Part shown: positions 1-64,000 of the stretch, one piece after another
Position numbering within the stretch: position 1 is the first letter of the stretch
Layout of the letters: each line of letters begins with the position of its first letter
Assembly: GCA_003224085.1 (NCBI GenBank)
Contig: QHYK01000102.1
Coordinates: forward strand, 1 to 64,000
From: Acidobacteriota bacterium
GTDB lineage: Bacteria > Acidobacteriota > Terriglobia > Acidiferrales > UBA7541
Direction of reading: 5' to 3'
Length of the DNA: 64,000 nucleotides
Made by a program: the position numbers and the translations under genes
The notes under the pieces: generated by a model
The model's input: the letters and a program-made list of their open reading frames with translations, nothing else
Told to the model about the DNA's origin: nothing
Databases searched by the model: none

Positions 1-560
1 GCAGCGCGAACCTGGCGTTGTTGCACTACGCCGATGGCGAGAAGCGCTACATCATTCATCCCATCGGCCTGGAAGTTGGCGCCACGGTTTCCACGGGCGA
101 AGGCGCGGACATCCTTCCCGGCAATGCGCTGCAGTTCAAGCACATTCCGCCGGGTACGATGGTGCATAACCTCGAGCTGTACCCGGGGCGCGGGGGGCAA
201 GTGGTTCGCTCGGCCGGCAGTTCCGCGCAGCTGCTAAGCAAAGAAGGCGAGGTTGCCCTGGTGAAGCTGCCTTCCGGCGAAGTGCGTCGGTTTTCCGTGG
301 ATTGCATGGCCACGATTGGCCAGGTGGGCAATCTCGACCATGAAAACGAAACCTACGGAAAGGCCGGGCGCACGCGGTGGCGCGGCATCAAGCCCACGGT
401 TCGCGGCGTAGCGATGAACCCGGTGGATCATCCGCACGGAGGCGGCGAAGGGCGCGTCAAGGGCAATCATCCGCAGACGCCCTGGGCGTTCCCGACGCTG
501 GGCAAGAAGACCAGGCACAACAAGCGCACCGACAAATTTATTGTCGAGCGCCGGAAGTAA
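1..560 (+). CDS. rplB: 50S ribosomal protein L2 (5' truncated by window edge)
   Basis: C-terminal part of L2, which binds 23S rRNA at the peptidyl-transferase centre and is needed for subunit joining. The frame is open from base 3, where it reads [17 protein letters not shown], so the first methionine-like codon at 18 is internal and the true start lies before the window. The C-terminal hallmark [13 protein letters not shown] is present, including the conserved His of the peptidyl-transferase region. It is the first visible gene of the S10-spc-alpha run. Assignment is certain; only the N-terminus is missing. Confidence 0.97.
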
Positions 561-625
561 TAAGGACAGATGGAAACTGAGGCAAGACCGGGCGGCGAAG
601 GAAGAGCAGCCCGGTGAGGCAGAAA

Positions 626-940
626 ATGATGCGAGCAACAAGAACACGAACAGCGGGACGGCGCAGCCGGCCAGTGAAGCGCACGGCGAAGCGCCGCATT
701 GCAAAACTACACAAGCCGGCGCGTCCGGCGGGGCGCGTGCCCGTAGCTCCCCCAGAGCCGGTGCTTTACAAGCTGTGCAAGCCGGGGTGGGCGGTGATCG
801 TCGAGCGTATCCCGAACGCGCAGGGCACGCGCTTTGTTTGCCCGTTCTGTCCGAAGTCGCACCGCGTTCCCGGGCCCGTGCGCGGGTTCAAAAAAGTGCG
901 CCGGGCGCAGTGGGGCCGCTTGCGACGAGTGGAGGAATAG
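626..940 (+). CDS. Unknown basic Cys-containing protein inside the S10 operon
   Basis: A 104-residue ORF sits between rplB and rpsS, where most bacteria have nothing. I chose ATG 626 because a GTGAGG Shine-Dalgarno-like stretch (614-619) lies 6 nt upstream; GTG 614 and ATG 629 are alternatives. The stop is 7 nt before the rpsS start, and the rpsS ribosome-binding site overlaps its last codons, which suggests translational coupling. The N-terminal 40 residues are very rich in Arg and Lys. The C-terminal half holds Cys51, Cys72-Pro-Phe-Cys75 and His79, a possible zinc site. I do not recognise the family. An RNA- or ribosome-binding role is inference from charge and location. Confidence 0.6.
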
Positions 941-947
941 CGAAGCA

Positions 948-1304
948 ATGGCACGCTCATTGAAAAAGGGGCCGTTTGTCGACGGCCACTTGCGCGAAAA
1001 GGTCGAAGCGCTGAACACGCGCAACGAAAAGAAAGTAGTGAAGACGTGGTCGCGCCGTTCGACGATCGTGCCGGAAATGATCGGGCACACCATCGCCGTG
1101 CACAACGGCAAAAAATTTATTCCGGTTTACGTGACCGAGCAGATGATCGGGCACAAGCTGGGCGAGTTTTCGCCGACGCGCTCGTTCAAGGGCCACGGCG
1201 TGAAAGCGGCGCTCGAAAAGGCCGCCGGCGTGGCGCCGGCAGGAGGCGCTGCTCCGGGGGCGATTGCGGGAGGCGGCGCGGCACCCGCGGCGCCGAAGGG
1301 TTAA
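948..1304 (+). CDS. rpsS: 30S ribosomal protein S19
   Basis: S19 sits in the head of the small subunit with S13 and contacts tRNA. The start [15 protein letters not shown] is typical of the family, and ATG 948 follows a GGAGGA site. The conserved RSFKGHG region is present. The protein is 118 residues, longer than the usual 90 or so, because an Ala/Gly/Pro-rich low-complexity tail of roughly 28 residues follows the conserved core. The frame stays open far upstream (to 834), but that part overlaps the preceding ORF and is not S19-like. Confidence 0.97.
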
Positions 1305-1307
1305 GCC

Positions 1308-1820
1308 ATGGCCCAAGCACAGCAAGTCGTTGCTGGATCGATTGCAGCGCACGCCTTGGCGCGGCATGTGCGCATGTCGCCGCAAAAGGCGCGCCTGGTG
1401 ATGGACCTGATTCGCGGCCAGAAAGCGCAGACCGCGCTGGAAACGCTGAAGTACACGCAGAAGCGCGCGGCGAAGCACATTGAAAAGGTTCTGCGGAGCG
1501 CCATCGCCAACGCCGAGCGCAAGGCGGATGAAGCGGGAGCGCCGCTGGACGTGGATGAGCTGTACGTCTCGAACTGTTTCGTGAACGAAGGCCCGCGCTG
1601 GAAGCGGTTGCGCCCCGCGCCGATGGGCCGGGCGTTCCGCTACCAGAAGCGCACCGCCCACCTCTGGGTCGGCGTGGCGGAGCATCATGTGGCCGCGGCG
1701 GAGCGCGTCGCTGCCAACGTGGCGGAAGCGGAAGCGCAAAAGGGCGTGCGCGGCACGGCAAGGCGTGTTCGCAAGGCCCTCACCGGCAAACAAGCGCCGC
1801 CGAAGAAGGGAAAGAAGTAG
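1308..1820 (+). CDS. rplV: 50S ribosomal protein L22
   Basis: L22 lines the polypeptide exit tunnel and binds several 23S domains. The family core is clear: RMSPQKARLV near the N-terminus and the tunnel loop containing GRAFRYQKRT. At 170 residues it is longer than the common 110, owing to a charged Lys/Ala-rich C-terminal tail ending PPKKGKK. The ATG lies 3 nt after the rpsS stop, as expected for coupled translation in this operon. The start is firm because MAQAQQ precedes the conserved core by a short, normal distance. Confidence 0.96.
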   Translation: MAQAQQVVAGSIAAHALARHVRMSPQKARLVMDLIRGQKAQTALETLKYTQKRAAKHIEKVLRSAIANAERKADEAGAPLDVDELYVSNCFVNEGPRWKRLRPAPMGRAFRYQKRTAHLWVGVAEHHVAAAERVAANVAEAEAQKGVRGTARRVRKALTGKQAPPKKGKK

Positions 1821-1853
1821 TCGGCCCGGCGAGGGCCGCCTGAAGGAAACGCT

Positions 1854-2525
1854 ATGGGACAGAAAACACACCCTTACGGGTTCCGGCTTGGCTACAACAA
1901 GCCGTTCAAGTCGCGCTGGTACGCCGACAAGGAATACGCCGACCTGCTGCACGAAGACGTGAGGCTGCGCGCTGAGCTGAAAGACAAATTGAAAAGTGCG
2001 GGCATCAGCTCGATTGACATCGAGCGCGCGGCCAACAAGCTCGTCGTGCGCATTTACACCGCCCGGCCGGGCATCATCATTGGCCGCAAAGGTGCGGAAA
2101 TCGACAAGCTCAAGCAGGACGTCCAAAAGCGCACGAAACGCGAAGTGCACATTGACATTCAGGAAGTTCACCGGCCCGAGTTGGACGCGCAACTCGTCGC
2201 CGAATCGATTGCGCTGCAGCTCGAAAAGCGCGTGGCGTTCCGCCGCGCGATGCGCAAGGCGGTGGATTCGGCGCTCCGCTTCGGTTGCAAGGGCATCAAG
2301 GTGCGGGTGGCCGGGCGGCTGAACGGCGCAGAAATCGCGCGCAAGGAGTGGTATCTGCAGGGACGGCTGCCGCTGCAAACGCTTCGCGCGGATATTGATT
2401 TCGGCTTTGCCCAGGCTTACACGACCTACGGCGTGATTGGCGTCAAGTGCTGGATCTACCAGGGCGAGAACATTCCGCGGCGCTCGAAGGTGCCGGAGCC
2501 GCGCGAGACGGCGGCTGTGGCGTAA
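1854..2525 (+). CDS. rpsC: 30S ribosomal protein S3
   Basis: S3 lies at the mRNA entry site of the 30S subunit and contributes to its helicase activity. It begins [13 protein letters not shown], the classic N-terminus. The type II KH domain carries the GXXG loop as GRKG at residues 77-80, inside [10 protein letters not shown]. The C-terminal half has the conserved RIAGRL-like segment ([14 protein letters not shown]). At 223 residues the length is normal. It follows rplV by 33 nt. Confidence 0.97.
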
Positions 2526-2559
2526 ACGAAGCGGGGACTAGGGAAGCGAGAACAGAACG

Positions 2560-2976
2560 ATGTTGATGCCCAAAAAAGTGAAGTACCGGAAGCAGATGCG
2601 CGGGCGTCGCAAAGGCAAGGCCTGGCGCGGCGGAGATTTGTCCTTTGGCGACTACGGCCTGAAAGCGCTGGAAAACGCTTGGATCACCGACCGCCAGATC
2701 GAAGCCTCGCGCGTCGCCATCACTCGCTTCATCAAACGCGGCGGCAAATTGTGGATCCGCATTTTCCCGGACAAGCCGTTCACCAAAAAGCCTGCCGAAA
2801 CGCGCATGGGCAAAGGCAAAGGGGCTCCAGAGCGCTGGGTTTCCGTGGTCAAGCCCGGACGCATGCTGTTTGAAATGGCGGGAATTGACGAAGCGACAGC
2901 GAGAGAAGCGCTCGGATTGGCGGCGCACAAGCTGCCCATTCCCACGCGATTCGTCACCCGCGCGGGAGGATTCTAA
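2560..2976 (+). CDS. rplP: 50S ribosomal protein L16
   Basis: L16 organises the A-tRNA site of the large subunit. The first residues, [16 protein letters not shown], match the family, where translation commonly begins at MLMP or MLxP; ATG 2560 is therefore kept over the internal ATG at 2566. Conserved MGKGKG and an aromatic-rich central region are present. The 138-residue length is standard. It precedes rpmC by 2 nt, the usual L16-L29-S17 order. Confidence 0.97.
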
Positions 2977-2978
2977 TC

Positions 2979-3182
2979 ATGCCGCGCCGCATTGAAAAAA
3001 TCCGCGAAGCGGGCAGGGAAGAGCTCGAAGCGCAGAACAAAGAGCTGACGGAGCAGATTTTCCGGCTTCGCTTTCAGTTGACCACGGGGCAGGCGGAAGC
3101 GCTGAAGCGGCTGCGCGAAGCGAAAAAAGATTTGGCGCGGGTGAAGACGCTGCTGCGCGCCCAGGAACTGAGGAAGGCATAA
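2979..3182 (+). CDS. rpmC: 50S ribosomal protein L29
   Basis: L29 is a small two-helix protein near the exit tunnel that contributes to the docking site for trigger factor and SRP. The 67-residue product has the expected helical, charged composition and the [11 protein letters not shown] segment typical of L29. Its stop codon directly abuts the rpsQ start. The call rests on the segment and on operon position between rplP and rpsQ. Confidence 0.95.
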
Positions 3183-3476
3183 ATGGCAACCGAGACCCAG
3201 GCCGCAACGGCGGGAGCGCGCGGCGAACGCACGGTGCTCACAGGAAAAGTCACGAGCGCGAAGATGGAAAAAACGATCGTGGTGGAAATTATCCGCTTGG
3301 TGCAGCACCCCAAGTACCGCCGCGTGGTGCGCATCGCGAAGAAGTTCTACGCCCATGACGAAAAGCGCCAGGCCAAGCCTGGCGACACCGTGCGCATTGT
3401 GGCGTCGCGGCCGCTGTCGAAGCTGAAACGGTGGCGGTTGAAGGAAGTGCTGGCGTCGAGAGCGTCGGCCAAGTAA
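3183..3476 (+). CDS. rpsQ: 30S ribosomal protein S17
   Basis: S17 is a primary 16S rRNA binding protein with an OB fold. The core is clear: LTGKVTSAKMEKTIVVEI and the HPKYRRVVR region, then HDEKRQAKPGDTVRI. At 97 residues it is slightly extended at the N-terminus, by an Ala-rich stretch before the core. It starts immediately after the rpmC stop with no spacer, so translation is probably coupled. Confidence 0.96.
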   Translation: MATETQAATAGARGERTVLTGKVTSAKMEKTIVVEIIRLVQHPKYRRVVRIAKKFYAHDEKRQAKPGDTVRIVASRPLSKLKRWRLKEVLASRASAK

Positions 3477-3497
3477 GAGAGACAGGGGAGCAGACCA

Positions 3498-3866
3498 ATG
3501 ATTCAGATGCGAACCTGGCTGACGGTGGCGGACAATTCCGGCGCGCGGAAGCTGATGTGCATTTTGCCCGTAGGCGGCGATACCGGACTGAAAGCGGGGC
3601 TGGGCGACATCGTCACCGCGTCGGTGAAGGAAGCCACACCGGAAAGCCAGATCAAGGAAGGCAAAGTGGTGAAATGCGTGATCGTGCGGATGCGCAAGGA
3701 GCACCGGCGCAAGGACGGCACGTACATTCGCTTCGACGACAACGCCGCGGTTTTGATCAACGATGCGCTGGAGCCGATTGGCACGCGCGTGTTCGGCCCG
3801 GTGGCGCGCGAACTGCGCGACAAGAGGTTCACGAAAATCGTTTCGCTGGCTCCGGAGGTTTGGTAG
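3498..3866 (+). CDS. rplN: 50S ribosomal protein L14
   Basis: L14 lies at the subunit interface and contacts 16S helix 44 through bridge B8. The start [16 protein letters not shown] is family-typical, and the product is 122 residues, the standard L14 length. The C-terminal motif [23 protein letters not shown] is diagnostic. A GAGAGACAGGGGAG purine stretch upstream supplies the ribosome-binding site. It is the first gene of the classical spc portion. Confidence 0.98.
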
Positions 3867-3869
3867 GCC

Positions 3870-4223
3870 ATGGCGCTGACACACGCAAGAGCCGAGCGGC
3901 ACCCGATTCAGATCCGCAAAGGGGACAACGTGAAGGTGCTGGCGGGTAAAGACTCCGGGAAAAGCGGCCGCGTGCTTTCCGTCAACCCCGTGAAGAACAC
4001 GGTTGTGGTGGAGCACGTAAGCATCATCAAGCGCCACACGCGTCCCAACCCTTCGAAAAACATCAAGGGCGGGATCGTGGAAAAAGAAGGCGCCATCAAT
4101 GTTTCCAACGTGATGGTGATCTGCCCCAGCTGCGGCAAACACACGCGCGTCGGCCACATGATTTTGCCGGACGGCTCGAAGATGCGCAGTTGCCGGCATT
4201 GCAAGGCGACTCTGGACAAGTAA
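3870..4223 (+). CDS. rplX: 50S ribosomal protein L24 (zinc-ribbon form)
   Basis: L24 initiates 50S assembly. A KOW-type motif ([20 protein letters not shown]) lies in the N-terminal half. The C-terminal part carries paired cysteines at 85/88 (CPSC) and 108/111 (CRHC), so this is the Cys-containing, probably zinc-binding type. At 117 residues it is of normal length. The ATG is 3 nt after the rplN stop. Confidence 0.96.
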
Positions 4224-4242
4224 GACGAGGCGGAAGAATGCG

Positions 4243-4797
4243 ATGAAAAGCCGATTGCAGGAAAGATACCGGGGAGAGACCGTGCCCGCGCTGATGAAGC
4301 GCTTTGGCTGGAACAATCGCATGGCCGTTCCCAAATTGCAGAAGATCACCCTCAACATCGGCCTCGGCGAAGCAAGCCAGAACGTAAAGCTGCTGGACAC
4401 CGCGGCGCAGGAGTTGGGACAAGTCACCGGGCAGAAGGCGGTCATCACCCGGGCAAAGAAGTCTATCGCGAACTTCAAGATTCGCAAAGGCATGCCCATT
4501 GGTTGCGCGGTCACGCTGCGGGGCGACCGCATGTACGAATTTCTCGACCGGCTCTGCAACGTGGTGCTCCCGCGCGTGCGCGACTTCCGCGGGTTGCCCT
4601 CGAACGCTTTTGACGGCCGCGGGAATTACACGCTGGGACTGAAAGATCAGCTGGTCTTCCCGGAGATTGATTACACCCGCGTGGACAAGATCAAGGGCAT
4701 GAACATCACGCTGACCACGTCGGCGGAAAACGATGAGCAGGGCCGCGAGCTGCTGAAAGGCCTCGGGGTTCCGCTGCGCGAAAGAGGAGCGGCTTAA
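4243..4797 (+). CDS. rplE: 50S ribosomal protein L5
   Basis: L5 binds 5S rRNA and forms an intersubunit bridge in the central protuberance. Recognisable segments include NIGLGEAS, the [20 protein letters not shown] region and [10 protein letters not shown]. The 184-residue length is standard. It follows rplX by 19 nt and precedes the small zinc-type rpsN, as expected in spc operons. Confidence 0.97.
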
Positions 4798-4800
4798 TCC

Positions 4801-4986
4801 ATGGCACGAACGGCAAAAATCGCCAAGACCCGCAAGAAGCCGAAGTTCAAAGTTCGCGTGCGCAACCGGTGCCGCATCTGCGGCCGTGCGCGCGGCTATA
4901 TTCGCAAGTTCCAGATGTGCCGCATCTGTTTTCGAGGCATGGCGCTGCGCGGAGAAATCCCCGGCGTGGTGAAAGCCAGTTGGTAG
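4801..4986 (+). CDS. rpsN: 30S ribosomal protein S14, zinc-binding short form
   Basis: S14 is in the head of the 30S subunit. This is the short (61-residue) zinc form, with cysteines at 24, 27, 40 and 43 in a CxxC-x12-CxxC arrangement. It ends with [10 protein letters not shown], typical of the family. The ATG is 3 nt downstream of the rplE stop. The four-Cys form implies zinc dependence; no Cys-less paralogue is visible in the window. Confidence 0.97.
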
Positions 4987-4993
4987 GAGAACT

Positions 4994-5392
4994 ATGCAGA
5001 CCGATCCTATTGCCGATTTTCTGACGCGCCTCCGCAACGCGACGGCCGCCAAGCATCAGCGTGTCGACGTGCCCGTCTCGAAGCTCAAGACGGAAATTGC
5101 GCGCATCCTCAAGGAAGAGGGCTACATCTCGACCTACAAGCTGGTGGACGAGAACAAATCGCGCAAAGTGCTGCGCGTCTTCCTGAAGTACACGCCGGAC
5201 CGCCGCAGCGTCATCAGCGGGCTGAAGCGCGTTTCCAAGCCCGGCGCGCGGGCCTACTGCGGCGCCACGGAGATTCGCCCGGTGGTGGGCGGACTGGGCA
5301 TCAGCATTCTGACCACGCCGCGAGGCGTGATGAGCGGGCGCGGGGCGCGCAAGAACAAAATCGGCGGCGAAATTCTCTGTGAAGTTTGGTAA
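4994..5392 (+). CDS. rpsH: 30S ribosomal protein S8
   Basis: S8 is a primary 16S rRNA binder and, in several bacteria, the translational repressor of the spc operon. It starts MQTDPIADFLTRLRNA, the classic sequence, and ends with STPRGVM-like ILTTPRGVMSGRGARKNKIGGEILCEVW. The 132-residue length is normal. An AGGAGA site lies just before the ATG. Whether the protein autoregulates here cannot be seen from the sequence. Confidence 0.98.
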   Translation: MQTDPIADFLTRLRNATAAKHQRVDVPVSKLKTEIARILKEEGYISTYKLVDENKSRKVLRVFLKYTPDRRSVISGLKRVSKPGARAYCGATEIRPVVGGLGISILTTPRGVMSGRGARKNKIGGEILCEVW

Positions 5393-5420
5393 GAGGAATC
5401 CCTAGGCAAGGAAGAGACAG

Positions 5421-5972
5421 ATGTCACGTATCGGGTTAAAACCAATTGCCGTGCCCTCCGGCGTGAAGATTGCCTTGCAGCAAGGCAAAGTCGAGGTGCA
5501 GGGACCGAAAGGAAAGCTTTCGGTCGCCGTGCCCCAGGGCATTACCTTCGAGCAGAAGGATGGCGTCCTGACCGCCAAGCGCGCCAGCGAAGATCACCGC
5601 GCACTGCACGGCTTGGCTCGCGCGCTGGTTGCCAATGCAGTGCACGGCGTCACTTCTGGCTTCAAGAAGGAACTGGACATTGTCGGCGTCGGCTATCGCG
5701 CGGAACTGAAGGGCAAAACGGTGTCTTTTGCGCTTGGCAAATCGCATGCGATCGGCTTTTCCATTCCGGAAGGCATTCAGGTGGCCGTGGACAAGCAGAC
5801 CCACATCATCGTGAGCGGCGCGGACAAGGGCCAGGTTGGGCAAGTTGCCGCTGACATGCGCGCGTTGCGTCCCCCCGACCCCTACAAGCAGAAGGGCGTG
5901 CGCATCACCGGCGAGCGGTTGAAGAAGAAAGCCGGCAAGGCGGGCGCCAAGGCTGGCGGAGCGGCGGCATAA
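5421..5972 (+). CDS. rplF: 50S ribosomal protein L6
   Basis: L6 lies near the factor-binding stalk base. It begins [12 protein letters not shown] and contains the central [12 protein letters not shown] segment and the C-terminal [12 protein letters not shown], all diagnostic. The protein is 183 residues, with a short Lys/Ala/Gly-rich extension at the C-terminus ([13 protein letters not shown]). A GGAAGAGA stretch upstream provides the ribosome-binding site. Confidence 0.97.
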
Positions 5973-5984
5973 GGAGAAGAGACG

Positions 5985-6365
5985 GTGGCATCGGCACGAG
6001 TCAGAAAGCTATCCCGGGACTTGCATCGCCAGCGCGTGCATCAGCGCGTGCGCACGCGCGTCGAGGGCACTCCCGAGCGTCCGCGCCTGAGCATTTACCG
6101 CTCGCTCGGTCACATCTACGCGCAGGTCATCGACGACCGCTCCGGGAAGACGCTGGTTTCGGCGAGCTCCATCGATGCCGAAACGAAGAAGAATTTGAAA
6201 GGCGGCGGCAACATCGCGGCTGCGAAAGTCATCGGCAAAACCATTGCCGAGCGCGCCAAGTCCGCCGGGGTGAGCAAAGTGGTGTTCGACCGCGGCGGGT
6301 ACAAGTATCACGGCCGCGTCAAAGCGCTCGCGGATGCGGCGCGGGAAGCGGGGTTACAGTTCTAA
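5985..6365 (+). CDS. rplR: 50S ribosomal protein L18
   Basis: L18 binds 5S rRNA with L5. The start is GTG 5985, preceded by AAGGAGAAGAGA, and no suitable ATG is nearby. Conserved segments are the [13 protein letters not shown] region and the C-terminal [21 protein letters not shown]. The length of 126 residues is near standard. The stop lies 4 nt before the rpsE ATG. Confidence 0.97.
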
Positions 6366-6369
6366 GCCT

Positions 6370-6948
6370 ATGTCGAAGCAAATTCTAAGGGAAAGCCTTG
6401 CGGTTCGGCGCCTCCTCGAAGTAAATCCTTCGGATTTGAAGGATGACGTCATTGCCATCAACCGCGTCACCAAAGTCGTCAAGGGCGGCAAGAACCTGAG
6501 TTTTTCAGCGCTCGTGGTTGTTGGCGACAATCACGGCCACGCCGGTTTTGGCATGGGCAAGGCGCGCGAAGTGCCCATGGCCATCAAGAAAGGCATCGAG
6601 CAGGCCAAGAAGAACTTGATCAAGCTGAACCTCAAGGGCTCGACGATTCCTCATCAAGTCCTGGGCCGCTATGGATCGGCGCAAGTGCTGCTGAAGCCCG
6701 CTTCGGAGGGCACGGGTGTGATCGCCGGAGGCCCCGTGCGCAAAGTGATGCAGGTTGCGGGAATCACCAACGTGCTGACGAAATCCATCGGCACCTCCAA
6801 CCCTCACAACGTCGTCAAAGCGACTTTCGCGGCGCTGCTGGGCCTGAAAGACGCGGCGCAAGTGGCCGAAACGCGCTCGAAGACCTTGGAAGAAATCAGC
6901 GGCAAGCCCGTCAAAGAAAAAGCTGCCGTCAGTGAGAGCAACGCATGA
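6370..6948 (+). CDS. rpsE: 30S ribosomal protein S5
   Basis: S5 contributes to decoding fidelity and mRNA entry. The double-stranded-RNA-binding-like core is clear, with [21 protein letters not shown] followed by [14 protein letters not shown] 6370 was chosen because it places [10 protein letters not shown] a normal distance ahead of this core; the upstream open frame overlaps rplR. The product is 192 residues. Its TGA overlaps the rpmD ATG in an ATGA arrangement, indicating coupling. Confidence 0.96.
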
Positions 6949-7154
6949 CCGCGCAAAAAAAAACGGCCGGAACAAGTTCCGGCAATGTGAAGATTAAGTG
7001 GGTGGTGAGCTTTATCGGCTGCACCGATGATATGCGCCAAACCATCCGCGGCCTGGGTCTGCGGAGATTGCATCAGGTGGTGGAGCGCCAGGACACACCG
7101 GCGGTGCGCGGCATGATTCATAAGGTGCGGCACCTCGTGGAAGTAGTGGAGTAG
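6945..7154 (+). CDS. rpmD: 50S ribosomal protein L30
   Basis: L30 is a small peripheral large-subunit protein. The 69-residue product includes the family core [28 protein letters not shown] and ends HLVEVVE. About 15 residues precede the core, slightly longer than usual. It overlaps rpsE by 4 nt and is followed 4 nt later by rplO, exactly the expected order. Confidence 0.94.
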
Positions 7155-7158
7155 GAGC

Positions 7159-7683
7159 ATGGCGAAAAAGACTGCAAGCCGCCCTCGCAAGCGCGGCCGA
7201 CGCCGGCCGGCGACGCCGGCATCTAAGGAGCATCGCTCTTTCACGCTTGCGAATTTGCGTCCGCCCGCGGGCTCGCGCATCCGCAAAGTCCGCGTGGGCC
7301 GCGGCATCGGTTCCAAGCTCGGCAAAACGGCGGGTGCCGGCAATAAGGGGCAGAAGTCCCGTCGCGGCTATTCGCGCCGCCGGGGATTTGAAGGCGGCCA
7401 GATGCCGCTGCATCGGCGCATCCCGAAGCGCGGTTTTCACAATCCGTTTGGCGTCACCTATTCCGTGGTGAACCTGGAAGAACTGAACGTCTTCCCCGCG
7501 GGAGAAACCGTCACTCCGGATTTGCTGCGCGCGCACGGTTTTGTCCGCCGCGCCACCGATCCCATCAAGGTTCTCGGCGACGGCGAACTGAAGAACAAGC
7601 TGGCCGTTCACGCGCACGCGTTCAGCGCGTCTGCCAAGGAGAAAATTGCCAAGGCCGGCGGCACGTTTGAGGTGGTAGCGTAG
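7159..7683 (+). CDS. rplO: 50S ribosomal protein L15
   Basis: L15 is a late-assembly large-subunit protein. The core begins at [39 protein letters not shown], preceded by an unusual basic N-terminal extension of roughly 28 residues rich in Arg and Lys. The [17 protein letters not shown] motif is diagnostic. The product is 174 residues. ATG 7159 has a GGAG just upstream; a later start cannot be excluded but has no obvious ribosome-binding site. Confidence 0.95.
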
Positions 7684-7706
7684 GAAGAGCCCTTGGGGAG
7701 TTTGTT

Positions 7707-9101
7707 ATGAACCGATTTATCGAAGCTATCCGAAACATGTTCCGCATCGAGGATTTGCGGAACCGCGTCCTGTTTACCCTGGCGTTGCTGGCGGTCTACC
7801 GCATTGGTGCGCACATCCCCACGCCCGGCATCAACGTTGACGAGTTGACGCGCCTTTTCAACCAGGCGCAGGGTTCGGCGCTCGGGCTGTTCGATCTTTT
7901 CAGCGGCGGCAACTTCCGCCAGCTCACGATTTTCGCCCTGGGCATCATGCCCTACATCACTGCCTCCATCATCCTTCAGCTGATGCAAGTGGTTTTCCCT
8001 TACCTCGAGCGGTTGCAGAAGGAAGGCGAGCTCGGCCGCCAGAAGATTACCCAGTACACGCGCTACCTGACCATCGGGCTCAGCATCATCCAGTCGTTGA
8101 CCATCGCCGGCACGCTGCAGTCGCAGCCCAATCTGGTTTATCACCCGGGCCCCAGTTTCATCTTGATGACCATTCTCACCTTGACCACAGGGTCCGCTTT
8201 CATCATGTGGCTCGGCGAGCAGATTAGCGAGCGCGGCATCGGCAACGGCATGTCGCTGATTATTTTTGTGGGCATCGTGGTCGGCCTGCCGCGCGCCATC
8301 AACGATCTTTACGAAAAAGCTTTCGTAACACACCAATGGGGTGGTTTCACTCCCATCTACATCATTCTTCTGCTTGCCTTGATGGTGGCCGTGGTGGCTT
8401 TCATCGTTTTCGTCGAGGGCGGCCAGCGGCGTATCCCGGTGCAGTACGCCAAGCGCGTCGTCGGGCGCCGGGTGATGGGCGGACAATCCTCCTATCTCCC
8501 GCTGCGCGTCAATTCCGGTGGCGTGATTCCGCCGATTTTCGCCAGTTCCTTGCTGGCTTTTCCGGCCACGATTGCGCTGGCTCTCAACCACAAATACGCC
8601 TTTGTGGACACCATCCAGTCTTACGTCAAATGGGGGGAACCGCTCTACACGCTCCTTTATGTGACGATGATTCTGGTCTTCGCCTTCTTTTACATCGGGA
8701 TCGTCTTCAACCCCACGGAACTTGCCGACAACATGCGCAAGAACGGCGGATTCATCCCGGGGATTCGGCCCGGCCGCACGACTTCCGATCATGTCAGCAA
8801 GATTTTGAAGCGGCTTACGCTGATTGGTGGAATTTACTTGGCGCTCGTGTGCTTGCTCCCCGAGTGGATGATTGCCGGGATTCACCTGGACCATCTCGGC
8901 TGGGGCATCGGCGCGTGGTTTGACCGCCACTTTCCCTCCGTGTTCCTAAAGGGCATGGGCGTGAACTTTTATTTTGGCGGCACCTCGCTTTTGATTGTCG
9001 TCGGCGTTGCCATGGATACGGTGCAGCAGCTCGAAGCGCAGTTGGTGATGCGGAATTACGAAGGGTTTGCTCGGAAGGGCCGCTTGCGCGGTCGGCGCTA
9101 G
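7707..9101 (+). CDS. secY: Preprotein translocase channel subunit SecY
   Basis: SecY forms the protein-conducting channel of the Sec translocon in the inner membrane. The 464-residue product has ten expected hydrophobic segments and classic motifs: GALFDLFSGGN-like segment (residues ~55-72), GIMPYITASIILQLM in TM2, and ISERGIGNGMSLIIF around TM4-5. The C-terminus ends with a basic tail, GFARKGRLRGRR. It lies after rplO and before adk, the normal spc arrangement. Confidence 0.98.
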   Translation: MNRFIEAIRNMFRIEDLRNRVLFTLALLAVYRIGAHIPTPGINVDELTRLFNQAQGSALGLFDLFSGGNFRQLTIFALGIMPYITASIILQLMQVVFPYLERLQKEGELGRQKITQYTRYLTIGLSIIQSLTIAGTLQSQPNLVYHPGPSFILMTILTLTTGSAFIMWLGEQISERGIGNGMSLIIFVGIVVGLPRAINDLYEKAFVTHQWGGFTPIYIILLLALMVAVVAFIVFVEGGQRRIPVQYAKRVVGRRVMGGQSSYLPLRVNSGGVIPPIFASSLLAFPATIALALNHKYAFVDTIQSYVKWGEPLYTLLYVTMILVFAFFYIGIVFNPTELADNMRKNGGFIPGIRPGRTTSDHVSKILKRLTLIGGIYLALVCLLPEWMIAGIHLDHLGWGIGAWFDRHFPSVFLKGMGVNFYFGGTSLLIVVGVAMDTVQQLEAQLVMRNYEGFARKGRLRGRR

Positions 9102-9116
9102 GAGAGAGCAATCGGA

Positions 9117-9803
9117 GTGGCTCCGGAGACTCGGGCCCTGGAACGACTGGACCGGGCCGTCATTTTTCTTGGGCCTCCGGGCGCGGGAAAAGGCACGCAG
9201 GCAAAGGAATTGGCCAAGCTTTACCGCGTGCCGCATCTCTCGACCGGCGACATGTTTCGCGAGCATGTCAGCCTGGGGACGCCGCTGGGCAAAGAAGTTC
9301 AGCCCATCATGGCGCGCGGCGAGCTGGTTCCGGACTCCCTGGTCCTGAAAATGGTCCGGGAGCGCATCGAGCGGCCGGATTGTTCGCATGGTTTTGTGTT
9401 TGACGGTTTTCCCCGGACCGTTGCGCAGGCGCAGTACTTGGGCGTTTTACTTCGGCAGCACGGGTACCGGCCCCCGCTGGTGGTGCATTTTGCGCTTGAT
9501 CCGGAGCTGGTGCTCAAGCGCATTACCGGCCGGCGCATGTGTAAGGTGGGCGGCGAGATTTATAATATTTACGAGCGCCCGCCAAAAGTGGATGGCCGCT
9601 GCGATAACGACGGCGGTGAGCTGATCGAGCGGCCCGATGACCGGGAAGAGATTGTAATGCCGAGGCTGCAGGCGTACGAGAAACTGACCGAGCCCCTGGT
9701 GTCGTATTACCGGAGGCTGGGCCGCCTGCATGACGTAGATGCCTCGAAAAGCATCGACGAAGTAAGGAAGCAAGTGCTTGAGATTGTGCGCAATTCGCGC
9801 TAG
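9117..9803 (+). CDS. adk: Adenylate kinase, zinc-type lid with one ligand missing
   Basis: Adenylate kinase interconverts ATP plus AMP and 2 ADP. Walker A is GPPGAGKGT at residues 19-27, and the AMP-binding STGDMFR and DGFPRT segments are present. The long LID resembles zinc-bearing enzymes of the Bacillus type, which use Cys-Cys-Cys-Asp. Here the ligand positions read Cys142, Gly145, Cys162 and Asp165, so the second ligand is replaced by Gly. The start is GTG 9117, after a GGAGAGAG-like site, giving a short N-terminal extension. It follows secY by 15 nt. Confidence 0.96.
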   Translation: MAPETRALERLDRAVIFLGPPGAGKGTQAKELAKLYRVPHLSTGDMFREHVSLGTPLGKEVQPIMARGELVPDSLVLKMVRERIERPDCSHGFVFDGFPRTVAQAQYLGVLLRQHGYRPPLVVHFALDPELVLKRITGRRMCKVGGEIYNIYERPPKVDGRCDNDGGELIERPDDREEIVMPRLQAYEKLTEPLVSYYRRLGRLHDVDASKSIDEVRKQVLEIVRNSR

Positions 9804-9838
9804 CGGCCCGTTGAGGGCCAGTGGGCGCGGCCAGCAGC

Positions 9839-9898
9839 GCTTAAAGGTGGTGCGGTAAGCACCGCAAAGCTTAAAGGTGGTGCGGTAAGCACCGCAAA
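9839..9898 (+). repeat. Tandem 30-bp hairpin-forming repeat between adk and map
   Basis: Two identical, adjacent 30-bp units occupy 9839-9868 and 9869-9898. Each contains GGTGC-GGTAA-GCACC, a five-pair stem that extends to seven with one G-T pair. The second unit ends about 9 nt before the map start and overlaps its ribosome-binding region. Confidence 0.9.
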
Positions 9899-9907
9899 AA
9901 AGGAACG

Positions 9908-10681
9908 ATGGCGATTCACCTGCGAAGTGCCGAAGAACTGAAAAAAATGCACCGCGCAGGGCTCATCGTTTACGAAGTTTTGACCGCGCTGCGAAGCGCC
10001 GTCAAGCCCGGCATGACCACGATGGACCTCGAGAAGCTGGCCGAGGAAAAAATCGCTGGCAAGCCGGGGCACGCTGCGTTCAAGGGCTACCGCGGGTATC
10101 CCTGCATACTGTGCACTTCGGTGAACAGCGAGATCGTGCACGGGATTCCGTCGCCCAAGCGCAAGTTGCGCGAAGGCGATATCGTCTCGATCGATTTCGG
10201 GATGGAAGTGGACGGTTATTATGCGGACTCCGCGGTGACGGTCGCTCTGGGCAAGGTTCGGCCGGAGGTGCAGAAGCTGCTGGATGTGACCCGCGAGTCG
10301 CTCGACCGCGCGATTGACAAGATGCGCGCTGGCAACCGCCTCGGCGACGTCGGCCATGCCGTGCAGAGCTGGGTCGAGCAGAACGGTTTCTCGGTGGTGC
10401 GGGAGTTTGTCGGGCACGGCATCGGCACCAGGATGCATGACGAGCCCAACCTTCCGAATTACGGCGAGGAAGGACGCGGCGCGCGGTTGCAGGAAGGCAT
10501 GGTCATCGCCGTCGAGCCCATGGTCAATGCCGGCCGCCCGGAAGTGCGGATGCGGGACGAGTGGGTCGCGGAAACTGCGGATGGCAGCACGTCGGCGCAC
10601 TTCGAGCATACCGTGGCCGTCACTGCCAACGGGCCGTGGATTCTGACGCGCCCGAAAGAGGTGACCGGCCCGGCCTGGTAG
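9908..10681 (+). CDS. map: Methionine aminopeptidase, type I
   Basis: Removes the initiator methionine from nascent proteins; a cytoplasmic dinuclear metalloenzyme. The five metal ligands are visible in their usual motifs: Asp in SIDFG, Asp in YYADSA, His in FVGHGIG, Glu in AVEPM and Glu in HFEHTV. At 257 residues it is a normal short type I enzyme without an N-terminal zinc finger. An AAAAAAGGA purine stretch precedes ATG 9908. It lies between adk and infA, as in many spc operons. Confidence 0.97.
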   Translation: MAIHLRSAEELKKMHRAGLIVYEVLTALRSAVKPGMTTMDLEKLAEEKIAGKPGHAAFKGYRGYPCILCTSVNSEIVHGIPSPKRKLREGDIVSIDFGMEVDGYYADSAVTVALGKVRPEVQKLLDVTRESLDRAIDKMRAGNRLGDVGHAVQSWVEQNGFSVVREFVGHGIGTRMHDEPNLPNYGEEGRGARLQEGMVIAVEPMVNAGRPEVRMRDEWVAETADGSTSAHFEHTVAVTANGPWILTRPKEVTGPAW

Positions 10682-10745
10682 TTGATTTTGCAAGGCGCCG
10701 GGCTGGAGGCAGGCTTGCGCGCGTCCCGGCAAGCAACAGGAGAAT

Positions 10746-11009
10746 ATGGCGAAGGGGTTCGAAAAGAAGAGCGACAAAGGCGACTCGGGAAATCCGAAAG
10801 AGGACGCCATTGAAGTGATGGCCACGGTCATCGAGCCGTTGCCCAACGCCATGTTCCGCGTCGAGCTGGAGAACAAGCACCAGGTTCTGGCGCACGTTTC
10901 CGGCAAAATGCGCAAGAATTTTATTCGCATTCTAGCGGGTGACAAGGTCGCCGTCGAGCTTTCGCCGTACGATTTGACGCGCGGGCGCATCGTCTATCGC
11001 TATAAGTAG
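10746..11009 (+). CDS. infA: Translation initiation factor IF-1
   Basis: IF-1 binds the 30S A site during initiation. The OB-fold core is clear, from [20 protein letters not shown] to [15 protein letters not shown], the diagnostic C-terminus. The 87-residue product has a hydrophilic N-terminal extension of about 15 residues ([15 protein letters not shown]) ahead of the core. AGGAG upstream of ATG 10746 supports this start. It precedes rpmJ. Confidence 0.96.
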
Positions 11010-11074
11010 CGGCGGGTCTTGCCGGGGCTGCCTCTTACCCTGAGAGCAGCCGAGGGCTGCGGGTGGGAAAGAAG

Positions 11075-11107
11075 TTGTAGTGGCGGGTCTTTAGACCCGT
11101 GGTTTTG
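11075..11107 (+). repeat. REP-like palindrome (family TTGTAG...CTTTAG)
   Basis: A TTGTAGTGG lead is followed by a perfect hairpin CGGGTCT-TT-AGACCCG (11084-11099). It lies in the infA-rpmJ spacer, immediately before a second copy. Confidence 0.8.
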
Positions 11108-11132
11108 TAGGGGGCGCGCTTTAGCGCGTCCC
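11105..11132 (+). repeat. REP-like palindrome, second adjacent copy
   Basis: TTGTAGGGG followed by a GCGCGC-TTTA-GCGCGT hairpin. It has the same architecture as the copy at 11075 but a different stem sequence. Confidence 0.75.
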
Positions 11133-11167
11133 AGTTCGGCGTGGTTTGCCGAAGGATTGAGGAGCAC

Positions 11168-11281
11168 ATGAAAGTTCGGGCATCAGTAAAAAAGATTTGT
11201 GACAAATGCAAGGTGATCCACCGGCGCGGCGTGGTGCGGGTGATTTGCGTCAACCCCAAGCACAAGCAGCGCCAGGGATAG
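11168..11281 (+). CDS. rpmJ: 50S ribosomal protein L36
   Basis: L36 is the smallest large-subunit protein. The 37-residue ORF starts [16 protein letters not shown] and carries Cys11, Cys14, Cys27 and His32, the zinc site of the standard form. AGGAG lies 4 nt upstream of ATG 11168. It is too short for ordinary ORF filters. It follows infA after a spacer filled by two REP-like palindromes and precedes rpsM by 16 nt. Confidence 0.97.
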
Positions 11282-11297
11282 GGTTTAGGAGAACAGC

Positions 11298-11687
11298 ATG
11301 GCACGCATCGCAGGTGTAGATCTTCCGCCGCAAAAGCGCCTTTGGATCGGGTTAACCTCCATCTATGGCATCGGCCAGGCGCGCGCGCGCAAACTTGCCG
11401 CGAAGGCCGGCGTGGATCACACGAAAAAGATTCGCGACCTGACCGAAGATGAAGTCAACCATATCCGCCAGGCCATCGAGCAGGAAGGCCGCGTCGAAGG
11501 CGATCTCCGCAAGGAGATTCAGATGAACATTCGCCGGCTGATTGAAATTCAGGCGTATCGCGGAATTCGGCATCGTCGCAACTTGCCGGTTCGCGGCCAG
11601 CGCACGCATACCAACGCGCGCACCCGCAAGGGTCCGCGGCGCGGGGCCATCGCGGCGAAGAAGAAGACCGTCGGCAAGAAGGGCTAA
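11298..11687 (+). CDS. rpsM: 30S ribosomal protein S13
   Basis: S13 in the 30S head contacts P-site tRNA and the 50S subunit. It starts [14 protein letters not shown] and contains ALTSIYGIG-like [12 protein letters not shown] and the C-terminal [17 protein letters not shown], all diagnostic. Length 129 residues is normal. TAGGAGAACAGC precedes the ATG. It is the first gene of the alpha-operon section. Confidence 0.98.
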
Positions 11688-11690
11688 CGC

Positions 11691-11719
11691 TTGTAGGGGG
11701 CAGCACGTCTGCGCCCTAG
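11691..11719 (+). repeat. REP-like palindrome
   Basis: TTGTAGGGG lead followed by an imperfect GGGGGCAG/CTGCGCCC stem. It lies in the rpsM-rpsK spacer. Confidence 0.65.
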
Positions 11720-11765
11720 CGTGGCAGGGTTTTAGATTTCGGCTTACAACGAAACGGAGTGCATC

Positions 11766-12224
11766 GTGGCAAAAGAACCAAAAGCTGCGGCAACGACGCC
11801 GGAAGGCGCAGCACCGGCGAAACCAGCCGCCGCGAAGCGCAAGAAAGAATTCAAGAAGAAGCGCGAACGCCGCGTCGTGCCGCACGGCGTCGTCTATGTG
11901 GCTGCGTCGTTCAACAACACGCAGATCACCATCACGGACCCCGACGGCCGCACCATGTGTTGGTCTTCGGCCGGCGCGGTCGGCTTCAAAGGCTCGCGCA
12001 AAGGAACGCCGTACGCCGCACAGCAGGCTTCGCTGGCGGCTGCGGGCGTTGCGCGCGATCAGTACGGTATGAAGAGCGTGGAAGTTCGCGTGAAGGGACC
12101 GGGTTCGGGACGCGAATCCGCCGTCCGCGCGCTGTCCGCCGCGGGATTGCACATTGTGCTGCTTCGCGATATTACGCCGATTCCGCACAACGGCTGCCGG
12201 CCGCCGAAGCGCCGCCGCGTCTAG
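11766..12224 (+). CDS. rpsK: 30S ribosomal protein S11
   Basis: S11 forms part of the platform near the Shine-Dalgarno helix. Core motifs include [23 protein letters not shown] and the C-terminal [18 protein letters not shown], diagnostic of S11. The 152-residue length includes an Ala/Lys-rich N-terminal extension. The start is GTG 11766; no ATG lies near it. It follows rpsM after a spacer holding a palindromic repeat. Confidence 0.97.
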
Positions 12225-12225
12225 G

Positions 12226-12254
12226 CTTGTAGGGGCGCAGCATGCTGCGCCCCA
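12226..12254 (+). repeat. REP-like perfect palindrome
   Basis: A TTGTA lead is followed by a perfect 22-bp inverted repeat (12232-12253, halves GGGGCGCAGCA and its complement). It begins 2 nt after the rpsK stop and may also act as a processing or attenuation hairpin. Confidence 0.8.
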
Positions 12255-12300
12255 GTTAGCGAATAGGCTGACCGAATGAGTTTTGTGAAGGGAGAATAGA

Positions 12301-12933
12301 TTGGCAAGACATCGTGATGCCGTCTGCCGCCTGTGCCGCAGGGAAGGGCAGAAGCTGTTTTTGAAGGGCCTGCGCTGCTTTACCGAGAAGTGCGCCATTG
12401 AGAAGCGAAACTTCGTTCCGGGGCAGCACGGCCAGTCGCGGCGGGCCAAGGTGGCGGGCTACGGCCTGCAGTTGCGCGAAAAGCAGAAGGTGAAGCGCAC
12501 CTACGGGCTGCTCGAGCGCCAGTTCCGCAATTATTTCGAAAAGGCGGTGCGCATGAAGGGCCCCTCGGGCGAAAACCTGATCATCATGCTCGAACGCCGC
12601 CTCGATAACACGGTGTGGCGCGCCGGCCTGGCCGCCTCGCGCGCGCAAGCGCGGCAACTCGTGCTGCACGGCCATGTCCGGGTGAACGGGAAGAAGGTGA
12701 ACATTTCTTCTTACCTTGTGAACGTGGGCGAGGAAATTTCCATTAAGGAGAAGATGCACCAGAATGCCGCGGTGCTCGACGCGCGCAATGTCGCGCAGAG
12801 CCAGAATGCTGTGCCCTGGCTCGAGCAGCAGCGCGAGCAGTTCAAGGCCAAGGTAGTGGCTCTGCCCAAGCGCGAAGACGTGCAGACGCCGCCCATCAAC
12901 GAGCAGCTCATCGTCGAACTCTACTCGAAATAA
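12301..12933 (+). CDS. rpsD: 30S ribosomal protein S4 (zinc-finger form)
   Basis: S4 nucleates 30S assembly and in several species represses translation of its own operon. The N-terminus carries Cys9, Cys12, Cys26 and Cys31, the zinc-containing form. An S4 RNA-binding domain is clear at RLDNTVWRAGLAASRAQARQ. The start is TTG 12301 preceded by GGGAGAATAGA; no alternative fits the conserved MARHRDAVCRLCRR opening. Product 210 residues, normal. Confidence 0.97.
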   Translation: MARHRDAVCRLCRREGQKLFLKGLRCFTEKCAIEKRNFVPGQHGQSRRAKVAGYGLQLREKQKVKRTYGLLERQFRNYFEKAVRMKGPSGENLIIMLERRLDNTVWRAGLAASRAQARQLVLHGHVRVNGKKVNISSYLVNVGEEISIKEKMHQNAAVLDARNVAQSQNAVPWLEQQREQFKAKVVALPKREDVQTPPINEQLIVELYSK

Positions 12934-12934
12934 G

Positions 12935-12969
12935 TGTCGACTGTTTAGTGCTTAGTTTTTGGTTTAGGG
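12935..12969 (+). repeat. Degenerate heptamer-phased repeat
   Basis: Follows rpsD as a run of roughly 7-nt units (GACTGTT, TAGTGCT, TAGTTTT, TGGTTTA). The units are degenerate, and the phase is weaker here than at the other loci. Confidence 0.45.
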
Positions 12970-12987
12970 CATGCTCGAAAAACTCGG

Positions 12988-13036
12988 CTTGTGGTTTCAG
13001 TGGACGGGAAGGAACCAGGTTCGACGGGTCCACAAG
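12988..13036 (+). promoter_or_regulatory. Two mutually exclusive hairpins upstream of rpoA
   Basis: CTTGTGG (12988-12994) can pair with CCACAAG (13030-13036), while GTGGAC (13000-13005) can pair with the overlapping GTCCAC (13028-13033). Both cannot form at once. They lie in the 223-nt rpsD-rpoA spacer. A regulatory role is inference. Confidence 0.3.
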
Positions 13037-13156
13037 CGAACGTAAAACCAGTTTTCAATTTCAAAGATTTTCTTTACTTGGAACTTAAGACCAGCAACTA
13101 AGAACTTTTTTAGAGTTTTGTGGTCAACAAGGTTGGCCACGGAAAGAAGGAACAAG

Positions 13157-14188
13157 ATGTGGAAAGGTTTTCAAAAGCCCAAGCACCTCGCGTCGGATCT
13201 CGAATCGCTGACCGAAAAGTACGGGCGTTTCTCCGCGCAGCCGTTTGAGCGCGGATGGGGGACTACCGTCGGTAACGCTCTGCGCCGCGCGCTACTCAGC
13301 TCGATCGAGGGCGCGGCGGTCACCGCCGTGAAAATCGAAGGCGTTTTGCACGAGTTTTCTTCGATTCCCGGCGTCGTTGAGGATGCCACGGACATCATTC
13401 TCAACCTCAAGCAGGTGCCCATCAAGTTGAACACCGATCTGCCCAAGACGATTTATCTTAACGTCGAGCAGCCCGGAACGGTCACCTCTGCGAATATCGA
13501 GGAAGACGCCGATTTCGCCGTGCTCGACAAGAGCGTCTACATCGCTACGGTCAGCGAAGGCGGCAAGCTGCAGATCGAAATGCGCGCCAAGAACGGCCGC
13601 GGCTACGTCGCCGCCGACCGCAACTACGACGAAGATCTGCCCATCGGCTACATTCCGGTGGACAGCGTCCATTCGCCAGTGCGCAAGGTCAACTACTCGG
13701 TTGAAGCGGCCCGTCTCGGCCAAATGACCGACTACGAAAAGCTGATGATGGAAGTTTGGACCAACGGCGCCATCACGCCCAAGGATGCCATCGGCTTCGC
13801 CGCCAAGCTGGTGAAAGACCACATGAGCATCTTCATCAACTTTGAAGAGCCCGTGGAAGCCGTGGAAGCTCCGCAGGACACTTCGCACGATCCGCGCCTC
13901 GAGCACCTGGACCGCTCCGTCGAGGAGCTCGAGCTCTCCGTGCGCTCCTACAACTGCTTGAAGAACGCGAATATTCAGACCATTCGCGAACTCGTGCAGA
14001 AGAGCGAAAACGAAATGCTGAAGACCAAGAACTTCGGCCGCAAGTCCCTGAACGAGATCAAGGAAATTCTCACCAAGATGGGGCTTTCGCTGGGCATGAA
14101 ATTCGATGAGCACGGCCGCATCATCTGGCCGCCGCTCCCGAGCCAGACCGCTGCGCCGACCGAAGACACCATCGGCGGCGGCCTATAA
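13157..14188 (+). CDS. rpoA: DNA-directed RNA polymerase subunit alpha
   Basis: Alpha dimerises to start RNA polymerase assembly, and its C-terminal domain contacts UP elements and activators. The N-terminal domain has [28 protein letters not shown], and the C-terminal domain has the helix-hairpin-helix region [20 protein letters not shown] and [18 protein letters not shown] 13157 follows GGAAAGAAGG, and MWKGFQKPK is a common opening; the frame is open upstream to 13118 but lacks support. Product 343 residues, standard. Confidence 0.98.
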
Positions 14189-14199
14189 GGTTACTGGTC

Positions 14200-14235
14200 T
14201 TGTAGCGATTGGTGGGGCGCCCTTCAGCCCGTCCC
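14200..14235 (+). repeat. REP-like palindrome
   Basis: A TTGTAG lead with a GGGGCGCCCTTCAGCCCGTCCC imperfect hairpin shortly after the rpoA stop. It belongs to the same family as the 11075 copy but is more degenerate. Confidence 0.5.
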
Positions 14236-14262
14236 TTTGCGAGCTTGCTCTCTCACGAGTTT

Positions 14263-14292
14263 TCTAGAGGGGGGGCTTTAGCCCCGCTCTGC
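14263..14292 (+). repeat. REP-like palindrome
   Basis: A GGGGC-TTTA-GCCCC hairpin (14272-14285) with a TCTAGAGG lead. This is the second copy in the rpoA-rplQ spacer. Confidence 0.65.
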
Positions 14293-14350
14293 TGCCCTTC
14301 TGGCGCTCGCGATGGCAGCCGATGACCGTCAGGCCAGTGGCACTGGGTTT

Positions 14351-14378
14351 CAACTTTAAACTTTCGACTTTCAACTAA
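14351..14378 (+). repeat. Heptamer-phased degenerate repeat, 4 units
   Basis: Four adjacent 7-nt units read CAACTTT, AAACTTT, CGACTTT and CAACTAA, ending about 10 nt before the rplQ start. Confidence 0.7.
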
Positions 14379-14388
14379 GGGATTGACC

Positions 14389-14808
14389 ATGCGACATCTC
14401 AACTCTGGATCGAAACTCGGCAAGCAGCCCGACCATCGCCGCGCCGTCTTGCGCAGCCTGGTCACGAATCTGCTCCAGCACGGCCGCATCACCACCACGC
14501 TCACGCGCGCCAAGGCCGCTCGCCCCATGGCCGAAAAAATGATCACTCTCGGCAAGCGCGACACGCTGCAGTCGCGCCGCCAGGCGGCTTCCTATCTCCT
14601 GGTGCCGGCCGTCACGCAAAAACTCTTCAGCGAAATCGCGCCAAAATTTGGCGACCGCGCCGGCGGCTACACCCGCATCATCCGCGCCGGCAATCGCGTG
14701 GGCGACAACGCCAAAGTAGCCATCCTCGAAATCGTCGGATACCAGTACAAGGAAAAAGAAAAGAAGGAAAAGCCCAAGAAGGAAGAACCCGCCGAAGCCT
14801 CCAGCTGA
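14389..14808 (+). CDS. rplQ: 50S ribosomal protein L17
   Basis: L17 lies near the tunnel exit and ends the alpha operon. It starts [24 protein letters not shown], the family opening, so ATG 14389 is preferred over TTG 14383. The central LITTLARAK-like [14 protein letters not shown] and the Tyr/Arg-rich [25 protein letters not shown] are diagnostic. The product is 139 residues, with a Glu/Lys-rich tail. No clear intrinsic terminator follows. Confidence 0.97.
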
Positions 14809-14916
14809 GGCCGCAGACTTGGCCGCGCCGTCATTTCGAGCGCCGCGAGAAATCTCTCCCCGCTTTCTGGAATCTTCGCAGGGCGCAGCTTTACCCTGAG
14901 TGTAGTAGTCGGAGGG

Positions 14917-15117
14917 ATGCTGCACAATCTCTTCCGCTGCATGACGTATGAGGGTCCCGTCGCCGGAGTTTCCACCGGCGCCAACCTCGTCGCCGCTTTG
15001 CGCGTCGGCGAACAACTGGGACCTGGCGCCACGGTCGTCACGGTTTTGTGCGACACCGGCATGAAATACCTCAAGACATTTCGCACCGAACGCTCTCCGG
15101 TAGGGGCCGGGCTTTAG
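14917..15117 (+). pseudogene. C-terminal fragment of a cysteine-synthase-family gene
   Basis: The translation TYEGPVAGVSTGANLVAALR followed by LGPGATVVTVLCDTGMKYL matches the C-terminal end of PLP-dependent cysteine synthases, which usually read EG-SGANxxAAL then GxTVVTVxCDSGxxYLS. Nothing of the PLP-lysine domain, which should lie more than 200 codons upstream, is present: that space is rplQ and repeat sequence. The fragment is therefore a gene remnant, probably left by a deletion. It is flanked on both sides by dispersed-repeat sequence. Confidence 0.65.
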
Positions 15118-15126
15118 CCCTGCTCT
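15099..15126 (+). repeat. REP-like palindrome
   Basis: GGTAGGGGCC followed by GGGC-TTTA-GCCC, overlapping the end of the cysteine-synthase remnant. Confidence 0.65.
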
Positions 15127-15143
15127 ACGCTGCTCGCCCTTTG

Positions 15144-15168
15144 CTTGTAGCGGCGACTTTACCTCGCC
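15144..15168 (+). repeat. REP-like palindrome
   Basis: TTGTAGC lead with a GGCGA-CTTTACC-TCGCC stem-loop, upstream of the PadR gene. Confidence 0.6.
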
Positions 15169-15266
15169 ATTTTCTGCTTCTCAATTTCCATTTTCGAGTT
15201 CCCCTCCTCCCCTTGCTTACCGAGGGGAACAGGTGTACCTTAATCCCCGGTAACCGAGGAGAGCGC

Positions 15267-15602
15267 ATGAGCAAGCCATCCGACCTCGTCCAGGGCACGC
15301 TGGACCTGCTGCTTTTGAAAATTCTCGCGCTCCAGCCGCTGAACGGCTTCGCCATCAGCCAGCGCCTGAAGCAAATATCCGGGGACGTTCTTCAAGTCAG
15401 TGACGGCTCGCTCTATCCCGCTTTGCACAAGCTCGAACAACAAGGCTGGATCGCCTCCGAATGGAAACTCAGCGAGAACAACCGGCGCGCCAAATTCTAT
15501 TCGCTGATGCGGCTCGGCCGCAGGCACCTGGAAAAGGAAGCCGGCAACTGGAACCGCCTCTCCGCGGCCATTTCGCATGTCGTAAAGCTGAAGGAAGCGT
15601 AG
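15267..15602 (+). CDS. PadR-family transcriptional regulator
   Basis: A 111-residue winged-helix regulator. The opening LVQGTLDLLLLKILALQPLNGFAISQRL and the wing segment VSDGSLYPALHKLEQQGWI are characteristic of PadR. ATG 15267 has GAGGAGAG upstream; the longer open frame from 15048 overlaps the remnant and repeats. It is 84 nt ahead of an ADOP-type permease on the same strand. This PadR-ADOP pairing is common in Acidobacteriota, and it probably regulates that permease. The effector is unknown. Confidence 0.9.
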   Translation: MSKPSDLVQGTLDLLLLKILALQPLNGFAISQRLKQISGDVLQVSDGSLYPALHKLEQQGWIASEWKLSENNRRAKFYSLMRLGRRHLEKEAGNWNRLSAAISHVVKLKEA

Positions 15603-15686
15603 ACAGGAAGCGGCTGGCTGTGGTCCCGAGCGGAGCGAGGGATCTGCTTTTCTGCTCGCAACGCTGCGTGTTGCAAGGAGCACACC

Positions 15687-18390
15687 ATGCGCCTCGAACA
15701 TTGGCTCTACACCATTCCATTAAGGCTGCGCTCGCTTTTCCGCCGCAACCGCGTCGAGCAGGAACTGAATGAAGAGCTTCAGTATCACCTTGACCGCAAA
15801 ACTGAGGAATTCCTTGCGCAAGGCCGGTCACCGGAAGACGCTCGCCGCGCCGCCATGCGCGCGATGGATGGCCTGGAACTGCGCAAAGAACAATGCCGCG
15901 GCGCCCGTGGCGTGAACTTCCTCGAGACACTGCTCCGAGACGTCGGCTTCGGCCTGCGGGTGCTGCGCAAATCTCCCGGCTTCACGGCTGCTGCGGTCCT
16001 TACCATTGCGCTGGGAATCGGAGCCAACGCTGGTATTTTCGGCTTAGTGGACACCGCATTCTTGCGCGGCTTGCCGTACCACGAACCCGAGCGCTTGGTT
16101 CATATCTGGACCATCGAGGCCGATCATGACGTCCATACGCCTACTCCAGCGCAGTATCAGGCCGTCCGGGACAACAGTAGGTCTTTCGAGCAAATCGCGG
16201 CTGCGGGCTGGGCCGATTACTTTTACGGCCCTGATAGCTCCGTCTCGCAAGATTTGCCGGGCCGTCTGGTAACCCCGAACTGGCTAACCACGCTCGGTGT
16301 ACCGCCACTGTTTGGCCGCAACTTCCGGGAGGAGGAGCAAATCGCCGGACGTGATGCCGTTGTCATGCTTTCTTACGATTGCTGGCACAGTCGATTCCGT
16401 GCGGATCCAGGCATCGTGGAAAAACAGATTGTTCTGAACCATCGTCCCGTAACCATCATTGGCGTCCTCCCTCAGTCCCTGGGACCTTACAACGAAGAGG
16501 AAATATTTGCCCCGCTGGTCCTTGGCTCTTACGCAAGACAAGGAAACGTCAGAGCCGGAAAAATGAGAGTTCAGATCATCGCGCGCCTGAAGCCGGGAGT
16601 GACTTTGGCACAAGCGCGTTCGGAAGCAGAAGTCATCGCCAGTCAGTTTAGAAATCCCAGTGCTGAGGCTGATCGAAGTGAACGTTTTGTCGTGGAAGAC
16701 TTTGGAGAGATGTTCCGTCATCCCGGACCAACCCCACAAAACGCCCAGCGCGGCTTGTGGATGACAGCGGTCGCGTCCGGGGTTGTGCTCCTGATTGCGT
16801 GCGCCAATGTTGCCAGCCTCTTGCTGGCTCGGGGCGTGAAACGCCATAGAGAAATCGCCGTGCGCGCAGCGCTGGGCTGCACCCGCGGGCGCATGATTCG
16901 GCAACTGCTGACGGAGAGCGCCTTGCTGTTCTTTTGTGGCGGAGTTATCGCCGTAATCATCACGCGATGGGGGGAAGAGATTATCACAAAGACGGCGTCA
17001 GAAATGCTTCCCGGCGTGTATTTGAATGTGGGCGTGCGCGTTTTCCTAGTAACTCTGGCGGTTTCCTTTCTGAGCGCCCTGGCTCTTTGGAATGATTCCG
17101 GCGTGGCAAGCGACTCGTGTGAGTTTGAATGAAAATCTGAAAGAGTCGGCCCCCAATGCGGGCGGCGGATTGCACTCGCGGCGTTTGCGAAATGGCCTCG
17201 TCGGGGGCCAGGTTGCGCTCGGCATGGTGCTGGTCGTGGGCTTCGGTTTGCTGTTGCGCAGCTTTCTGCACGTGGAATCCTCCAATCTAGGGTATGACCC
17301 GCGCAACGTCTTGACGGCCACCATCGGTTTGCCTTTTACGCGTTACACGGCCCCGTCAGATCGGGCCCGCCTGATGCGCGAAGCAGTGGAGCGCTTGCGC
17401 CAGATGCCCGGTGTCGAGTCCGTTGGCGTTGCCACCGCAGTTCCGATGGAGGGGGCGGAGAGTGATCAATTCCGAATGGAAGGACCTTCTCCCAATGCGA
17501 AACCAATTGAAGACCACATATATTTTGTCTCCGTCAGTCCTGATTATTTCTCAACCCTGAAAGTCGCCATGCTGGCCGGGCGCCCTTTCCGCGAAGCAGA
17601 CAGTCAAGAAAGCAGTCCCGTTGCAATCGTCAACCAAACTTTTGCGAAGCAGTATTTTATGGGGTTCAACCCTGTCGGCTATCACCTGGCGTTTGCGGAT
17701 TCCCCCACAGCTTGGAGGGAGATTGTTGGCGTGGTTGCAGATTTCCGCCAGCGCAATCCGGAAGAGGATTTGAGGCCCCTTGCCTACTTCCCGGTGGCAC
17801 AAACGCTGCCGGGCCGATGGAGTATGGCGATCCGCGTTCGGGCGACGGGAGGCACGGGGAATGTTGCCGCACGCATTAGCAATTGGCTTCAGCCCGTGGA
17901 TCCTCAGCTCTTTTGGGAATTGGGCAGCATGCCGGCGCAGATTCACGACTCCGAATCGCTGACCCTTCGCCGGCCGCTGATCACCTTGTTCGCTTCTTTT
18001 GGCGGCTTGGCGCTGATACTGGTTGTTGTCGGCGTGTTTGGAGTGACGTCCTACTCCGTCGCCGAACGCACCCGGGAGATTGGCATTCGGACGGCTCTCG
18101 GCGCGGCTCGCCTGGAAATAGCCGGGCTGGTTTTCCGGGATTCGCTGAAGGTCGCCTTGGCAGGCCTGGCCGTCGGCACCTTCTGCGCTTTTGCGGTGAC
18201 GCACTTCTTTCCTACGGAAGGCATCGGCTGGAGCGGCTCGGGAATTTTTCTCTACGGCGTCTCCCGAACGGACAGCCTGACGTATGGATTAGCAGCTGCG
18301 CTCCTCACCGGTGTCGTGCTTGCCGCCTCTTGGGTACCTGCGCGCCGCGCCATGCGCGTCGATCCCCTGGTCGCCCTTCGACACGAGTAG
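15687..18390 (+). pseudogene. ADOP/MacB-type ABC permease, frameshifted
   Basis: The N-terminal part has the PadR-linked ADOP opening (RLRSLFRRNRVEQELNEELQ...), then the MacB-PCD periplasmic domain and FtsX segments. The C-terminal part repeats the FtsX core. The two halves lie in different frames. Frame one runs 15687-17132 and frame two to 18390. Removing one base at about 17085 joins SALA to FGMIPAWQATR, matching the usual LSALLFGLAPAW junction, and would give about 900 residues. It is a transport or efflux permease lacking its own ATPase. The indel could be real inactivation or an assembly error. Confidence 0.8.
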
Positions 18391-18420
18391 CCTGCTTGGC
18401 TGGCCGCCCATCCCTATCCC

Positions 18421-18463
18421 ATACCAAACAAATAATTTTTTTATGTTATTTATTTATTAATCT
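18421..18463 (+). other. AT-rich island upstream of the methyltransferase gene
   Basis: About 40 bp almost entirely of A and T within otherwise GC-rich sequence, in the 175-nt spacer after the permease. It could serve as an UP-element or promoter region for the following gene, but no clear -35/-10 pair was found. Confidence 0.4.
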
Positions 18464-18565
18464 TGTGATGCGCGGTAATTCGGACAGGATGCGGGGCAGC
18501 TTTCGTTGTTCATGTCCCCTGAGGCAACCTCGAGAACGTGGGGGAAAGGTAGGAAAGGTTCCCCT

Positions 18566-19396
18566 ATGAGCACCGTGCCCCGGCCGAATGACAAAAAGAA
18601 AGTCCGCGAGCACTACGACCGCATGAGCCTCTATTACCATTCGTTGTGGGGAGAGCACATTCATCACGGCTATTGGATTCGCGGCGACGAATCGAAAGAG
18701 ACCGCGCAGGTGCAACTCATCGAGCACCTGGCGCAAGCCGCGGGAATCCCGCCGGGCGCCAGGATTCTCGATGTCGGTTGCGGCTTTGGCGCGAGCAGTA
18801 TTTATCTGGCGCAGAAATACGGAGCGGAAGCGACGGGCATCACCATTTCGCCCGTGCAAGTGGAGATGGCCAACAAAGCGGCCGCGGCAGCGCAGGTCGG
18901 CGCACAGTTCCTGTTCATGGACGCGGAAGCCATGACCTTTGACCGACCGTTCGACGTGGCATGGTCCGTGGAATCCATCTCGCATTATCAGAACATCCCG
19001 AAGTTCTTCCTCTCGGTCGCGGCGCTGTTGAAGCCGGGAGGTACGCTGGCCATTACGGACTGGTTCAAAAAAAAGAACCTGACGCCTCGCGAGCACAAGA
19101 AGTTCCTGCACGATCTCGAACACGGCATGATGGTGGAATTGCAGACCATGTACGATTACGCCGGACACATGGCCGCCGCTGGCCTCGAAGTCACGCGCAG
19201 AGAAGTGTTGAACAAACATTGTGCCAAGACCTGGGACTTTTGCCTGGACATTATCAAGGACAAGGCGTTGTGGGCCGCGGCCGTGCAGAATGGCCCGGCC
19301 TTCGTCCGTTTTCTTCGCGCCTTCAAGGACATGCGCGCCGGATTTGCGTCGGGGAATTTTGTATATGGATTGATGGTGGCGAGAAAGCGGGTGTAG
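18566..19396 (+). CDS. SAM-dependent methyltransferase
   Basis: A 276-residue class I methyltransferase. Motif I is ILDVGCGFGASS (residues 67-78), followed by the acidic-ligand region and the post-I segment DAEAMTF, then FDVAWSVES as motif II and a LLKPGGTLAITDW motif III. The helical opening VREHYDRMSLYYHSLWGEHIHHGYW resembles tocopherol or small-amine N-methyltransferase relatives, but the substrate cannot be assigned. ATG 18566 was chosen for MSTVPRP; an upstream ATG at 18506 adds an unlikely 20 residues. A GGAAAGGT stretch lies upstream. Confidence 0.88.
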   Translation: MSTVPRPNDKKKVREHYDRMSLYYHSLWGEHIHHGYWIRGDESKETAQVQLIEHLAQAAGIPPGARILDVGCGFGASSIYLAQKYGAEATGITISPVQVEMANKAAAAAQVGAQFLFMDAEAMTFDRPFDVAWSVESISHYQNIPKFFLSVAALLKPGGTLAITDWFKKKNLTPREHKKFLHDLEHGMMVELQTMYDYAGHMAAAGLEVTRREVLNKHCAKTWDFCLDIIKDKALWAAAVQNGPAFVRFLRAFKDMRAGFASGNFVYGLMVARKRV

Positions 19397-19418
19397 TGGC
19401 GGATCTTCAGACCCGTGC
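19391..19418 (+). repeat. REP-like palindrome
   Basis: GTGTAGTGGCGGATCTTCAG then ACCCGTG, an imperfect version of the 11075 hairpin, overlapping the methyltransferase stop codon. Confidence 0.65.
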
Positions 19419-19460
19419 TTTTCCGCTCCTACAGGGAGCTTCACTCATGCTTACGTCGAG

Positions 19461-20771
19461 TCAAAACGAGGCTTTGGCGACGATGAGCGTAATGTCGTCG
19501 TGCTGTTCGCGTGGACTGAACCGCTGTACTTCATCGACGACGGCGGAGAGGAGATCGCCGGAACAAAGCGCCTGGTGGCGGCATAATGCTGCGACAAGGC
19601 GCTCTTCGCCGAATTCCTCGCCGGCGTCGTTGAACGATTCGGTAATTCCGTCGGTGTAGAGCGCGAGCATGTCGCCGGGAGACATTTCGACTTCGCTGAT
19701 CTCGCAGTCCCACTTCTTGAAGACGCCCAGAACCGTGGCCGTGGATTCGAGGCGTGCGAGCGAATTGTCGGCGCGAATCAGCAGGGCAGGAAGGTGGCCG
19801 CAATTCGCATAGCGCAAACGGCGCGCAGCGTCATTGTATTCGGCGAAGAAGAGCGTGGCGAAGGCTCCATTGGTGGTGTTATCGCAAAAGAGCTGGTTCA
19901 CGGAACGCAAGAGACGCTCGGGTTGATCGACCGCGATGGCACTCTGGCTCCGCAGATTCGCCTGTAAGTTGGCCATCAGCAGGGCCGCGGCGATTCCTTT
20001 TCCGGAAATATCGCCAATGACGAAACCAAGGCGCTCGCTCCCCAAATCGAGGAAATCGTAATAGTCTCCGCCGACCTGCCGCGCTTGGCGGCAAATTCCG
20101 GCGTACTCGAGAGTTTTGAGCGGCGGAAGCGTTTGGGGAAACAGGCGCGCCTGCACCTGTTTGGCGATGTCAAGTTCCTGCGCCGCGCGGCGTTCGGCTT
20201 CCAATTTCTCCGCGATGGCGCGGCGTTGCGCTTCCACTGCGTGCGTGACCTCATCGAAACTGACCAGCGAGAAACTGTTGCCGTCGGGATCTCGAAAGCG
20301 GGCGAAGACGCCACCCCAAATCGGCGGATGATCTTCGGACTGCGCCGCCGGCTCTCCCGCACCCGATGCGCGCACGGCCACCGGATACTTGAGGCGCTTC
20401 AGACGCGGCGCGAAGGGAAAGCGCACGCCGCGCGCGCTCCATTCACGGAACTTGGCGAGAACATCTTCGGTGACAAAAGTGATTTGCGTGGACCGGCCAA
20501 TGAGCTTGTACTGCTCGGAATCGCGCTCCGGGACGGTGAGCGTCAGGTTCGCGGTACCGTCGGGAGGCGCGACGGTTACAAAACGGCGGCCGGCAAATTC
20601 TTTATCGCGAGCGTCGAAGACCAATTGGAATCCAAGCTGGTCCACGTAGAAACTCAGGCTGCGGTCCAAATCGCGAACGTAGATGGTTATGGATTGAAGC
20701 CGCAGATAAGGATCCTGGCGATCCAGGCGAACCGCGGAGCCGTCAACCCATTCCTGAGGCGAGTCTGCCAT
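19461..20771 (-). CDS. VOC (glyoxalase-like) domain fused to SpoIIE/RsbU phosphatase
   Basis: A 436-residue two-domain protein. The N-terminal ~150 residues form a VOC-fold module (SITIYVRDLDRSLSFYVDQLGF, ending FRDPDGNSFSLVSFDE). A coiled-coil linker (EAQRRAIAEKLEAERRAAQE) leads to an RsbU-type PP2C domain with QVQARLFPQ, GGDYYDF, GDISGKG, LYTDGITES and HDDITLIV, which supply the metal-binding aspartates. Such phosphatases usually act on anti-anti-sigma factors; the VOC part may sense a small molecule. ATG 20771 was preferred to TTG 20777. No anti-sigma partner is adjacent. Confidence 0.87.
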   Translation of the reverse strand: MADSPQEWVDGSAVRLDRQDPYLRLQSITIYVRDLDRSLSFYVDQLGFQLVFDARDKEFAGRRFVTVAPPDGTANLTLTVPERDSEQYKLIGRSTQITFVTEDVLAKFREWSARGVRFPFAPRLKRLKYPVAVRASGAGEPAAQSEDHPPIWGGVFARFRDPDGNSFSLVSFDEVTHAVEAQRRAIAEKLEAERRAAQELDIAKQVQARLFPQTLPPLKTLEYAGICRQARQVGGDYYDFLDLGSERLGFVIGDISGKGIAAALLMANLQANLRSQSAIAVDQPERLLRSVNQLFCDNTTNGAFATLFFAEYNDAARRLRYANCGHLPALLIRADNSLARLESTATVLGVFKKWDCEISEVEMSPGDMLALYTDGITESFNDAGEEFGEERLVAALCRHQALCSGDLLSAVVDEVQRFSPREQHDDITLIVAKASF

Positions 20772-21087
20772 GAGCAAGCATTATATGCCCGGAGGAACCA
20801 GGGCGTTTCCCGGCGCAACATCGCATGAAAGCAGAAGCCACAAAGAGGTCTAACCCTACTCACAAGTGGAAGTGATGTCGATCACCTAGAGATGTGCGAA
20901 ATGGCGCAGGAGGGCTCAAGATGGGAATCTGGCGGCGCTTGCTATCGAGGGAGAGAGGCCTTCCTAAGCCTTTTAGTTTGTGTTGAATAGGAGATTTTCC
21001 CGCCTCCGGAAAGTCTCGGAATGTTAAGGCCCTCCGCTTGCGCTTGCCTGTCTGGTTCAGAGACCACTGGGGTCGAAGGAGACCACT
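20772..21087. other. Intergenic region with a Crp-like palindrome
   Basis: About 316 nt between two divergent genes. Apart from the GTGA-N6-TCAC palindrome at 20872-20885, no gene or clear promoter hexamers were found. Confidence 0.5.
20872..20885. promoter_or_regulatory. Crp/Fnr-like operator candidate
   Basis: GTGATGTCGATCAC contains perfect half-sites GTGA and TCAC separated by 6 nt, the spacing of Crp boxes. It lies about 200 nt upstream of a truncated Crp/Fnr-like gene and about 100 nt from the divergent VOC-SpoIIE start. Confidence 0.5.
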
Positions 21088-21459
21088 ATGGCGAGTCCCG
21101 GGATAGCAGCCAGAACCGCAGTTGCTTCCTGGCAGCCTTGGGCGAACAAGCCCAAAAGGGCAAGCTCCATGCCCAGCCCGTCACTCCTCGAGCGAAGCGC
21201 GAGCCCGGAGACCAAAAGCGAGCCCGATTGTGGCCTTTCCGTCGCGACCCAGAGCGCACTACAAAAGATCGAGCACGTCGCGAGTTTTCCTGCGGGTGCG
21301 ATCATCTTTATGGAAGGGCAGCTGGCTCGCGGAGTTTACATTCTGCGGCAGGGGCGGGTGAATCTGTTGACCACCAACGCGCGACGGCCGAACGCTCATA
21401 AGGGCTCGACGCTCGTGCTTAAGAACAAACCAGCCCTGGAAAGCCTGGCTGGCGACTGA
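21088..21459 (+). pseudogene. Truncated Crp/Fnr-type cyclic-nucleotide-binding fragment
   Basis: Residues about 50-110 of the 123-residue ORF read LSVATQSALQKIEHVASFPAG, AIIFMEGQLARGVYILRQGRV and TLVLKNKPALESLAGD, matching the first strands of a Crp/Fnr cNMP-binding barrel. The rest of the barrel, the dimer helix and the helix-turn-helix DNA-binding domain are missing: a stop follows and no matching frame continues. A preceding ~50-residue low-complexity N-terminus is unconvincing. It is most likely a remnant. A short standalone protein is possible but less likely. Confidence 0.55.
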
Positions 21460-21485
21460 CGCTAAAGGTTACAAAAGAATTCCGC

Positions 21486-21790
21486 TTAAAATGAGGCCCC
21501 GGCGTTCAACGCACGGCGCACTTTGCGAGAAAGCGCTTCGCGGGAGAATGGCTTCTCGATGAAAGCCACTTCTTCCGCGCGAAAGTCGTGTTCCGAGAGA
21601 ACCCCATTCGTATAGCCCGACATATTAAGAAGTTTCATCTCCGGCCGTTTCGCCAGAAGCTGCTTGGCAAGTTCACGGCCGTTCAAATCGGGCATGACGA
21701 CATCGGTGAGAAGCAAATGGAGTGGCGCGTGATGATTGTCAGCGAGGCGGATGGCTTCCAGGGGATTCGAAGCTGTCAGGACCTGATAGG
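21486..21790 (-). pseudogene. Headless response-regulator receiver domain fragment
   Basis: The translation carries YQVLTASNPLEAIRLA, LLLTDVVMPDLNGRELA with the phospho-acceptor Asp, LLNMSGYTN and AFIEKPFSREAL with the conserved Lys, which is the second half of a CheY-like receiver. The first strand with the acidic pair (usually VDDE) is absent; the frame upstream is unrelated sequence that runs into the divergent Rieske gene. It resembles receivers at the end of hybrid histidine kinases. I interpret it as a decayed remnant. Confidence 0.65.
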
Positions 21791-21928
21791 CGGCACAACG
21801 GCCACAACGGCGCAGATGCGCCCCGCCACCTGGAGTTGTTTTTGCTTTTCTCGGAAAGCGTTTCGGAGTATCAAGGGATGCAAGGCGTTTGCGTTTGAGT
21901 TTGTGTGACGCGGCCAGGGAGCGCTTCC

Positions 21929-23059
21929 ATGGAAAGAGACATTCGCGAGCTTCTGAATTTGTACAACCCGCGCGACCCGCTGGACCACGCGTGGACGATT
22001 CCTTCGCCATGGTATTTCGACGCGCAAATCGAGGAGCTGGAGCAGCAAAGCGTGTTTGGCAAAACGTGGCAAGTTGTCGGCCGGGCGGACCAGGTGCGGA
22101 ATAAAGGGGATTTTTTCACGGCGGATCTCGCGGGAGAACCGATTGTGGTGGCGCGAGGTGAAGACAACGCTTTGCGTGCGTTTTACAACGTTTGCCGGCA
22201 CCATGCCGCGGCGGTAGTGACGGAAGCGCAAGGCTGCACGAAGCAATTTCGCTGCCCGTATCACGGCTGGACGTACGGGAACGACGGCGCGCTTAAAGGC
22301 ATGGTGGAGTTTGAGGGGGTGTGCAATTTCGACCGTGCGAAAAACGGGCTTGTGCCGGTAAAAGTCGACACCTGGGAGAGTTTTGTGTCTGTGAATCTGG
22401 ACGGACAGGCGGCGCCGCTCCAGGATTTTCTGGGGGAAGTGTCCGGAATTGTTGCGCCGCTGCAACTGGCGAAGAAAATGAAGTTTTTCGACCGGCGGGT
22501 TTACACGCTGCACTGCAACTGGAAAGTGTACGTGGACAATTATCTGGACGGCGGGTATCACGTGCCGCATGCGCACAAAGGGCTGAGCAGCGTCATCGAG
22601 TACACGAAATACGCGATTGAGAATTTCGAGCAGGCGTGCTTGCAGTCGAGCCCGCTTTCTTCGGGGAAGAAATCCGACGGCGGAGTGACGGCGACGCGGC
22701 AAGGGCGGGCGTTTTATTTGTGGATCTATCCGAACTTTATGATCAACGCCTACGAAGGCGTGATGGACACGAATCTGGTGCTGCCGCTGGCGGTGGACAA
22801 ATGCGCGGTCGTGTTTGACTACTATTTCGCAGACGTCAGCAAGAAGGCGGCAAAGCACAACAGTGCAAGCATCAAAGTGAGCGAGAAAGTGCAGGACGAA
22901 GACATGGCTATCTGCGACGCCGTGCAGCGGGGGTTGGCTTCGCGAGCCTATGTGGCCGGACGTCTTTCCGTGCGCCGCGAAGCAGGCGAGCATTTGTTTC
23001 ACCGCCTGCTGCACGCGGATTTGACGAGGGCTTTGGACCGGCCAGCAGCAGCCGATTAG
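21929..23059 (+). CDS. Rieske non-heme iron oxygenase, alpha-subunit type
   Basis: A 376-residue ring-hydroxylating or choline-monooxygenase-like oxygenase. The Rieske centre uses Cys89, His91, Cys109 and His112 (CRHH and CPYHGW). The catalytic iron site is visible in NYLDGGYHVPHAH, with a likely third ligand in EDMAICDAVQRG. ATG 21929 follows GGGAGCG and gives MERDIRELL; the frame is open to 21905. No ferredoxin or reductase partner lies nearby, so the electron donor is elsewhere. The substrate is unknown. Confidence 0.88.
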   Translation: MERDIRELLNLYNPRDPLDHAWTIPSPWYFDAQIEELEQQSVFGKTWQVVGRADQVRNKGDFFTADLAGEPIVVARGEDNALRAFYNVCRHHAAAVVTEAQGCTKQFRCPYHGWTYGNDGALKGMVEFEGVCNFDRAKNGLVPVKVDTWESFVSVNLDGQAAPLQDFLGEVSGIVAPLQLAKKMKFFDRRVYTLHCNWKVYVDNYLDGGYHVPHAHKGLSSVIEYTKYAIENFEQACLQSSPLSSGKKSDGGVTATRQGRAFYLWIYPNFMINAYEGVMDTNLVLPLAVDKCAVVFDYYFADVSKKAAKHNSASIKVSEKVQDEDMAICDAVQRGLASRAYVAGRLSVRREAGEHLFHRLLHADLTRALDRPAAAD

Positions 23060-23193
23060 TATTCTGGCGGTGCGGTCCTTCCGGGCACGGGTTACTTCTC
23101 TTGGAGCGCGTCAGGCGGGAGGTCGCTCTCACCGTCAACCGGGTAAAGACCCTACAGCCTCCCGATTATCACCGATGCTAGAGTCAACTCGCA

Positions 23194-23394
23194 ATGCATA
23201 CGGCACAGGACTGGCAACTCATCAGGCGCTATCGATGCCCGAACTGCCACAAGCGTTATGGGGTCGTGCAATGGAGGCAGGATGCGAAGTGCCGCCAGTG
23301 CGGGGCCGAGCTTCGCCCCGATGAACTATCGGACAAACGCGTTTCAAAACCCCAGACGAAAGCAAACTCGCTGCCGTCGGACCGAACTGAATAA
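23194..23394 (+). CDS. Small zinc-ribbon protein
   Basis: A 66-residue ORF with paired cysteines at 15/18 (CPNC) and 33/36 (CRQC), a rubredoxin- or ribbon-like arrangement, and a hydrophilic tail rich in Lys and Ser. ATG 23194 is the only good start. I do not recognise a specific family. It follows the Rieske gene by 134 nt on the same strand and could be separately transcribed. A metal-binding structural role is inferred from the cysteines only. Confidence 0.6.
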   Translation: MHTAQDWQLIRRYRCPNCHKRYGVVQWRQDAKCRQCGAELRPDELSDKRVSKPQTKANSLPSDRTE

Positions 23395-23589
23395 CGAAAC
23401 AGGGCCATCCCTCCAGGCTGACTTTAGTGAATTCCACTGCGTCCGTCTTCGGAGTTGTTCGCTTCACTGTTTTGACCGGCATACGAAAAACAGCTGGGGT
23501 TAGGGGAGAAGTACGCACCGGAAGAAGAAATGTAAGACAGAGTTAGTGGTATAAAGAGCTCATCCATCGGTTTGACGGAGGGCCTCCAA

Positions 23590-24270
23590 ATGGATAAGCC
23601 AGGTGAAGGACAACCACCCATCAAAGAGAAACGGAGGGGCAGCCGCTTTCCTGTCGTTGTTTTCGTAGAGGTCAAGTGGCAAGGGCTCAGCGGGGAGATC
23701 ATAAAGGAAACTGCCCAAGCCATGGAGGTCAGCGCTTTGGGCGGGCTGCTGGACATGAAGGCTTTTCCCGGAGTCGGTAGTGAGATCGAGCTGACCAATC
23801 TTCTTTCCAAACACGCGACTCAAGCGCGTGTGGTTGGCACGCGCCTTCCCAGGGAAGGCGGCGCTCTAAGGGTTGCTGTCGAGCTTGTGACTCCGAGCGA
23901 CGCGTTCTGGGGATTGAATTTCCAGCTAAGGAAAACCAGCGCCGAACTTGTCCGCATTGAGCAGGAGATCAAGACCGGCGGCATAGACACCCGCATACTC
24001 GAAGAATTCCGAGACGCAGTGGACTACGTGCGGAAGACAGCCTGGGCGGTTCAGGAATGGCAGGAGCGCCAACTGCGGAAGCACGACCCGCAGACGGTGC
24101 TGCCGTTAATCACCTCAGAACGCATTCGACGCGCGACGCAGTTGACCATAGCCATAAAGACAGACCTGGAAGCTCATGAAGTGACTCGGGAAACTACCGG
24201 AATGCGCGAGTTGTTCCTGGCCGTTGAGGGCTTGTACCCGCGCGTAGCGAGCCTGTTCCGGGAAGCCTGA
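23590..24270 (+). CDS. PilZ-domain protein
   Basis: A 226-residue protein whose N-terminal ~100 residues fit a PilZ domain: KRRGSRFPVVVFVEVKW supplies the RxxxR-like stretch and EVSALGGLLDM the D/NxSxxG-like turn, although the Asp/Asn is replaced by Glu. PilZ domains bind cyclic di-GMP. The C-terminal half is mostly helical and charged and is not assigned. ATG 23590 follows GGAGGG at 7 nt spacing; TTG 23572 is a weaker option. No partner gene is adjacent. Confidence 0.75.
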   Translation: MDKPGEGQPPIKEKRRGSRFPVVVFVEVKWQGLSGEIIKETAQAMEVSALGGLLDMKAFPGVGSEIELTNLLSKHATQARVVGTRLPREGGALRVAVELVTPSDAFWGLNFQLRKTSAELVRIEQEIKTGGIDTRILEEFRDAVDYVRKTAWAVQEWQERQLRKHDPQTVLPLITSERIRRATQLTIAIKTDLEAHEVTRETTGMRELFLAVEGLYPRVASLFREA

Positions 24271-24634
24271 CGAATGTGGGGGATCGCTCAGGCTTCCTGC
24301 TATGGCTTTACAACCGAACTGAGATGGCTACTTTGGATAAGCGCATTCCCGGCGCGTTCCTGATTGCCCAGGTAGTTTAGCTTTCAGGGGTATCGCTCCT
24401 CGAGGAAATTAAGAATTTTCTGCAACAGCGTGATGTTTGACCCGGCGTTATGTCTCGCCTATACTGATGATTCAAGTTGCAGGGAGAACCCTCACCTGTC
24501 TGGCCTCTTCCGAAAGTCAGTATGCGTTTTGTGACCGGGGTGCATTGAAATTGCGTGGGCGCTGTGCGCCGCCGCCATCGAGACCAGCGCAAGTCCCTTA
24601 GCAGGCTGAGTGACGTTGCACGGAAAGGACCGCC
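24271..24634 (+). other. Leader and promoter region of the tig-clp cluster
   Basis: A 364-nt spacer without a supportable gene. It holds the sigma-70-like promoter described at 24437-24465 and a 5' leader of roughly 165 nt before tig. The long antisense open frame across this area is a shadow of the downstream genes. Confidence 0.5.
24437..24465 (+). promoter_or_regulatory. Predicted sigma-70 promoter of tig
   Basis: TTGACC (24437-24442) and TATACT (24460-24465) are separated by 17 nt, the optimal spacing. Both hexamers differ from consensus by only one or two bases. Confidence 0.7.
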
Positions 24635-25936
24635 ATGGCTGAGGCAAGCTGCCGCCGCGAGCTGGAACTGGAGATTCCCGCCGAAGAAGTGTCTAAAAAG
24701 ATCGAGAGCGTGGCGAAAGAGTTCGCGCGCCTGGCCACGATTCCGGGATTCCGGCGCGGGAAGGCGCCCGTTTCGCTGATTCGCCGCAGATTCGCGGACG
24801 ACATTAAGGGCGAAGTGCTGCAGACGCTTGTGCCGGAGCGCGTGGAAAAGGCCTTGGCGGAGCAAAAACTCTCGCCGGTTACGCAGCCGAAAGTGGAGAA
24901 GCTGGACTTCAATGAAGGCCAGCCGGTGAAGTTTCGCGCGGTGTTCGAGGTGATGCCGGAATTCGAGTTGGGAAGCTATAAGGGTCTTGAACTCGAAATG
25001 CCCACGATGGACATTACCGAGGAAGATATTGCGAAGGCCCTGGAGGAAATGCGCGAACGAGCCGCGGCGTTTGCGCCGGTCGAAGGCCGCGCAATCCAGG
25101 ATGGCGACTTCGCGCAGGTGAAACTGCTGGGCACGCCCGAGGGCGGCGGCGATCCTCTGCAGGCCGAGAGCGTGCTTTGCCACATCGGCGCGGAAGAGAC
25201 GATGGAGCCTTTCAACACAAATTTGAAGGGCGCGACCGCGGGCGACCGCAAGAATTTTGACGTGGAGTATCCGGCGGATTATCCCGATCCCAAACTGGCG
25301 GGCAAGAAATTTCACTACGCCGTGGACGTGCTGGGAATCAAGACCAAGAAGCTGCCCGAGCTGAACGACGATTTTGCGAAGGACGTGAGTGACGCGAAGA
25401 CGCTCGACGAATTGAAGAAAAAGGTTCGCGAAAGCCTGGAGCACGAGCGCGATCACAGGCACAAGGAATTGCTGCATGAAAAAGCTCTGGCCGAGCTGGT
25501 GAAAAAGCACGACTTTCCCGTGCCGGAATCGCTCGTCGAACATCAAATGGATGTGCGGCTGGAGCGCGTGGTGCGCTCGCTGGCGGCGCAAGGCGTGGAT
25601 CCGCGCGCGGTGAACGTGGATTGGGTGGCGCTGCGGCATCGGCAGGAAGAGCGGGCGAGGGACGACGTGAAAGCGGAATTGATTATTGACCGCATCGCAA
25701 CGGTGGAAAACATTGACGTAAGCGAAGAAGATGTGACGCGCGAGCTGGAACACATGGCCGGGCACAGTAACGAATCGGCGGAAGCGTTGCGGGCTCGTTT
25801 GACAAAGCAGGGAACGCTCGATAGGATGAAAGCCAAGTTGCGAAGCGACAAAACACTCGAGTGGCTTGAGCAAAACGCGACAATCAAGACCGTAGCGGCA
25901 GCAAAAGCAGCGAACCCGCAGAGCGGGACAAAGTGA
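24635..25936 (+). CDS. tig: Trigger factor
   Basis: A ribosome-associated chaperone with peptidyl-prolyl isomerase activity. The N-terminal ribosome-binding domain carries the signature GFRRGKAP (docking on L23/L29), followed by an FKBP-like central domain (residues ~150-240) and a helical C-terminal chaperone domain. The 433-residue length is normal. ATG 24635 follows AAAGGACC. It heads tig-clpP-clpX-lon, a conserved protein-quality-control arrangement, and is 33 nt from clpP. Confidence 0.96.
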   Translation: MAEASCRRELELEIPAEEVSKKIESVAKEFARLATIPGFRRGKAPVSLIRRRFADDIKGEVLQTLVPERVEKALAEQKLSPVTQPKVEKLDFNEGQPVKFRAVFEVMPEFELGSYKGLELEMPTMDITEEDIAKALEEMRERAAAFAPVEGRAIQDGDFAQVKLLGTPEGGGDPLQAESVLCHIGAEETMEPFNTNLKGATAGDRKNFDVEYPADYPDPKLAGKKFHYAVDVLGIKTKKLPELNDDFAKDVSDAKTLDELKKKVRESLEHERDHRHKELLHEKALAELVKKHDFPVPESLVEHQMDVRLERVVRSLAAQGVDPRAVNVDWVALRHRQEERARDDVKAELIIDRIATVENIDVSEEDVTRELEHMAGHSNESAEALRARLTKQGTLDRMKAKLRSDKTLEWLEQNATIKTVAAAKAANPQSGTK

Positions 25937-25969
25937 AACATTCCGGCCGGGGCCAGCGGTTTTACTTCC

Positions 25970-26590
25970 ATGAAAAAATCGGACGATTCTGATTATCACG
26001 CAACGACTCTCGTACCCATGGTGGTCGAGCAGACCAGCCGCGGCGAGCGCGCGTACGACATTTATTCCCGGCTGCTGAAAGAGCACATTATTTTCATCGG
26101 CACGCCGATTGACGACCACGTGGCCAATCTGGCGACCGCGCAGATGTTGTTCCTGCAGGCGGAAGATCCAGAGAAAGACATTCAGCTGTACGTCAATTCG
26201 CCGGGTGGCTCGATCACCGCGGGATTCGCGATTTATGACACCATGCAGTTCGTGAAGCCGGACGTGGTGACGACTTGCGTTGGGCAAGCGGCTTCGATTG
26301 CCGCGGTGCTGCTGACAGGCGGCGCTCCCAAGAAGCGTTTTGCGCTGCCCAATGCGCGCATTCTGATTCACCAGCCGTGGCTCTCCGGGCTCGGCGGGCA
26401 AGCCACGGACATTGATATTCACGCGAAAGAAATCCTGCGCATGCGCACGACCATCAATTCGCTTTTGGCGAAACATACGGGACAGTCCATCGACCGCATC
26501 GAAAAGGACGTCGAGCGCGACTACATCATGAATGCGGAGCAGGCCAAGGAATACGGGATGATCGATGAGATCATCTACAAGCATCGCTAG
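25970..26590 (+). CDS. clpP: ATP-dependent Clp protease proteolytic subunit
   Basis: ClpP forms the 14-mer serine-protease chamber used by ClpX. The catalytic Ser is Ser109 in GQAASIAA and the His is His134 in ILIHQPW; the Asp is expected in the ERD motif near the C-terminus. The product is 206 residues with a short N-terminal propeptide-like segment, as in the family. It lies 33 nt after tig and is followed by clpX after 169 nt that holds a candidate promoter. Confidence 0.98.
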
Positions 26591-26680
26591 TTTTTGGATT
26601 TGAGGCGCGAAGTCCTTTGCCGTTCGAAGTAAGGGCGGAGGAGACGTTCCCGATAGTCCGCAGGGTCGCGACTTTCTCTC

Positions 26681-26708
26681 TTGCTCAGGGGACAAAAGGG
26701 CCTAGAAT
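26681..26708 (+). promoter_or_regulatory. Predicted sigma-70 promoter of clpX
   Basis: TTGCTC (26681-26686) and TAGAAT (26703-26708), with a 16-nt spacer, end about 50 nt before the clpX start. This could give clpX expression independent of clpP. Confidence 0.5.
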
Positions 26709-26759
26709 AAGAGATTAGAAACTCCGAAGCAGACCAGCGGAGCTGAGGCCTCCAAACCT

Positions 26760-28010
26760 GTGAAAAAATTTAACCCAGATGAGCCATTGCGCTGCTCCTT
26801 CTGCCACAAAACCCAGGAGCAGGTGGAAAAGCTGATCAGCTCGCCTTCGGACTATCCGCGCGCGTACATCTGCAACGAATGCGTGGGAGTTTGCCAGACC
26901 ATTTTGGAAGACGAGAAGCGCGAGCAGGCCACCGCTCCCACGCGGCAGCTTCCGCGGCCGCCGGAAATCAAGCGGTTCCTGGATGGCTACGTCATCGGGC
27001 AGGACCGCACGAAGAAGAAGCTCGCCGTGGCGGTCTACAACCACTACAAACGGATTTTCCTGAACAAGCAGCCGGGCGAAGTGGAATTGAGCAAGTCCAA
27101 TATTTTGCTGATTGGGCCGACGGGCACGGGCAAGACGCTGCTGGCGCAAACGCTTTCACGCATGCTGGAAGTGCCGTTTGCCATCGTGGATGCGACGACG
27201 CTGACGGAAGCGGGCTACGTCGGAGAAGATGTCGAGAACATTATTTTGAAATTGCTGCAGGCCGCCGATGGCGACGTGCAAAAGGCCCAACAAGGCATCA
27301 TTTATATCGACGAGATCGACAAAATCGCGAAGAAGGACGAGAACCCGTCCATCACGCGCGACGTTTCCGGCGAGGGCGTGCAGCAAGCGCTGCTAAAAAT
27401 TCTGGAAGGCACCGTGGCCAACGTGCCGCCGCAGGGCGGGCGCAAGCATCCGCATCAGGAATTCACGCCGGTGGACACGACGAACATCCTCTTCATCTGC
27501 GGCGGAGCGTTTGTCGGCTTGGAGAAAATCATCGAAAAGCGCACGGGCCGCCGGTCGCTAGGGTTCCACACCGACGCCGCCCCTTCGACGCCGCAGCGGC
27601 GGAACACCGAACTGCTTGAACAGGTGCAGCCGGGAGATCTAATCCGCTACGGGCTGATTCCGGAATTTGTGGGCCGCTTGCCCGTGGCGGGCGTGATGAA
27701 CGATCTGGACAAAGCTGCGCTGGTCAAGATTCTGACGGAACCGAAGAACGCGCTGCTAAAGCAATACCAGCGGCTGTTTGAGTTTGAGAACGTGCGCTTG
27801 CGATTTACCGAGGAAGCTTTGGAAACTGTGGCAGAGTTAGCACTTCAGCGCAAGGTGGGAGCGCGCGGCTTGCGAATGATTCTGGAAGACCTCATGCTGG
27901 AGCTCATGTACCACCTTCCCATGCAGCGGAAGGTGCGCGAATTCGTGGTCAGCGCGGAGATGGTGCGGACGCGCGAAATCAACTGGAGCTTGCTCGAAAA
28001 AGCCGGTTGA
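26760..28010 (+). CDS. clpX: Clp protease ATPase subunit ClpX
   Basis: A AAA+ unfoldase that feeds ClpP. The N-terminal zinc-binding domain has Cys12, Cys15, Cys38 and Cys41. Walker A is GPTGTGKT and Walker [11 protein letters not shown]; the IGF-type loop that docks ClpP is not obvious in the canonical form but the region [11 protein letters not shown] is present. The start is GTG 26760. Length 416 residues, normal. It is followed by lon on the same strand. Confidence 0.97.
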
Positions 28011-28094
28011 CGGTTCGCGCATCAAATTCAGGGTGCGGCCACTCTTCGGCCGTATAAAACTTAAGAGGCGGATGCCAGAAGTTCAGGGGTCCCC

Positions 28095-30503
28095 ATGTTT
28101 ACACGAGAAAAACAAGAGATGAGGCGCGTGCCGATGATGCCGGTACGCGATATGGTCATCTTCCCACAGCAGATGACCCCGTTCATCGTTGGGCGCGAAG
28201 CCAGCGTCAGGGCGCTCGAGGAAGCGCTCGCCAGCGACAAAAAGATTTTCCTTTCCACGCAGCATGACGCTTCGGTGGATGACCCGAAGCCCGAGGAAAT
28301 TTACGCCGTCGGGACGCTCGCCAATATCGTGCAGAGCGTGAAGCTGCCGGACGGCAACATCAAAGTGCTGGTGGAAGGCGTGGAGCGCGCGAGGGCGCTG
28401 TCGATTGCCACGGAAGAAGGCTTTTTCCGGGCCACCATCCGTTTGCTGGGACAGCGCGTCGAGGATTCGCCCCAGGTCAAGCAGCTGGTCGAGAAAGTGA
28501 CGGGGCTGTACGAGCAATTCATCAAGCTGTCGCAGAGCTTGAACTACGACACCATGATTGCGGCCGCGCGCGGAGACGACCCGTCGCGTCTTTCGGATAC
28601 CATTGCGGCAAACCTGCAGCTCCCCGTGGATGAGAAGCAGGATTTGCTGGAAACCGTGGACCCGATGGAGCGTCTGAACCGCATCGGAGAAATCCTGGAA
28701 ATCGAGCTGGAGAAACTCAACGTCGACCGCAACATCAACACGCGCGTGAAGCGCCAGATGGAACGCGCGCAAAAAGAGTATTACCTGAACGAAAAACTGA
28801 AGGCGATCCAGAAAGAGCTCGGGCGCGGCGAAAAAAGCGAAACGGACGAGCTGAAGAAAAAGATTGACGCCGCAGGCATGCCCAAAGACGTCCACGAGAA
28901 GGCGATTCAGGAGCTAAAGCGCCTGGAGCTGATGCCGCCGATGTCGGCGGAATCAACCGTCAGCCGGAACTACCTCGATTGGCTGATTGCCGTGCCGTGG
29001 AAGAAGCGTTCGAAGGAAATCCGCGACATCAAAGCGGCGGAGAAAGTGCTCAATGAAGAGCATTATGGGCTCGAGAAGATCAAGGACCGCATCCTGGAAT
29101 TTCTAGCGGTGCGCCAGCTGGTGAAAAATCCCAAGGGCTCGATTCTTTGCTTTGTCGGGCCTCCGGGCGTCGGGAAAACTTCGCTGGCAATGTCCATCGG
29201 CCACGCTACTGGCCGCAAGTTTGTGCGCGTTTCGCTGGGCGGCGTGCGCGATGAAGCGGAAATTCGCGGCCACCGGCGCACCTACATTGGCGCTTTGCCT
29301 GGTCAAATCATCCAGATGATGAAAAAGGCCGGAACGGTGAACCCCATTTTCGTGCTGGACGAAGTGGACAAAATGTCCACCGATTTCCGCGGTGATCCGT
29401 CGGCGGCGTTGATGGAAGTGCTGGACCCGGAACTCAACCACTCGTTCACGGATCATTACCTGGACGTGGAGTACGACCTTTCGCGGGTGATGTTTGTGTG
29501 CACGGCCAACGTGCTGCATACGATTCCGCAGCCGTTGCAAGACCGCATGGAAATCCTGCGGCTGCCGGGCTACACGGAACAGGAAAAAATGGAAATCGCG
29601 ACGCGCTTCCTGGTGAAGCGGGCGCGCGAGGCCACCGGTCTGACGGAAAAGAATCTCAAGTTCACTGAGGAAGGGCTGCTGCACATCATCCGGCACTACA
29701 CGCACGAAGCCGGAGTGCGCAACCTGGAGCGGGAAATTCAGAACATCGCGAGGAAGATGGCGCGCAAAGTGGTGAGCGACGGCGCGGATTCGGCGGTCGA
29801 GATTACGCCCGAAAACGGCAAGGACTTCCTCGGCGTGCTGAAGTACCGCGAGTTCTGGCTGGAGAAGCACAACGAAGTGGGATTGACGACCGGCCTGGCG
29901 TGGACCGAGGTGGGCGGTTCGGTGCTCGCCACGGAAGCGACATTGATGGAAGGGAAGGGGCGGCTGACGCTGACCGGAAAACTGGGCGATGTGATGCAGG
30001 AGTCCGCGCAGGCCGCTATGAGTTACGTGCGGTCGCGTTCGAATCTTTTGGGCCTGCAGCGAGATTTCTACCGCACGATCGACATTCACGTGCACGTGCC
30101 CGAAGGCGCGATTCCCAAGGACGGCCCATCGGCCGGAATCACCATTTGCACGTCCATCGTGAGCGCGCTGACGAAAATCCCGGTGCGCTGCGACGTGACC
30201 ATGACCGGGGAAATCACCCTGCGCGGCAAAGTTCTGCCCATCGGGGGCGTCAAGGAAAAGCTCCTGGCCGCCCACAGAATGGGCTTGCGTACCGTAGTGC
30301 TTCCGAAGGACAATGAGAAAGACCTAGCGGATATCCCGCAAGAGATTCTCTCCAGTCTCACGATCCATTTTGTCGAGACCATGGATGAAGTGCTGCAGAT
30401 TGCCCTGGAGCGGCCCGTCGTCCCGCTTGAGCATGCCGCGGTAGCGCCCGTTACGGAATCGTTTGGGACCGGCGCCGAGAAAGACAAGAGTTTGACCAAC
30501 TAA
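28095..30503 (+). CDS. lon: ATP-dependent Lon protease
   Basis: Degrades misfolded and regulatory proteins. The order is an N-terminal substrate-binding domain ([19 protein letters not shown]), a AAA+ module with Walker [10 protein letters not shown] and Walker [12 protein letters not shown], and a C-terminal Ser-Lys protease domain with catalytic Ser in KDGPSAG. The product is 802 residues, typical of bacterial LonA. A TATAAA hexamer lies about 40 nt upstream. It ends the quality-control cluster. Confidence 0.97.
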
Positions 30504-30540
30504 GTAGCAATACTTCCGGAAAAGGCTCATCCCCCCGCGA

Positions 30541-30564
30541 GTCTGCCCGCAATTGCGGGCAGAC
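30541..30564. promoter_or_regulatory. Perfect 24-bp palindrome between lon and rho
   Basis: GTCTGCCCGCAA is followed directly by its exact complement, TTGCGGGCAGAC. As RNA this gives a ten-pair stem with an AATT loop. No T-run follows, so it is not a classical terminator; it lies in the ~250-nt rho leader. Confidence 0.6.
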
Positions 30565-30755
30565 GAAGGAGAGTGTGAGCTTCGAAGTGGGCCGGGAATT
30601 GCTCCGGTGGGGAAAGTCCGGACTGACCCATCTGGGCTGGTTCGCGTCTCGGTTCATGACCTGCGATGCGTTCAACCGGCAGTTTGGTGAATCACCTCAA
30701 GCACAATCCGGATTCTCAGGGTTCAGTCAATTCACAAAACACATCAGGGAACTAC

Positions 30756-32051
30756 ATGCCAAAAGAAACACACGTTGAAGGAAACAAAGAAATGAGCATC
30801 AGCCTTGCCGAGTTAAAGGAAAAGAACATTACCGACCTCGCCAAGATTGCCAAGGAATTGAACATTCCCGGCGCGAGCGGGATGCGCAAGCAGGAACTGA
30901 TCTTCCAGATTTTGCGCGCGCAGACCGAAAAGAACGGCTTGATCTTTTCCGAAGGCGTGTTGGAGTGCCTCCCCGACGGGTTCGGGTTCCTCCGCGCGCC
31001 GGAATACAACTACCTCCCCGGCCCGGACGACATCTACGTCTCTCCGTCGCAAATCCGCAAGTTCGATCTTCGCACTGGCGACACCGTCTCCGGCCAAGTC
31101 CGGCCGCCTAAGGACGGCGAACGCTATTTCGCGCTGATCAAAGTGGAAGCAGTCAATTTTGAAGACCCCGAAGTCGCGCGGAACAAGATTTTCTTCGATA
31201 ACCTGACGCCGCTCTATCCGCAGGGCCGTTTGAAGATGGAAACGGTGAAGGAAAATATGACCGGGCGCGTGCTGGACCTGCTCTGTCCGGTCGGCAAAGG
31301 GCAGCGTGGCTTGATTAACGCGCCGCCCCGCACCGGCAAAACCATGATGCTGCAGGCCATCGCCAATGCTGTCGCCGCCAATCATCCGGAAGTTGCGCTG
31401 ATCGTGCTGCTGATTGACGAACGCCCGGAAGAAGTCACCGACATGCAGCGCACGGTGAAGGGCGAAGTCATCAGCTCGACGTTCGACGAGCCGCCGCAAC
31501 GGCACATCCAGGTTGCGGAAATGGTCTTGGAGAAGGCCAAGCGCCTGGTGGAGCACAAGCGCGACGTCGTGGTTTTGCTCGATTCCATCACACGCCTCGC
31601 GCGCGCTTACAACGCGGTGACACCGCCTTCCGGCAAAGTGCTTTCCGGCGGTATTGATGCGAACGCGCTCCAGCGGCCGCGGAGATTCTTCGCAGCAGCG
31701 CGCAACGTCGAAGAGGGCGGTTCGCTCACCATTGTGGCCACCGCTTTGATCGATACCGGCAGCCGCATGGACGACGTGATTTTCGAAGAATTCAAAGGCA
31801 CCGGCAACATGGAAATCTACCTCGACCGGCGCCTGGCCGATAAGCGCGTGTTTCCGGCAATTGATATCCAACGCTCCGGAACGCGCAAGGACGAATTGCT
31901 GCTTCCTCCGGAAGAGCTTAGCCGCGTGTGGGTGCTGCGCAAAGTGTTGAGCCCGCTCTCGACTGTGGAAGCGATGGAGCTTCTGCTCAGTCGGCTGACC
32001 AAGACCAAGTCGAACATGGAATTCCTGAGCTCGATGTCGTCTCCCGCCTGA
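30756..32051 (+). CDS. rho: Transcription termination factor Rho
   Basis: A hexameric RNA-dependent ATPase that ends transcription. Recognisable parts are the N-terminal [30 protein letters not shown], the cold-shock-like RNA-binding domain ([29 protein letters not shown]), the P-loop PRTGKTMML and the Q/R-loop motif [16 protein letters not shown] 30756 with AGGGA upstream gives 431 residues; ATG 30792 (MSISLAE) is an alternative. The frame is open to 30666, but that part is not Rho-like. Confidence 0.96.
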
Positions 32052-32130
32052 GCTAAATTCACGAGGTCAAATAAGAAAGGCGCAACGGGAAACCGTGGCG
32101 TCCACTTACGTCCTGAAATCAGGGTCCTGG

Positions 32131-32280
32131 TTATGCCGCGGCTTCCGCTTCCACCCAGGCCCCGAGCTGCCCGTCGCGCCGGAGGCGCTCGACGTTCTCG
32201 CGCTTGTCCTTCCGTGCGGACAAGGCAACCTCCCAGGTATCGGGAGGCTGTTTTTTGGCTGGGCGAGTGATTCCCGGCAA
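32131..32280 (-). CDS. Possible small ORF following cmk in the same frame
   Basis: Reading on after the cmk stop in the same frame gives an uninterrupted 49-codon ORF from TTG 32280, with a coding-like C-terminus (WEVALSARKDKRENVERLRR then DGQLGAWVEAEAAA). No strong ribosome-binding site precedes it. It might be a small downstream gene or the read-through tail of an ancestral longer product. It overlaps the candidate rho terminator, so both calls should be treated with caution. Confidence 0.3.
   Translation of the reverse strand: MPGITRPAKKQPPDTWEVALSARKDKRENVERLRRDGQLGAWVEAEAAA
32229..32256 (+). terminator. Candidate intrinsic terminator after rho
   Basis: CCTCCC-AGGTATC-GGGAGG stem-loop followed by CTG and six T residues, about 180 nt downstream of rho. 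It also lies inside the tentative small antisense ORF. Confidence 0.5.
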
Positions 32281-32298
32281 GAAGGGAATGCGTGCGAG

Positions 32299-33024
32299 TC
32301 AGACTTTCGTTCCGGCGGATGCGGTCGCTTCGTTTTGACGCTCGTGGGCAAGCAGGACGATGAGCCGCGCGGTTTCTTCGATGCCCATTGCGGTGTTGTC
32401 GACAAGAACCGCGTCCGATGCACGGACAAGCGGCGAAACTTTTCTCTCGCGGTCGCGCTTGTCGCGCTCAATCACTTCGTCGAACACTTCGGCAACCGTG
32501 ATCCTCTCGCCCTTCTCCTGATGCTCTTTCCAGCGGCGCTCGGCCCGCACTTCGGGTGAGGCGTCGAGAAAAATCTTCAACTCAGCGTTGGGAAAAACGA
32601 CTGTCCCGATGTCGCGGCCTTCCATCACCACGGAGCCGCCGGCACCCGCCCGCTGTTGTTCGGCCACGAGCACGCGGCGGACGGCGGCAATGGTCGCGAG
32701 TCGCGAAGCGGCTTGGGCCACCTCCGCGGTGCGAATTTCGCGGGTCACTTCTTTCCCGTCGAGAAACACGCGATTTTTGGCGCCGGCTGCCTCCAGCTCA
32801 GGCGTGGGCGCGTGCAATTCGATGTGCGTTTCTCTTGCGAGCGCCTCCAGGCGCGCCTCGTCATCGGGCGCCACATTCCGTTCAAGGGCTTTCAGCGCCA
32901 GTGCCCGATACATCGCTCCGCTATCGAGGTAGGAATATCCAAGAAGCGCGGCAACGCGCCGCGCCACGCTGCTTTTGCCGGAGCCCGCCGGGCCGTCAAT
33001 CGTGATTGTCAGTGGTCGGGGCAT
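32299..33024 (-). CDS. cmk: Cytidylate kinase
   Basis: Phosphorylates CMP and dCMP. The N-terminus MPRPLTITIDGPAGSGKSSVA includes the P-loop, and SYLDSGAMYRALAL, GRDIGTVVFPNAELKIFLDAS and the RDKRDR region are family signatures. ATG at 33024 was chosen because it places the P-loop near the N-terminus (241 residues); the frame is open to 33285 without similarity. It is the last gene of the - strand housekeeping run. Confidence 0.95.
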   Translation of the reverse strand: MPRPLTITIDGPAGSGKSSVARRVAALLGYSYLDSGAMYRALALKALERNVAPDDEARLEALARETHIELHAPTPELEAAGAKNRVFLDGKEVTREIRTAEVAQAASRLATIAAVRRVLVAEQQRAGAGGSVVMEGRDIGTVVFPNAELKIFLDASPEVRAERRWKEHQEKGERITVAEVFDEVIERDKRDRERKVSPLVRASDAVLVDNTAMGIEETARLIVLLAHERQNEATASAGTKV

Positions 33025-33150
33025 GGAAGAGTGACTTCTCGGTCTCGGCCTTTTCGGCTCCTTGTTCCTGACTTCTCCGGTTCCACGTTTTGACCGCGCC
33101 TCCAGAAGGGCGCAAGCCAGTGCGAGCCTCCAGCGATCCTTCTTTGCACC

Positions 33151-33178
33151 GTCAACGGTAAACTGTCGACTGTCAACT
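33151..33178. repeat. Heptamer-phased degenerate repeat, 4 units
   Basis: Adjacent units GTCAACG, GTAAACT, GTCGACT and GTCAACT between fabI and cmk. Confidence 0.75.
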
Positions 33179-33181
33179 TCT

Positions 33182-33946
33182 TCAAAATCCCATGATGTTG
33201 TAACCGCAATCGACATAAATGGTTTCGCCCGTAATGCCAGAGCCCGCATCGGAAAGCAAAAATGCCGCGGTCCCGCCCACTTCACTGGGATCCACGTTGC
33301 GTTTCAAGGGAGCGCGTTCGGCGTGCAATTTCAGCATGTCGCTGAGTCCGGAGATGCCGCGTGCAGCCAACGTTTTGATGGGGCCAGCGGAAATGGCATT
33401 CACGCGGATCGCTTTCGGGCCAAGATCGTTGGCCAAATAGCGCACCGTCGCTTCCAGCGCCGCTTTGGCCACGCCCATCACGTTGTAATGGGGGACAACT
33501 TTTTCCGCGCCGTAATAAGTCAGCGTAACGATGCCTCCGCCCGAGGTCATCAGCGGAGCCGCGGCATGCGCCACTGCGATCAGGGAGTACACGCTTACGT
33601 CGTGCGCGATGCGGAAGCCTTCCCTCGTGGTGTTCAGAAACTCGCCCTTCAGTTCCTCCGGCGGAGCGAACGCCACGCTGTGCACAACGCCGTTGAGCAC
33701 ACTGTAGCGTGAATGGAGTTCTTCAAAGAGCTTGGCAATTTGGTCATCGAAGGAAACATCGCACATGAACCCCGCCGCGCCGGGAAGATCGGCGATCAAA
33801 TCTTTCGCTTCCTGCTCCAGGCGTTCGTTCTGGTAAGTGATCGCCAGCTGCCAGCCGGCCGCGTGCAGCTTTTGCGCGATGGCCCAGGCGATGCTGCGCT
33901 TGTTGGCTAGCCCGAAGATTACCGCGGTCTTCTGCGAGTCGCTCAT
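33182..33946 (-). CDS. fabI: Enoyl-ACP reductase (NADH)
   Basis: Catalyses the last step of fatty-acid elongation. The Rossmann opening is IFGLANKRSIAWAIAQKL, and the catalytic Tyr154-x6-Lys161 pair lies in YNVMGVAK. The VNAISAGPIKTLAARGI segment is diagnostic of FabI rather than a general short-chain dehydrogenase. The start is ATG 33946 (MSDSQKTAV; 254 residues); an open extension to 34048 overlaps repeat sequence. It lies between mutL and cmk on the - strand. Confidence 0.96.
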   Translation of the reverse strand: MSDSQKTAVIFGLANKRSIAWAIAQKLHAAGWQLAITYQNERLEQEAKDLIADLPGAAGFMCDVSFDDQIAKLFEELHSRYSVLNGVVHSVAFAPPEELKGEFLNTTREGFRIAHDVSVYSLIAVAHAAAPLMTSGGGIVTLTYYGAEKVVPHYNVMGVAKAALEATVRYLANDLGPKAIRVNAISAGPIKTLAARGISGLSDMLKLHAERAPLKRNVDPSEVGGTAAFLLSDAGSGITGETIYVDCGYNIMGF

Positions 33947-33951
33947 CCTCA

Positions 33952-33979
33952 AGTCCTCAGTTCTCAGTTTCTTGGTTTT
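33952..33979. repeat. Heptamer-phased degenerate repeat, 4 units
   Basis: AGTCCTC, AGTTCTC, AGTTTCT and TGGTTTT lie immediately upstream of the fabI start codon. Confidence 0.7.
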
Positions 33980-34035
33980 AAGTCTTCTGAATAAGAGCAG
34001 ACACGTGCCCCGGTGTGCTTCACTTTTGTGTTGCC

Positions 34036-34049
34036 CGCCACTCGCCACC
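34036..34049. repeat. Heptamer pair of the CGCCACT type
   Basis: CGCCACT followed by CGCCACC just after the mutL stop. It has the same unit as the arrays at 38048 and 44424 (reverse complement). Confidence 0.55.
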
Positions 34050-34054
34050 TTCTT

Positions 34055-36034
34055 TTAAATCCGGTGAAACGCCCTTTCAATTTCTTTTACGGAATACCGC
34101 AGCACCACCGGCCGCCCGTGCGGGCAGCTCATCGGACAATCCGTTTTTGCCAGCGCCTCCAGCAGCCACTCCATTTTCGAATGTTCGAGCGGCATGTTCA
34201 CCTTGATCGCGGCATGACAGGCAGTTGATGCGGCGATTTTTGCCTGCAGAGTTTCGATCGAAATCGCTGTGTTTTCGCGTTCGACACCGTCGAGAATCTC
34301 GCGCAGCAGTTTCTCCGCGTCCGGAGCGGCGATACCCGCAGGAACAGCTTGAATCGCCACGCTCTTCGGCCCCATCAGCTCCACTTCGAAGCCGTTTGCG
34401 CCTAGTTCCTCCGCGATTTTTTCAAAGGTGACGATTTGCCGCGGCGATAGCTCGATCACCAGGGGCATGAGCATGCGCTGGGACTCGATTTGTCCCGCGC
34501 GGCGCGCTGCCAGGTGCTGTTCGAACAGCACGCGCTCGTGTGCGACGTGCTGGTCCACAATCCACAGGCCCTCGCCATTTACCGCGACGATGAAGCTCGA
34601 GTTCACTTGGCCCAGCGGTTTCAGATCAGCAATCTGTTCGGGTTGCGGAAGCGTTGCCGGAGCATCTGCGCTTGCCGCCGCAAGGTTTCCCGCCCAAGTA
34701 GACGCCGTGGAAACCTGCGCCGGAGCGGCCGCTGTTCCAAACGCGCTACCGGCACCGAAAGGAATCCGCTGTTCTACCGGTTGCATCGGCGCATTCGAAA
34801 GACCGAATCCGCCATCGGAGCCGACCCCGGAGCCCAGTCCGATGTCTTCCATCGGCGGAATAACCGGCCGCGGAACCGCCAACCCCGCCGGCGCGGGCGT
34901 GATTCCGCCAGAAAGCGCTCCATTCCCGAAGCCAGCAGCAGCTTGCGGCGCTGGATTGGTTGCCGCAGCCGCCGCGAAACTCGCGATGGGCCGCGCGCTC
35001 ATTAGCGCTTGCCGAATCGTATCGCGCGTGAAATCGTGCACCAACTGCGAGCGGCGGAAGCGCACTTCGATTTTTGCCGGATGCACGTTGACGTCGACTT
35101 CGTCGTACGGCATTTTGAGGAACAGCAGCGTCGCGGGAAAAACCGTGGGCGGCAAAATGTTGCGGTAGGCTTCGTGAATCGCGTGCAGGATCAGCCGGTC
35201 GCGCACCAGCCGGCGGTTCACGAAAATGTAGATGCCGTTGCGGTTCAGCCGCTGCACTTCCGGCCGCGAAGTAAAGCCGGTCACAGTAAGCGACGCTTTT
35301 TCTTCTTCGGGATCGAGTTGCGGCTCGGTGATGGCCGCGCGAAACGGCGCGGAAACCGATGGAATTTCCACTAGCTCCTCAAGCGCCTGGCGGCCAAAAA
35401 GCTGGTAAATGCGGTCGGCGAGCTTTTCCGCCGGCGCGCAGTTGATGATTTCCTGCGTCGGCGTCGTGAGTATGAATTGCTTGCCGGGGTTGGCCAGCGC
35501 GTAGTGCGTGACGAGCGAAGCGATGTGCCCCAGCTCGGTGGTGTCCGACTTCAGGAATTTCCGGCGCGCAGGCAGGCAATAAAAAATATCCGCAACGCTA
35601 AAGGTGGTTCCTGCCGGCGATCCTGCCGGTTTTACGCCGACAAGTTTGCCGCCGGCAAATTCGACGCGCGTGCCTTCGCCTTCCGATTCATCTCGGGTTT
35701 CGAGCAACAAACGCGAGACCGCCGCGATCGATGGCAGAGCTTCGCCGCGGAAGCCCAGCGTGGCAATCGAAAGCAAGTCGTCCGCGGTCTTGAGCTTGCT
35801 GGTAGCGTGGCGTTCGAACGCCAGCAGCGCGTCGTCGTGGGTCATCCCGTGGCCGTCATCGGTCACGCGAATCATGCGCTTCCCGCCCTGCTCGACCTCG
35901 ATGCGAACCGCCTTTGCGCCCGCGTCGAGCGCGTTTTCGAGCAGCTCTTTCACCACCGACGCCGGCCGCTCGACCACTTCGCCCGCCGCAATTTTGTTCG
36001 CGACGGATTCAGGAAGTATGCGAATGCGCGACAT
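34055..36034 (-). CDS. mutL: DNA mismatch repair endonuclease MutL
   Basis: The GHKL ATPase domain has ELLENALDAGA, VTDDGHGM and LGFRGEALPSI. A long Ala/Pro-rich linker (residues ~370-470) leads to the C-terminal domain. That domain has DQHVAHERVLFE, fitting the metal-binding DQHx(A)xxE-x4-E endonuclease motif, and CPHGRP, so this is a nicking-competent MutL, unlike that of E. coli. ATG 36034 gives 659 residues. It is 58 nt downstream of aspS on the - strand. MutS is not in the window. Confidence 0.96.
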   Translation of the reverse strand: MSRIRILPESVANKIAAGEVVERPASVVKELLENALDAGAKAVRIEVEQGGKRMIRVTDDGHGMTHDDALLAFERHATSKLKTADDLLSIATLGFRGEALPSIAAVSRLLLETRDESEGEGTRVEFAGGKLVGVKPAGSPAGTTFSVADIFYCLPARRKFLKSDTTELGHIASLVTHYALANPGKQFILTTPTQEIINCAPAEKLADRIYQLFGRQALEELVEIPSVSAPFRAAITEPQLDPEEEKASLTVTGFTSRPEVQRLNRNGIYIFVNRRLVRDRLILHAIHEAYRNILPPTVFPATLLFLKMPYDEVDVNVHPAKIEVRFRRSQLVHDFTRDTIRQALMSARPIASFAAAAATNPAPQAAAGFGNGALSGGITPAPAGLAVPRPVIPPMEDIGLGSGVGSDGGFGLSNAPMQPVEQRIPFGAGSAFGTAAAPAQVSTASTWAGNLAAASADAPATLPQPEQIADLKPLGQVNSSFIVAVNGEGLWIVDQHVAHERVLFEQHLAARRAGQIESQRMLMPLVIELSPRQIVTFEKIAEELGANGFEVELMGPKSVAIQAVPAGIAAPDAEKLLREILDGVERENTAISIETLQAKIAASTACHAAIKVNMPLEHSKMEWLLEALAKTDCPMSCPHGRPVVLRYSVKEIERAFHRI

Positions 36035-36092
36035 CAATCGGTCTCGCCACTTGCCATTTTCGGTTAAAGCCCTAAACTCGCCAACAAGAATA

Positions 36093-37886
36093 TCATTCGG
36101 CGGCTTTCTTGACTTCGGGCTTGATGGTGAGGCCAAGCTCTTCGAGTTGCGCGGGGTCCACTTCGCTGGGAGATTCTGCCATCAAATCCTGCGCGGCGGT
36201 GGTTTTGGCGAAAGCAACGACTTCGCGGATGGATTTTTCGCCGGCAAGGAGCATGGCGATACGATCCACGCCGAGCGCAATCCCGCCGTGCGGCGGCGTA
36301 CCGTAGGTCAATGCGTCGAGGAAGAAGCCAAAGCGGCGGCGAAGCTGCTCTTCGCTCAGGCCCAGCGCTTTGAACAAACGCTCCTGAATGTCCTGGCGGT
36401 GAATACGAATGCTGCCGGAGCCAAGCTCGTAGCCGTTCAGCACAAGGTCGTAGCCTTTTGAGCGCACTTCCCACGGCGCGGATTCCAGCTTGTCCAGGTC
36501 CTCGTCCACGATGCCCGTGAACGGATGCTGCGCGCTGACCCAGGTTTTCTCCGTTTCGCTCCACTCGAAGAGCGGAAAGCCCGTAATCCACAGGAATTTC
36601 CATTGCGACTTGTCGGCCAAGCCGAGCGCTTCGCCGAGCTGCAAGCGCAATTGCCCGGCAATGAGCGCGGCGGCTTCCGTGCCTTTGATTTGCTCTTTCG
36701 CGGAAACGGCAACGACTAAATCGCCCGGTTTTGCGCCGCAAGCTTCGGCCAACTTCTTCACGTTTTCCTCGCCAATGATTTTCTCCACTGTCGAGCTCAA
36801 CCCTTCCGCGGCCACTTTCACAAAATAGGCGCCGCGCGCCTTCAGGGCCTTGGCTTTCTCGGTCAAATCGTCGAGCTGCTTGCGCGCATAGCCCGCAGCG
36901 CCCGGCGCCGCCAGCGCGAAAACATTCCCTTCGATTTGCAGCTTCTGCTTGGCTTCGTCCGGAAAACAGTGCGTGACCTCGTGCAATTCCATGCCGAAGC
37001 GCAGGTCCGGCTTGTCGCTGCCGTATTTGCGAATCACGTCCTGGTACAGCAAGTGCGGAAACGGCGCGGTCACCGTGATTCCCGCGACGGCGCACGTCCT
37101 CACCATCACCGTCTCGATAACGTGAAAAATATCCTCCTGGCGCGGAAACGACATTTCCAGGTCGAGCTGCGTGAATTCCGGCTGGCGGTCGGCGCGCAAA
37201 TCTTCGTCGCGGAAACACTTCACGATCTGGAAGTATTTGTCCATCCCCGCGATCATCAGGATTTGCTTGAAAATCTGCGGCGACTGCGGCAGCGCGTAAA
37301 ACTGCCCGTGATGGATGCGGCTCGGCACCAGGTAATCGCGCGCGCCTTCCGGCGTCGAGCGCGTCAGCATCGGCGTCTCGACTTCGATGAAGCCCAGCTC
37401 GTCCATCACTTTGCGCATTTCCAGGACGAGTTTGTGGCGCAGCGCCAGGTTGCGGCGCGGCTTCGGGCGGCGCAGGTCCAGATAGCGAAACCGCAGACGC
37501 GTCTCTTCCGCCGCGGTGATTTCGTCTTCGATCGCGAACGGCGGTGTCTTCGCCTTGTTCAGGATATGCAGTTTCGTCGCGACCAGCTCGATTTCGCCGC
37601 TGGCTAGCTCAGCATTGGCTTTCTGCCGCTTGACGACTTTGCCTTCCACAGCGACCACGAATTCGCTGCGCACCTGCTCGGCTTTGGCGTGAGCGGAGGC
37701 TTGCGTTTCTTTGTTGAACACCGCTTGCACGAGCCCGGTGCGGTCGCGCACGTCGAGAAAGAGCAAATTGCCCAGGTCGCGACGGCGATGCACCCAGCCC
37801 ATGACGACCGCGTCGCGGCCTTCGTCCTTGGCCCGCAATTCGCCGCAGTAGTGTGTCCTCTTCAAATTGCCAAGAAAATCGAGCAC
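36093..37886 (-). CDS. aspS: Aspartyl-tRNA synthetase, possibly non-discriminating
   Basis: Charges tRNA-Asp. The OB-fold anticodon domain has GWVHRRRDLGNLLFLDVRD, and the class II core has QSPQIFKQILM, FRDEDLRADRQPEFTQLD and GGIALGVDR. The bacterial-type GAD insertion domain is present, and the length of 597 residues fits. His33 in GWVHRRRD corresponds, as I recall the literature, to the position where His marks non-discriminating enzymes that also charge tRNA-Asn. That would require GatCAB. No asnS or gat gene lies here, so this is inference. Confidence 0.96.
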   Translation of the reverse strand: MLDFLGNLKRTHYCGELRAKDEGRDAVVMGWVHRRRDLGNLLFLDVRDRTGLVQAVFNKETQASAHAKAEQVRSEFVVAVEGKVVKRQKANAELASGEIELVATKLHILNKAKTPPFAIEDEITAAEETRLRFRYLDLRRPKPRRNLALRHKLVLEMRKVMDELGFIEVETPMLTRSTPEGARDYLVPSRIHHGQFYALPQSPQIFKQILMIAGMDKYFQIVKCFRDEDLRADRQPEFTQLDLEMSFPRQEDIFHVIETVMVRTCAVAGITVTAPFPHLLYQDVIRKYGSDKPDLRFGMELHEVTHCFPDEAKQKLQIEGNVFALAAPGAAGYARKQLDDLTEKAKALKARGAYFVKVAAEGLSSTVEKIIGEENVKKLAEACGAKPGDLVVAVSAKEQIKGTEAAALIAGQLRLQLGEALGLADKSQWKFLWITGFPLFEWSETEKTWVSAQHPFTGIVDEDLDKLESAPWEVRSKGYDLVLNGYELGSGSIRIHRQDIQERLFKALGLSEEQLRRRFGFFLDALTYGTPPHGGIALGVDRIAMLLAGEKSIREVVAFAKTTAAQDLMAESPSEVDPAQLEELGLTIKPEVKKAAE

Positions 37887-38047
37887 GCGTTTCTTTATTC
37901 CTTTCTAATGAGCCTCCTAAAATCCAGCGGCGACACCTTTGGACCGCAGCAGCCTGACTACCGCTTTTCTTGCCCGTCCTGCCACCTCTACACTTGGCGA
38001 GGCCCCTGCCGGCTTTCGTCCCGGGCGCTAGGGATCTGTTTCTTGCC

Positions 38048-38075
38048 CGCCACTCGCCGTTCGTCACTCGCCACT
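38048..38075. repeat. Heptamer-phased degenerate repeat, 4 units
   Basis: CGCCACT, CGCCGTT, CGTCACT and CGCCACT lie between the hisS stop and the aspS start. This is the clearest array of this unit type. Confidence 0.8.
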
Positions 38076-39563
38076 TCGTTTCTTCCCCAGAAAATCCAGC
38101 AGTCGCGATTCACTCAGTTTCTGCTGCTCGCCCGTCGCCAACGTCTTCAGCGTCCATTCGCCGCTCGCTACTTCATTATCGCCGAGAATCAGCGCATAAC
38201 GGGCGCCCAATTTGTCTGCCTGGCCGAGGGCCTTGCCGAATTTCTGCTCCACCGGAGGCAGCTCGACGCTGAAGCCCGCCGCGCGCAAATTCTTCGCCGC
38301 ATGAATAGCGGTTTTATACGCTTTCTCCCCCATCCATGCGATGTACACTTCAACGCGGGGGTCTTCACTCGCCACTCCTCTGCTTTTGGCTTGTTCCTGA
38401 AGTGACAAAATCAGCCGGTCTTCCCCAATCGCGAAGCCCGTCGCGCGCGTCGGAGGGCCGCCGAGCAATTCAATCAGGCCGTCATAGCGGCCGCCGCCGC
38501 ACACGGCGTTCTGCGAGCCCAGTCCCTTCGCGGTGATCTCGAAGGTCGTGCGCACATAATAATCGAGTCCGCGTACCAGCCGGAAATTCTGGGAATAGAC
38601 GATCCCGCGCAAAGCGAGCTGCCGCTTCACTTCGTCGTAATTCTCACGGCAGGCATCGCACAGATGCTGAGCAATCCGTGGCAGTTTTTCGATGATGTCC
38701 TGCTCGCTTTCGAGCTTCGAGTCCAGCACGCGCAGCGGATTGGTCTCCATGCGCCGCTGGCTGTCCGGCCCGAGCTTGTCCTTCACTTTGCGCAGTTCGT
38801 CCCGAAGCAGCTCCACGTATTTCGGGCGGCAGTTCTTGTCTCCAATAGAGTTGATGTGCAACTGAACGCCTTGCAATCCCAAGCGCTCGAAAAACGTCAT
38901 CACCATTTCAATCAATTCCGCATCGATTCCGGGCGCGTCGGAGCCGCCAAGAACCTCCGCGTCAATCTGATAGAACTGACGGTAGCGCCCTTTCTGTGGC
39001 CGCTCGCGCCGGAACATCGGCCCGACCGTGTACAGCTTCACCGGTTGTGGCCATTGCTGCATGTTCTCTTCGATGTAAGCCCGGCAAACGGAGGCAGTGG
39101 CTTCTGGACGGAGGCTAAGCGACTCGACGTTTTCTTCAGGCTCTAGAAGAAGATCGAGAAGAGGCGATCTAATGCCCTGCTTTGCCCTGACCGCGGCGCG
39201 TTCCTTATGTTCGTACAATCGCTGCAGGAGTTCGGCTTGGTTCGTTGCAAGACGTTTTATTTCTTCGGCCCCTACTTCGCGGGCAAAACCTGCTATCAGC
39301 CTGCTTGTGAATTCCGGGGGGTCCTGAAACGTATACATCTCTTTCGAGACAATGTCTGTCTCACCGCCGACGGCGCGGGCAAAGAGTTCGGTCTGCTCGA
39401 AGACGGGAAGGCGAATTTCGCCGAAGCCGTAGGAGGCGAAGACTTCGCGCGCCGTCTCTTCGACGCGATTCCAAAGCGCGGTTTCTGGCGGAAGCAGGTC
39501 GCGCGTGCCGCGAATGGCCTGGAATTTGCGCCGTTCTTCCTTTTTGGCTGCCCCTTCGCTCAC
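38064..39563 (-). CDS. hisS: Histidyl-tRNA synthetase with an internal insertion
   Basis: Charges tRNA-His. Class II motifs are clear: the RGTRDLLP opening, the FRRERPQKGRYRQFYQ motif 2 region, the HisA-like VRGLDYYVRTTFEI segment and the GFAIGEDR motif 3. Residues ~82-146 (39126-39320) interrupt the normal junction between KEMYTFQD and ESLSLRPEATASV with an extra helical segment of about 65 residues. Start GTG 39563 overlaps the carbonic-anhydrase stop by 4 nt. Length 499 against the usual 420-430. The last codons overlap the 38048 repeat array. Confidence 0.95.
   Translation of the reverse strand: MSEGAAKKEERRKFQAIRGTRDLLPPETALWNRVEETAREVFASYGFGEIRLPVFEQTELFARAVGGETDIVSKEMYTFQDPPEFTSRLIAGFAREVGAEEIKRLATNQAELLQRLYEHKERAAVRAKQGIRSPLLDLLLEPEENVESLSLRPEATASVCRAYIEENMQQWPQPVKLYTVGPMFRRERPQKGRYRQFYQIDAEVLGGSDAPGIDAELIEMVMTFFERLGLQGVQLHINSIGDKNCRPKYVELLRDELRKVKDKLGPDSQRRMETNPLRVLDSKLESEQDIIEKLPRIAQHLCDACRENYDEVKRQLALRGIVYSQNFRLVRGLDYYVRTTFEITAKGLGSQNAVCGGGRYDGLIELLGGPPTRATGFAIGEDRLILSLQEQAKSRGVASEDPRVEVYIAWMGEKAYKTAIHAAKNLRAAGFSVELPPVEQKFGKALGQADKLGARYALILGDNEVASGEWTLKTLATGEQQKLSESRLLDFLGKKRSGE
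38363..38383. repeat. Heptamer units inside the hisS coding region
   Basis: CTTCACT, CGCCACT and CCTCTGC lie in phase with the spacer-type unit, here encoding part of a poorly conserved loop of HisRS. Confidence 0.45.
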
Positions 39564-40093
39564 GCAGTGGATTCCTCACGATAAATATTTTTGTATCCAA
39601 CATACCGCTTGGCGTAGGCATCGATGGTGTGCTTGTCGATTTCCCGCAGCGGGCGCTTCACTTTACCGGGCGAGCCCATCACCAAGCTGCCCGGGGGAAT
39701 CACGGTACGCTCGGTGATCAGAGTGCCCGCCGCCACGATGCTGCCGCCGCCCACAAGCACGCCATTCAGGATAACCGCGCCCATGCCAATCAAGCAGCGC
39801 GACTCGATGGTGCAGCCGTGCAGCGTCACGGAATGCCCGATGGTCACATCATCGCCCAGAATCAGCGGATACTCGTCGCGCATCACGTGGCAAATCGAGC
39901 CGTCCTGAATGTTCGTCCGCGCCCCGATTCGGATGTAGTGCACGTCTCCGCGAACCACCGTGCACGGCCACACGCTCGAATCCTCGCCAATCACCACGTC
40001 GCCGATAATCACTGCCGCCGGATCAATGTAGGCCGAAGCCGCAATTTGCGGGCTTTTGCCGCGATACGGCCGGATGTCAGGCTGTCGGGTCAA
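39560..40093 (-). CDS. Gamma-class carbonic anhydrase-like protein
   Basis: A 177-residue left-handed beta-helix protein of hexapeptide repeats. The three zinc histidines of the family are His69, His87 and His92 (SICHV, GHSVTLHG). The order TNIQDGSICH then GDDVTIGHSVTLHGC is the YrdA/CaiE-type gamma-CA signature. Enzymatic activity is uncertain, as many relatives are inactive. It overlaps hisS by 4 nt (GTGA), indicating coupling. Confidence 0.93.
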   Translation of the reverse strand: MTRQPDIRPYRGKSPQIAASAYIDPAAVIIGDVVIGEDSSVWPCTVVRGDVHYIRIGARTNIQDGSICHVMRDEYPLILGDDVTIGHSVTLHGCTIESRCLIGMGAVILNGVLVGGGSIVAAGTLITERTVIPPGSLVMGSPGKVKRPLREIDKHTIDAYAKRYVGYKNIYREESTA

Positions 40094-40103
40094 ACTAACT
40101 CGC

Positions 40104-40131
40104 AGTCCTCAGTCGTCGGTTCTCAGTTGCC
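40104..40131. repeat. Heptamer-phased degenerate repeat, 4 units
   Basis: AGTCCTC, AGTCGTC, GGTTCTC and AGTTGCC lie just upstream of the carbonic-anhydrase start. They resemble the 33952 array. Confidence 0.75.
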
Positions 40132-40251
40132 CGGACAAGAAGCCCGCGCACAGGGAATCAAGGCAAGACAGCTTCTCTGTGCCCTCTGTGCTCTTGGCCT
40201 CTGTGTCCGCTGCGTTAAATCCTTTTCCTCTCTCATCGCTCGCCACTGCCT

Positions 40252-41094
40252 TTAATCGATCTGGACGGTGGGGCCGCTGGCCGTGGTGGCGACTTCTTCG
40301 AGGCGTTTGGCCACCGCGCGCGCCACACTATAGAGGCTTTTCGCCCCGGCGCCATCTTCGCCAATCGCCGCGACGGGCTTGCCCGTATCGCCTCCAACGC
40401 GAATGCGCGGATCGATTTCAATCTCACCCAGCACCGGGACACCGTACGCAATCGCTGTCTTCAAGCCTTCGCCATGCCCGAAAATATCCACGGGCTTGCC
40501 GCAGTGCGGGCACGTGAACGTGCTCATGTTTTCGACGACTCCGAGAACTTCCACGTTTACCTGGCGAAACATTTCAATGGCCTTGCGCACGTCGGCGAGC
40601 GCCACAATCGACGGCGTCGTGACAACCACGGCTCCTGTCACCGCCACGGTTTGAATCAGCGTCAACTGCACGTCGCCTGTGCCCGGCGGCAAATCAATGA
40701 TCAAGTAATCCAGTTCGCCCCACTCCACGCTCCGCAGAAACTGCGTAATCACGCTGTGCAACATCGGCCCGCGCCAGATCATGGGCTTGTCGCCAGGATT
40801 CAGCAGGCCCATGGAAATCATTTTCAGGCCCTGCGCCTGCACCGGTATGATATGCCGGTCAGCGGTAGCCTGCGGCTCCTTGCTGGTGCCCAGCATGATG
40901 GGCACGTTCGGGCCATAAACGTCGGCGTCGAGCAAACCAACTTTGTGTCCGAGTTTCGCCAGCGCCAGCGCAAGATTCACGGCCACCGTGGTTTTGCCCA
41001 CGCCGCCTTTGCCGCTGGCGACCGCGACAAGATTTTTCACGCCAGGAATCGGCTGGCGTTCGGGCGTCTGCTGCTGTGCTGGGCCTGGTGGCAT
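40252..41094 (-). CDS. mrp: Mrp/NBP35-type iron-sulfur carrier ATPase
   Basis: A deviant-Walker P-loop ATPase that carries Fe-S clusters for apo-targets. The nucleotide site is SGKGGVGKT (residues 27-35), with a switch region DADVYGPNVPIML and DLPPGTGDVQLTL. The metal-binding CPHC lies near residue 200. The product is 280 residues and lacks the N-terminal MIP18-like domain found in longer Mrp proteins. It is downstream of secA, upstream of the carbonic-anhydrase gene. Confidence 0.94.
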   Translation of the reverse strand: MPPGPAQQQTPERQPIPGVKNLVAVASGKGGVGKTTVAVNLALALAKLGHKVGLLDADVYGPNVPIMLGTSKEPQATADRHIIPVQAQGLKMISMGLLNPGDKPMIWRGPMLHSVITQFLRSVEWGELDYLIIDLPPGTGDVQLTLIQTVAVTGAVVVTTPSIVALADVRKAIEMFRQVNVEVLGVVENMSTFTCPHCGKPVDIFGHGEGLKTAIAYGVPVLGEIEIDPRIRVGGDTGKPVAAIGEDGAGAKSLYSVARAVAKRLEEVATTASGPTVQID

Positions 41095-41270
41095 GGTTTG
41101 TGTTTCTCTCCTAGAGGCGTCATTCCGAGCGGGGCGAGCCGATTTTCTCTTTCGCTTCGCTCCTCGGCGATCTGCGCGTCCCGTGCGCCAAGCCGGGACA
41201 AAGCCTCGGCTCGCTCAGTCGAGAAATCCCGACCCCTTCCAATCGCCCGTCACGCCCGCAGCCTGTTTCC

Positions 41271-41302
41271 TTACCTGATTACTTCCTTACGTCCTTACTT
41301 CC
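41271..41302. repeat. Octamer-phased degenerate repeat, 4 units
   Basis: TTACCTGA, TTACTTCC, TTACGTCC and TTACTTCC lie just downstream of secA. The period is 8 rather than 7. Confidence 0.7.
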
Positions 41303-41307
41303 TGCTT

Positions 41308-44304
41308 TCACGCGCCGTGGCACTTCTTGTACTTCTTCCCCGAGCCGCACGGGCAAGGATCGTTCCTTCCAACTTTCGCACCCGCGCGCACCGGCTTGGG
41401 CGCTTCGGCCTGCCCCGGGCCAGTCTGATATTGCAAATTTTGCTGCTGACGTTGTTGCCGGCGCTCCATTTCACGCGCAAACCCCGGCAGATTTGCCGGC
41501 GGTTCCTCGCTCGCTCTCGCGGCTGCGCTCGCAGCGGCCGCCGCAGCTCCCAGGGGTTGACGGGGAGGCTGAGGCGGCCTGGGTTGGCGCGAGCCCTCCG
41601 GCGGCTGTTCCCCTTGTCCCGCTTGTCCCGCTTGTTGCACCTGAATATGGAAGAGATAACGGATCGTTTCGTTGTCGATGCGCGCCATCATGTCTTCGAA
41701 CAGCACAAACGCTTCTTTTTTGAACTCGACGAGCGGATCCTTCTGCCCGTATCCGCGCAACCCGATGCCCTCTTTCAAATGGTCGAGCGAGAGCAAATGG
41801 TCCTTCCACTGCGAATCGACCACATCGAGGATGATGCGGCGCTCGAGCCAGCGCATCAGGTCCCCGCCAAATTGTTTTTCTTTTTCTTCGTAACGCTTGG
41901 TGACCGCCGCGACCGCCGCGTCCAAAAGCTGATCATAACCGTTCGAGCTGGGATCGGCGCCCGCCGCCTTCATGTCAATGCCAAACTGCGCATTCGTCTC
42001 GGCTAAGAATTGCGCGGTATTCCACTGATCGGCGTGCTGCTCGCGCGGGCAATACGTCTCGACCATCTCGCGCACAACGTCTTCCGCGATTCCCAGCACG
42101 TAATCGCGCTGATCTTTTCCTTCCAGTGCGGAGCGGCGAATCGCGTAAATCGTCTCGCGCTGCTTATTCATGACATCGTCGTACTCAAGCAAATGTTTGC
42201 GGGCTTCGAAATTTTGCGCTTCCACACTCTTTTGCGCTTCTTCGATGCGTTTCGAAACCATTCGCGATTCGATGGGAACGCCTTCGGTCATGCCGAGGCG
42301 GTACATCAGCGCTTTCACGCGTTCGCCGCCAAAGATGCGCGCCAGATCGTCTTCGAGCGAAATAAAAAAGCGCGAAGAGCCCGGATCGCCCTGGCGGCCG
42401 GCGCGCCCGCGCAACTGATTGTCAATGCGGCGCGCCTCGTGTCGCTCGGTGCCGAGAATGTGCAATCCGCCCAGCGCCACAACTTCGTCGTGTTCGGCTT
42501 TGCACTGCTCGGCGAACTGATCGTAGACCGGCTTCCACTGTTCAAATGGAACTTGAAAGATTTTTCCTTCGTGCTGGAACAAAACCATTTGCACGCCGGG
42601 ATTCGAACCGTTTCCATCGGCGGGATCGGCCGCAATGACCGCTGGCGCCGCCGCGTAGGGCATCGCCAATTTGTTTTTCAAGAAGTGTTCGCGGGTGAGA
42701 AATTCCGGGTTGCCGCCAAGAAGAATGTCGGTGCCGCGGCCGGCCATGTTGGTGGCCACGGTGACCGCGGCTTTGCGCCCTGCCTGCGCCACAACGCGCG
42801 ATTCGCGCTCGTGCTGCTTGGCGTTCAAAACCTGGTGCGGAATGCCGGCTTTCTTCAGCAATTCCGCAACTTTTTCCGATTTTTCGATGGAGATCGTGCC
42901 CACCAGAACCGGCTGACCGCGTTCGTGATAATGCCGGATGCCGTTGGCCAGCGAATTGTCTTCCTGGAGGATCCCCTTAACAACGGCTTCCAGCTTTTCT
43001 TTTTCCGTGCGGTAAATGACGTCGGGGGCTTCGATTCGAATCAGCGGACGATTTGTGGGGATGACCGTGACATCGAGCTTGTATATCTTGCCGAACTCCG
43101 CCGCTTCGGTCTCCGCCGTTCCGGTCATGCCGGAGAGCTTTTTGTACATGCGGAAATAATTCTGGAAGGTGATGGTGGCGAGCGTCTGGTTCTCGCGCTC
43201 GATTCTAACGCCTTCCTTGGCTTCCACGGCCTGATGCAGGCCGTCGGACCAGCGGCGGCCGGGCATCTGGCGTCCGGTGAATTCATCGACGATAATGACT
43301 TCGCCGTCTTTCACCACGTAATCCACATCTTTTTTATAGAGCGTGTGCGCGCGCAGAGCCTGGTAGACGTGATGCATCACGTCAATGTTCGCGGGGTCGG
43401 ACATGTTGGCGAGCCCGAGGAGGCGCTCGCACTTGGCGAAGCCTTCTTCGGTAAGCGTGGCCTGACGATGCTTTTCGTCAATGGTGTAGTCAATCTCTTG
43501 AATGAGTTTGGGAATGATCTTGTCGATTTTGAAGTACTTGTCCGTGGACTCTTCCGACGGTCCGGAAATAATCAGCGGCGTGCGCGCCTCGTCAATCAAG
43601 ATGGAGTCGACTTCGTCGACGATGGCGAAGTGATGACCGCGCTGGACGCAGTGAGCCAGGTCGTACTTCATATTGTCGCGGAGGTAGTCGAAGCCAAACT
43701 CGTTGTTGGTGCCGTAAGTGATGTCGGCGCCGTAGGCAGCGCGGCGCTGGTCGTCATCGAGATCATGGACGATGACGCCGACACTCAAACCGAGCGCCTT
43801 GTAAAGCGGGCTCATCCATTCCGCGTCGCGGCGAGCGAGGTAATCATTCACCGTCACGATGTGGACGCCGCTGCCGGCGAGCGCGTTCAAGACCCCAGGC
43901 AGCGTGGCGACGAGCGTTTTGCCCTCGCCCGTTTTCATTTCGGCAATCTTGCCTTCGTGCAGAACGATGCCGCCGATGAGCTGCACGTCGAAATGGCGCA
44001 TGTTCAAGAAGCGGCGGCCGGCCTCGCGCGCCAGGGTGAATGCCGGCACGATGGCGGGGTCCAGCGCGGCCTGGAGTTTTTGCTTGTAATCCGGCTCGGC
44101 AGGGTCCGCGCCCTTCAATTGCTCCTGGACCTGCTTGCGCAGCTCGGCATAACGCGATTTGAGGGCTTCGCTGCTAAGCGCCTGCACCTCCGGCTCGCGG
44201 GCGTTGATAGCCGCGATGACCGGCTGCAACTTTTTGAGGTCGCGTTCGTGTTTGGTGCCGATAAACCGAGCGATGACCTGGTCGAGAACTTTTGCTGCGT
44301 CCAT
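41308..44304 (-). CDS. secA: Preprotein translocase motor ATPase SecA
   Basis: Drives Sec-dependent export through SecYEG. Motifs include [13 protein letters not shown] (Walker A), [31 protein letters not shown] and the C-terminal SEC-C zinc motif [14 protein letters not shown]. It is long for SecA (998 residues), because of insertions and a Gln/Pro/Ala-rich linker before the zinc motif. ATG 44304 ([24 protein letters not shown]) is well placed. It is the leftmost-read gene of the - strand run. Confidence 0.97.
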
Positions 44305-44423
44305 GGAATGGGTTTTGCCGTCTCCTGACGGTCTTTCAGAGGTACGTCCGCGAGGGCCGCTTTCTTACCTCAAGTGCAAACAAGCTATTCTAACTGGTTG
44401 GATGCGGAAGCGCCAAGGAAGTG

Positions 44424-44450
44424 CGAGTGACGAGTGGCGAGTAGCGGGAA
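44424..44450. repeat. Heptamer-phased degenerate repeat, 4 units
   Basis: CGAGTGA, CGAGTGG, CGAGTAG and CGGGAAT; the reverse complement gives the CCACTCG unit seen at 38048. Confidence 0.7.
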
Positions 44451-44484
44451 TTCGGTCTCGGCACTCCTGACTAGGTTGACGGGT

Positions 44485-44991
44485 ATGAAACGCGTGGTGA
44501 TTCTCGGTCCTGGAGCCTCGGGCAAGTCGACCCTCGCCAAGCGGCTCGGCGAGATCACAGGATTACGCGTGATAGAGCTGGATAAGATTTTTTGGCAGCC
44601 AGGCCTTGTGCGCACTCCGCGGGACAAGTGGCTGGAGCTCCAGCTGAAACTTGTCGGCGAGAGCGGGTGGATTATGGATGGAGATCTGGGGCCCTATGAC
44701 GCCATCGAGGTCCGACTTCGAGCGGCGGACACGGTTATCTTTTTGGATTTTTCGCTCTTCCGATGCGCGTGGCGAGCGATCCGGCGATCGCGGGAGCCTG
44801 TCGATTTCTGGCTCTGGCTTTTGCGGTATCGCCGCCGAAGCCGTCCGCTCCTCATGCAAGCGATTTCAAACCACGCGGCTGCCGCGACCATCCACCTGCT
44901 AGGCGACCCGGACGCGGTCAGGCAATTTGTAGTAGACGTTGTTCACAACAGCCAGGCAGGACCGCCTTTTCCCGGCAAAGAAGCTTCTTGA
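44485..44991 (+). CDS. Small P-loop kinase-like protein (topology-modulation/FlaR-like)
   Basis: A 168-residue protein with a Walker A GPGASGKST at residues 8-16 and an early ELDKIFW segment, matching the adenylate-kinase-like family often labelled topology modulation protein. The Arg-rich lid region (RYRRRSRPLLMQ) is consistent. The start ATG 44485 gives MKRVVILGPG; the frame is open to 44434. The physiological substrate is unknown. It stands alone, divergent from secA. Confidence 0.8.
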   Translation: MKRVVILGPGASGKSTLAKRLGEITGLRVIELDKIFWQPGLVRTPRDKWLELQLKLVGESGWIMDGDLGPYDAIEVRLRAADTVIFLDFSLFRCAWRAIRRSREPVDFWLWLLRYRRRSRPLLMQAISNHAAAATIHLLGDPDAVRQFVVDVVHNSQAGPPFPGKEAS

Positions 44992-45005
44992 GGGAGCCGA
45001 GAGGG

Positions 45006-45455
45006 TTATCCGGCGGCGGCCAGGTCCAACCTCGGAGCGGGGTCCTCGCTCTCGGGAATGGCCTGGGTAAGACTACCGGCCAGGAGGCGCCGGTATTTGC
45101 TTCGTTCTTCGAGGTTCGTGTCCACGATTTCGAAGGCCATGTCCTGAGCGCGATAATCCCGCATCAGCGCCGTGGCCTGCATGTGGCGCATACCGACTTG
45201 CAACCGGAGTTGAACCGAGGTTCCAGGCGCGAGGTGGCGGCTGATCGGGGCGAGCCCGCCGCTCAGGCTGGCCGTCCTGATTTCCAACCGGCAATTCTCT
45301 TTGAGATTCAAGCTGATCGCCCGCAGGGGCTTCTGCAGGCGCACGCGCTGCTGCCGCCGGTTGCGGACAAAGCGCGACTGCAGGGAAACATCCAGCGGGG
45401 CGAGCGTCATGTCTTCCTCGTTGATGCTGCTCTTGGCCCAGAATTCGTTCACCAT
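45006..45455 (-). CDS. PilZ-domain protein
   Basis: A 149-residue protein with a PilZ-like core: NRRQQRVRLQKPLRAIS supplies an RxxxR-type stretch and TASLSGGLAPI the (D/N)xSxxG-like turn. Such domains bind cyclic di-GMP, but the Asp/Asn is Ala-Ser here, so binding is uncertain. Its ATG overlaps the stop of the upstream HEAT-like gene (ATGGTGA). This coupling suggests both act together. The Ala-rich tail ends at LDLAAAG. Confidence 0.75.
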   Translation of the reverse strand: MVNEFWAKSSINEEDMTLAPLDVSLQSRFVRNRRQQRVRLQKPLRAISLNLKENCRLEIRTASLSGGLAPISRHLAPGTSVQLRLQVGMRHMQATALMRDYRAQDMAFEIVDTNLEERSKYRRLLAGSLTQAIPESEDPAPRLDLAAAG

Positions 45456-46067
45456 TGCCGGTCCAGCTTCTCGAGGGCCTGCATTGCGGCGATGCGCAGC
45501 TCCTGTGGATAGGCCCAGGTAAACAGTTTCTTCGTCTCGACGAAGCGCTGCAGGGTGCTCACTGTTTCTGGTTCCTGGATTCGCCCCAAGGCTTCGATGG
45601 CCTTGACGCGCAGGAACTCCGCGCCTTCGCTTGGCAGGTCTCCATCGGGCAGAAAGACCATCAGGCATTGCGGGTCCAGCCGGCTGAGCAGACCGACCAT
45701 TTCGGCAGCTTCCCGGATTGGTCCCTCGCGGACGGCGCACCGCAGATATTGCACAGCTTCCTCGCCAAGATCGGACGCGAGATTCGCCACGTGCAAGCTG
45801 CAACGGTTGAAGCGGATTGCCAGCTGCTCCATGGTGATCTGCGGGAGCATTTTCAGCACTGTGGTGAGCCCAGCCGCCACGCCGCGCGCGCAAGGCTTCG
45901 TCCACGAATTCCGGTATTCGCTCCGCAATCCCCATCTTGGTGCGCAAACTGGTGGCCATGCCTGGCCGCTGAGCCTCGATGCTTGGGAGCATGTCGAGCG
46001 CCTGCTTCATGGCCGGGAAATGACGGCTGCTGGCAGCTTGCTGGGTAAGCCGGATGGGCAGCTTCAC
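45449..46067 (-). pseudogene. HEAT-repeat-like gene with a frameshift
   Basis: Reading in two frames gives one helical-repeat protein. The first part (46067 down to ~45890) reads MKLPIRLTQQAASSRHF... ending FVDEALRAR. The second part, in another frame, reads GVAAGLTTVLKMLPQITMEQLA through FLRVKAIEALGRIQEPETVSTLQRF to LEKLDRQW. The helical pairs and AIEALGRI segment suggest HEAT repeats. The junction sits in a CG-dinucleotide run (45880-45891), a common site of sequencing slippage. If real, the gene is broken; if an error, it is a ~205-residue protein. Confidence 0.6.
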
Positions 46068-46168
46068 TGACCGAAGGATCGCGTGGTTTCGGGAAGGGAC
46101 AGGTGGGGAAGAGAAGTATTTCGGAAATTAGCGAGCCCAAGAGCACGATCTAGCGGGCAAGAGAGATT

Positions 46169-46191
46169 CATCGAGCCAAAACAGCTCGATG
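46169..46191. terminator. Inverted repeat between the EF-G-like and HEAT-like genes
   Basis: CATCGAGC-CAAAACA-GCTCGATG forms a perfect eight-pair stem about 110 nt beyond the EF-G-like stop. No T-run follows on either strand, so a terminator role is tentative. Confidence 0.35.
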
Positions 46192-46302
46192 GCGCAGAAT
46201 ACCTCACCTGCGCAGGCTGACGCGTTCGCTCCTGCGCACGCAGAAAAGAGACCAGCCTGGTTGCTTCGGAACGACAAATTGCGCGGTTGGCGGCGAACGA
46301 CG

Positions 46303-48444
46303 TCAGGCTTCTTCTTCGACGAGGGCTTCGCCGTGGGCGGCTTTGTGAGCCGCGATCACTTTTTCCGCCAGTTCGCTAGGCACGTAGTCGTAATGGGAAA
46401 ATTCCATCGAGTAGCTGGCGCGGCCCTGCGTCATGGAGGTTAGATCGGTTGCGTAGCTCAGCATTTCCGCTAGCGGCACTTGGGCTTTGACGATAACGTT
46501 ATGGCCGCGTGTTTCGCTGCCGGAGATGCGCCCGCGACGCGAGCTGAGGTCGCCCATCAGGTCGCCCGAATATTGATCGGGCGCGTAAACTTCCACGTTC
46601 ATGATGGGCTCGAGAAGCGCTGGACGCGCCTGCTTCATGGCTTCCTTGAACGCCAGCGTACCGGCAATCTTGAACGCGATATCGGACGAATCCACGTCGT
46701 GGTATTTGCCGTCGTAGAGGATAGCGCGGAAATCGGTGACCGGGAATCCAGCAAGGTAGCCGCGCGCGGCGGCATCACGAATGCCTTTCTCGACCGACGG
46801 AATCCAGTTTTTCGGGATTGCGCCGCCGAAAATATCGTCCACGAACTCGATGCCTTTGCCGCGCTCGACGGGCTCCATCTTGATGCGGCACACGCCAAAC
46901 TGGCCGTGCCCGCCGGACTGTTTCTTGTGCTTGCCTTCGGCGTCGGCTTTGCCGCGAATAGTTTCACGGTAGGGAACCTTGGGAGGTTTGAGCGTGAGGT
47001 TGACGTTGTAGCGTTTCTGAAGTTTGGCGACGACGACTTCGATGTGCTGCTGGCCGGAGCCCGCGAGAATGAATTCCTTTGTTTGCGGATCGCGTGAAAA
47101 ACGCAGGGCGCCGTCTTCTTCGAGAATTTTGTGAATGGCCACGCCAATCTTGTCTTCATCGGCCCGGCTCTTCGGCTCAATTGCGAAGGTGATGGATGGC
47201 TCCGGTATGCGCGCGGGCGTGTAATAAATTGGCGCGGCTTTGTCGCCCAGCGTTTCCCCCGTTGTGGTTTCTTTCAGCTTGGCGATGGCCCCGATGTCGC
47301 CGGCGTGCAATTCGCCAACTTCGGTGAGCTGCTTGCCCTGCACGACTTGAATGTGCTGGAGGCGCTCCGGCGTGTTGCGATTGTAGTTCTGAAGTGTGGC
47401 GTCGTTCTTGAGCACGCCGCTTTTCACTTTGAAATAGTTGACGCGTCCGGCGAAAGGATCGGCGAGCGTCTTGAACACGAAAAGCGAAACCGGTTGGGCG
47501 TCGTCGTATTTGCGCTCAACGCGATCGCCTTTTCCGCCAGGCTCCTTGTAGCCGACCTGCGCGTGCTCGTCAGGATGGGGCAATGCATCGGCAAGAAAAG
47601 TGAGCAGGCTGGCGGGTCCAATGTTTTGCAGTCCGGAGGTCATCAGCACAGGAAAGATTTTTTCCGCGACGATGGCTCTGCGGACGGCGGGAATCAAATC
47701 GTGAATGGGAATCGTGCCTTCGCGGAAAAACTCCTCCATCATGGCGTCGTCGCCTTCGGCGATCATTTCCACTAATTGTTCGTGCGCTTCTTTGGCTTCG
47801 TCGGCGAGCGCGGCGGGAATCTCTTCAATGGTTGGTTTGCCATCGCCACCGGGCTTGTAGACGTGCGCTTTCATGGCTACCAGGTCGATGACGCCGCGAA
47901 ATCCTTTTTCCGAGCCAATCGGCAATTGCAAAGAGACGACATTGCGGCCAAAGACTTCCGTCAGCGATTCGATCGAACGTTCGAAACTGGAAAGCTCGCG
48001 ATCCATCCAGGTGAGCACAAACGCACGCGGAATGTCGTATTCCGTGCAGTAATCCCAAACTTTTTCCGTGGTGACCTGTACCCCCACGTGCGCGTCCACA
48101 GTGATCAGCGCGGCATCGGCCGCAATCAGCGAAGCTTTGGTTTCGTTGATGAAGGTGGAATAGCCGGGAAGGTCGATAAAATTGATTTTCACTTTGTCGG
48201 ACGAGCCGGAGGGGCCAGTCGGCGTCGCGGGCCACTCGGCGTAAGCCAGACCCGTTTGAATGGATATTTTTCTCCCCACCTCCTCGTCGTCCCAGTCGGT
48301 GGTGGCGCTGCCATCCGCAACTTTTCCCCACCGCGGCGTCATGCCCGCGGTGTACAACAACGACGACACCAGTTGCGTCTTGCCGGTGCCGCCGTGACCT
48401 ACAATGCCAACGTTTCGGATGTCCTTGGTGAGATAGGGTTTCAT
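46303..48444 (-). CDS. EF-G-like GTPase with altered G motifs
   Basis: A 713-residue EF-G paralogue with the five EF-G domains in order. G1 is GHGGTGKT (residues 16-23), as in EF-G-2 types rather than the GHIDHGKT of canonical EF-G. G3 is DLPGY (91-95), so the catalytic His of switch II is Tyr. G4 reads TWMD (145-148) where NKxD is expected, so the Asn and Lys that read guanine are lost. It is clearly not the only EF-G: no rpsL/rpsG context is present. Nucleotide use and role are uncertain. It starts at ATG 48444, after AAGGAG. Confidence 0.9.
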   Translation of the reverse strand: MKPYLTKDIRNVGIVGHGGTGKTQLVSSLLYTAGMTPRWGKVADGSATTDWDDEEVGRKISIQTGLAYAEWPATPTGPSGSSDKVKINFIDLPGYSTFINETKASLIAADAALITVDAHVGVQVTTEKVWDYCTEYDIPRAFVLTWMDRELSSFERSIESLTEVFGRNVVSLQLPIGSEKGFRGVIDLVAMKAHVYKPGGDGKPTIEEIPAALADEAKEAHEQLVEMIAEGDDAMMEEFFREGTIPIHDLIPAVRRAIVAEKIFPVLMTSGLQNIGPASLLTFLADALPHPDEHAQVGYKEPGGKGDRVERKYDDAQPVSLFVFKTLADPFAGRVNYFKVKSGVLKNDATLQNYNRNTPERLQHIQVVQGKQLTEVGELHAGDIGAIAKLKETTTGETLGDKAAPIYYTPARIPEPSITFAIEPKSRADEDKIGVAIHKILEEDGALRFSRDPQTKEFILAGSGQQHIEVVVAKLQKRYNVNLTLKPPKVPYRETIRGKADAEGKHKKQSGGHGQFGVCRIKMEPVERGKGIEFVDDIFGGAIPKNWIPSVEKGIRDAAARGYLAGFPVTDFRAILYDGKYHDVDSSDIAFKIAGTLAFKEAMKQARPALLEPIMNVEVYAPDQYSGDLMGDLSSRRGRISGSETRGHNVIVKAQVPLAEMLSYATDLTSMTQGRASYSMEFSHYDYVPSELAEKVIAAHKAAHGEALVEEEA

Positions 48445-49048
48445 GCGAACTCTCCTTGGCGATCCGGGGATCGCCTTTTGCGATCGTGAGGCAATCGCGG
48501 CGAAAGTCCGCCACCAGGTTTCAAGCGCGGGCTTGCGCCTGAGCGAATTGTCAAGCTAGGAGGAAGAGCGCACCGTCTTTCGTTGACGCTCCTTGCCGTT
48601 CTTTCCCTCGTGTGTGCGAGGGTCCCTGGGTCTCCGAGCGGCGGAGGCGAAGGAGAATCGAAAGATTCCCCGGAACGCTCTTCTTTCACGCGGATGCTAA
48701 CACACGGGTAAAGCTGCGGCAACGAAACACAGGAAAAAACGAGAAAATCTGCTCGCAGCGAGAAATTTCTTCGTTTGGAGGACTGTGGAAAGACGTGCTA
48801 GGCGAGGTCAAATTTGCAAGGACTAGTACCTGGGAAAGACTGGCAATCTCCTCGCATCGGCTTGTTAGTCGTTGGCTGCGCAAGAGTTAAGCACAGGCAG
48901 GAATTACGCGGTTGGGCCGCTTTTTTGCAATAGGTTTCAGGGCTTGGAGTGGAGCGCAATCCCACAGAGGCTGTCATCCAACGTAGGAGTGTGAAGCGGG
49001 GGGGATCTCTCTGCCTGAGGAAGCCGAGAAATTTGGGGAGGAACGAGA
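48445..49048. other. Intergenic region, mostly unassigned
   Basis: About 600 nt with no supportable gene. It holds the hairpin at 48458-48475 and, near 48908-48926, a weak GCGG-CCGC stem followed by six T residues. The rest shows nothing I can name. Confidence 0.5.
48458..48475 (-). promoter_or_regulatory. Hairpin abutting the EF-G-like ribosome-binding site
   Basis: A perfect inverted repeat GGCGATCC-GG-GGATCGCC lies 2 nt from the AAGGAG site of the - strand EF-G-like gene. It could restrict ribosome access or be an operator. Confidence 0.5.
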
Positions 49049-49999
49049 ATGGAAGAGAACCTGGATGAGAAACAAGAGAACCAACAGCACCGAGAAATCC
49101 TAAGCGGAGGCGGCTGGGACTCCCCGCGGACGGACATCAACCGGGGGCTGCTGCTTGGCGCTGTAGCGCTGCTCATCGTGGCTGGGATCGCGTTTGGTTA
49201 TGGTTATCGGCAGCAAATTGCAGCGGGGCATCTGACCGCGCAACAGACCGTGGCGCAAACCACGATCGACCAACTGCAAAGCCAGCTCAACAGCGTAAAT
49301 ACAAGGCTGAACGACATGGTCACCGCACAGCAGGCTGCTGAGCAAGCAGCGGCGCAAAAGAAGCCGCATTCAGCGGCGGGTACCCCAAAACAGGGCTCGA
49401 CCGTGGACAAGCGCTATAAGCTGTTACAGACGCAATTGGAAGACCAGGAGAAGCAGTTAAAGGAAACCCAGGACCTGGTGGCCAAGAACCGAACAGACCT
49501 CGAGACCGGCCTGAATTCCACGAAAGACGAGCTCAACGGCTCGATTGCCAAAACGCACGATGAGCTGGTTGTGCTGCAAAGGCGTGGCGAGCGCAACTAT
49601 TTCGAATTTGACCTGACCAAGTCCAAGCAGTTCCAGCGATTTGGGCCGCTGACGCTATCGTTGCGCAGGACCGATGCCAAGCACAGGAACTATGACTTGA
49701 GCATGGTCGTGGATGATAACCGGCTCGACAAAAAGCGAGTGAATCTATTTGAGCCCATTTGGATCCATTCGGAAACCGGCGGGCAGCCGGTGCAAATCGT
49801 GGTGAACAAGATCGGCAAGAATGAAGTGCACGGCTACATCAGCGCGCCAAAGTACAAGGAATCTGAGCTGGCTGCAGGCGCGAGCGGTGCGGCTTTGACT
49901 CCGGTTTCCGACAAGACCGCGGCGGACCCGAATCGGCCGAATTCGCAGCCCGAACCACAGCCGCCGCAGACGCCGCCGCAAACGCAGCCGCCGCAATGA
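49049..49999 (+). CDS. Membrane-anchored coiled-coil protein of unknown function
   Basis: A 316-residue protein. A short charged N-terminus precedes one transmembrane segment at residues ~33-53 (GLLLGAVALLIVAGIAFGYGY), so the bulk is probably periplasmic. Residues ~60-185 are Gln/Lys/Glu-rich coiled-coil, and residues ~190-275 form a more compact domain (NYFEFDLTKSKQFQRFGPL...). The Pro/Gln-rich tail ends in TQPPQ. GGGGAGGAACG precedes ATG 49049. I do not recognise the family, and there are no informative neighbours. Confidence 0.8.
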   Translation: MEENLDEKQENQQHREILSGGGWDSPRTDINRGLLLGAVALLIVAGIAFGYGYRQQIAAGHLTAQQTVAQTTIDQLQSQLNSVNTRLNDMVTAQQAAEQAAAQKKPHSAAGTPKQGSTVDKRYKLLQTQLEDQEKQLKETQDLVAKNRTDLETGLNSTKDELNGSIAKTHDELVVLQRRGERNYFEFDLTKSKQFQRFGPLTLSLRRTDAKHRNYDLSMVVDDNRLDKKRVNLFEPIWIHSETGGQPVQIVVNKIGKNEVHGYISAPKYKESELAAGASGAALTPVSDKTAADPNRPNSQPEPQPPQTPPQTQPPQ

Positions 50000-50115
50000 G
50001 TTTGCTGGGGCCGCGATAGTTTTGCCTTTTCCTGGATTTTTCCGGCCGGGCGTTTCTTAACCTGCTGCCGTTTATTTTTGCGGCTCGAGGGGAGCTGGAG
50101 TTATTCACCTGAAAA

Positions 50116-50639
50116 TTAGTGGGCGGGGTCGAGAGTGGCTCGCAGAGTGACTTGGCTCGATTTCAAGGACTTCGAGCGTGCGCTTGGGAGTCCGCGCTTC
50201 AGCACAATCGCGTGGCTGCCCGCCGCAATCCTCAAAGTTGCGGGAGTGGTGCCATGAAATTTCTCGCCCACGAAGATTTCCATGCCGTCGGAAACCGAGT
50301 TAATCATGACCGCGCCCACGCCGTCAGGAACCACCGGCGAAGAAACGCTCGACGGTTCGGCCGCGTATTCCTCATCAACCTGCTTTTTTCTTAAGGCGTG
50401 GCGTTTTGCACGCTGGTTGCGGTGAGATCCGGATAGAAGCGATGCAAGACTTCAAGAAGGTCGGAAGAGCTGAGCGCAACAGCTATGCCACGGAAACCCT
50501 TGCTGACAACCTTTAGCGTATGGATGCCCATGATTTCACCCCCCGAGTCAACCAGCGGGCCGCCGTTGCCCGGATTGATGACGGCATCGGTCTGAATCCA
50601 TGTGCCAGGACCGTTGCCGGAACGGTACCGGACCGAGGT
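50116..50639 (-). pseudogene. Decayed trypsin-like protease plus PEGA-domain gene
   Basis: Two frames cover an S1C/HtrA-like protease C-terminus and a PEGA domain. The first (50639 to 50392) reads TWIQTDAVINPGNGGPLVDS, EIMGIHTLKVVSKGF and LLEVLHRFYP. The catalytic motif, normally GNSGGPL, is GNGGPL, so the Ser codon is missing. A stop and a one-base shift follow. The second (to 50116) reads INSVSDGMEIFVGEKFHGTTP then LRIAAGSHAIVLK, a PEGA domain. The N-terminal protease half is absent. Trypsin-PEGA fusions occur in Acidobacteriota, so this is a remnant of one. Confidence 0.75.
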
Positions 50640-50757
50640 CCTTCCAACTTAAAAAGCGGATCCCCTGGCCGCGGAGGACCGCGGCCCGAGGGTCGGGATA
50701 ACCGTGGGAGGTTGTCGGATCGGGATAAAATCAGGCTTCGCAAATTCGGATTCCGAG

Positions 50758-50961
50758 TCAGTCACGCGAATTCTTCTTCTTGTAGCCGGTGCAGGAAAGA
50801 ACGGGCAGACGCGGATATTTGGGAAAGTTGTGATTACGGGCAGAGAGTTCGCAGAGAAGAAAAGTCGAGCCGCGATCGGATTGAATCCAACGGGCGTGGA
50901 TACAATCAGCGCAAAGGCCTGCGTTCCCAACCTTATCGCCCCGCGCTGAGTTCTTGGACAC
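50758..50961 (-). CDS. Small four-cysteine protein
   Basis: A 67-residue ORF with Cys17, Cys20, Cys37 and Cys57, in LCADCIHARWIQSDRG, FLLCELS and RLPVLSCTGY. The spacing and the FPKYPRLPVLxCxGY ending look like a compact metal-binding fold, and the sequence has a conserved-protein appearance. ATG 50961 is the start; the N-terminal 15 residues are variable-looking. The function is unknown. It lies between the protease-PEGA remnant and eda. Confidence 0.6.
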   Translation of the reverse strand: MSKNSARGDKVGNAGLCADCIHARWIQSDRGSTFLLCELSARNHNFPKYPRLPVLSCTGYKKKNSRD

Positions 50962-51031
50962 CTAGAAAGCATAGCAGCCGCAGCGCAACAGGGGAAAACG
51001 CGTGCCGTCAGCAAATCGGACCAATAAATTC

Positions 51032-51694
51032 CTAGTGTGCGGCCGCCATTCTGCCGCGTGCTTCTCTGACTCTTGCGAGGAATCGCCGCGCCAATTCGTG
51101 GACACGCTCTTCCTGCTTGTGTTCGAGCGCTTCCTTTGGAATCAACTCTCCGCCCACACCCAGCGCGGCTGCCCCGGCCAGGATGTAACTCGCAGCGGTC
51201 TGCTGATTGACGCCGCCCGCGGCCACAAAAGGAATTTGCGGAAACGGCGCTTTCAGCGCACGGATATAGGCCTCGCCGCCAAGGGGCGCGCAGGGAAAAA
51301 TCTTGACGAATTCGGCTCCGGCCTTCCACGCGTGAATTACTTCGCTGGGGGTCAGAGCGCCAGGAATAACCAACACGCCTTTTGTCCGTGCGAACTCCAC
51401 GACTTCAGGGACGAGACCTGGGCTCGTGAGGAATTTCGCGCCAGCATCCAGGCAGCGCTCGGCCGTTTGAGCGTCCAGGACCGTTCCTGCCCCCACGATC
51501 ATTTCGGGAAGGCTACTCACCAAATCGAAAATGACTTCGAGCGCCCCGGGCACGGTCATAGTGATTTCGGCGATCGGAATTCCGGAGCGATGCAACGATT
51601 CGGCGGCGTATCTTGCGTGTTCCGCAGATTTCACGCGCACGGCGGGAATGATAGCGATCTCCTCGATGCGCGCGCGAACCTCTTCCTTATTCAC
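51032..51694 (-). CDS. eda: 2-keto-3-deoxy-6-phosphogluconate aldolase
   Basis: A class I aldolase of the Entner-Doudoroff pathway, giving pyruvate and glyceraldehyde-3-phosphate. The Schiff-base Lys lies in GAEFVKIFPCAPLGG, the catalytic Glu in IAEITMTVPGAL, and the phosphate site in VAAGGVN. Length 220, normal. The start is GTG 51694. It may also serve 4-hydroxy-2-oxoglutarate cleavage. No edd is adjacent. Confidence 0.92.
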   Translation of the reverse strand: MNKEEVRARIEEIAIIPAVRVKSAEHARYAAESLHRSGIPIAEITMTVPGALEVIFDLVSSLPEMIVGAGTVLDAQTAERCLDAGAKFLTSPGLVPEVVEFARTKGVLVIPGALTPSEVIHAWKAGAEFVKIFPCAPLGGEAYIRALKAPFPQIPFVAAGGVNQQTAASYILAGAAALGVGGELIPKEALEHKQEERVHELARRFLARVREARGRMAAAH

Positions 51695-51768
51695 AGTGCC
51701 TGCTCCTTGGCTGCGGCACGAGACTCTCTCACGTCAAGCTCATTTCTACCAGGAAGAGCTCGGGACAC

Positions 51769-54700
51769 CTATGCCTCAAATTCCGTTTCCGGCTCAGGTA
51801 ACTTGTCGCCGTCCTTGGCGACCCAAACATAGAGTGTGGGAAGCAAAAAAATGCTCATCAGCAGGGCGGCAAGAAGGCCGCCCACGATCACAATGGCAAA
51901 GGGCCGCTGCGAGTCCGAACCGATGCCGCGCGAAACGGCCGCAGGCAACAAACCGAGAGTGGCCACCAAGGAAGTCATTAATATCGGACGAAGCCGCAGA
52001 ACCGCTCCTTCGATAGCCGCATCCTCCACGGTGTGACCGCGCGCACGCAGTTGATTGATGTACTCGAGCATGATCACGCCGGTCTGGACGCACACGCCAA
52101 ACAGCGCCAGAAAACCGACGCCGGAGGAAACGCTGAAATGCGTTCCTGTGAGCAGTAGCGCAAGCAAACCACCAACCGGCGCCATCGCAACGTTGGCCAG
52201 AATAAGCAGCGTCCATTTATAAGAACGAAACATCGTGTAGAGAATGCCGAAAATGAGCAATAGGGTCAGCGGAACAATCAGCATGAGGCGGGCTTCGGCT
52301 CGCCTTTCGCTTTCGTATTCGCCTGCCCAATCGATGTGATAACCCCGCGGCAGCTGAACCTGCGCGCTTACCCTTCGAATGGCCTCTTCGACGGCGCCGC
52401 CAAGGTCGCGGCCGCGGACACTGTACTTAATGGCCACGTAGCGTTGGTTCCCTTCGCGATAAATTTCTGATCCGCCGTCCCGCTGCGTGATGGCGCAGAG
52501 CTGCGCAAGAGCCACGCGCTCGCCGGCAGGAGATAGCAGGCGAATGTTCTCGATGGCTTCCTTCGTGTTGCGGTACTGTGGCAGATACCGCAGGACCAGA
52601 TCGTAGCGCTGCTCTCCTTGCAGCACCTGGGTGAGAGCCGTGCCCCCGACGGCTGTTTGGATGGCATCCTGAACATCGGCGACGTTGATTTGGTGCCGCG
52701 CGGCTTGTTGCCGGTCCACTTGCACCTCGATGTTGGGCTGGCCCAAGACATGGAATACGCCAAGATCTTCGATCCCCGTGATTCCTCGCATGACCGTAAC
52801 AGTGTGGTCCGCCTTTTCTTCCAGAAGCTTCAAGTCGTCGCCGTAGATTTTTACAGCGAGCTCGCCTTTTACGCCGCTGACCGCCTCTTCCATGTTGTCC
52901 GCGATCGGTTGAGAAAAGCCCCAGATGACTCCGGGAACTTTCTCGAGCTCGCGATCCATGGCGGCAATGAGCCTTTCTTTGTTTTCGTGAAAGACGGGCC
53001 GCCATTGTTCCTTCGGCTTCAGGTCCACAAAGTATTCGGTATTGAAAAAGCCCGTAGTATCGGTCCCGTCATCAGGGCGTCCCACTTGGCTCGTACATTG
53101 CGTGACTTCCGGAAAGGAGCAAAGCAGGACGCGCGCCTGATTTGCTACGCGGATTCCCTCCGTCGGTCCGGTGCTGGGAGCAAGGGTTCCGCGCACCCAG
53201 AGCGCGCCCTCATCCAAGTGCGGAAGGAACTCCGAACCGATGGCCCCGCCAAACGTGAGATACCACGCGACACCCAGCGCCAGCCCTGCGAAGCCCACGG
53301 TCCACCAGCGGTTTTCGATGGCGCGCCGCACATGTTCGCGATAGATCCTTTTTAGAAAGTCCATCGGAGGGTTGCGCCACTCCCGCGTGCCTCTGGCAAA
53401 AAAGAGACCGGCGAACACGGGGGCGACCAACATGGAAAAGAGCAAAGCGCCGAGAAGAGCAAAGGCCACGGTCCACGCCATGGGCTTGAAAAGACGGCCT
53501 TCCACACGCTGCAGCGTGAAAATCGGCAAGTACGCGGTAATGATGATGGCGATCGCGTAGAACACGGGCCGCTGGACCTCGTGAGCGGCGTCTCGAATGC
53601 GCTCCAAAGGCGTTTTGTGAGTAAGTTCACCATGACTCATGTGGCGGACGATGTTCTCCACCATGACTACGGCGCCATCCACAACCATTCCGAAATCCAG
53701 CGCGCCAAGAGAAAGCAAGTTTGCGGGAATGCCTTTGAGTTTCAAACAGGTCGCGGCAAATAAAAGTGAGAACGGGATGGTCAGGGCAACGATCGTGGCT
53801 CCGCGAACATTTCCGAGGAACAGGAAAAGAATGATGACCACGAGAAGGATGCCTTCGGTGAGGTTATGCAGCACGGTGTGCGTGGTGAAATGCAACAGGT
53901 CGCTGCGGTCAATAAAAGGAACCACTTTTACTCCGGCAGGCAGGATGCGTTCGTTCAGCTCCTTCACTTTTTCATGAATTCCCCGGAGGGCCTCGTCCGC
54001 ATTGGCGCCTTTGCGCAGGAGCACGATTCCCGAACACACATCGTCGTTGTCGATGATCTTGCCGTCTTCGCGGTGAATCGCGCGCGCAAACTGACCGAGC
54101 CGAATTTTTGGGCCCTGCGCGACCAAGGCAATGTCTTTGATCCGCAGCGGCGTCCCGTTCTTGGTCATGATTACGGTGTTTTCGATATCGCGGACATTCT
54201 GGACCAGACCAACTTCGCGGACGTTAATCTGCTGCAAACCTGCTTCGATGAAGCTTCCGCCCGCATTGGCGTTGTTGTTGGTGAGCTGCTGCTCCACTTG
54301 CGCCAGGCTAAGTCCGTAGGCGATCAATTTATTGGGGTCCACGCGAACTTGATATTCGCGCGTCGGCCCGCCAAAACTTGCGACGTCCACCACATCAGGA
54401 ACCGCTTTGAAATTCTTCTCGATGACCCAGTCTTCAATGGATTTCAGCTCCATCACGTCGTAATTCGGATTCGTGCTTTGGAGCGTGAAAAAGTAAATCT
54501 GGCCGACGGGGCTCCAATCGGTTCCCATCTGGGGTGTGACTCCCGGAGGCAATGTAACCTGCGACAAGCGCTCGAGGACTCTTTCCCGGTTCCAGGCGTT
54601 TTCTTCTTCGTCGTCGAAGATCAGCTTCAAATCCGAAAGTCCGAACAGCGAGAACGACCGTAAGTGCACGACATGCGGAATTCCATTCATGGCGATTTCG

Positions 54701-54906
54701 AGCGGGATGGTGACCTGCTGCTCGATCTGTTCCGCGGAAATGCCGGGCCACTGCGTGATGATGTCCACGTAGTTGTTCGCGACGTCGGGATAGGCTTCCA
54801 CGGGAAGCTGGTGGAAGGAAACGGCTCCCCAAAAGAAAAGCAAACTCGCCGCCGCGAGCACGAGGAAGCGGTTTTCCAACGCAAAATCGACGAGCCTGCG
54901 AATCAT
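51769..54906 (-). CDS. Heavy-metal RND efflux pump, CzcA/CusA-like
   Basis: The inner-membrane pump of a tripartite metal exporter. It opens MIRRLVDFALENRFLVLAAA with TM1, has the large periplasmic domains, and has the proton-relay motif LDFGMVVDGAVVMVEN in TM4 characteristic of the HME-RND family. The 1045-residue length is standard. ATG 54906 directly abuts the adaptor stop. The transported metal cannot be read from the sequence; zinc/cobalt/cadmium and copper/silver are both possible. Confidence 0.93.
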   Translation of the reverse strand: MIRRLVDFALENRFLVLAAASLLFFWGAVSFHQLPVEAYPDVANNYVDIITQWPGISAEQIEQQVTIPLEIAMNGIPHVVHLRSFSLFGLSDLKLIFDDEEENAWNRERVLERLSQVTLPPGVTPQMGTDWSPVGQIYFFTLQSTNPNYDVMELKSIEDWVIEKNFKAVPDVVDVASFGGPTREYQVRVDPNKLIAYGLSLAQVEQQLTNNNANAGGSFIEAGLQQINVREVGLVQNVRDIENTVIMTKNGTPLRIKDIALVAQGPKIRLGQFARAIHREDGKIIDNDDVCSGIVLLRKGANADEALRGIHEKVKELNERILPAGVKVVPFIDRSDLLHFTTHTVLHNLTEGILLVVIILFLFLGNVRGATIVALTIPFSLLFAATCLKLKGIPANLLSLGALDFGMVVDGAVVMVENIVRHMSHGELTHKTPLERIRDAAHEVQRPVFYAIAIIITAYLPIFTLQRVEGRLFKPMAWTVAFALLGALLFSMLVAPVFAGLFFARGTREWRNPPMDFLKRIYREHVRRAIENRWWTVGFAGLALGVAWYLTFGGAIGSEFLPHLDEGALWVRGTLAPSTGPTEGIRVANQARVLLCSFPEVTQCTSQVGRPDDGTDTTGFFNTEYFVDLKPKEQWRPVFHENKERLIAAMDRELEKVPGVIWGFSQPIADNMEEAVSGVKGELAVKIYGDDLKLLEEKADHTVTVMRGITGIEDLGVFHVLGQPNIEVQVDRQQAARHQINVADVQDAIQTAVGGTALTQVLQGEQRYDLVLRYLPQYRNTKEAIENIRLLSPAGERVALAQLCAITQRDGGSEIYREGNQRYVAIKYSVRGRDLGGAVEEAIRRVSAQVQLPRGYHIDWAGEYESERRAEARLMLIVPLTLLLIFGILYTMFRSYKWTLLILANVAMAPVGGLLALLLTGTHFSVSSGVGFLALFGVCVQTGVIMLEYINQLRARGHTVEDAAIEGAVLRLRPILMTSLVATLGLLPAAVSRGIGSDSQRPFAIVIVGGLLAALLMSIFLLPTLYVWVAKDGDKLPEPETEFEA

Positions 54907-56040
54907 CTACTGCTCCACTGTGCTCTGAAAGACCAAAGCATTCTGCACAACTTTTTCGCCCGGCTTGATTCCAGAGAGAATTTCCTGCATGTTGCCAGAA
55001 AGCATGCTCCCGGCGGTAACTTCCACGCGCCGGAATTTCTTCCCCCCTTCAGGAACGTAGACCCAATCGCGATCGTGCAAATGCAAAATGGCGGCCGCTG
55101 GAACGGCGGAATGATTTTCCTTTTTCTGTCCGTGGAATGTCGCCGTGACAAACATGCCTACGCGCATCAGTCCGGGGTTGGCCACTTCGATGCGCACTTT
55201 GGCGGAACGAAGCGTGGGGTCCAGAACCGGGCTGACGTTGCCAATGCGGCCGATAAAAGCTTTGTCGGGATACGCGTTCAGGTGGATTTCCGCCGTCTCG
55301 CCCACGTGCACGCTTGCCAAATCATTCTCAAAGACATCACAAAGAATCCAGACGCGGCTCAAGTCGGAAATCGTGAAGGGATTCGGCGACCCGAGGCCCG
55401 CAACGCCTGCGGCGTTGGTGACCTGCTGATCCGTGATGACCCCCGAAACCGGGGCGAGAATGTCGACGATCGACGCCGGATGATCAATGCGTCCTCCCAG
55501 CACGCGAAGCTTTTCCGCCGTGTTTTCCACGTCTACCTTGGCCTTGTTCTCAGCGTCCTCGGCCACCTGGTAGTCGTTCAAGGAGATGGCCCCCTTGTCG
55601 TACAGCAGCTGGGCGCGTTCGTACTGAACGCGCGCCAGTTTCTCGTCCGCCACGGCCTTTCGATAATCCGAAAGCGCCCCGGACACGTCCGCGCTCTGCA
55701 CGCGCATCAGCACCTGACCTTTCTTGACGGTGTCCCCCAGCCGCGCTTTGACTTCCACCACTCGGCCGGCGGCAATCGAAATGACCGGCACGTTGCGCGA
55801 CACGTCCGGGCTGACCGTCCCGGTTACGCTCAATTGAGAAGCAGAAAGATGCTCCACGGTCGTGGCCAGCGGAAATTGCTCAGGATGGTCCACCTGAAAA
55901 ATGTTGGCATCCTCGGCATGCTCGACGACTGCCGGCGGAGGCGCTTCGGCCTTCGGGTCGCCCTTGGAGTCGCCGCAGCCGGAAAGCCACAACCCGATGG
56001 AGGCCAGAAAGAGGGCTTTTTCGAATTGCCGGCGTCTCAT
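54907..56040 (-). CDS. RND efflux periplasmic adaptor, CzcB/CusB-like
   Basis: A membrane-fusion protein linking pump and outer-membrane factor. It has a lipoprotein signal with lipobox LSGC (Cys22), the lipoyl-like half-motif GRVVEVKARLGDTVKKGQVLMRV, an alpha-hairpin (residues ~130-190) and the second half-motif APVSGVITDQQV, then the beta-barrel. Length 377. It overlaps the upstream outer-membrane-factor gene by 4 nt (ATGA) and abuts the pump gene. Confidence 0.93.
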   Translation of the reverse strand: MRRRQFEKALFLASIGLWLSGCGDSKGDPKAEAPPPAVVEHAEDANIFQVDHPEQFPLATTVEHLSASQLSVTGTVSPDVSRNVPVISIAAGRVVEVKARLGDTVKKGQVLMRVQSADVSGALSDYRKAVADEKLARVQYERAQLLYDKGAISLNDYQVAEDAENKAKVDVENTAEKLRVLGGRIDHPASIVDILAPVSGVITDQQVTNAAGVAGLGSPNPFTISDLSRVWILCDVFENDLASVHVGETAEIHLNAYPDKAFIGRIGNVSPVLDPTLRSAKVRIEVANPGLMRVGMFVTATFHGQKKENHSAVPAAAILHLHDRDWVYVPEGGKKFRRVEVTAGSMLSGNMQEILSGIKPGEKVVQNALVFQSTVEQ

Positions 56041-57320
56041 GGAATTACCTCACGCCCTACGGCTTCATTCAATTGATTGGCAGCATCCAGGTAAGAGGCG
56101 ACTAAATTTAGGTAATTGATCTCCACACTTCGGTACTCTGCCTGAGAATTCAGAAAATCGAGAAGAGAAGCGGCCCCGTGCTCGTAGGAGAATGCGATCG
56201 TGTCCCGCACCCGCGAGGCCATCTGCAGGTACCGCTCTTTGTACGGCTTGAGGAGAATCAAGTTGCTTTCCACCGTTGCGTAAGCGGAATCCACCTCGCT
56301 GAACACCTGCGAGCGCGCCGCTTGTGCAAGTTTGTCGCTGCGATCGATGTCCAATTTCGTGCGCAGCTTTTCTCCCTGATTCCGGTCAAAGATGCGCAAG
56401 GGAATACTGACGCTGGCGCCAATGGTCTGGTTGTCGAAGGGATTATTGAAGGACGGGTTGTACGTCCACCATCCCGCGAAGGTCGGATCCGTGGAACCAT
56501 TGGCGATAGCGAGCTGGTGGTCGGTTTTGGCTTTGTCAATGGCCTGCACTGCGGCTTTCAAATCCGGCCGGCTATCCAGGGCCGTTTGGCGGACGTCGTC
56601 CAGAGGCGGAATTTGCGGAGAAAAGTCGAAAGGACCAGCGACGTCGAACTGGTCGGGAGAAGTGCGATCGTTCAAAAGCATGAGCAGCTGGATTTTCGCC
56701 GTTTCCAGACTTTCCATAGCAGTTTGCAGATCGGCTTCGTAAATAACACGCTGTAGTTCCAGCCGATCCAGGTCAACCTGGGCTATTGCTCCGGCCCTGA
56801 ACCGTTCGCGATTCACTTCGAGGACATGGTCGTAGTAGGCCATGTTTTCTTTGGCCAGCGCGAGAATAGCCTTTTCTTGCAGCACCTGAATGAACGCGGC
56901 TCGCAAAGTGGAAACAAGCGTGCGGTGCAGATCGTCCTGGTTCGAAACCGCAATGGCGGTCGCTTTCTGAGCGCTCCGGAGTCGCAATTCCCGTTTGTGC
57001 CGCCGTTCGTGCAGGTAGCTGATGTTTGGCGAAATCGTTGCCCCCTTGAGAGGCTGCCAGACTCCCTGATAAGGCGCGGCCTGAATTCCGTCCGTTGTCA
57101 CGGCCAGGTTCGGGTTGGGCCGCAAATAGGCGGTGATCTCTTCCGCCTTGGACTCATCAACGCTGATCAGGCCTGCCCGCAGCGTGGGGTTCAGCGCTTC
57201 AAATTGGTCACGAACCTCCTGCCAGCTGAGGGCCCGCTGGGCAAACGCGTTTGTCGCCACAATGGTGCTTAGCAGGGCACTCAGGCAGAGCCGGTTCTTG
57301 AACGTTCTCAAAGCCCGCAT
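56037..57320 (-). CDS. TolC-family outer-membrane factor, CzcC-like
   Basis: The outer-membrane channel of the tripartite efflux complex. A signal peptide (cleavage likely after AFAQ) is followed by two TolC repeats of long helices; LNPTLRAGLISVDESKAE and SRPDLKAAVQAIDKAK are recognisable. Length 427. It is the first of the three Czc-type genes and couples to the adaptor by a 4-nt overlap. Confidence 0.92.
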   Translation of the reverse strand: MRALRTFKNRLCLSALLSTIVATNAFAQRALSWQEVRDQFEALNPTLRAGLISVDESKAEEITAYLRPNPNLAVTTDGIQAAPYQGVWQPLKGATISPNISYLHERRHKRELRLRSAQKATAIAVSNQDDLHRTLVSTLRAAFIQVLQEKAILALAKENMAYYDHVLEVNRERFRAGAIAQVDLDRLELQRVIYEADLQTAMESLETAKIQLLMLLNDRTSPDQFDVAGPFDFSPQIPPLDDVRQTALDSRPDLKAAVQAIDKAKTDHQLAIANGSTDPTFAGWWTYNPSFNNPFDNQTIGASVSIPLRIFDRNQGEKLRTKLDIDRSDKLAQAARSQVFSEVDSAYATVESNLILLKPYKERYLQMASRVRDTIAFSYEHGAASLLDFLNSQAEYRSVEINYLNLVASYLDAANQLNEAVGREVIP

Positions 57321-57465
57321 ATGCTCATTCCTCTTCTTTTTTTGTTATTCCGGGGACTTCAGTCTCCCTAAAGCGTTGCCACCCAATCGAAAATACCGGA
57401 GGGGGTCATCCAAATTCTTTGACCTCTCGGCAAAAACGACTTTTTACGAACGGGGAACGAACGAA

Positions 57466-57894
57466 TTAGGCGAGAGACGCGGGGGGCGCCCTGCCGCAAA
57501 GGCTTGCACATTCGATGACTGCCGCGAAATGCGGTTCGGAAGGCTCCAGCAGCCTTCTTATGGCAGGAAGCGTAGGAGATAGGGCTTCGGGCGGGAAGAA
57601 CAGAAGAAAATTGCCCGGAATAGCGCGGGCAGGCGCGGAATGTGCTGCGGCTCCTAGGATCGCCGCGATTCGTGAGCCTCTTCTTTCTTCGACCAGAACT
57701 TGCTGGTTGTGCAAGTCATCGGTCATGGAGATGACAAAAAACAAAATGACCAGGGCGCAGCCCATGGCTACGACCTTCTGGCCGTAACTCGCGGGCCGCC
57801 GCACCTGTGCGCCGTTGCCCGATAGCGTGGTGATTAGCGAGAGAACCGCCGCAATGGCCACGCAGACCCAAACGAGATTGAGCGTCAGTTCCAT
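57466..57894 (-). CDS. Small membrane protein upstream of the efflux operon
   Basis: A 142-residue protein with two hydrophobic segments, residues ~5-22 (NLVWVCVAIAAVLSLITTL) and ~40-56 (VVAMGCALVILFFVISMT), then a soluble tail. ATG 57894 (MELTLNLVW) was preferred over TTG 57903. It lies 145 nt before the CzcC-like gene on the same strand. A role in metal sensing or pump assembly is inference; I do not recognise the family. Confidence 0.65.
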   Translation of the reverse strand: MELTLNLVWVCVAIAAVLSLITTLSGNGAQVRRPASYGQKVVAMGCALVILFFVISMTDDLHNQQVLVEERRGSRIAAILGAAAHSAPARAIPGNFLLFFPPEALSPTLPAIRRLLEPSEPHFAAVIECASLCGRAPPASLA

Positions 57895-57987
57895 GATCTT
57901 CAAATTATAGTATGCATCCCGAACGGCTGAAGCAACAGAGAGCTGATTAAGAAAGGCAACGAAAACGGCACTTCGCCGAACGAGGAT

Positions 57988-58761
57988 CTACGGCTTGTTC
58001 GTTGCGGCCGGCGCAGCGGTCGCAGGTGCGCGCGGTGCTGCTGGCTTGGAAAAATGAGACTCCTCGAGCTTCGGATTAATTTCGACTTTTTCGATCGTGA
58101 GGGATTGTTGGTAGTCCGTACCCGGGCTGCCCTGATCAATTTTGAAAGGAAATTTTAGACCTTGGACTTCGCGATAATCGGCAAGCGTGGTCTCCCAAGG
58201 CAGCTTCTGCTGTCCGATTTTGCGGATTCCTTCCCATTTCGAGGTCAGGAACGTTGCGCCGTCAATCAGGTAGGAGCGAACTTCTCCGCTTTTGGCGGTT
58301 ATCTTTAGCCGGTAGACGGTCTTGCCTTCGGCGCCTTCCTTTCCAACTAGTTCGACTTCGGATCCTTTGGCTTTATAATCCACCAGCGGGCCGTCCATGT
58401 CCGATTCATCGGGCATTGCTTTCAGCTCATCCGCGGACATTTCCTGGACTTCTTTGTTTTCGGTAAAGGGATTCACCGTCCAGCCGCCGGATTTTCCATC
58501 GTAAACGCGCAGCACTTTCCGTCCTTCCACGGTGATTTCCGAATACAGCTTATGCGGACGCATCAGCTCGAGGACCAGCGTCCCTTCGACGCCCTGCGCA
58601 GAAAAGGTCCCCATAATCCGTTCGGATTGCACCGCCTTGATCTTTTGAGTCCCGCCGCGAGCTTCGATGGCCTTTTTTATGATTTCATCGAGCGTTTGTG
58701 CCCGTGAAGCAGGTAGCGGCAAAATACATAAGAATGCGGCAAGCAGAAGTCTGAATTTCAT
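57988..58761 (-). CDS. Secreted LolA/LppX-like protein
   Basis: A 257-residue exported protein. A signal peptide (MKFRLLLAAFLCILPLPASRAQ) is followed by a domain with IIKKAIEARGGTQKIKAVQS and VEGTLVLELMRPHKLYSEIT, resembling outer-membrane lipoprotein-sorting relatives with a half-barrel fold for lipids. The Pro/Ala-rich C-terminus ends TAAPAATNKP. ATG 58761 was chosen over the longer frame. It diverges from the phosphoesterase gene and its function is unproven. Confidence 0.75.
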   Translation of the reverse strand: MKFRLLLAAFLCILPLPASRAQTLDEIIKKAIEARGGTQKIKAVQSERIMGTFSAQGVEGTLVLELMRPHKLYSEITVEGRKVLRVYDGKSGGWTVNPFTENKEVQEMSADELKAMPDESDMDGPLVDYKAKGSEVELVGKEGAEGKTVYRLKITAKSGEVRSYLIDGATFLTSKWEGIRKIGQQKLPWETTLADYREVQGLKFPFKIDQGSPGTDYQQSLTIEKVEINPKLEESHFSKPAAPRAPATAAPAATNKP

Positions 58762-58978
58762 CTTTAGTCCGTTGGTTTGTTTTTGGCGGCTGAGCACCGC
58801 GAGACCTTCATCCTAAAAGCCCGCCGCCGTTCTGGTCAAATCCATTCCCGCAAGACGGGGCTTTGCGATTTCACCGTAATGAAACAATTTTCTCCTAGGC
58901 TCGGATACGCGTACATTTAGAGCCGCACGACAGACGATGGAGCAGGGAATATTCTCACAAGTTGCCAAGGGTGAATCT

Positions 58979-61900
58979 ATGACACGCCGATTTTTCGCGG
59001 GCCTTGTACTAACAACGCTTTTCTTTCCGGTAGTCACCAAGGGCCAGCAGCAACCCGCCGGCGAAGGCCGTCCCATCACGCCCGCTGGCTCGCTGGTGAT
59101 CGATGCGGCAACGCGGCTCCCCGCCGTGGGTGCCATGCCCATGACCGTGTTGCGCAGCCCCGATAATTTGGGGCGCGGCGGCAAGGGCCGCTATCTCCTG
59201 GTGGTGAACAGCGGCTTTGGTGTGCAGTTCAGCGAAGCGACGAACAGGGCGCAGCAATCGATCGCGGTGATCGACTTGAACGCAAATCCTGAGCCCCTCG
59301 TGATTCAAAACGTTTATTTCCCGACGCCGCAAAGCGCGAATGTCGGCGTGGCCTTTGGCCCTGGGGGATCCTCTGATGGAAGTTTCCCTCTGTACGTCTC
59401 CGGTGGATTCGAAAACAAGGTGTGGGTCTTCCGTTTTGACGCGAAAGCGCCCGCTCCCGTCCAGCCCCCCTCGCCCGGCCCGGACACCAAAGTTAGGGCG
59501 CCTTTCTTCGAGGTCAGCAACTCAGGCGAGGTTTCAGCAAAGGACTACAACCACGGCAAAGCTGCTCTCTATCCCACCGGGCTGGCGGTGACACGGGACG
59601 GCGCTACCCTCGTGGTTGCCAACAATCTCGGCGACAGCGTAACACTTGTCCGCAACCTCCAGGGTGAACGGAAAATGCAGCGGTTGGATTTACATCACTC
59701 AGCAAATCCCAACGAGAACATCTATCCCTACGGCGTCGTCCTGCTCGAGGACGGGAAGAAAGCGCGGGCTTACGTCTCCTGCTGGAACGACTCTTCAGTC
59801 GCCGTGATTTCACTGAATGGAAAGGCAGCCGTGGAGAAATTCATCGGCGTGGATCGGCACCCTACTGCAATGCTTCTGAATGCCGAAGGGACGCGGCTAT
59901 TTGTAGCCAATTCGAACGCCGACAGCGTCTCGGTAATCGACACTGGCTCCGATCAGGAAATCGAACGAATTGGCGTTCGGCTCGCGGAGAATGCTCTCCC
60001 CGGCTCAAGTCCCGAAGGAGTCGCGCTGAGCGAAGATGAAAAAACGCTTTACATCGCGAACGCGCACAGCAACGCGGTCGCCGTCGCATCGCTTTCGGAG
60101 AAAGCGCGAGGCGGGAAATCGCCCACAACGAATGGAGACGCGGCGAAATCGAAAATTCTGGGATTTATCCCCTCGGGACAATACCCTTCCGCCGTTGCCG
60201 TGGCGGACGGAAAGCTTTTCATCGGAAATGGCAAAGGCACGGGGTTCGAACCATCTTCGATGCGCGTGAGCAATAGCGGCCGCACCCCGAATCCGCCCAA
60301 CGCTGCCTTTCCGGCAAACAAAGGAAAAAATCGCCAGGGCGGCCAGTACAGCGGCTCGATCGTTTCGGGGAATATCAGCGTGGTGGCGCTTCCCGACGAG
60401 CCCACTCTCGCGCGTTACACGCAGCAAACCATGCAGAACGACGGACTGCTCAACTTTGCTCCGCCGAAACTCTTTGCCGGCGACAGCCCCATCAAGCACG
60501 TTGTTTACATCATCAAGGAAAATCGCACCTACGACCAGGTCTTTGGCGACGTGCAAACCTCCGGCGACGGCCACCCCGCCGATGGCGAGCCCGCTTTTGC
60601 GATTTTCGGCGACAGCGAAACGGCGCGCCGGCCCGATGGCACTCGACAGGCCGTCACGCCCAATCATCACGCGCTGGCGCAGCGCTTCGGGCTGTTTGAC
60701 CGCTTTTTCGTCAACTCCGAAGCCAGCCCCGACGGACATAACTGGGCCACGGCTGCCTTCTCCACCGACTACGTGGACAAAAGCTTTCGCTGGAACTATT
60801 CCGACCGCGGCCGCACCTACGACTTTGAAGGCTACAACCGCTTGCCCGATTACGAGCCGCCCAGCGAATTGCAACTCGATAGATTCCACGGCGACGCTTT
60901 GGCCGCGCTAACGGATTTGCTGGAAAACCATCTTCCTTACCGCCGGGGATTCATGGATCTTGCCGAGCCGAAAACTCTCTATCTCTGGGACGCCGCCGCC
61001 CGCGCGGGACTGACCTATCGGAATTATGGCGAATTCGTGACGGTGATTTCCGCCAACGACGTGGACGCGGCAAAGCGGCGGCGCCACAAAGACTATCCGG
61101 ACATTTCGAAAGCGGTTCGCGACCTTCCTAACAAGGCCTCGCTCGCGGATCATCACAGCCCGAGCTTTCGCAGCTTTGACGTCACCGCGCCCGACAGCAT
61201 GACCGTGGACTGCTACCAAGCCGCACTAAGCTCACCGCAAAACGATGCCGCAGTGACAGAGGACAACTCGAATGCAAACTGCAAGGGCAACTCGCGGTTT
61301 GGCGAATGGCTTGCGGAGTTTCGGGGATTCGTGGCCCAGCGCGAAGCGGGCAAGCCGGATCTCATGCCCGCGCTTACCGTCCTGCGTTTTCCCAATGACC
61401 ACACCACAGGCATCAAGAAAGGCTTTCCCACGCCGCAATTCATGGTCGCGGACAACGACTACGCCGTCGGGCGCCTGGTCGAGGCGATTTCCTCGAGCGC
61501 GTATTGGAAGGACACGGCGATTTTCGTCGTGGAGGATGACGCGCAAGCCGGCCCGGACCACGTGGATTCGCACCGCTCCAGCGGCCTGGCCATCAGCGCC
61601 TACAACAAACCCGGCGCCCTGATCCACGCGTTTCACAGCACCGTAAGCATGATTCGAACCATTGAATTGCTCCTCGGGATTTCACCGATGAACCAGCTCG
61701 ACGCTTCGGCGATTCCCATGGACATTTTTCAGGACCAGCCGGATTGGACGCCCTACAAAGCCGTGTTGCCAACCATCGCTGCCGACAATTTCCTAAGCGG
61801 TAAGCCAAAGGACAAAGCCACCGCGGAATGGATGAAAAAAACGACCCAGCAGGATTTTGCCCACGCCGACATGGCCGATCCGCAAACTCTCAACGCCATC

Positions 61901-62038
61901 ATCTGGTTTGCCTGCCGCGGAGGCGGTTCGAAAGTACCGGAATCCGCCGTGCTGCCGGCCTATCAGGCCATGCGCCTCGGCATTTCCAAACCCGAAGAAG
62001 CCTCCGGCAGTCGCAAGAAGAAATCCGACGACGATTGA
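58979..62038 (+). CDS. Secreted YncE-type propeller plus phosphoesterase
   Basis: A 1019-residue exported protein with a signal peptide MTRRFFAGLVLTTLFF. The N-terminal ~450 residues form a beta-propeller of YVTN-like repeats (GLAVTRDGATLVVANNLGDS, LNAEGTRLFVANSNADSVSV). The C-terminal half is a phosphoesterase/alkaline-phosphatase-superfamily domain (IKHVVYIIKENRTYDQVFGD, DGHNWATAA, FVVEDDAQAGPDHVDSHRS). ATG 58979 follows AAGGGTG. The fused architecture is known from Acidobacteriota. The substrate is unknown. Confidence 0.85.
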   Translation: MTRRFFAGLVLTTLFFPVVTKGQQQPAGEGRPITPAGSLVIDAATRLPAVGAMPMTVLRSPDNLGRGGKGRYLLVVNSGFGVQFSEATNRAQQSIAVIDLNANPEPLVIQNVYFPTPQSANVGVAFGPGGSSDGSFPLYVSGGFENKVWVFRFDAKAPAPVQPPSPGPDTKVRAPFFEVSNSGEVSAKDYNHGKAALYPTGLAVTRDGATLVVANNLGDSVTLVRNLQGERKMQRLDLHHSANPNENIYPYGVVLLEDGKKARAYVSCWNDSSVAVISLNGKAAVEKFIGVDRHPTAMLLNAEGTRLFVANSNADSVSVIDTGSDQEIERIGVRLAENALPGSSPEGVALSEDEKTLYIANAHSNAVAVASLSEKARGGKSPTTNGDAAKSKILGFIPSGQYPSAVAVADGKLFIGNGKGTGFEPSSMRVSNSGRTPNPPNAAFPANKGKNRQGGQYSGSIVSGNISVVALPDEPTLARYTQQTMQNDGLLNFAPPKLFAGDSPIKHVVYIIKENRTYDQVFGDVQTSGDGHPADGEPAFAIFGDSETARRPDGTRQAVTPNHHALAQRFGLFDRFFVNSEASPDGHNWATAAFSTDYVDKSFRWNYSDRGRTYDFEGYNRLPDYEPPSELQLDRFHGDALAALTDLLENHLPYRRGFMDLAEPKTLYLWDAAARAGLTYRNYGEFVTVISANDVDAAKRRRHKDYPDISKAVRDLPNKASLADHHSPSFRSFDVTAPDSMTVDCYQAALSSPQNDAAVTEDNSNANCKGNSRFGEWLAEFRGFVAQREAGKPDLMPALTVLRFPNDHTTGIKKGFPTPQFMVADNDYAVGRLVEAISSSAYWKDTAIFVVEDDAQAGPDHVDSHRSSGLAISAYNKPGALIHAFHSTVSMIRTIELLLGISPMNQLDASAIPMDIFQDQPDWTPYKAVLPTIAADNFLSGKPKDKATAEWMKKTTQQDFAHADMADPQTLNAIIWFACRGGGSKVPESAVLPAYQAMRLGISKPEEASGSRKKKSDDD

Positions 62039-62051
62039 TTCGAAAGCGTCC

Positions 62052-62082
62052 TTTTCGTTTTCGTTTTCGTTTTCATCTTCAT
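62052..62082. repeat. Hexamer-phased repeat after the phosphoesterase gene
   Basis: About five TTTTCG-type units (TTTTCG repeated, then TTTTCA and TCTTCA). It is a simple repeat comparable to the heptamer arrays but with period 6. Confidence 0.7.
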
Positions 62083-62249
62083 CTAACCAGGCTCCGATCC
62101 GTCGCAGTTTGTCGAACTGGGCGCCCAACGTGCCCCTCCGGACTTTTCTTGGCCGATTAGCGGGTTTTCCCCCAATTGACGCCTAGCGTTTCCCCGGATA
62201 CATCTCGCTTACTCTCAGATGTGTGGTCTCGTGCCCGTGGAGGTTGCCC

Positions 62250-64000
62250 ATGCGGGTGGATATTTGTGTTTGCCTCAGAGGGTCGCGCGCCCTGTTCATG
62301 CTCTTGTCATTCATGGCTTTAGCGGCTTCCGGTACGGCCAGCGCGCAGACGACTGCTGGCTCCATCACCGGAAGTGTCGTCGATCCGCAACAGGCAGGGG
62401 TTCCCAGTGCCAAGATCACGATCAAAAATGCGGCCACGAACGCCGTCTACACCACCGAAACGGATCGGCAGGGACGCTTTGTATTTCCCGTGCTTTTGCC
62501 GGCCGTGTACGGCTTGGAGGTTCAGGCTTCCGGGTTCAAGAAGTTTGAGCAGGCCAATGTGGTGCTGAACGCCAACAGCGCGCTTAACGTGGGCACGCTG
62601 CCGTTGCAGGTCGGCGCGGTCTCGGACACCATCGAAGTCACCGCTCAAGGCGCGCAACTCGAGACCGAAACGGCACAGCGCTCCGAAGACATCGTCGGCA
62701 CGCAGCTCCACAACATCGAAGTCAACGGCCGCTCCCCGCTCTTCATGTTGCGGCTAATCCCGGGCATTTATTCGCCAAACGACTACTCCCAATCCAACGT
62801 GAACTTTGGAAGCAACTACGTCAACGGCTCGCGCAGCAATCAAGCCAATGTCACGCTCAACGGCGCGGGCAACGTGGATACCGGCTCCAACGGCAGTTCA
62901 CTGGTGACCGTCAGCCTCGACTGCCTCCAGGAGTTTCAGGTGCTAACCTCGAATTACCAGTCGCAATATGGCCGCTCCGCAGGCGCTCAGATTTCCCTGG
63001 TCACCAAGAGCGGCACGCAGTCCTTTCACGGCAGCGGATACGAGTACTACCGCGACAGAAGCCTCAACGCCAACAACTGGATCAACAACCGCGATCACTT
63101 GCCTGTCCAGCAGTATCACTACAACGATTTCGGCTTCACCGTGGGCGGCCCCATTTACATTCCCGGAAAATTCAACGTAGCCAAGGACAAGCTGTTTTTC
63201 TTCTTCGCCAACGAGTGGCAGCACCAGCTGTTCCCGCAATCCCAGAAACTGGTCACCGTTCCCACGGCGCTCGAGCGGCAAGGCGATTTTTCTCAAAGCG
63301 TAGACAAAAATGGCAAGCCAGTGGTCATCAAAAATCCCTTTAATAACGGGCAGCCTTTTCCGGGCAACGTAATTCCGCAAAGCATGCGCTCCCCCGCTGG
63401 CCTCGCCATCCTGAACATCTATCCGCTGCCAAACGACGCCAGTGCAGGCAACAAAGGTTTCAACTACCAGTCGCAGATTTCCGATCAGATACCGCGTCTC
63501 GAAGACCTCGTTCGCATCGACTACAACGCCGGCCCACGTTGGCGCTTCTTCGGCAGCTATGTGTTGAACCATCAGGATCAAGTGTCCTACTACGGGTCGT
63601 TCGTGCTCGGCGCAAATTTTCCCGTCGTGCCCATTTCGGATAACCGCCCCGGCCGGATGATCACCCTGAATGCCACCACTCTCGTCAGCCCTTCCACCAC
63701 CAACGAAGCGAGCTTCGACATCGGCCACAACCAGATCGATATTGATCCCACGGTTAAAGGGGGCATGACGCGGACGGCGCTCAAACTGACCGCCCTCAAC
63801 ACGCTCTATCCTCCTAACGCCGACTACGTTCCGAGTTTCTCTTTTGGCGGCACGCGCATCGACCACAGCCCCAGCTTTGGCACCTCCAACGCACCCTTCT
63901 ACAACTACAACACCACCATCGAGGCCATCGACAACTTCAGCAAAATCTTGAACCAGCACACCATTAAGACAGGAGCTTACATCCAGCGCAGCCGCAAAGA
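62250..64000 (+). CDS. Oar-like TonB-dependent receptor (3' truncated by window)
   Basis: An open frame from ATG 62250 to the window end, over 580 codons, with GGAGG 6 nt upstream. A signal peptide (MRVDICVCLRGSRALFMLLS... cleaved near ASAQ) precedes a carboxypeptidase-regulatory domain (residues ~36-115: SITGSVVDPQQAGVPSAKIT) and a TonB plug-like region with VNGRSPLFMLRLIPGI, RSAGAQISLVTKSGT and FHGSGYEYYRDRSLNANNW. Such receptors import large substrates or bind surface ligands. No TonB or substrate gene is visible. Confidence 0.88.
   Translation, partial: MRVDICVCLRGSRALFMLLSFMALAASGTASAQTTAGSITGSVVDPQQAGVPSAKITIKNAATNAVYTTETDRQGRFVFPVLLPAVYGLEVQASGFKKFEQANVVLNANSALNVGTLPLQVGAVSDTIEVTAQGAQLETETAQRSEDIVGTQLHNIEVNGRSPLFMLRLIPGIYSPNDYSQSNVNFGSNYVNGSRSNQANVTLNGAGNVDTGSNGSSLVTVSLDCLQEFQVLTSNYQSQYGRSAGAQISLVTKSGTQSFHGSGYEYYRDRSLNANNWINNRDHLPVQQYHYNDFGFTVGGPIYIPGKFNVAKDKLFFFFANEWQHQLFPQSQKLVTVPTALERQGDFSQSVDKNGKPVVIKNPFNNGQPFPGNVIPQSMRSPAGLAILNIYPLPNDASAGNKGFNYQSQISDQIPRLEDLVRIDYNAGPRWRFFGSYVLNHQDQVSYYGSFVLGANFPVVPISDNRPGRMITLNATTLVSPSTTNEASFDIGHNQIDIDPTVKGGMTRTALKLTALNTLYPPNADYVPSFSFGGTRIDHSPSFGTSNAPFYNYNTTIEAIDNFSKILNQHTIKTGAYIQRSRK

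Follow-up and report, generated by a model that had tools for sequence, protein, structure and literature searches.

A conserved gene for a basic Cys/His protein between rplB and rpsS in a single acidobacterial family, a candidate ribosomal protein or assembly factor

We analyzed a stretch of 64,000 nucleotides of acidobacterial DNA (contig QHYK01000102.1, positions 1 to 64,000; the window in the following), which opens inside rplB and continues with a short ORF and then rpsS. The ORF is confirmed as a real, conserved gene. It is absent from the relatives examined outside one family of Acidobacteriota, fixed in position, and universal in the readable genomes of that family, and its C-terminal domain (C-domain) changes about as slowly as the neighboring ribosomal proteins. 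Its product is probably a lineage-specific ribosomal protein of this family or a factor binding the assembling ribosome. We infer the association with the ribosome from the position in the operon, the basic composition, the universality in the family, and the ribosomal-protein-like rate of change.

The 3' part of rplB (uL2, 3-560 on the + strand, with its start before the window and its stop codon at 558-560) matched Pfam PF03947 (E 9e-55) and PF00181 (E 2e-7), and rpsS (uS19, 948-1304 on the + strand, from the ATG at 948) matched PF00203 (E 5e-39). The uS19 of the window has an Ala/Pro/Gly-rich C-terminal extension past residue ~90. The first-pass annotation had placed an ORF of 104 codons plus TAG between the two genes, at 626-940 on the + strand, and this ORF is present as described. 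Two tandem ATGs lie at its start. The ATG at 626 exists as proposed, but the conserved start is three bases on, because the homologues align from the second ATG at 629 (M-R/S/T-A-T-R) and many of them do not have the first. The likelier gene is 629-940 on the + strand, encoding 103 residues (104 if translated from 626) with the stop codon TAG at 938-940. The proposed residues Cys51, Cys72, Cys75, and His79 were correct when counted from 626 and become C50, C71, C74, and H78 from 629, the numbering used here. The description of the protein as strongly basic also held: 29 Lys and Arg stand against 4 Asp and Glu in 103 residues, with a computed pI of 12.0, which is the upper limit of the pI routine.

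Both ribosome-binding sites of the first-pass annotation were found on the + strand. The Shine-Dalgarno-like GGTGAGG at 613-619, 6 nt before the ATG at 626 and 9 nt before that at 629, is a plausible site of the ORF itself, and GGTGAG(A/G) occupies the same place in 18 of 30 same-genus loci (L001-L030). The Shine-Dalgarno sequence of rpsS, GGAGGAA at 931-937, overlaps the end of the ORF within its last codons (Val-Glu-Glu). In seven loci (L113-L116, L119, L120, and L125), rpsS starts ~30-85 nt further down and the protein end is still similar, and 55 of 57 distinct sequences end in Glu, indicating that the end of the ORF is not kept solely through the rpsS site. The search of 400-1400 gave no sigma-70-like promoter and no terminator-like site on the + strand, and four terminator-like sites on the - strand.

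The distribution of the gene was examined with profile A1, built from 36 sequences, in 95 genomes of the order. It matched 77 of them (E 2e-57 to 7e-32), and all 77 carriers belong to the family of the window's genome, which is represented by 89 genomes. Two other families of the order, with 6 genomes, gave no match. Within the family, the 12 genomes that A1 did not match likewise gave none for rpsS and are uninformative for that reason; the operon is probably missing from these assemblies. At the level of the class, 78 of 399 genomes matched, namely the 77 carriers plus G200 (E 3e-4, the match being interrupted by a stop), and in a draw from the phylum, one of 396 genomes matched, the window's own. 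Profile A4, made from the C-domain only, matched the family at E up to 4e-35 and gave 2e-4 as the best value elsewhere among the 399 genomes. When A4 was run at E up to 1, some match appeared in 277 of the 399 genomes, weak outside the family. In the class searches, scoring was limited to the 12 and 16 best candidates of each genome, and a strongly diverged relative could therefore escape them. Outside the family, matches with E <0.001 lay in G200, G132, G130, and G052. That in G132 is antisense to a 293-residue ORF and that in G200 lies in another frame on the same strand of a 581-residue ORF, with its stop inside, and both were counted as chance. Those in G130 and G052 cover 22 residues in a 37-codon frame.

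Six exact peptide patterns, searched over 84,980 species genomes, returned 33 loci, of which 32 carry acidobacterial titles and one is titled Betaproteobacteria. We took the latter as mislabeled because its uL2 is 91% identical to that of the window. No plasmid and no viral contig was found carrying the gene. Going by the titles of the relatives, the carrier family is Candidatus Acidiferrum/Acidoferrales, subdivision 2; in the NCBI taxonomy, Candidatus Acidiferrales belongs to the acidobacterial class Terriglobia. The genome of the window has one match to the gene. Two copies on different contigs were seen in G007 (C33 and C35) and G093 (C34 and C63), perhaps reflecting strain mixtures.

Synteny was read in 125 loci; many genomes occur twice among them, and the number of carriers covered is 52 of 77. 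Matches to uL2 and uS19 were found in all 125 loci, and the ORF lies between them in all 110 loci that carry it. Counted by genome, it stands between rplB and rpsS in 52 of 52 carriers, bearing out the first-pass expectation of a homologue at the same locus in relatives; the 12 family genomes lacking it are those that show no rpsS. The gap between rplB and rpsS measures 330-585 nt in 20 divergent loci of the family, against -4 to 130 nt in 15 genomes from outside it, which have no match to the ORF. The simplest explanation of the pattern would be that the ancestor of the family gained the gene once, between rplB and rpsS.

Sequence change was analyzed over the C-domain. The domain was picked by the pattern C-x3-W...C-x2-C, which is present in every ORF-bearing locus; the 15 loci failing it are those outside the family. 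It is exactly 60 residues long, without indel or stop, in all 110 loci. Across 57 distinct DNA sequences, 25 of the 60 columns are invariant in the protein, and all 23 degenerate columns among them use at least two codons. Mean pS was 0.56 and mean pN 0.13 over 1596 pairs, giving a pN/pS of 0.24 in frame 0 (ratio of means). The ratio exceeded 1.5 in the other two forward frames and in two of the three antisense frames. It was 0.35 in the remaining antisense frame, a value that we take to reflect the constraint on the sense frame. Compared with the window, pN/pS was 0-0.13 for 29 loci of the same genus (L002-L030), 0.19 for the more divergent L117 of that genus, and up to 0.39 across the family. 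Purifying selection on the frame is thus strong, by pN/pS and by the synonymous codon change at invariant columns, and neither of the two outcomes that the first-pass annotation named as refuting its proposal was obtained. Over the same 1538 pairs, mean pairwise identity was 0.80 for the C-domain, 0.84 for uL2, 0.87 for uS19, and 0.74 for uL22. The distances of the C-domain correlate with those of uL2 (r 0.86), uS19 (0.79), and uL22 (0.87), where uL2 and uL22 correlate with each other at 0.86. These correlations fit vertical inheritance.

The protein consists of two parts. The N-terminal tail (43 residues, 629-757 on the + strand) has a Lys/Arg content of 35% in the window, and neither its length nor its sequence is constant among the homologues. 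The C-domain (60 residues, 758-937 on the + strand) contains the invariant positions C50, G53, W54, V56, T67-C74 (TRFVCPFC), SHRV, GPVRGF, W95, L98, and R100. All 57 distinct sequences have C50, C71, C74, and H78, the three cysteines belonging to the pattern by which the domain was picked. These four residues are candidate metal ligands, in a spacing not assignable here to a known class. In the AlphaFold2 models, the domain has five short beta strands and most of the tail has pLDDT <50; mean pLDDT was 65.5 for the full length and 65.6 for the domain, and the five models differ much. With such models, the structural searches say little: Foldseek found no structural match (best E 5.8 and 3.2), and no VIA-align Z reached 2, with 113 and 95 chains aligned.

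Searches of Pfam, NCBIfam, and PHROGs with the window protein or with its domain alone returned no family, even at E up to 5, and the PDB chain sequences contained no significant relative, among solved ribosomal proteins or elsewhere. Full-length members matched seven Pfam families weakly (best E 0.046). Some members of the domain set also gave weak matches to the Pfam zinc-finger models DUF7836, DUF7560, Elf1, Sec23/24, and FGT1 (9, 9, 6, 4, and 3 of 23 members, respectively, at E up to 5; best E 0.0021, for DUF7836), whereas the domain of the window matches none of them. A stretch of 20 residues around the CPFC knuckle resembles eL43/L37a of eukaryotic ribosomes, but the E values of 0.063 and 0.22-0.26 are not significant, and nothing alike was reported beyond the knuckle. 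The other hits among PDB chains were weaker. The window's own uL24 (3870-4223) shares with the ORF protein a CPxC followed by a basic stretch, but its second CxxC is missing from the ORF protein. Profile comparison did not support an origin as a duplicate of the CxxC part of uL24: hhalign gave a probability of 4.7% over 20 columns, which is no evidence of homology. The hhalign values against uS14, uL2, uS19, and uS17 were 0.3% or less. The first-pass annotation had suggested an undescribed ribosome-associated or RNA-binding protein. "Undescribed" stands over the searches of Pfam, NCBIfam, PHROGs, PDB sequences, and the literature covered, and ribosome association or RNA binding is plausible rather than proven.

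We propose the following course for the gene and its product. The gene would have been gained between rplB and rpsS and inherited vertically with the operon. It may be co-transcribed with rplB and rpsS, as suggested by the lack of + strand terminator-like and sigma-70-like sites around it, and translated from its own Shine-Dalgarno site; together these would give a product in amounts like those of the neighboring ribosomal proteins. The C-domain would fold compactly around a metal, probably zinc, held by the three cysteines and the histidine. The tails of many ribosomal proteins bind ribosomal RNA, and here the C-domain and the flexible Lys/Arg-rich tail may both do so. The most specific form of this proposal is a new integral ribosomal protein with a metal-binding C-domain of no known family, fixed in one acidobacterial family through an insertion in the middle of the S10 operon, and we regard it as quite possible, if short of probable.

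The product would add to the ribosome and replace no protein of the S10-region cluster. The downstream cluster, including uL30 and bL36, reads complete, with its members named by eye and Pfam confirmation for uL2 and uS19 alone. Replacement of an operon protein was accordingly rejected for the cluster, where uL30, bL36, and the other members are present by eye. We also considered a new rRNA expansion as the binding site. No 23S rRNA indel of at least 6 nt relative to E. coli was common to six family sequences and missing from three outgroup genomes, where one of the six family sequences is partial and another is interrupted by an insertion and cut short, and the expansion was rejected on this result. 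The length of 16S rRNA looks ordinary: the eight family genomes matched in full have 1504-1560 nt, and three outgroups have 1497-1541 nt. The negative 23S result leaves ribosome binding standing but takes away one possible support.

Some further features were seen in the rRNA genes of the family. An insertion of ~670 nt splits the 23S gene of the window's genome at E. coli position ~1924/1925 (L167 165-834, G000:C91), and the 23S gene of G036 has one of ~557 nt at the identical position (L150 1343-1899). Both insertions resemble group I introns (Rfam RF00028, E 0.0012 for the window's genome and 5.6e-7 for G036, below the gathering score). The insertion in the window's genome holds a 181-residue ORF with LAGFIEGEGS, which we take to be a LAGLIDADG-like motif. 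Within the 6.2-6.9 kb downstream of 16S, there was no 23S match in seven of eight family genomes (L148, L149, and L151-L155), the exception being G036. Matches on other contigs were present for four of these seven (G000, G108, G074, and G111), and no 23S match was found in G010, G068, and G083.

The spacers beside the gene also contain recurring sequences. Several genera of the family (L058, L061, L063, L111, L112, L114-L116, L119, L120, and L125) share a near-identical block, C(C/T)G(G/A)CGCGGCGGGT, at 16-27 nt before the ORF start, and in 6 of the 11 loci it follows an alternative ATG in frame. In genus g2, GC-rich palindromic repeats (e.g., GGCGGG...CCCGCC) occur in the spacers beside the ORF, on both sides in L120 and upstream in L119.

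Other functions would also fit some of these observations. A trans-acting regulator of the S10 cluster, which would bind mRNA or rRNA, perhaps in response to zinc, without being a component of the ribosome, agrees with the position in the cluster, with a basic and probably metal-binding protein, and with the GC-rich 14-nt block upstream of the start in several genera. The block was rejected as a family-wide regulatory site, however: the window's own genome lacks it, and counted over whole genomes it is no more frequent than its control (9 occurrences in seven genomes, 4 of them beside the gene, against 10 for the backwards control), so that its place alone is notable. No family-wide target site was found. 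Regulators also rarely change as slowly as ribosomal proteins, and the slow change of this protein argues against the role, which we consider unlikely. We hold it more doubtful still that the product is a general nucleic-acid-binding protein, for example a nucleoid-associated one, placed in the operon for strong expression only. The computed pI of 12.0 and the Lys/Ala/Arg-rich tail, which is reminiscent of histone-H1-like tails, would suit it, but the location is constant in every genome read, and strong conservation marks the Cys/His domain rather than the tail.

The invariance of C50, C71, C74, and H78 would suit a redox or zinc-handling protein, storing or sensing metal and coupled to ribosome synthesis. 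Yet 21 of the 25 invariant residues (TRFV, PF, S, RV, GPVRGF, W, and others) are non-ligands, suggestive of a binding surface, and no convincing match to a redox family was found, the one thioredoxin-type model matching 1 of 23 members at E 0.19. This function appears very improbable. That there is no gene at all, but a chance frame kept open by GC-rich sequence, is hardly credible. High-GC genomes keep many frames open, and several antisense ORFs overlap this one, but the explanation is refuted by pN/pS, by the synonymous change in 23 of 23 degenerate invariant columns, and by the absence of indels and stops in 110 loci.

A ribosomal protein limited to one lineage would have known counterparts. 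According to one report (PMC10618245), bS22 and bL38 of Borrelia are small, lineage-limited ribosomal proteins that were missing from annotation until a ribosome structure and mass spectrometry revealed them, and mycobacterial bL37 is another small protein of this kind; bS22 is 61% Lys/Arg, and Borrelia bL38 binds H95 of 23S rRNA. The ORF protein is like all three in size and lineage restriction and like bS22 in charge. It differs in that its gene lies in the S10 operon, that it has a Cys/His domain, and that it is known from the gene alone. The comparison with the three uses their descriptions in that source, and none of them was among the PDB chain matches listed for the ORF protein. We found no description of the gene in the literature searched, which excluded subscription papers and preprints.

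Among 33 relatives identified from their titles, 32 carry the label of metagenome-assembled genomes, and it is therefore likely that no ribosome from this family has yet been studied. The reading as a ribosomal protein or assembly factor predicts a 12-kDa basic protein in purified ribosomes of the family, or in metaproteomes of the soil and peat where the family lives. The S10-spc-alpha cluster is among the best conserved bacterial gene orders. A gene that was gained within it, became fixed in place, and changes slowly points to a change in the ribosome itself.
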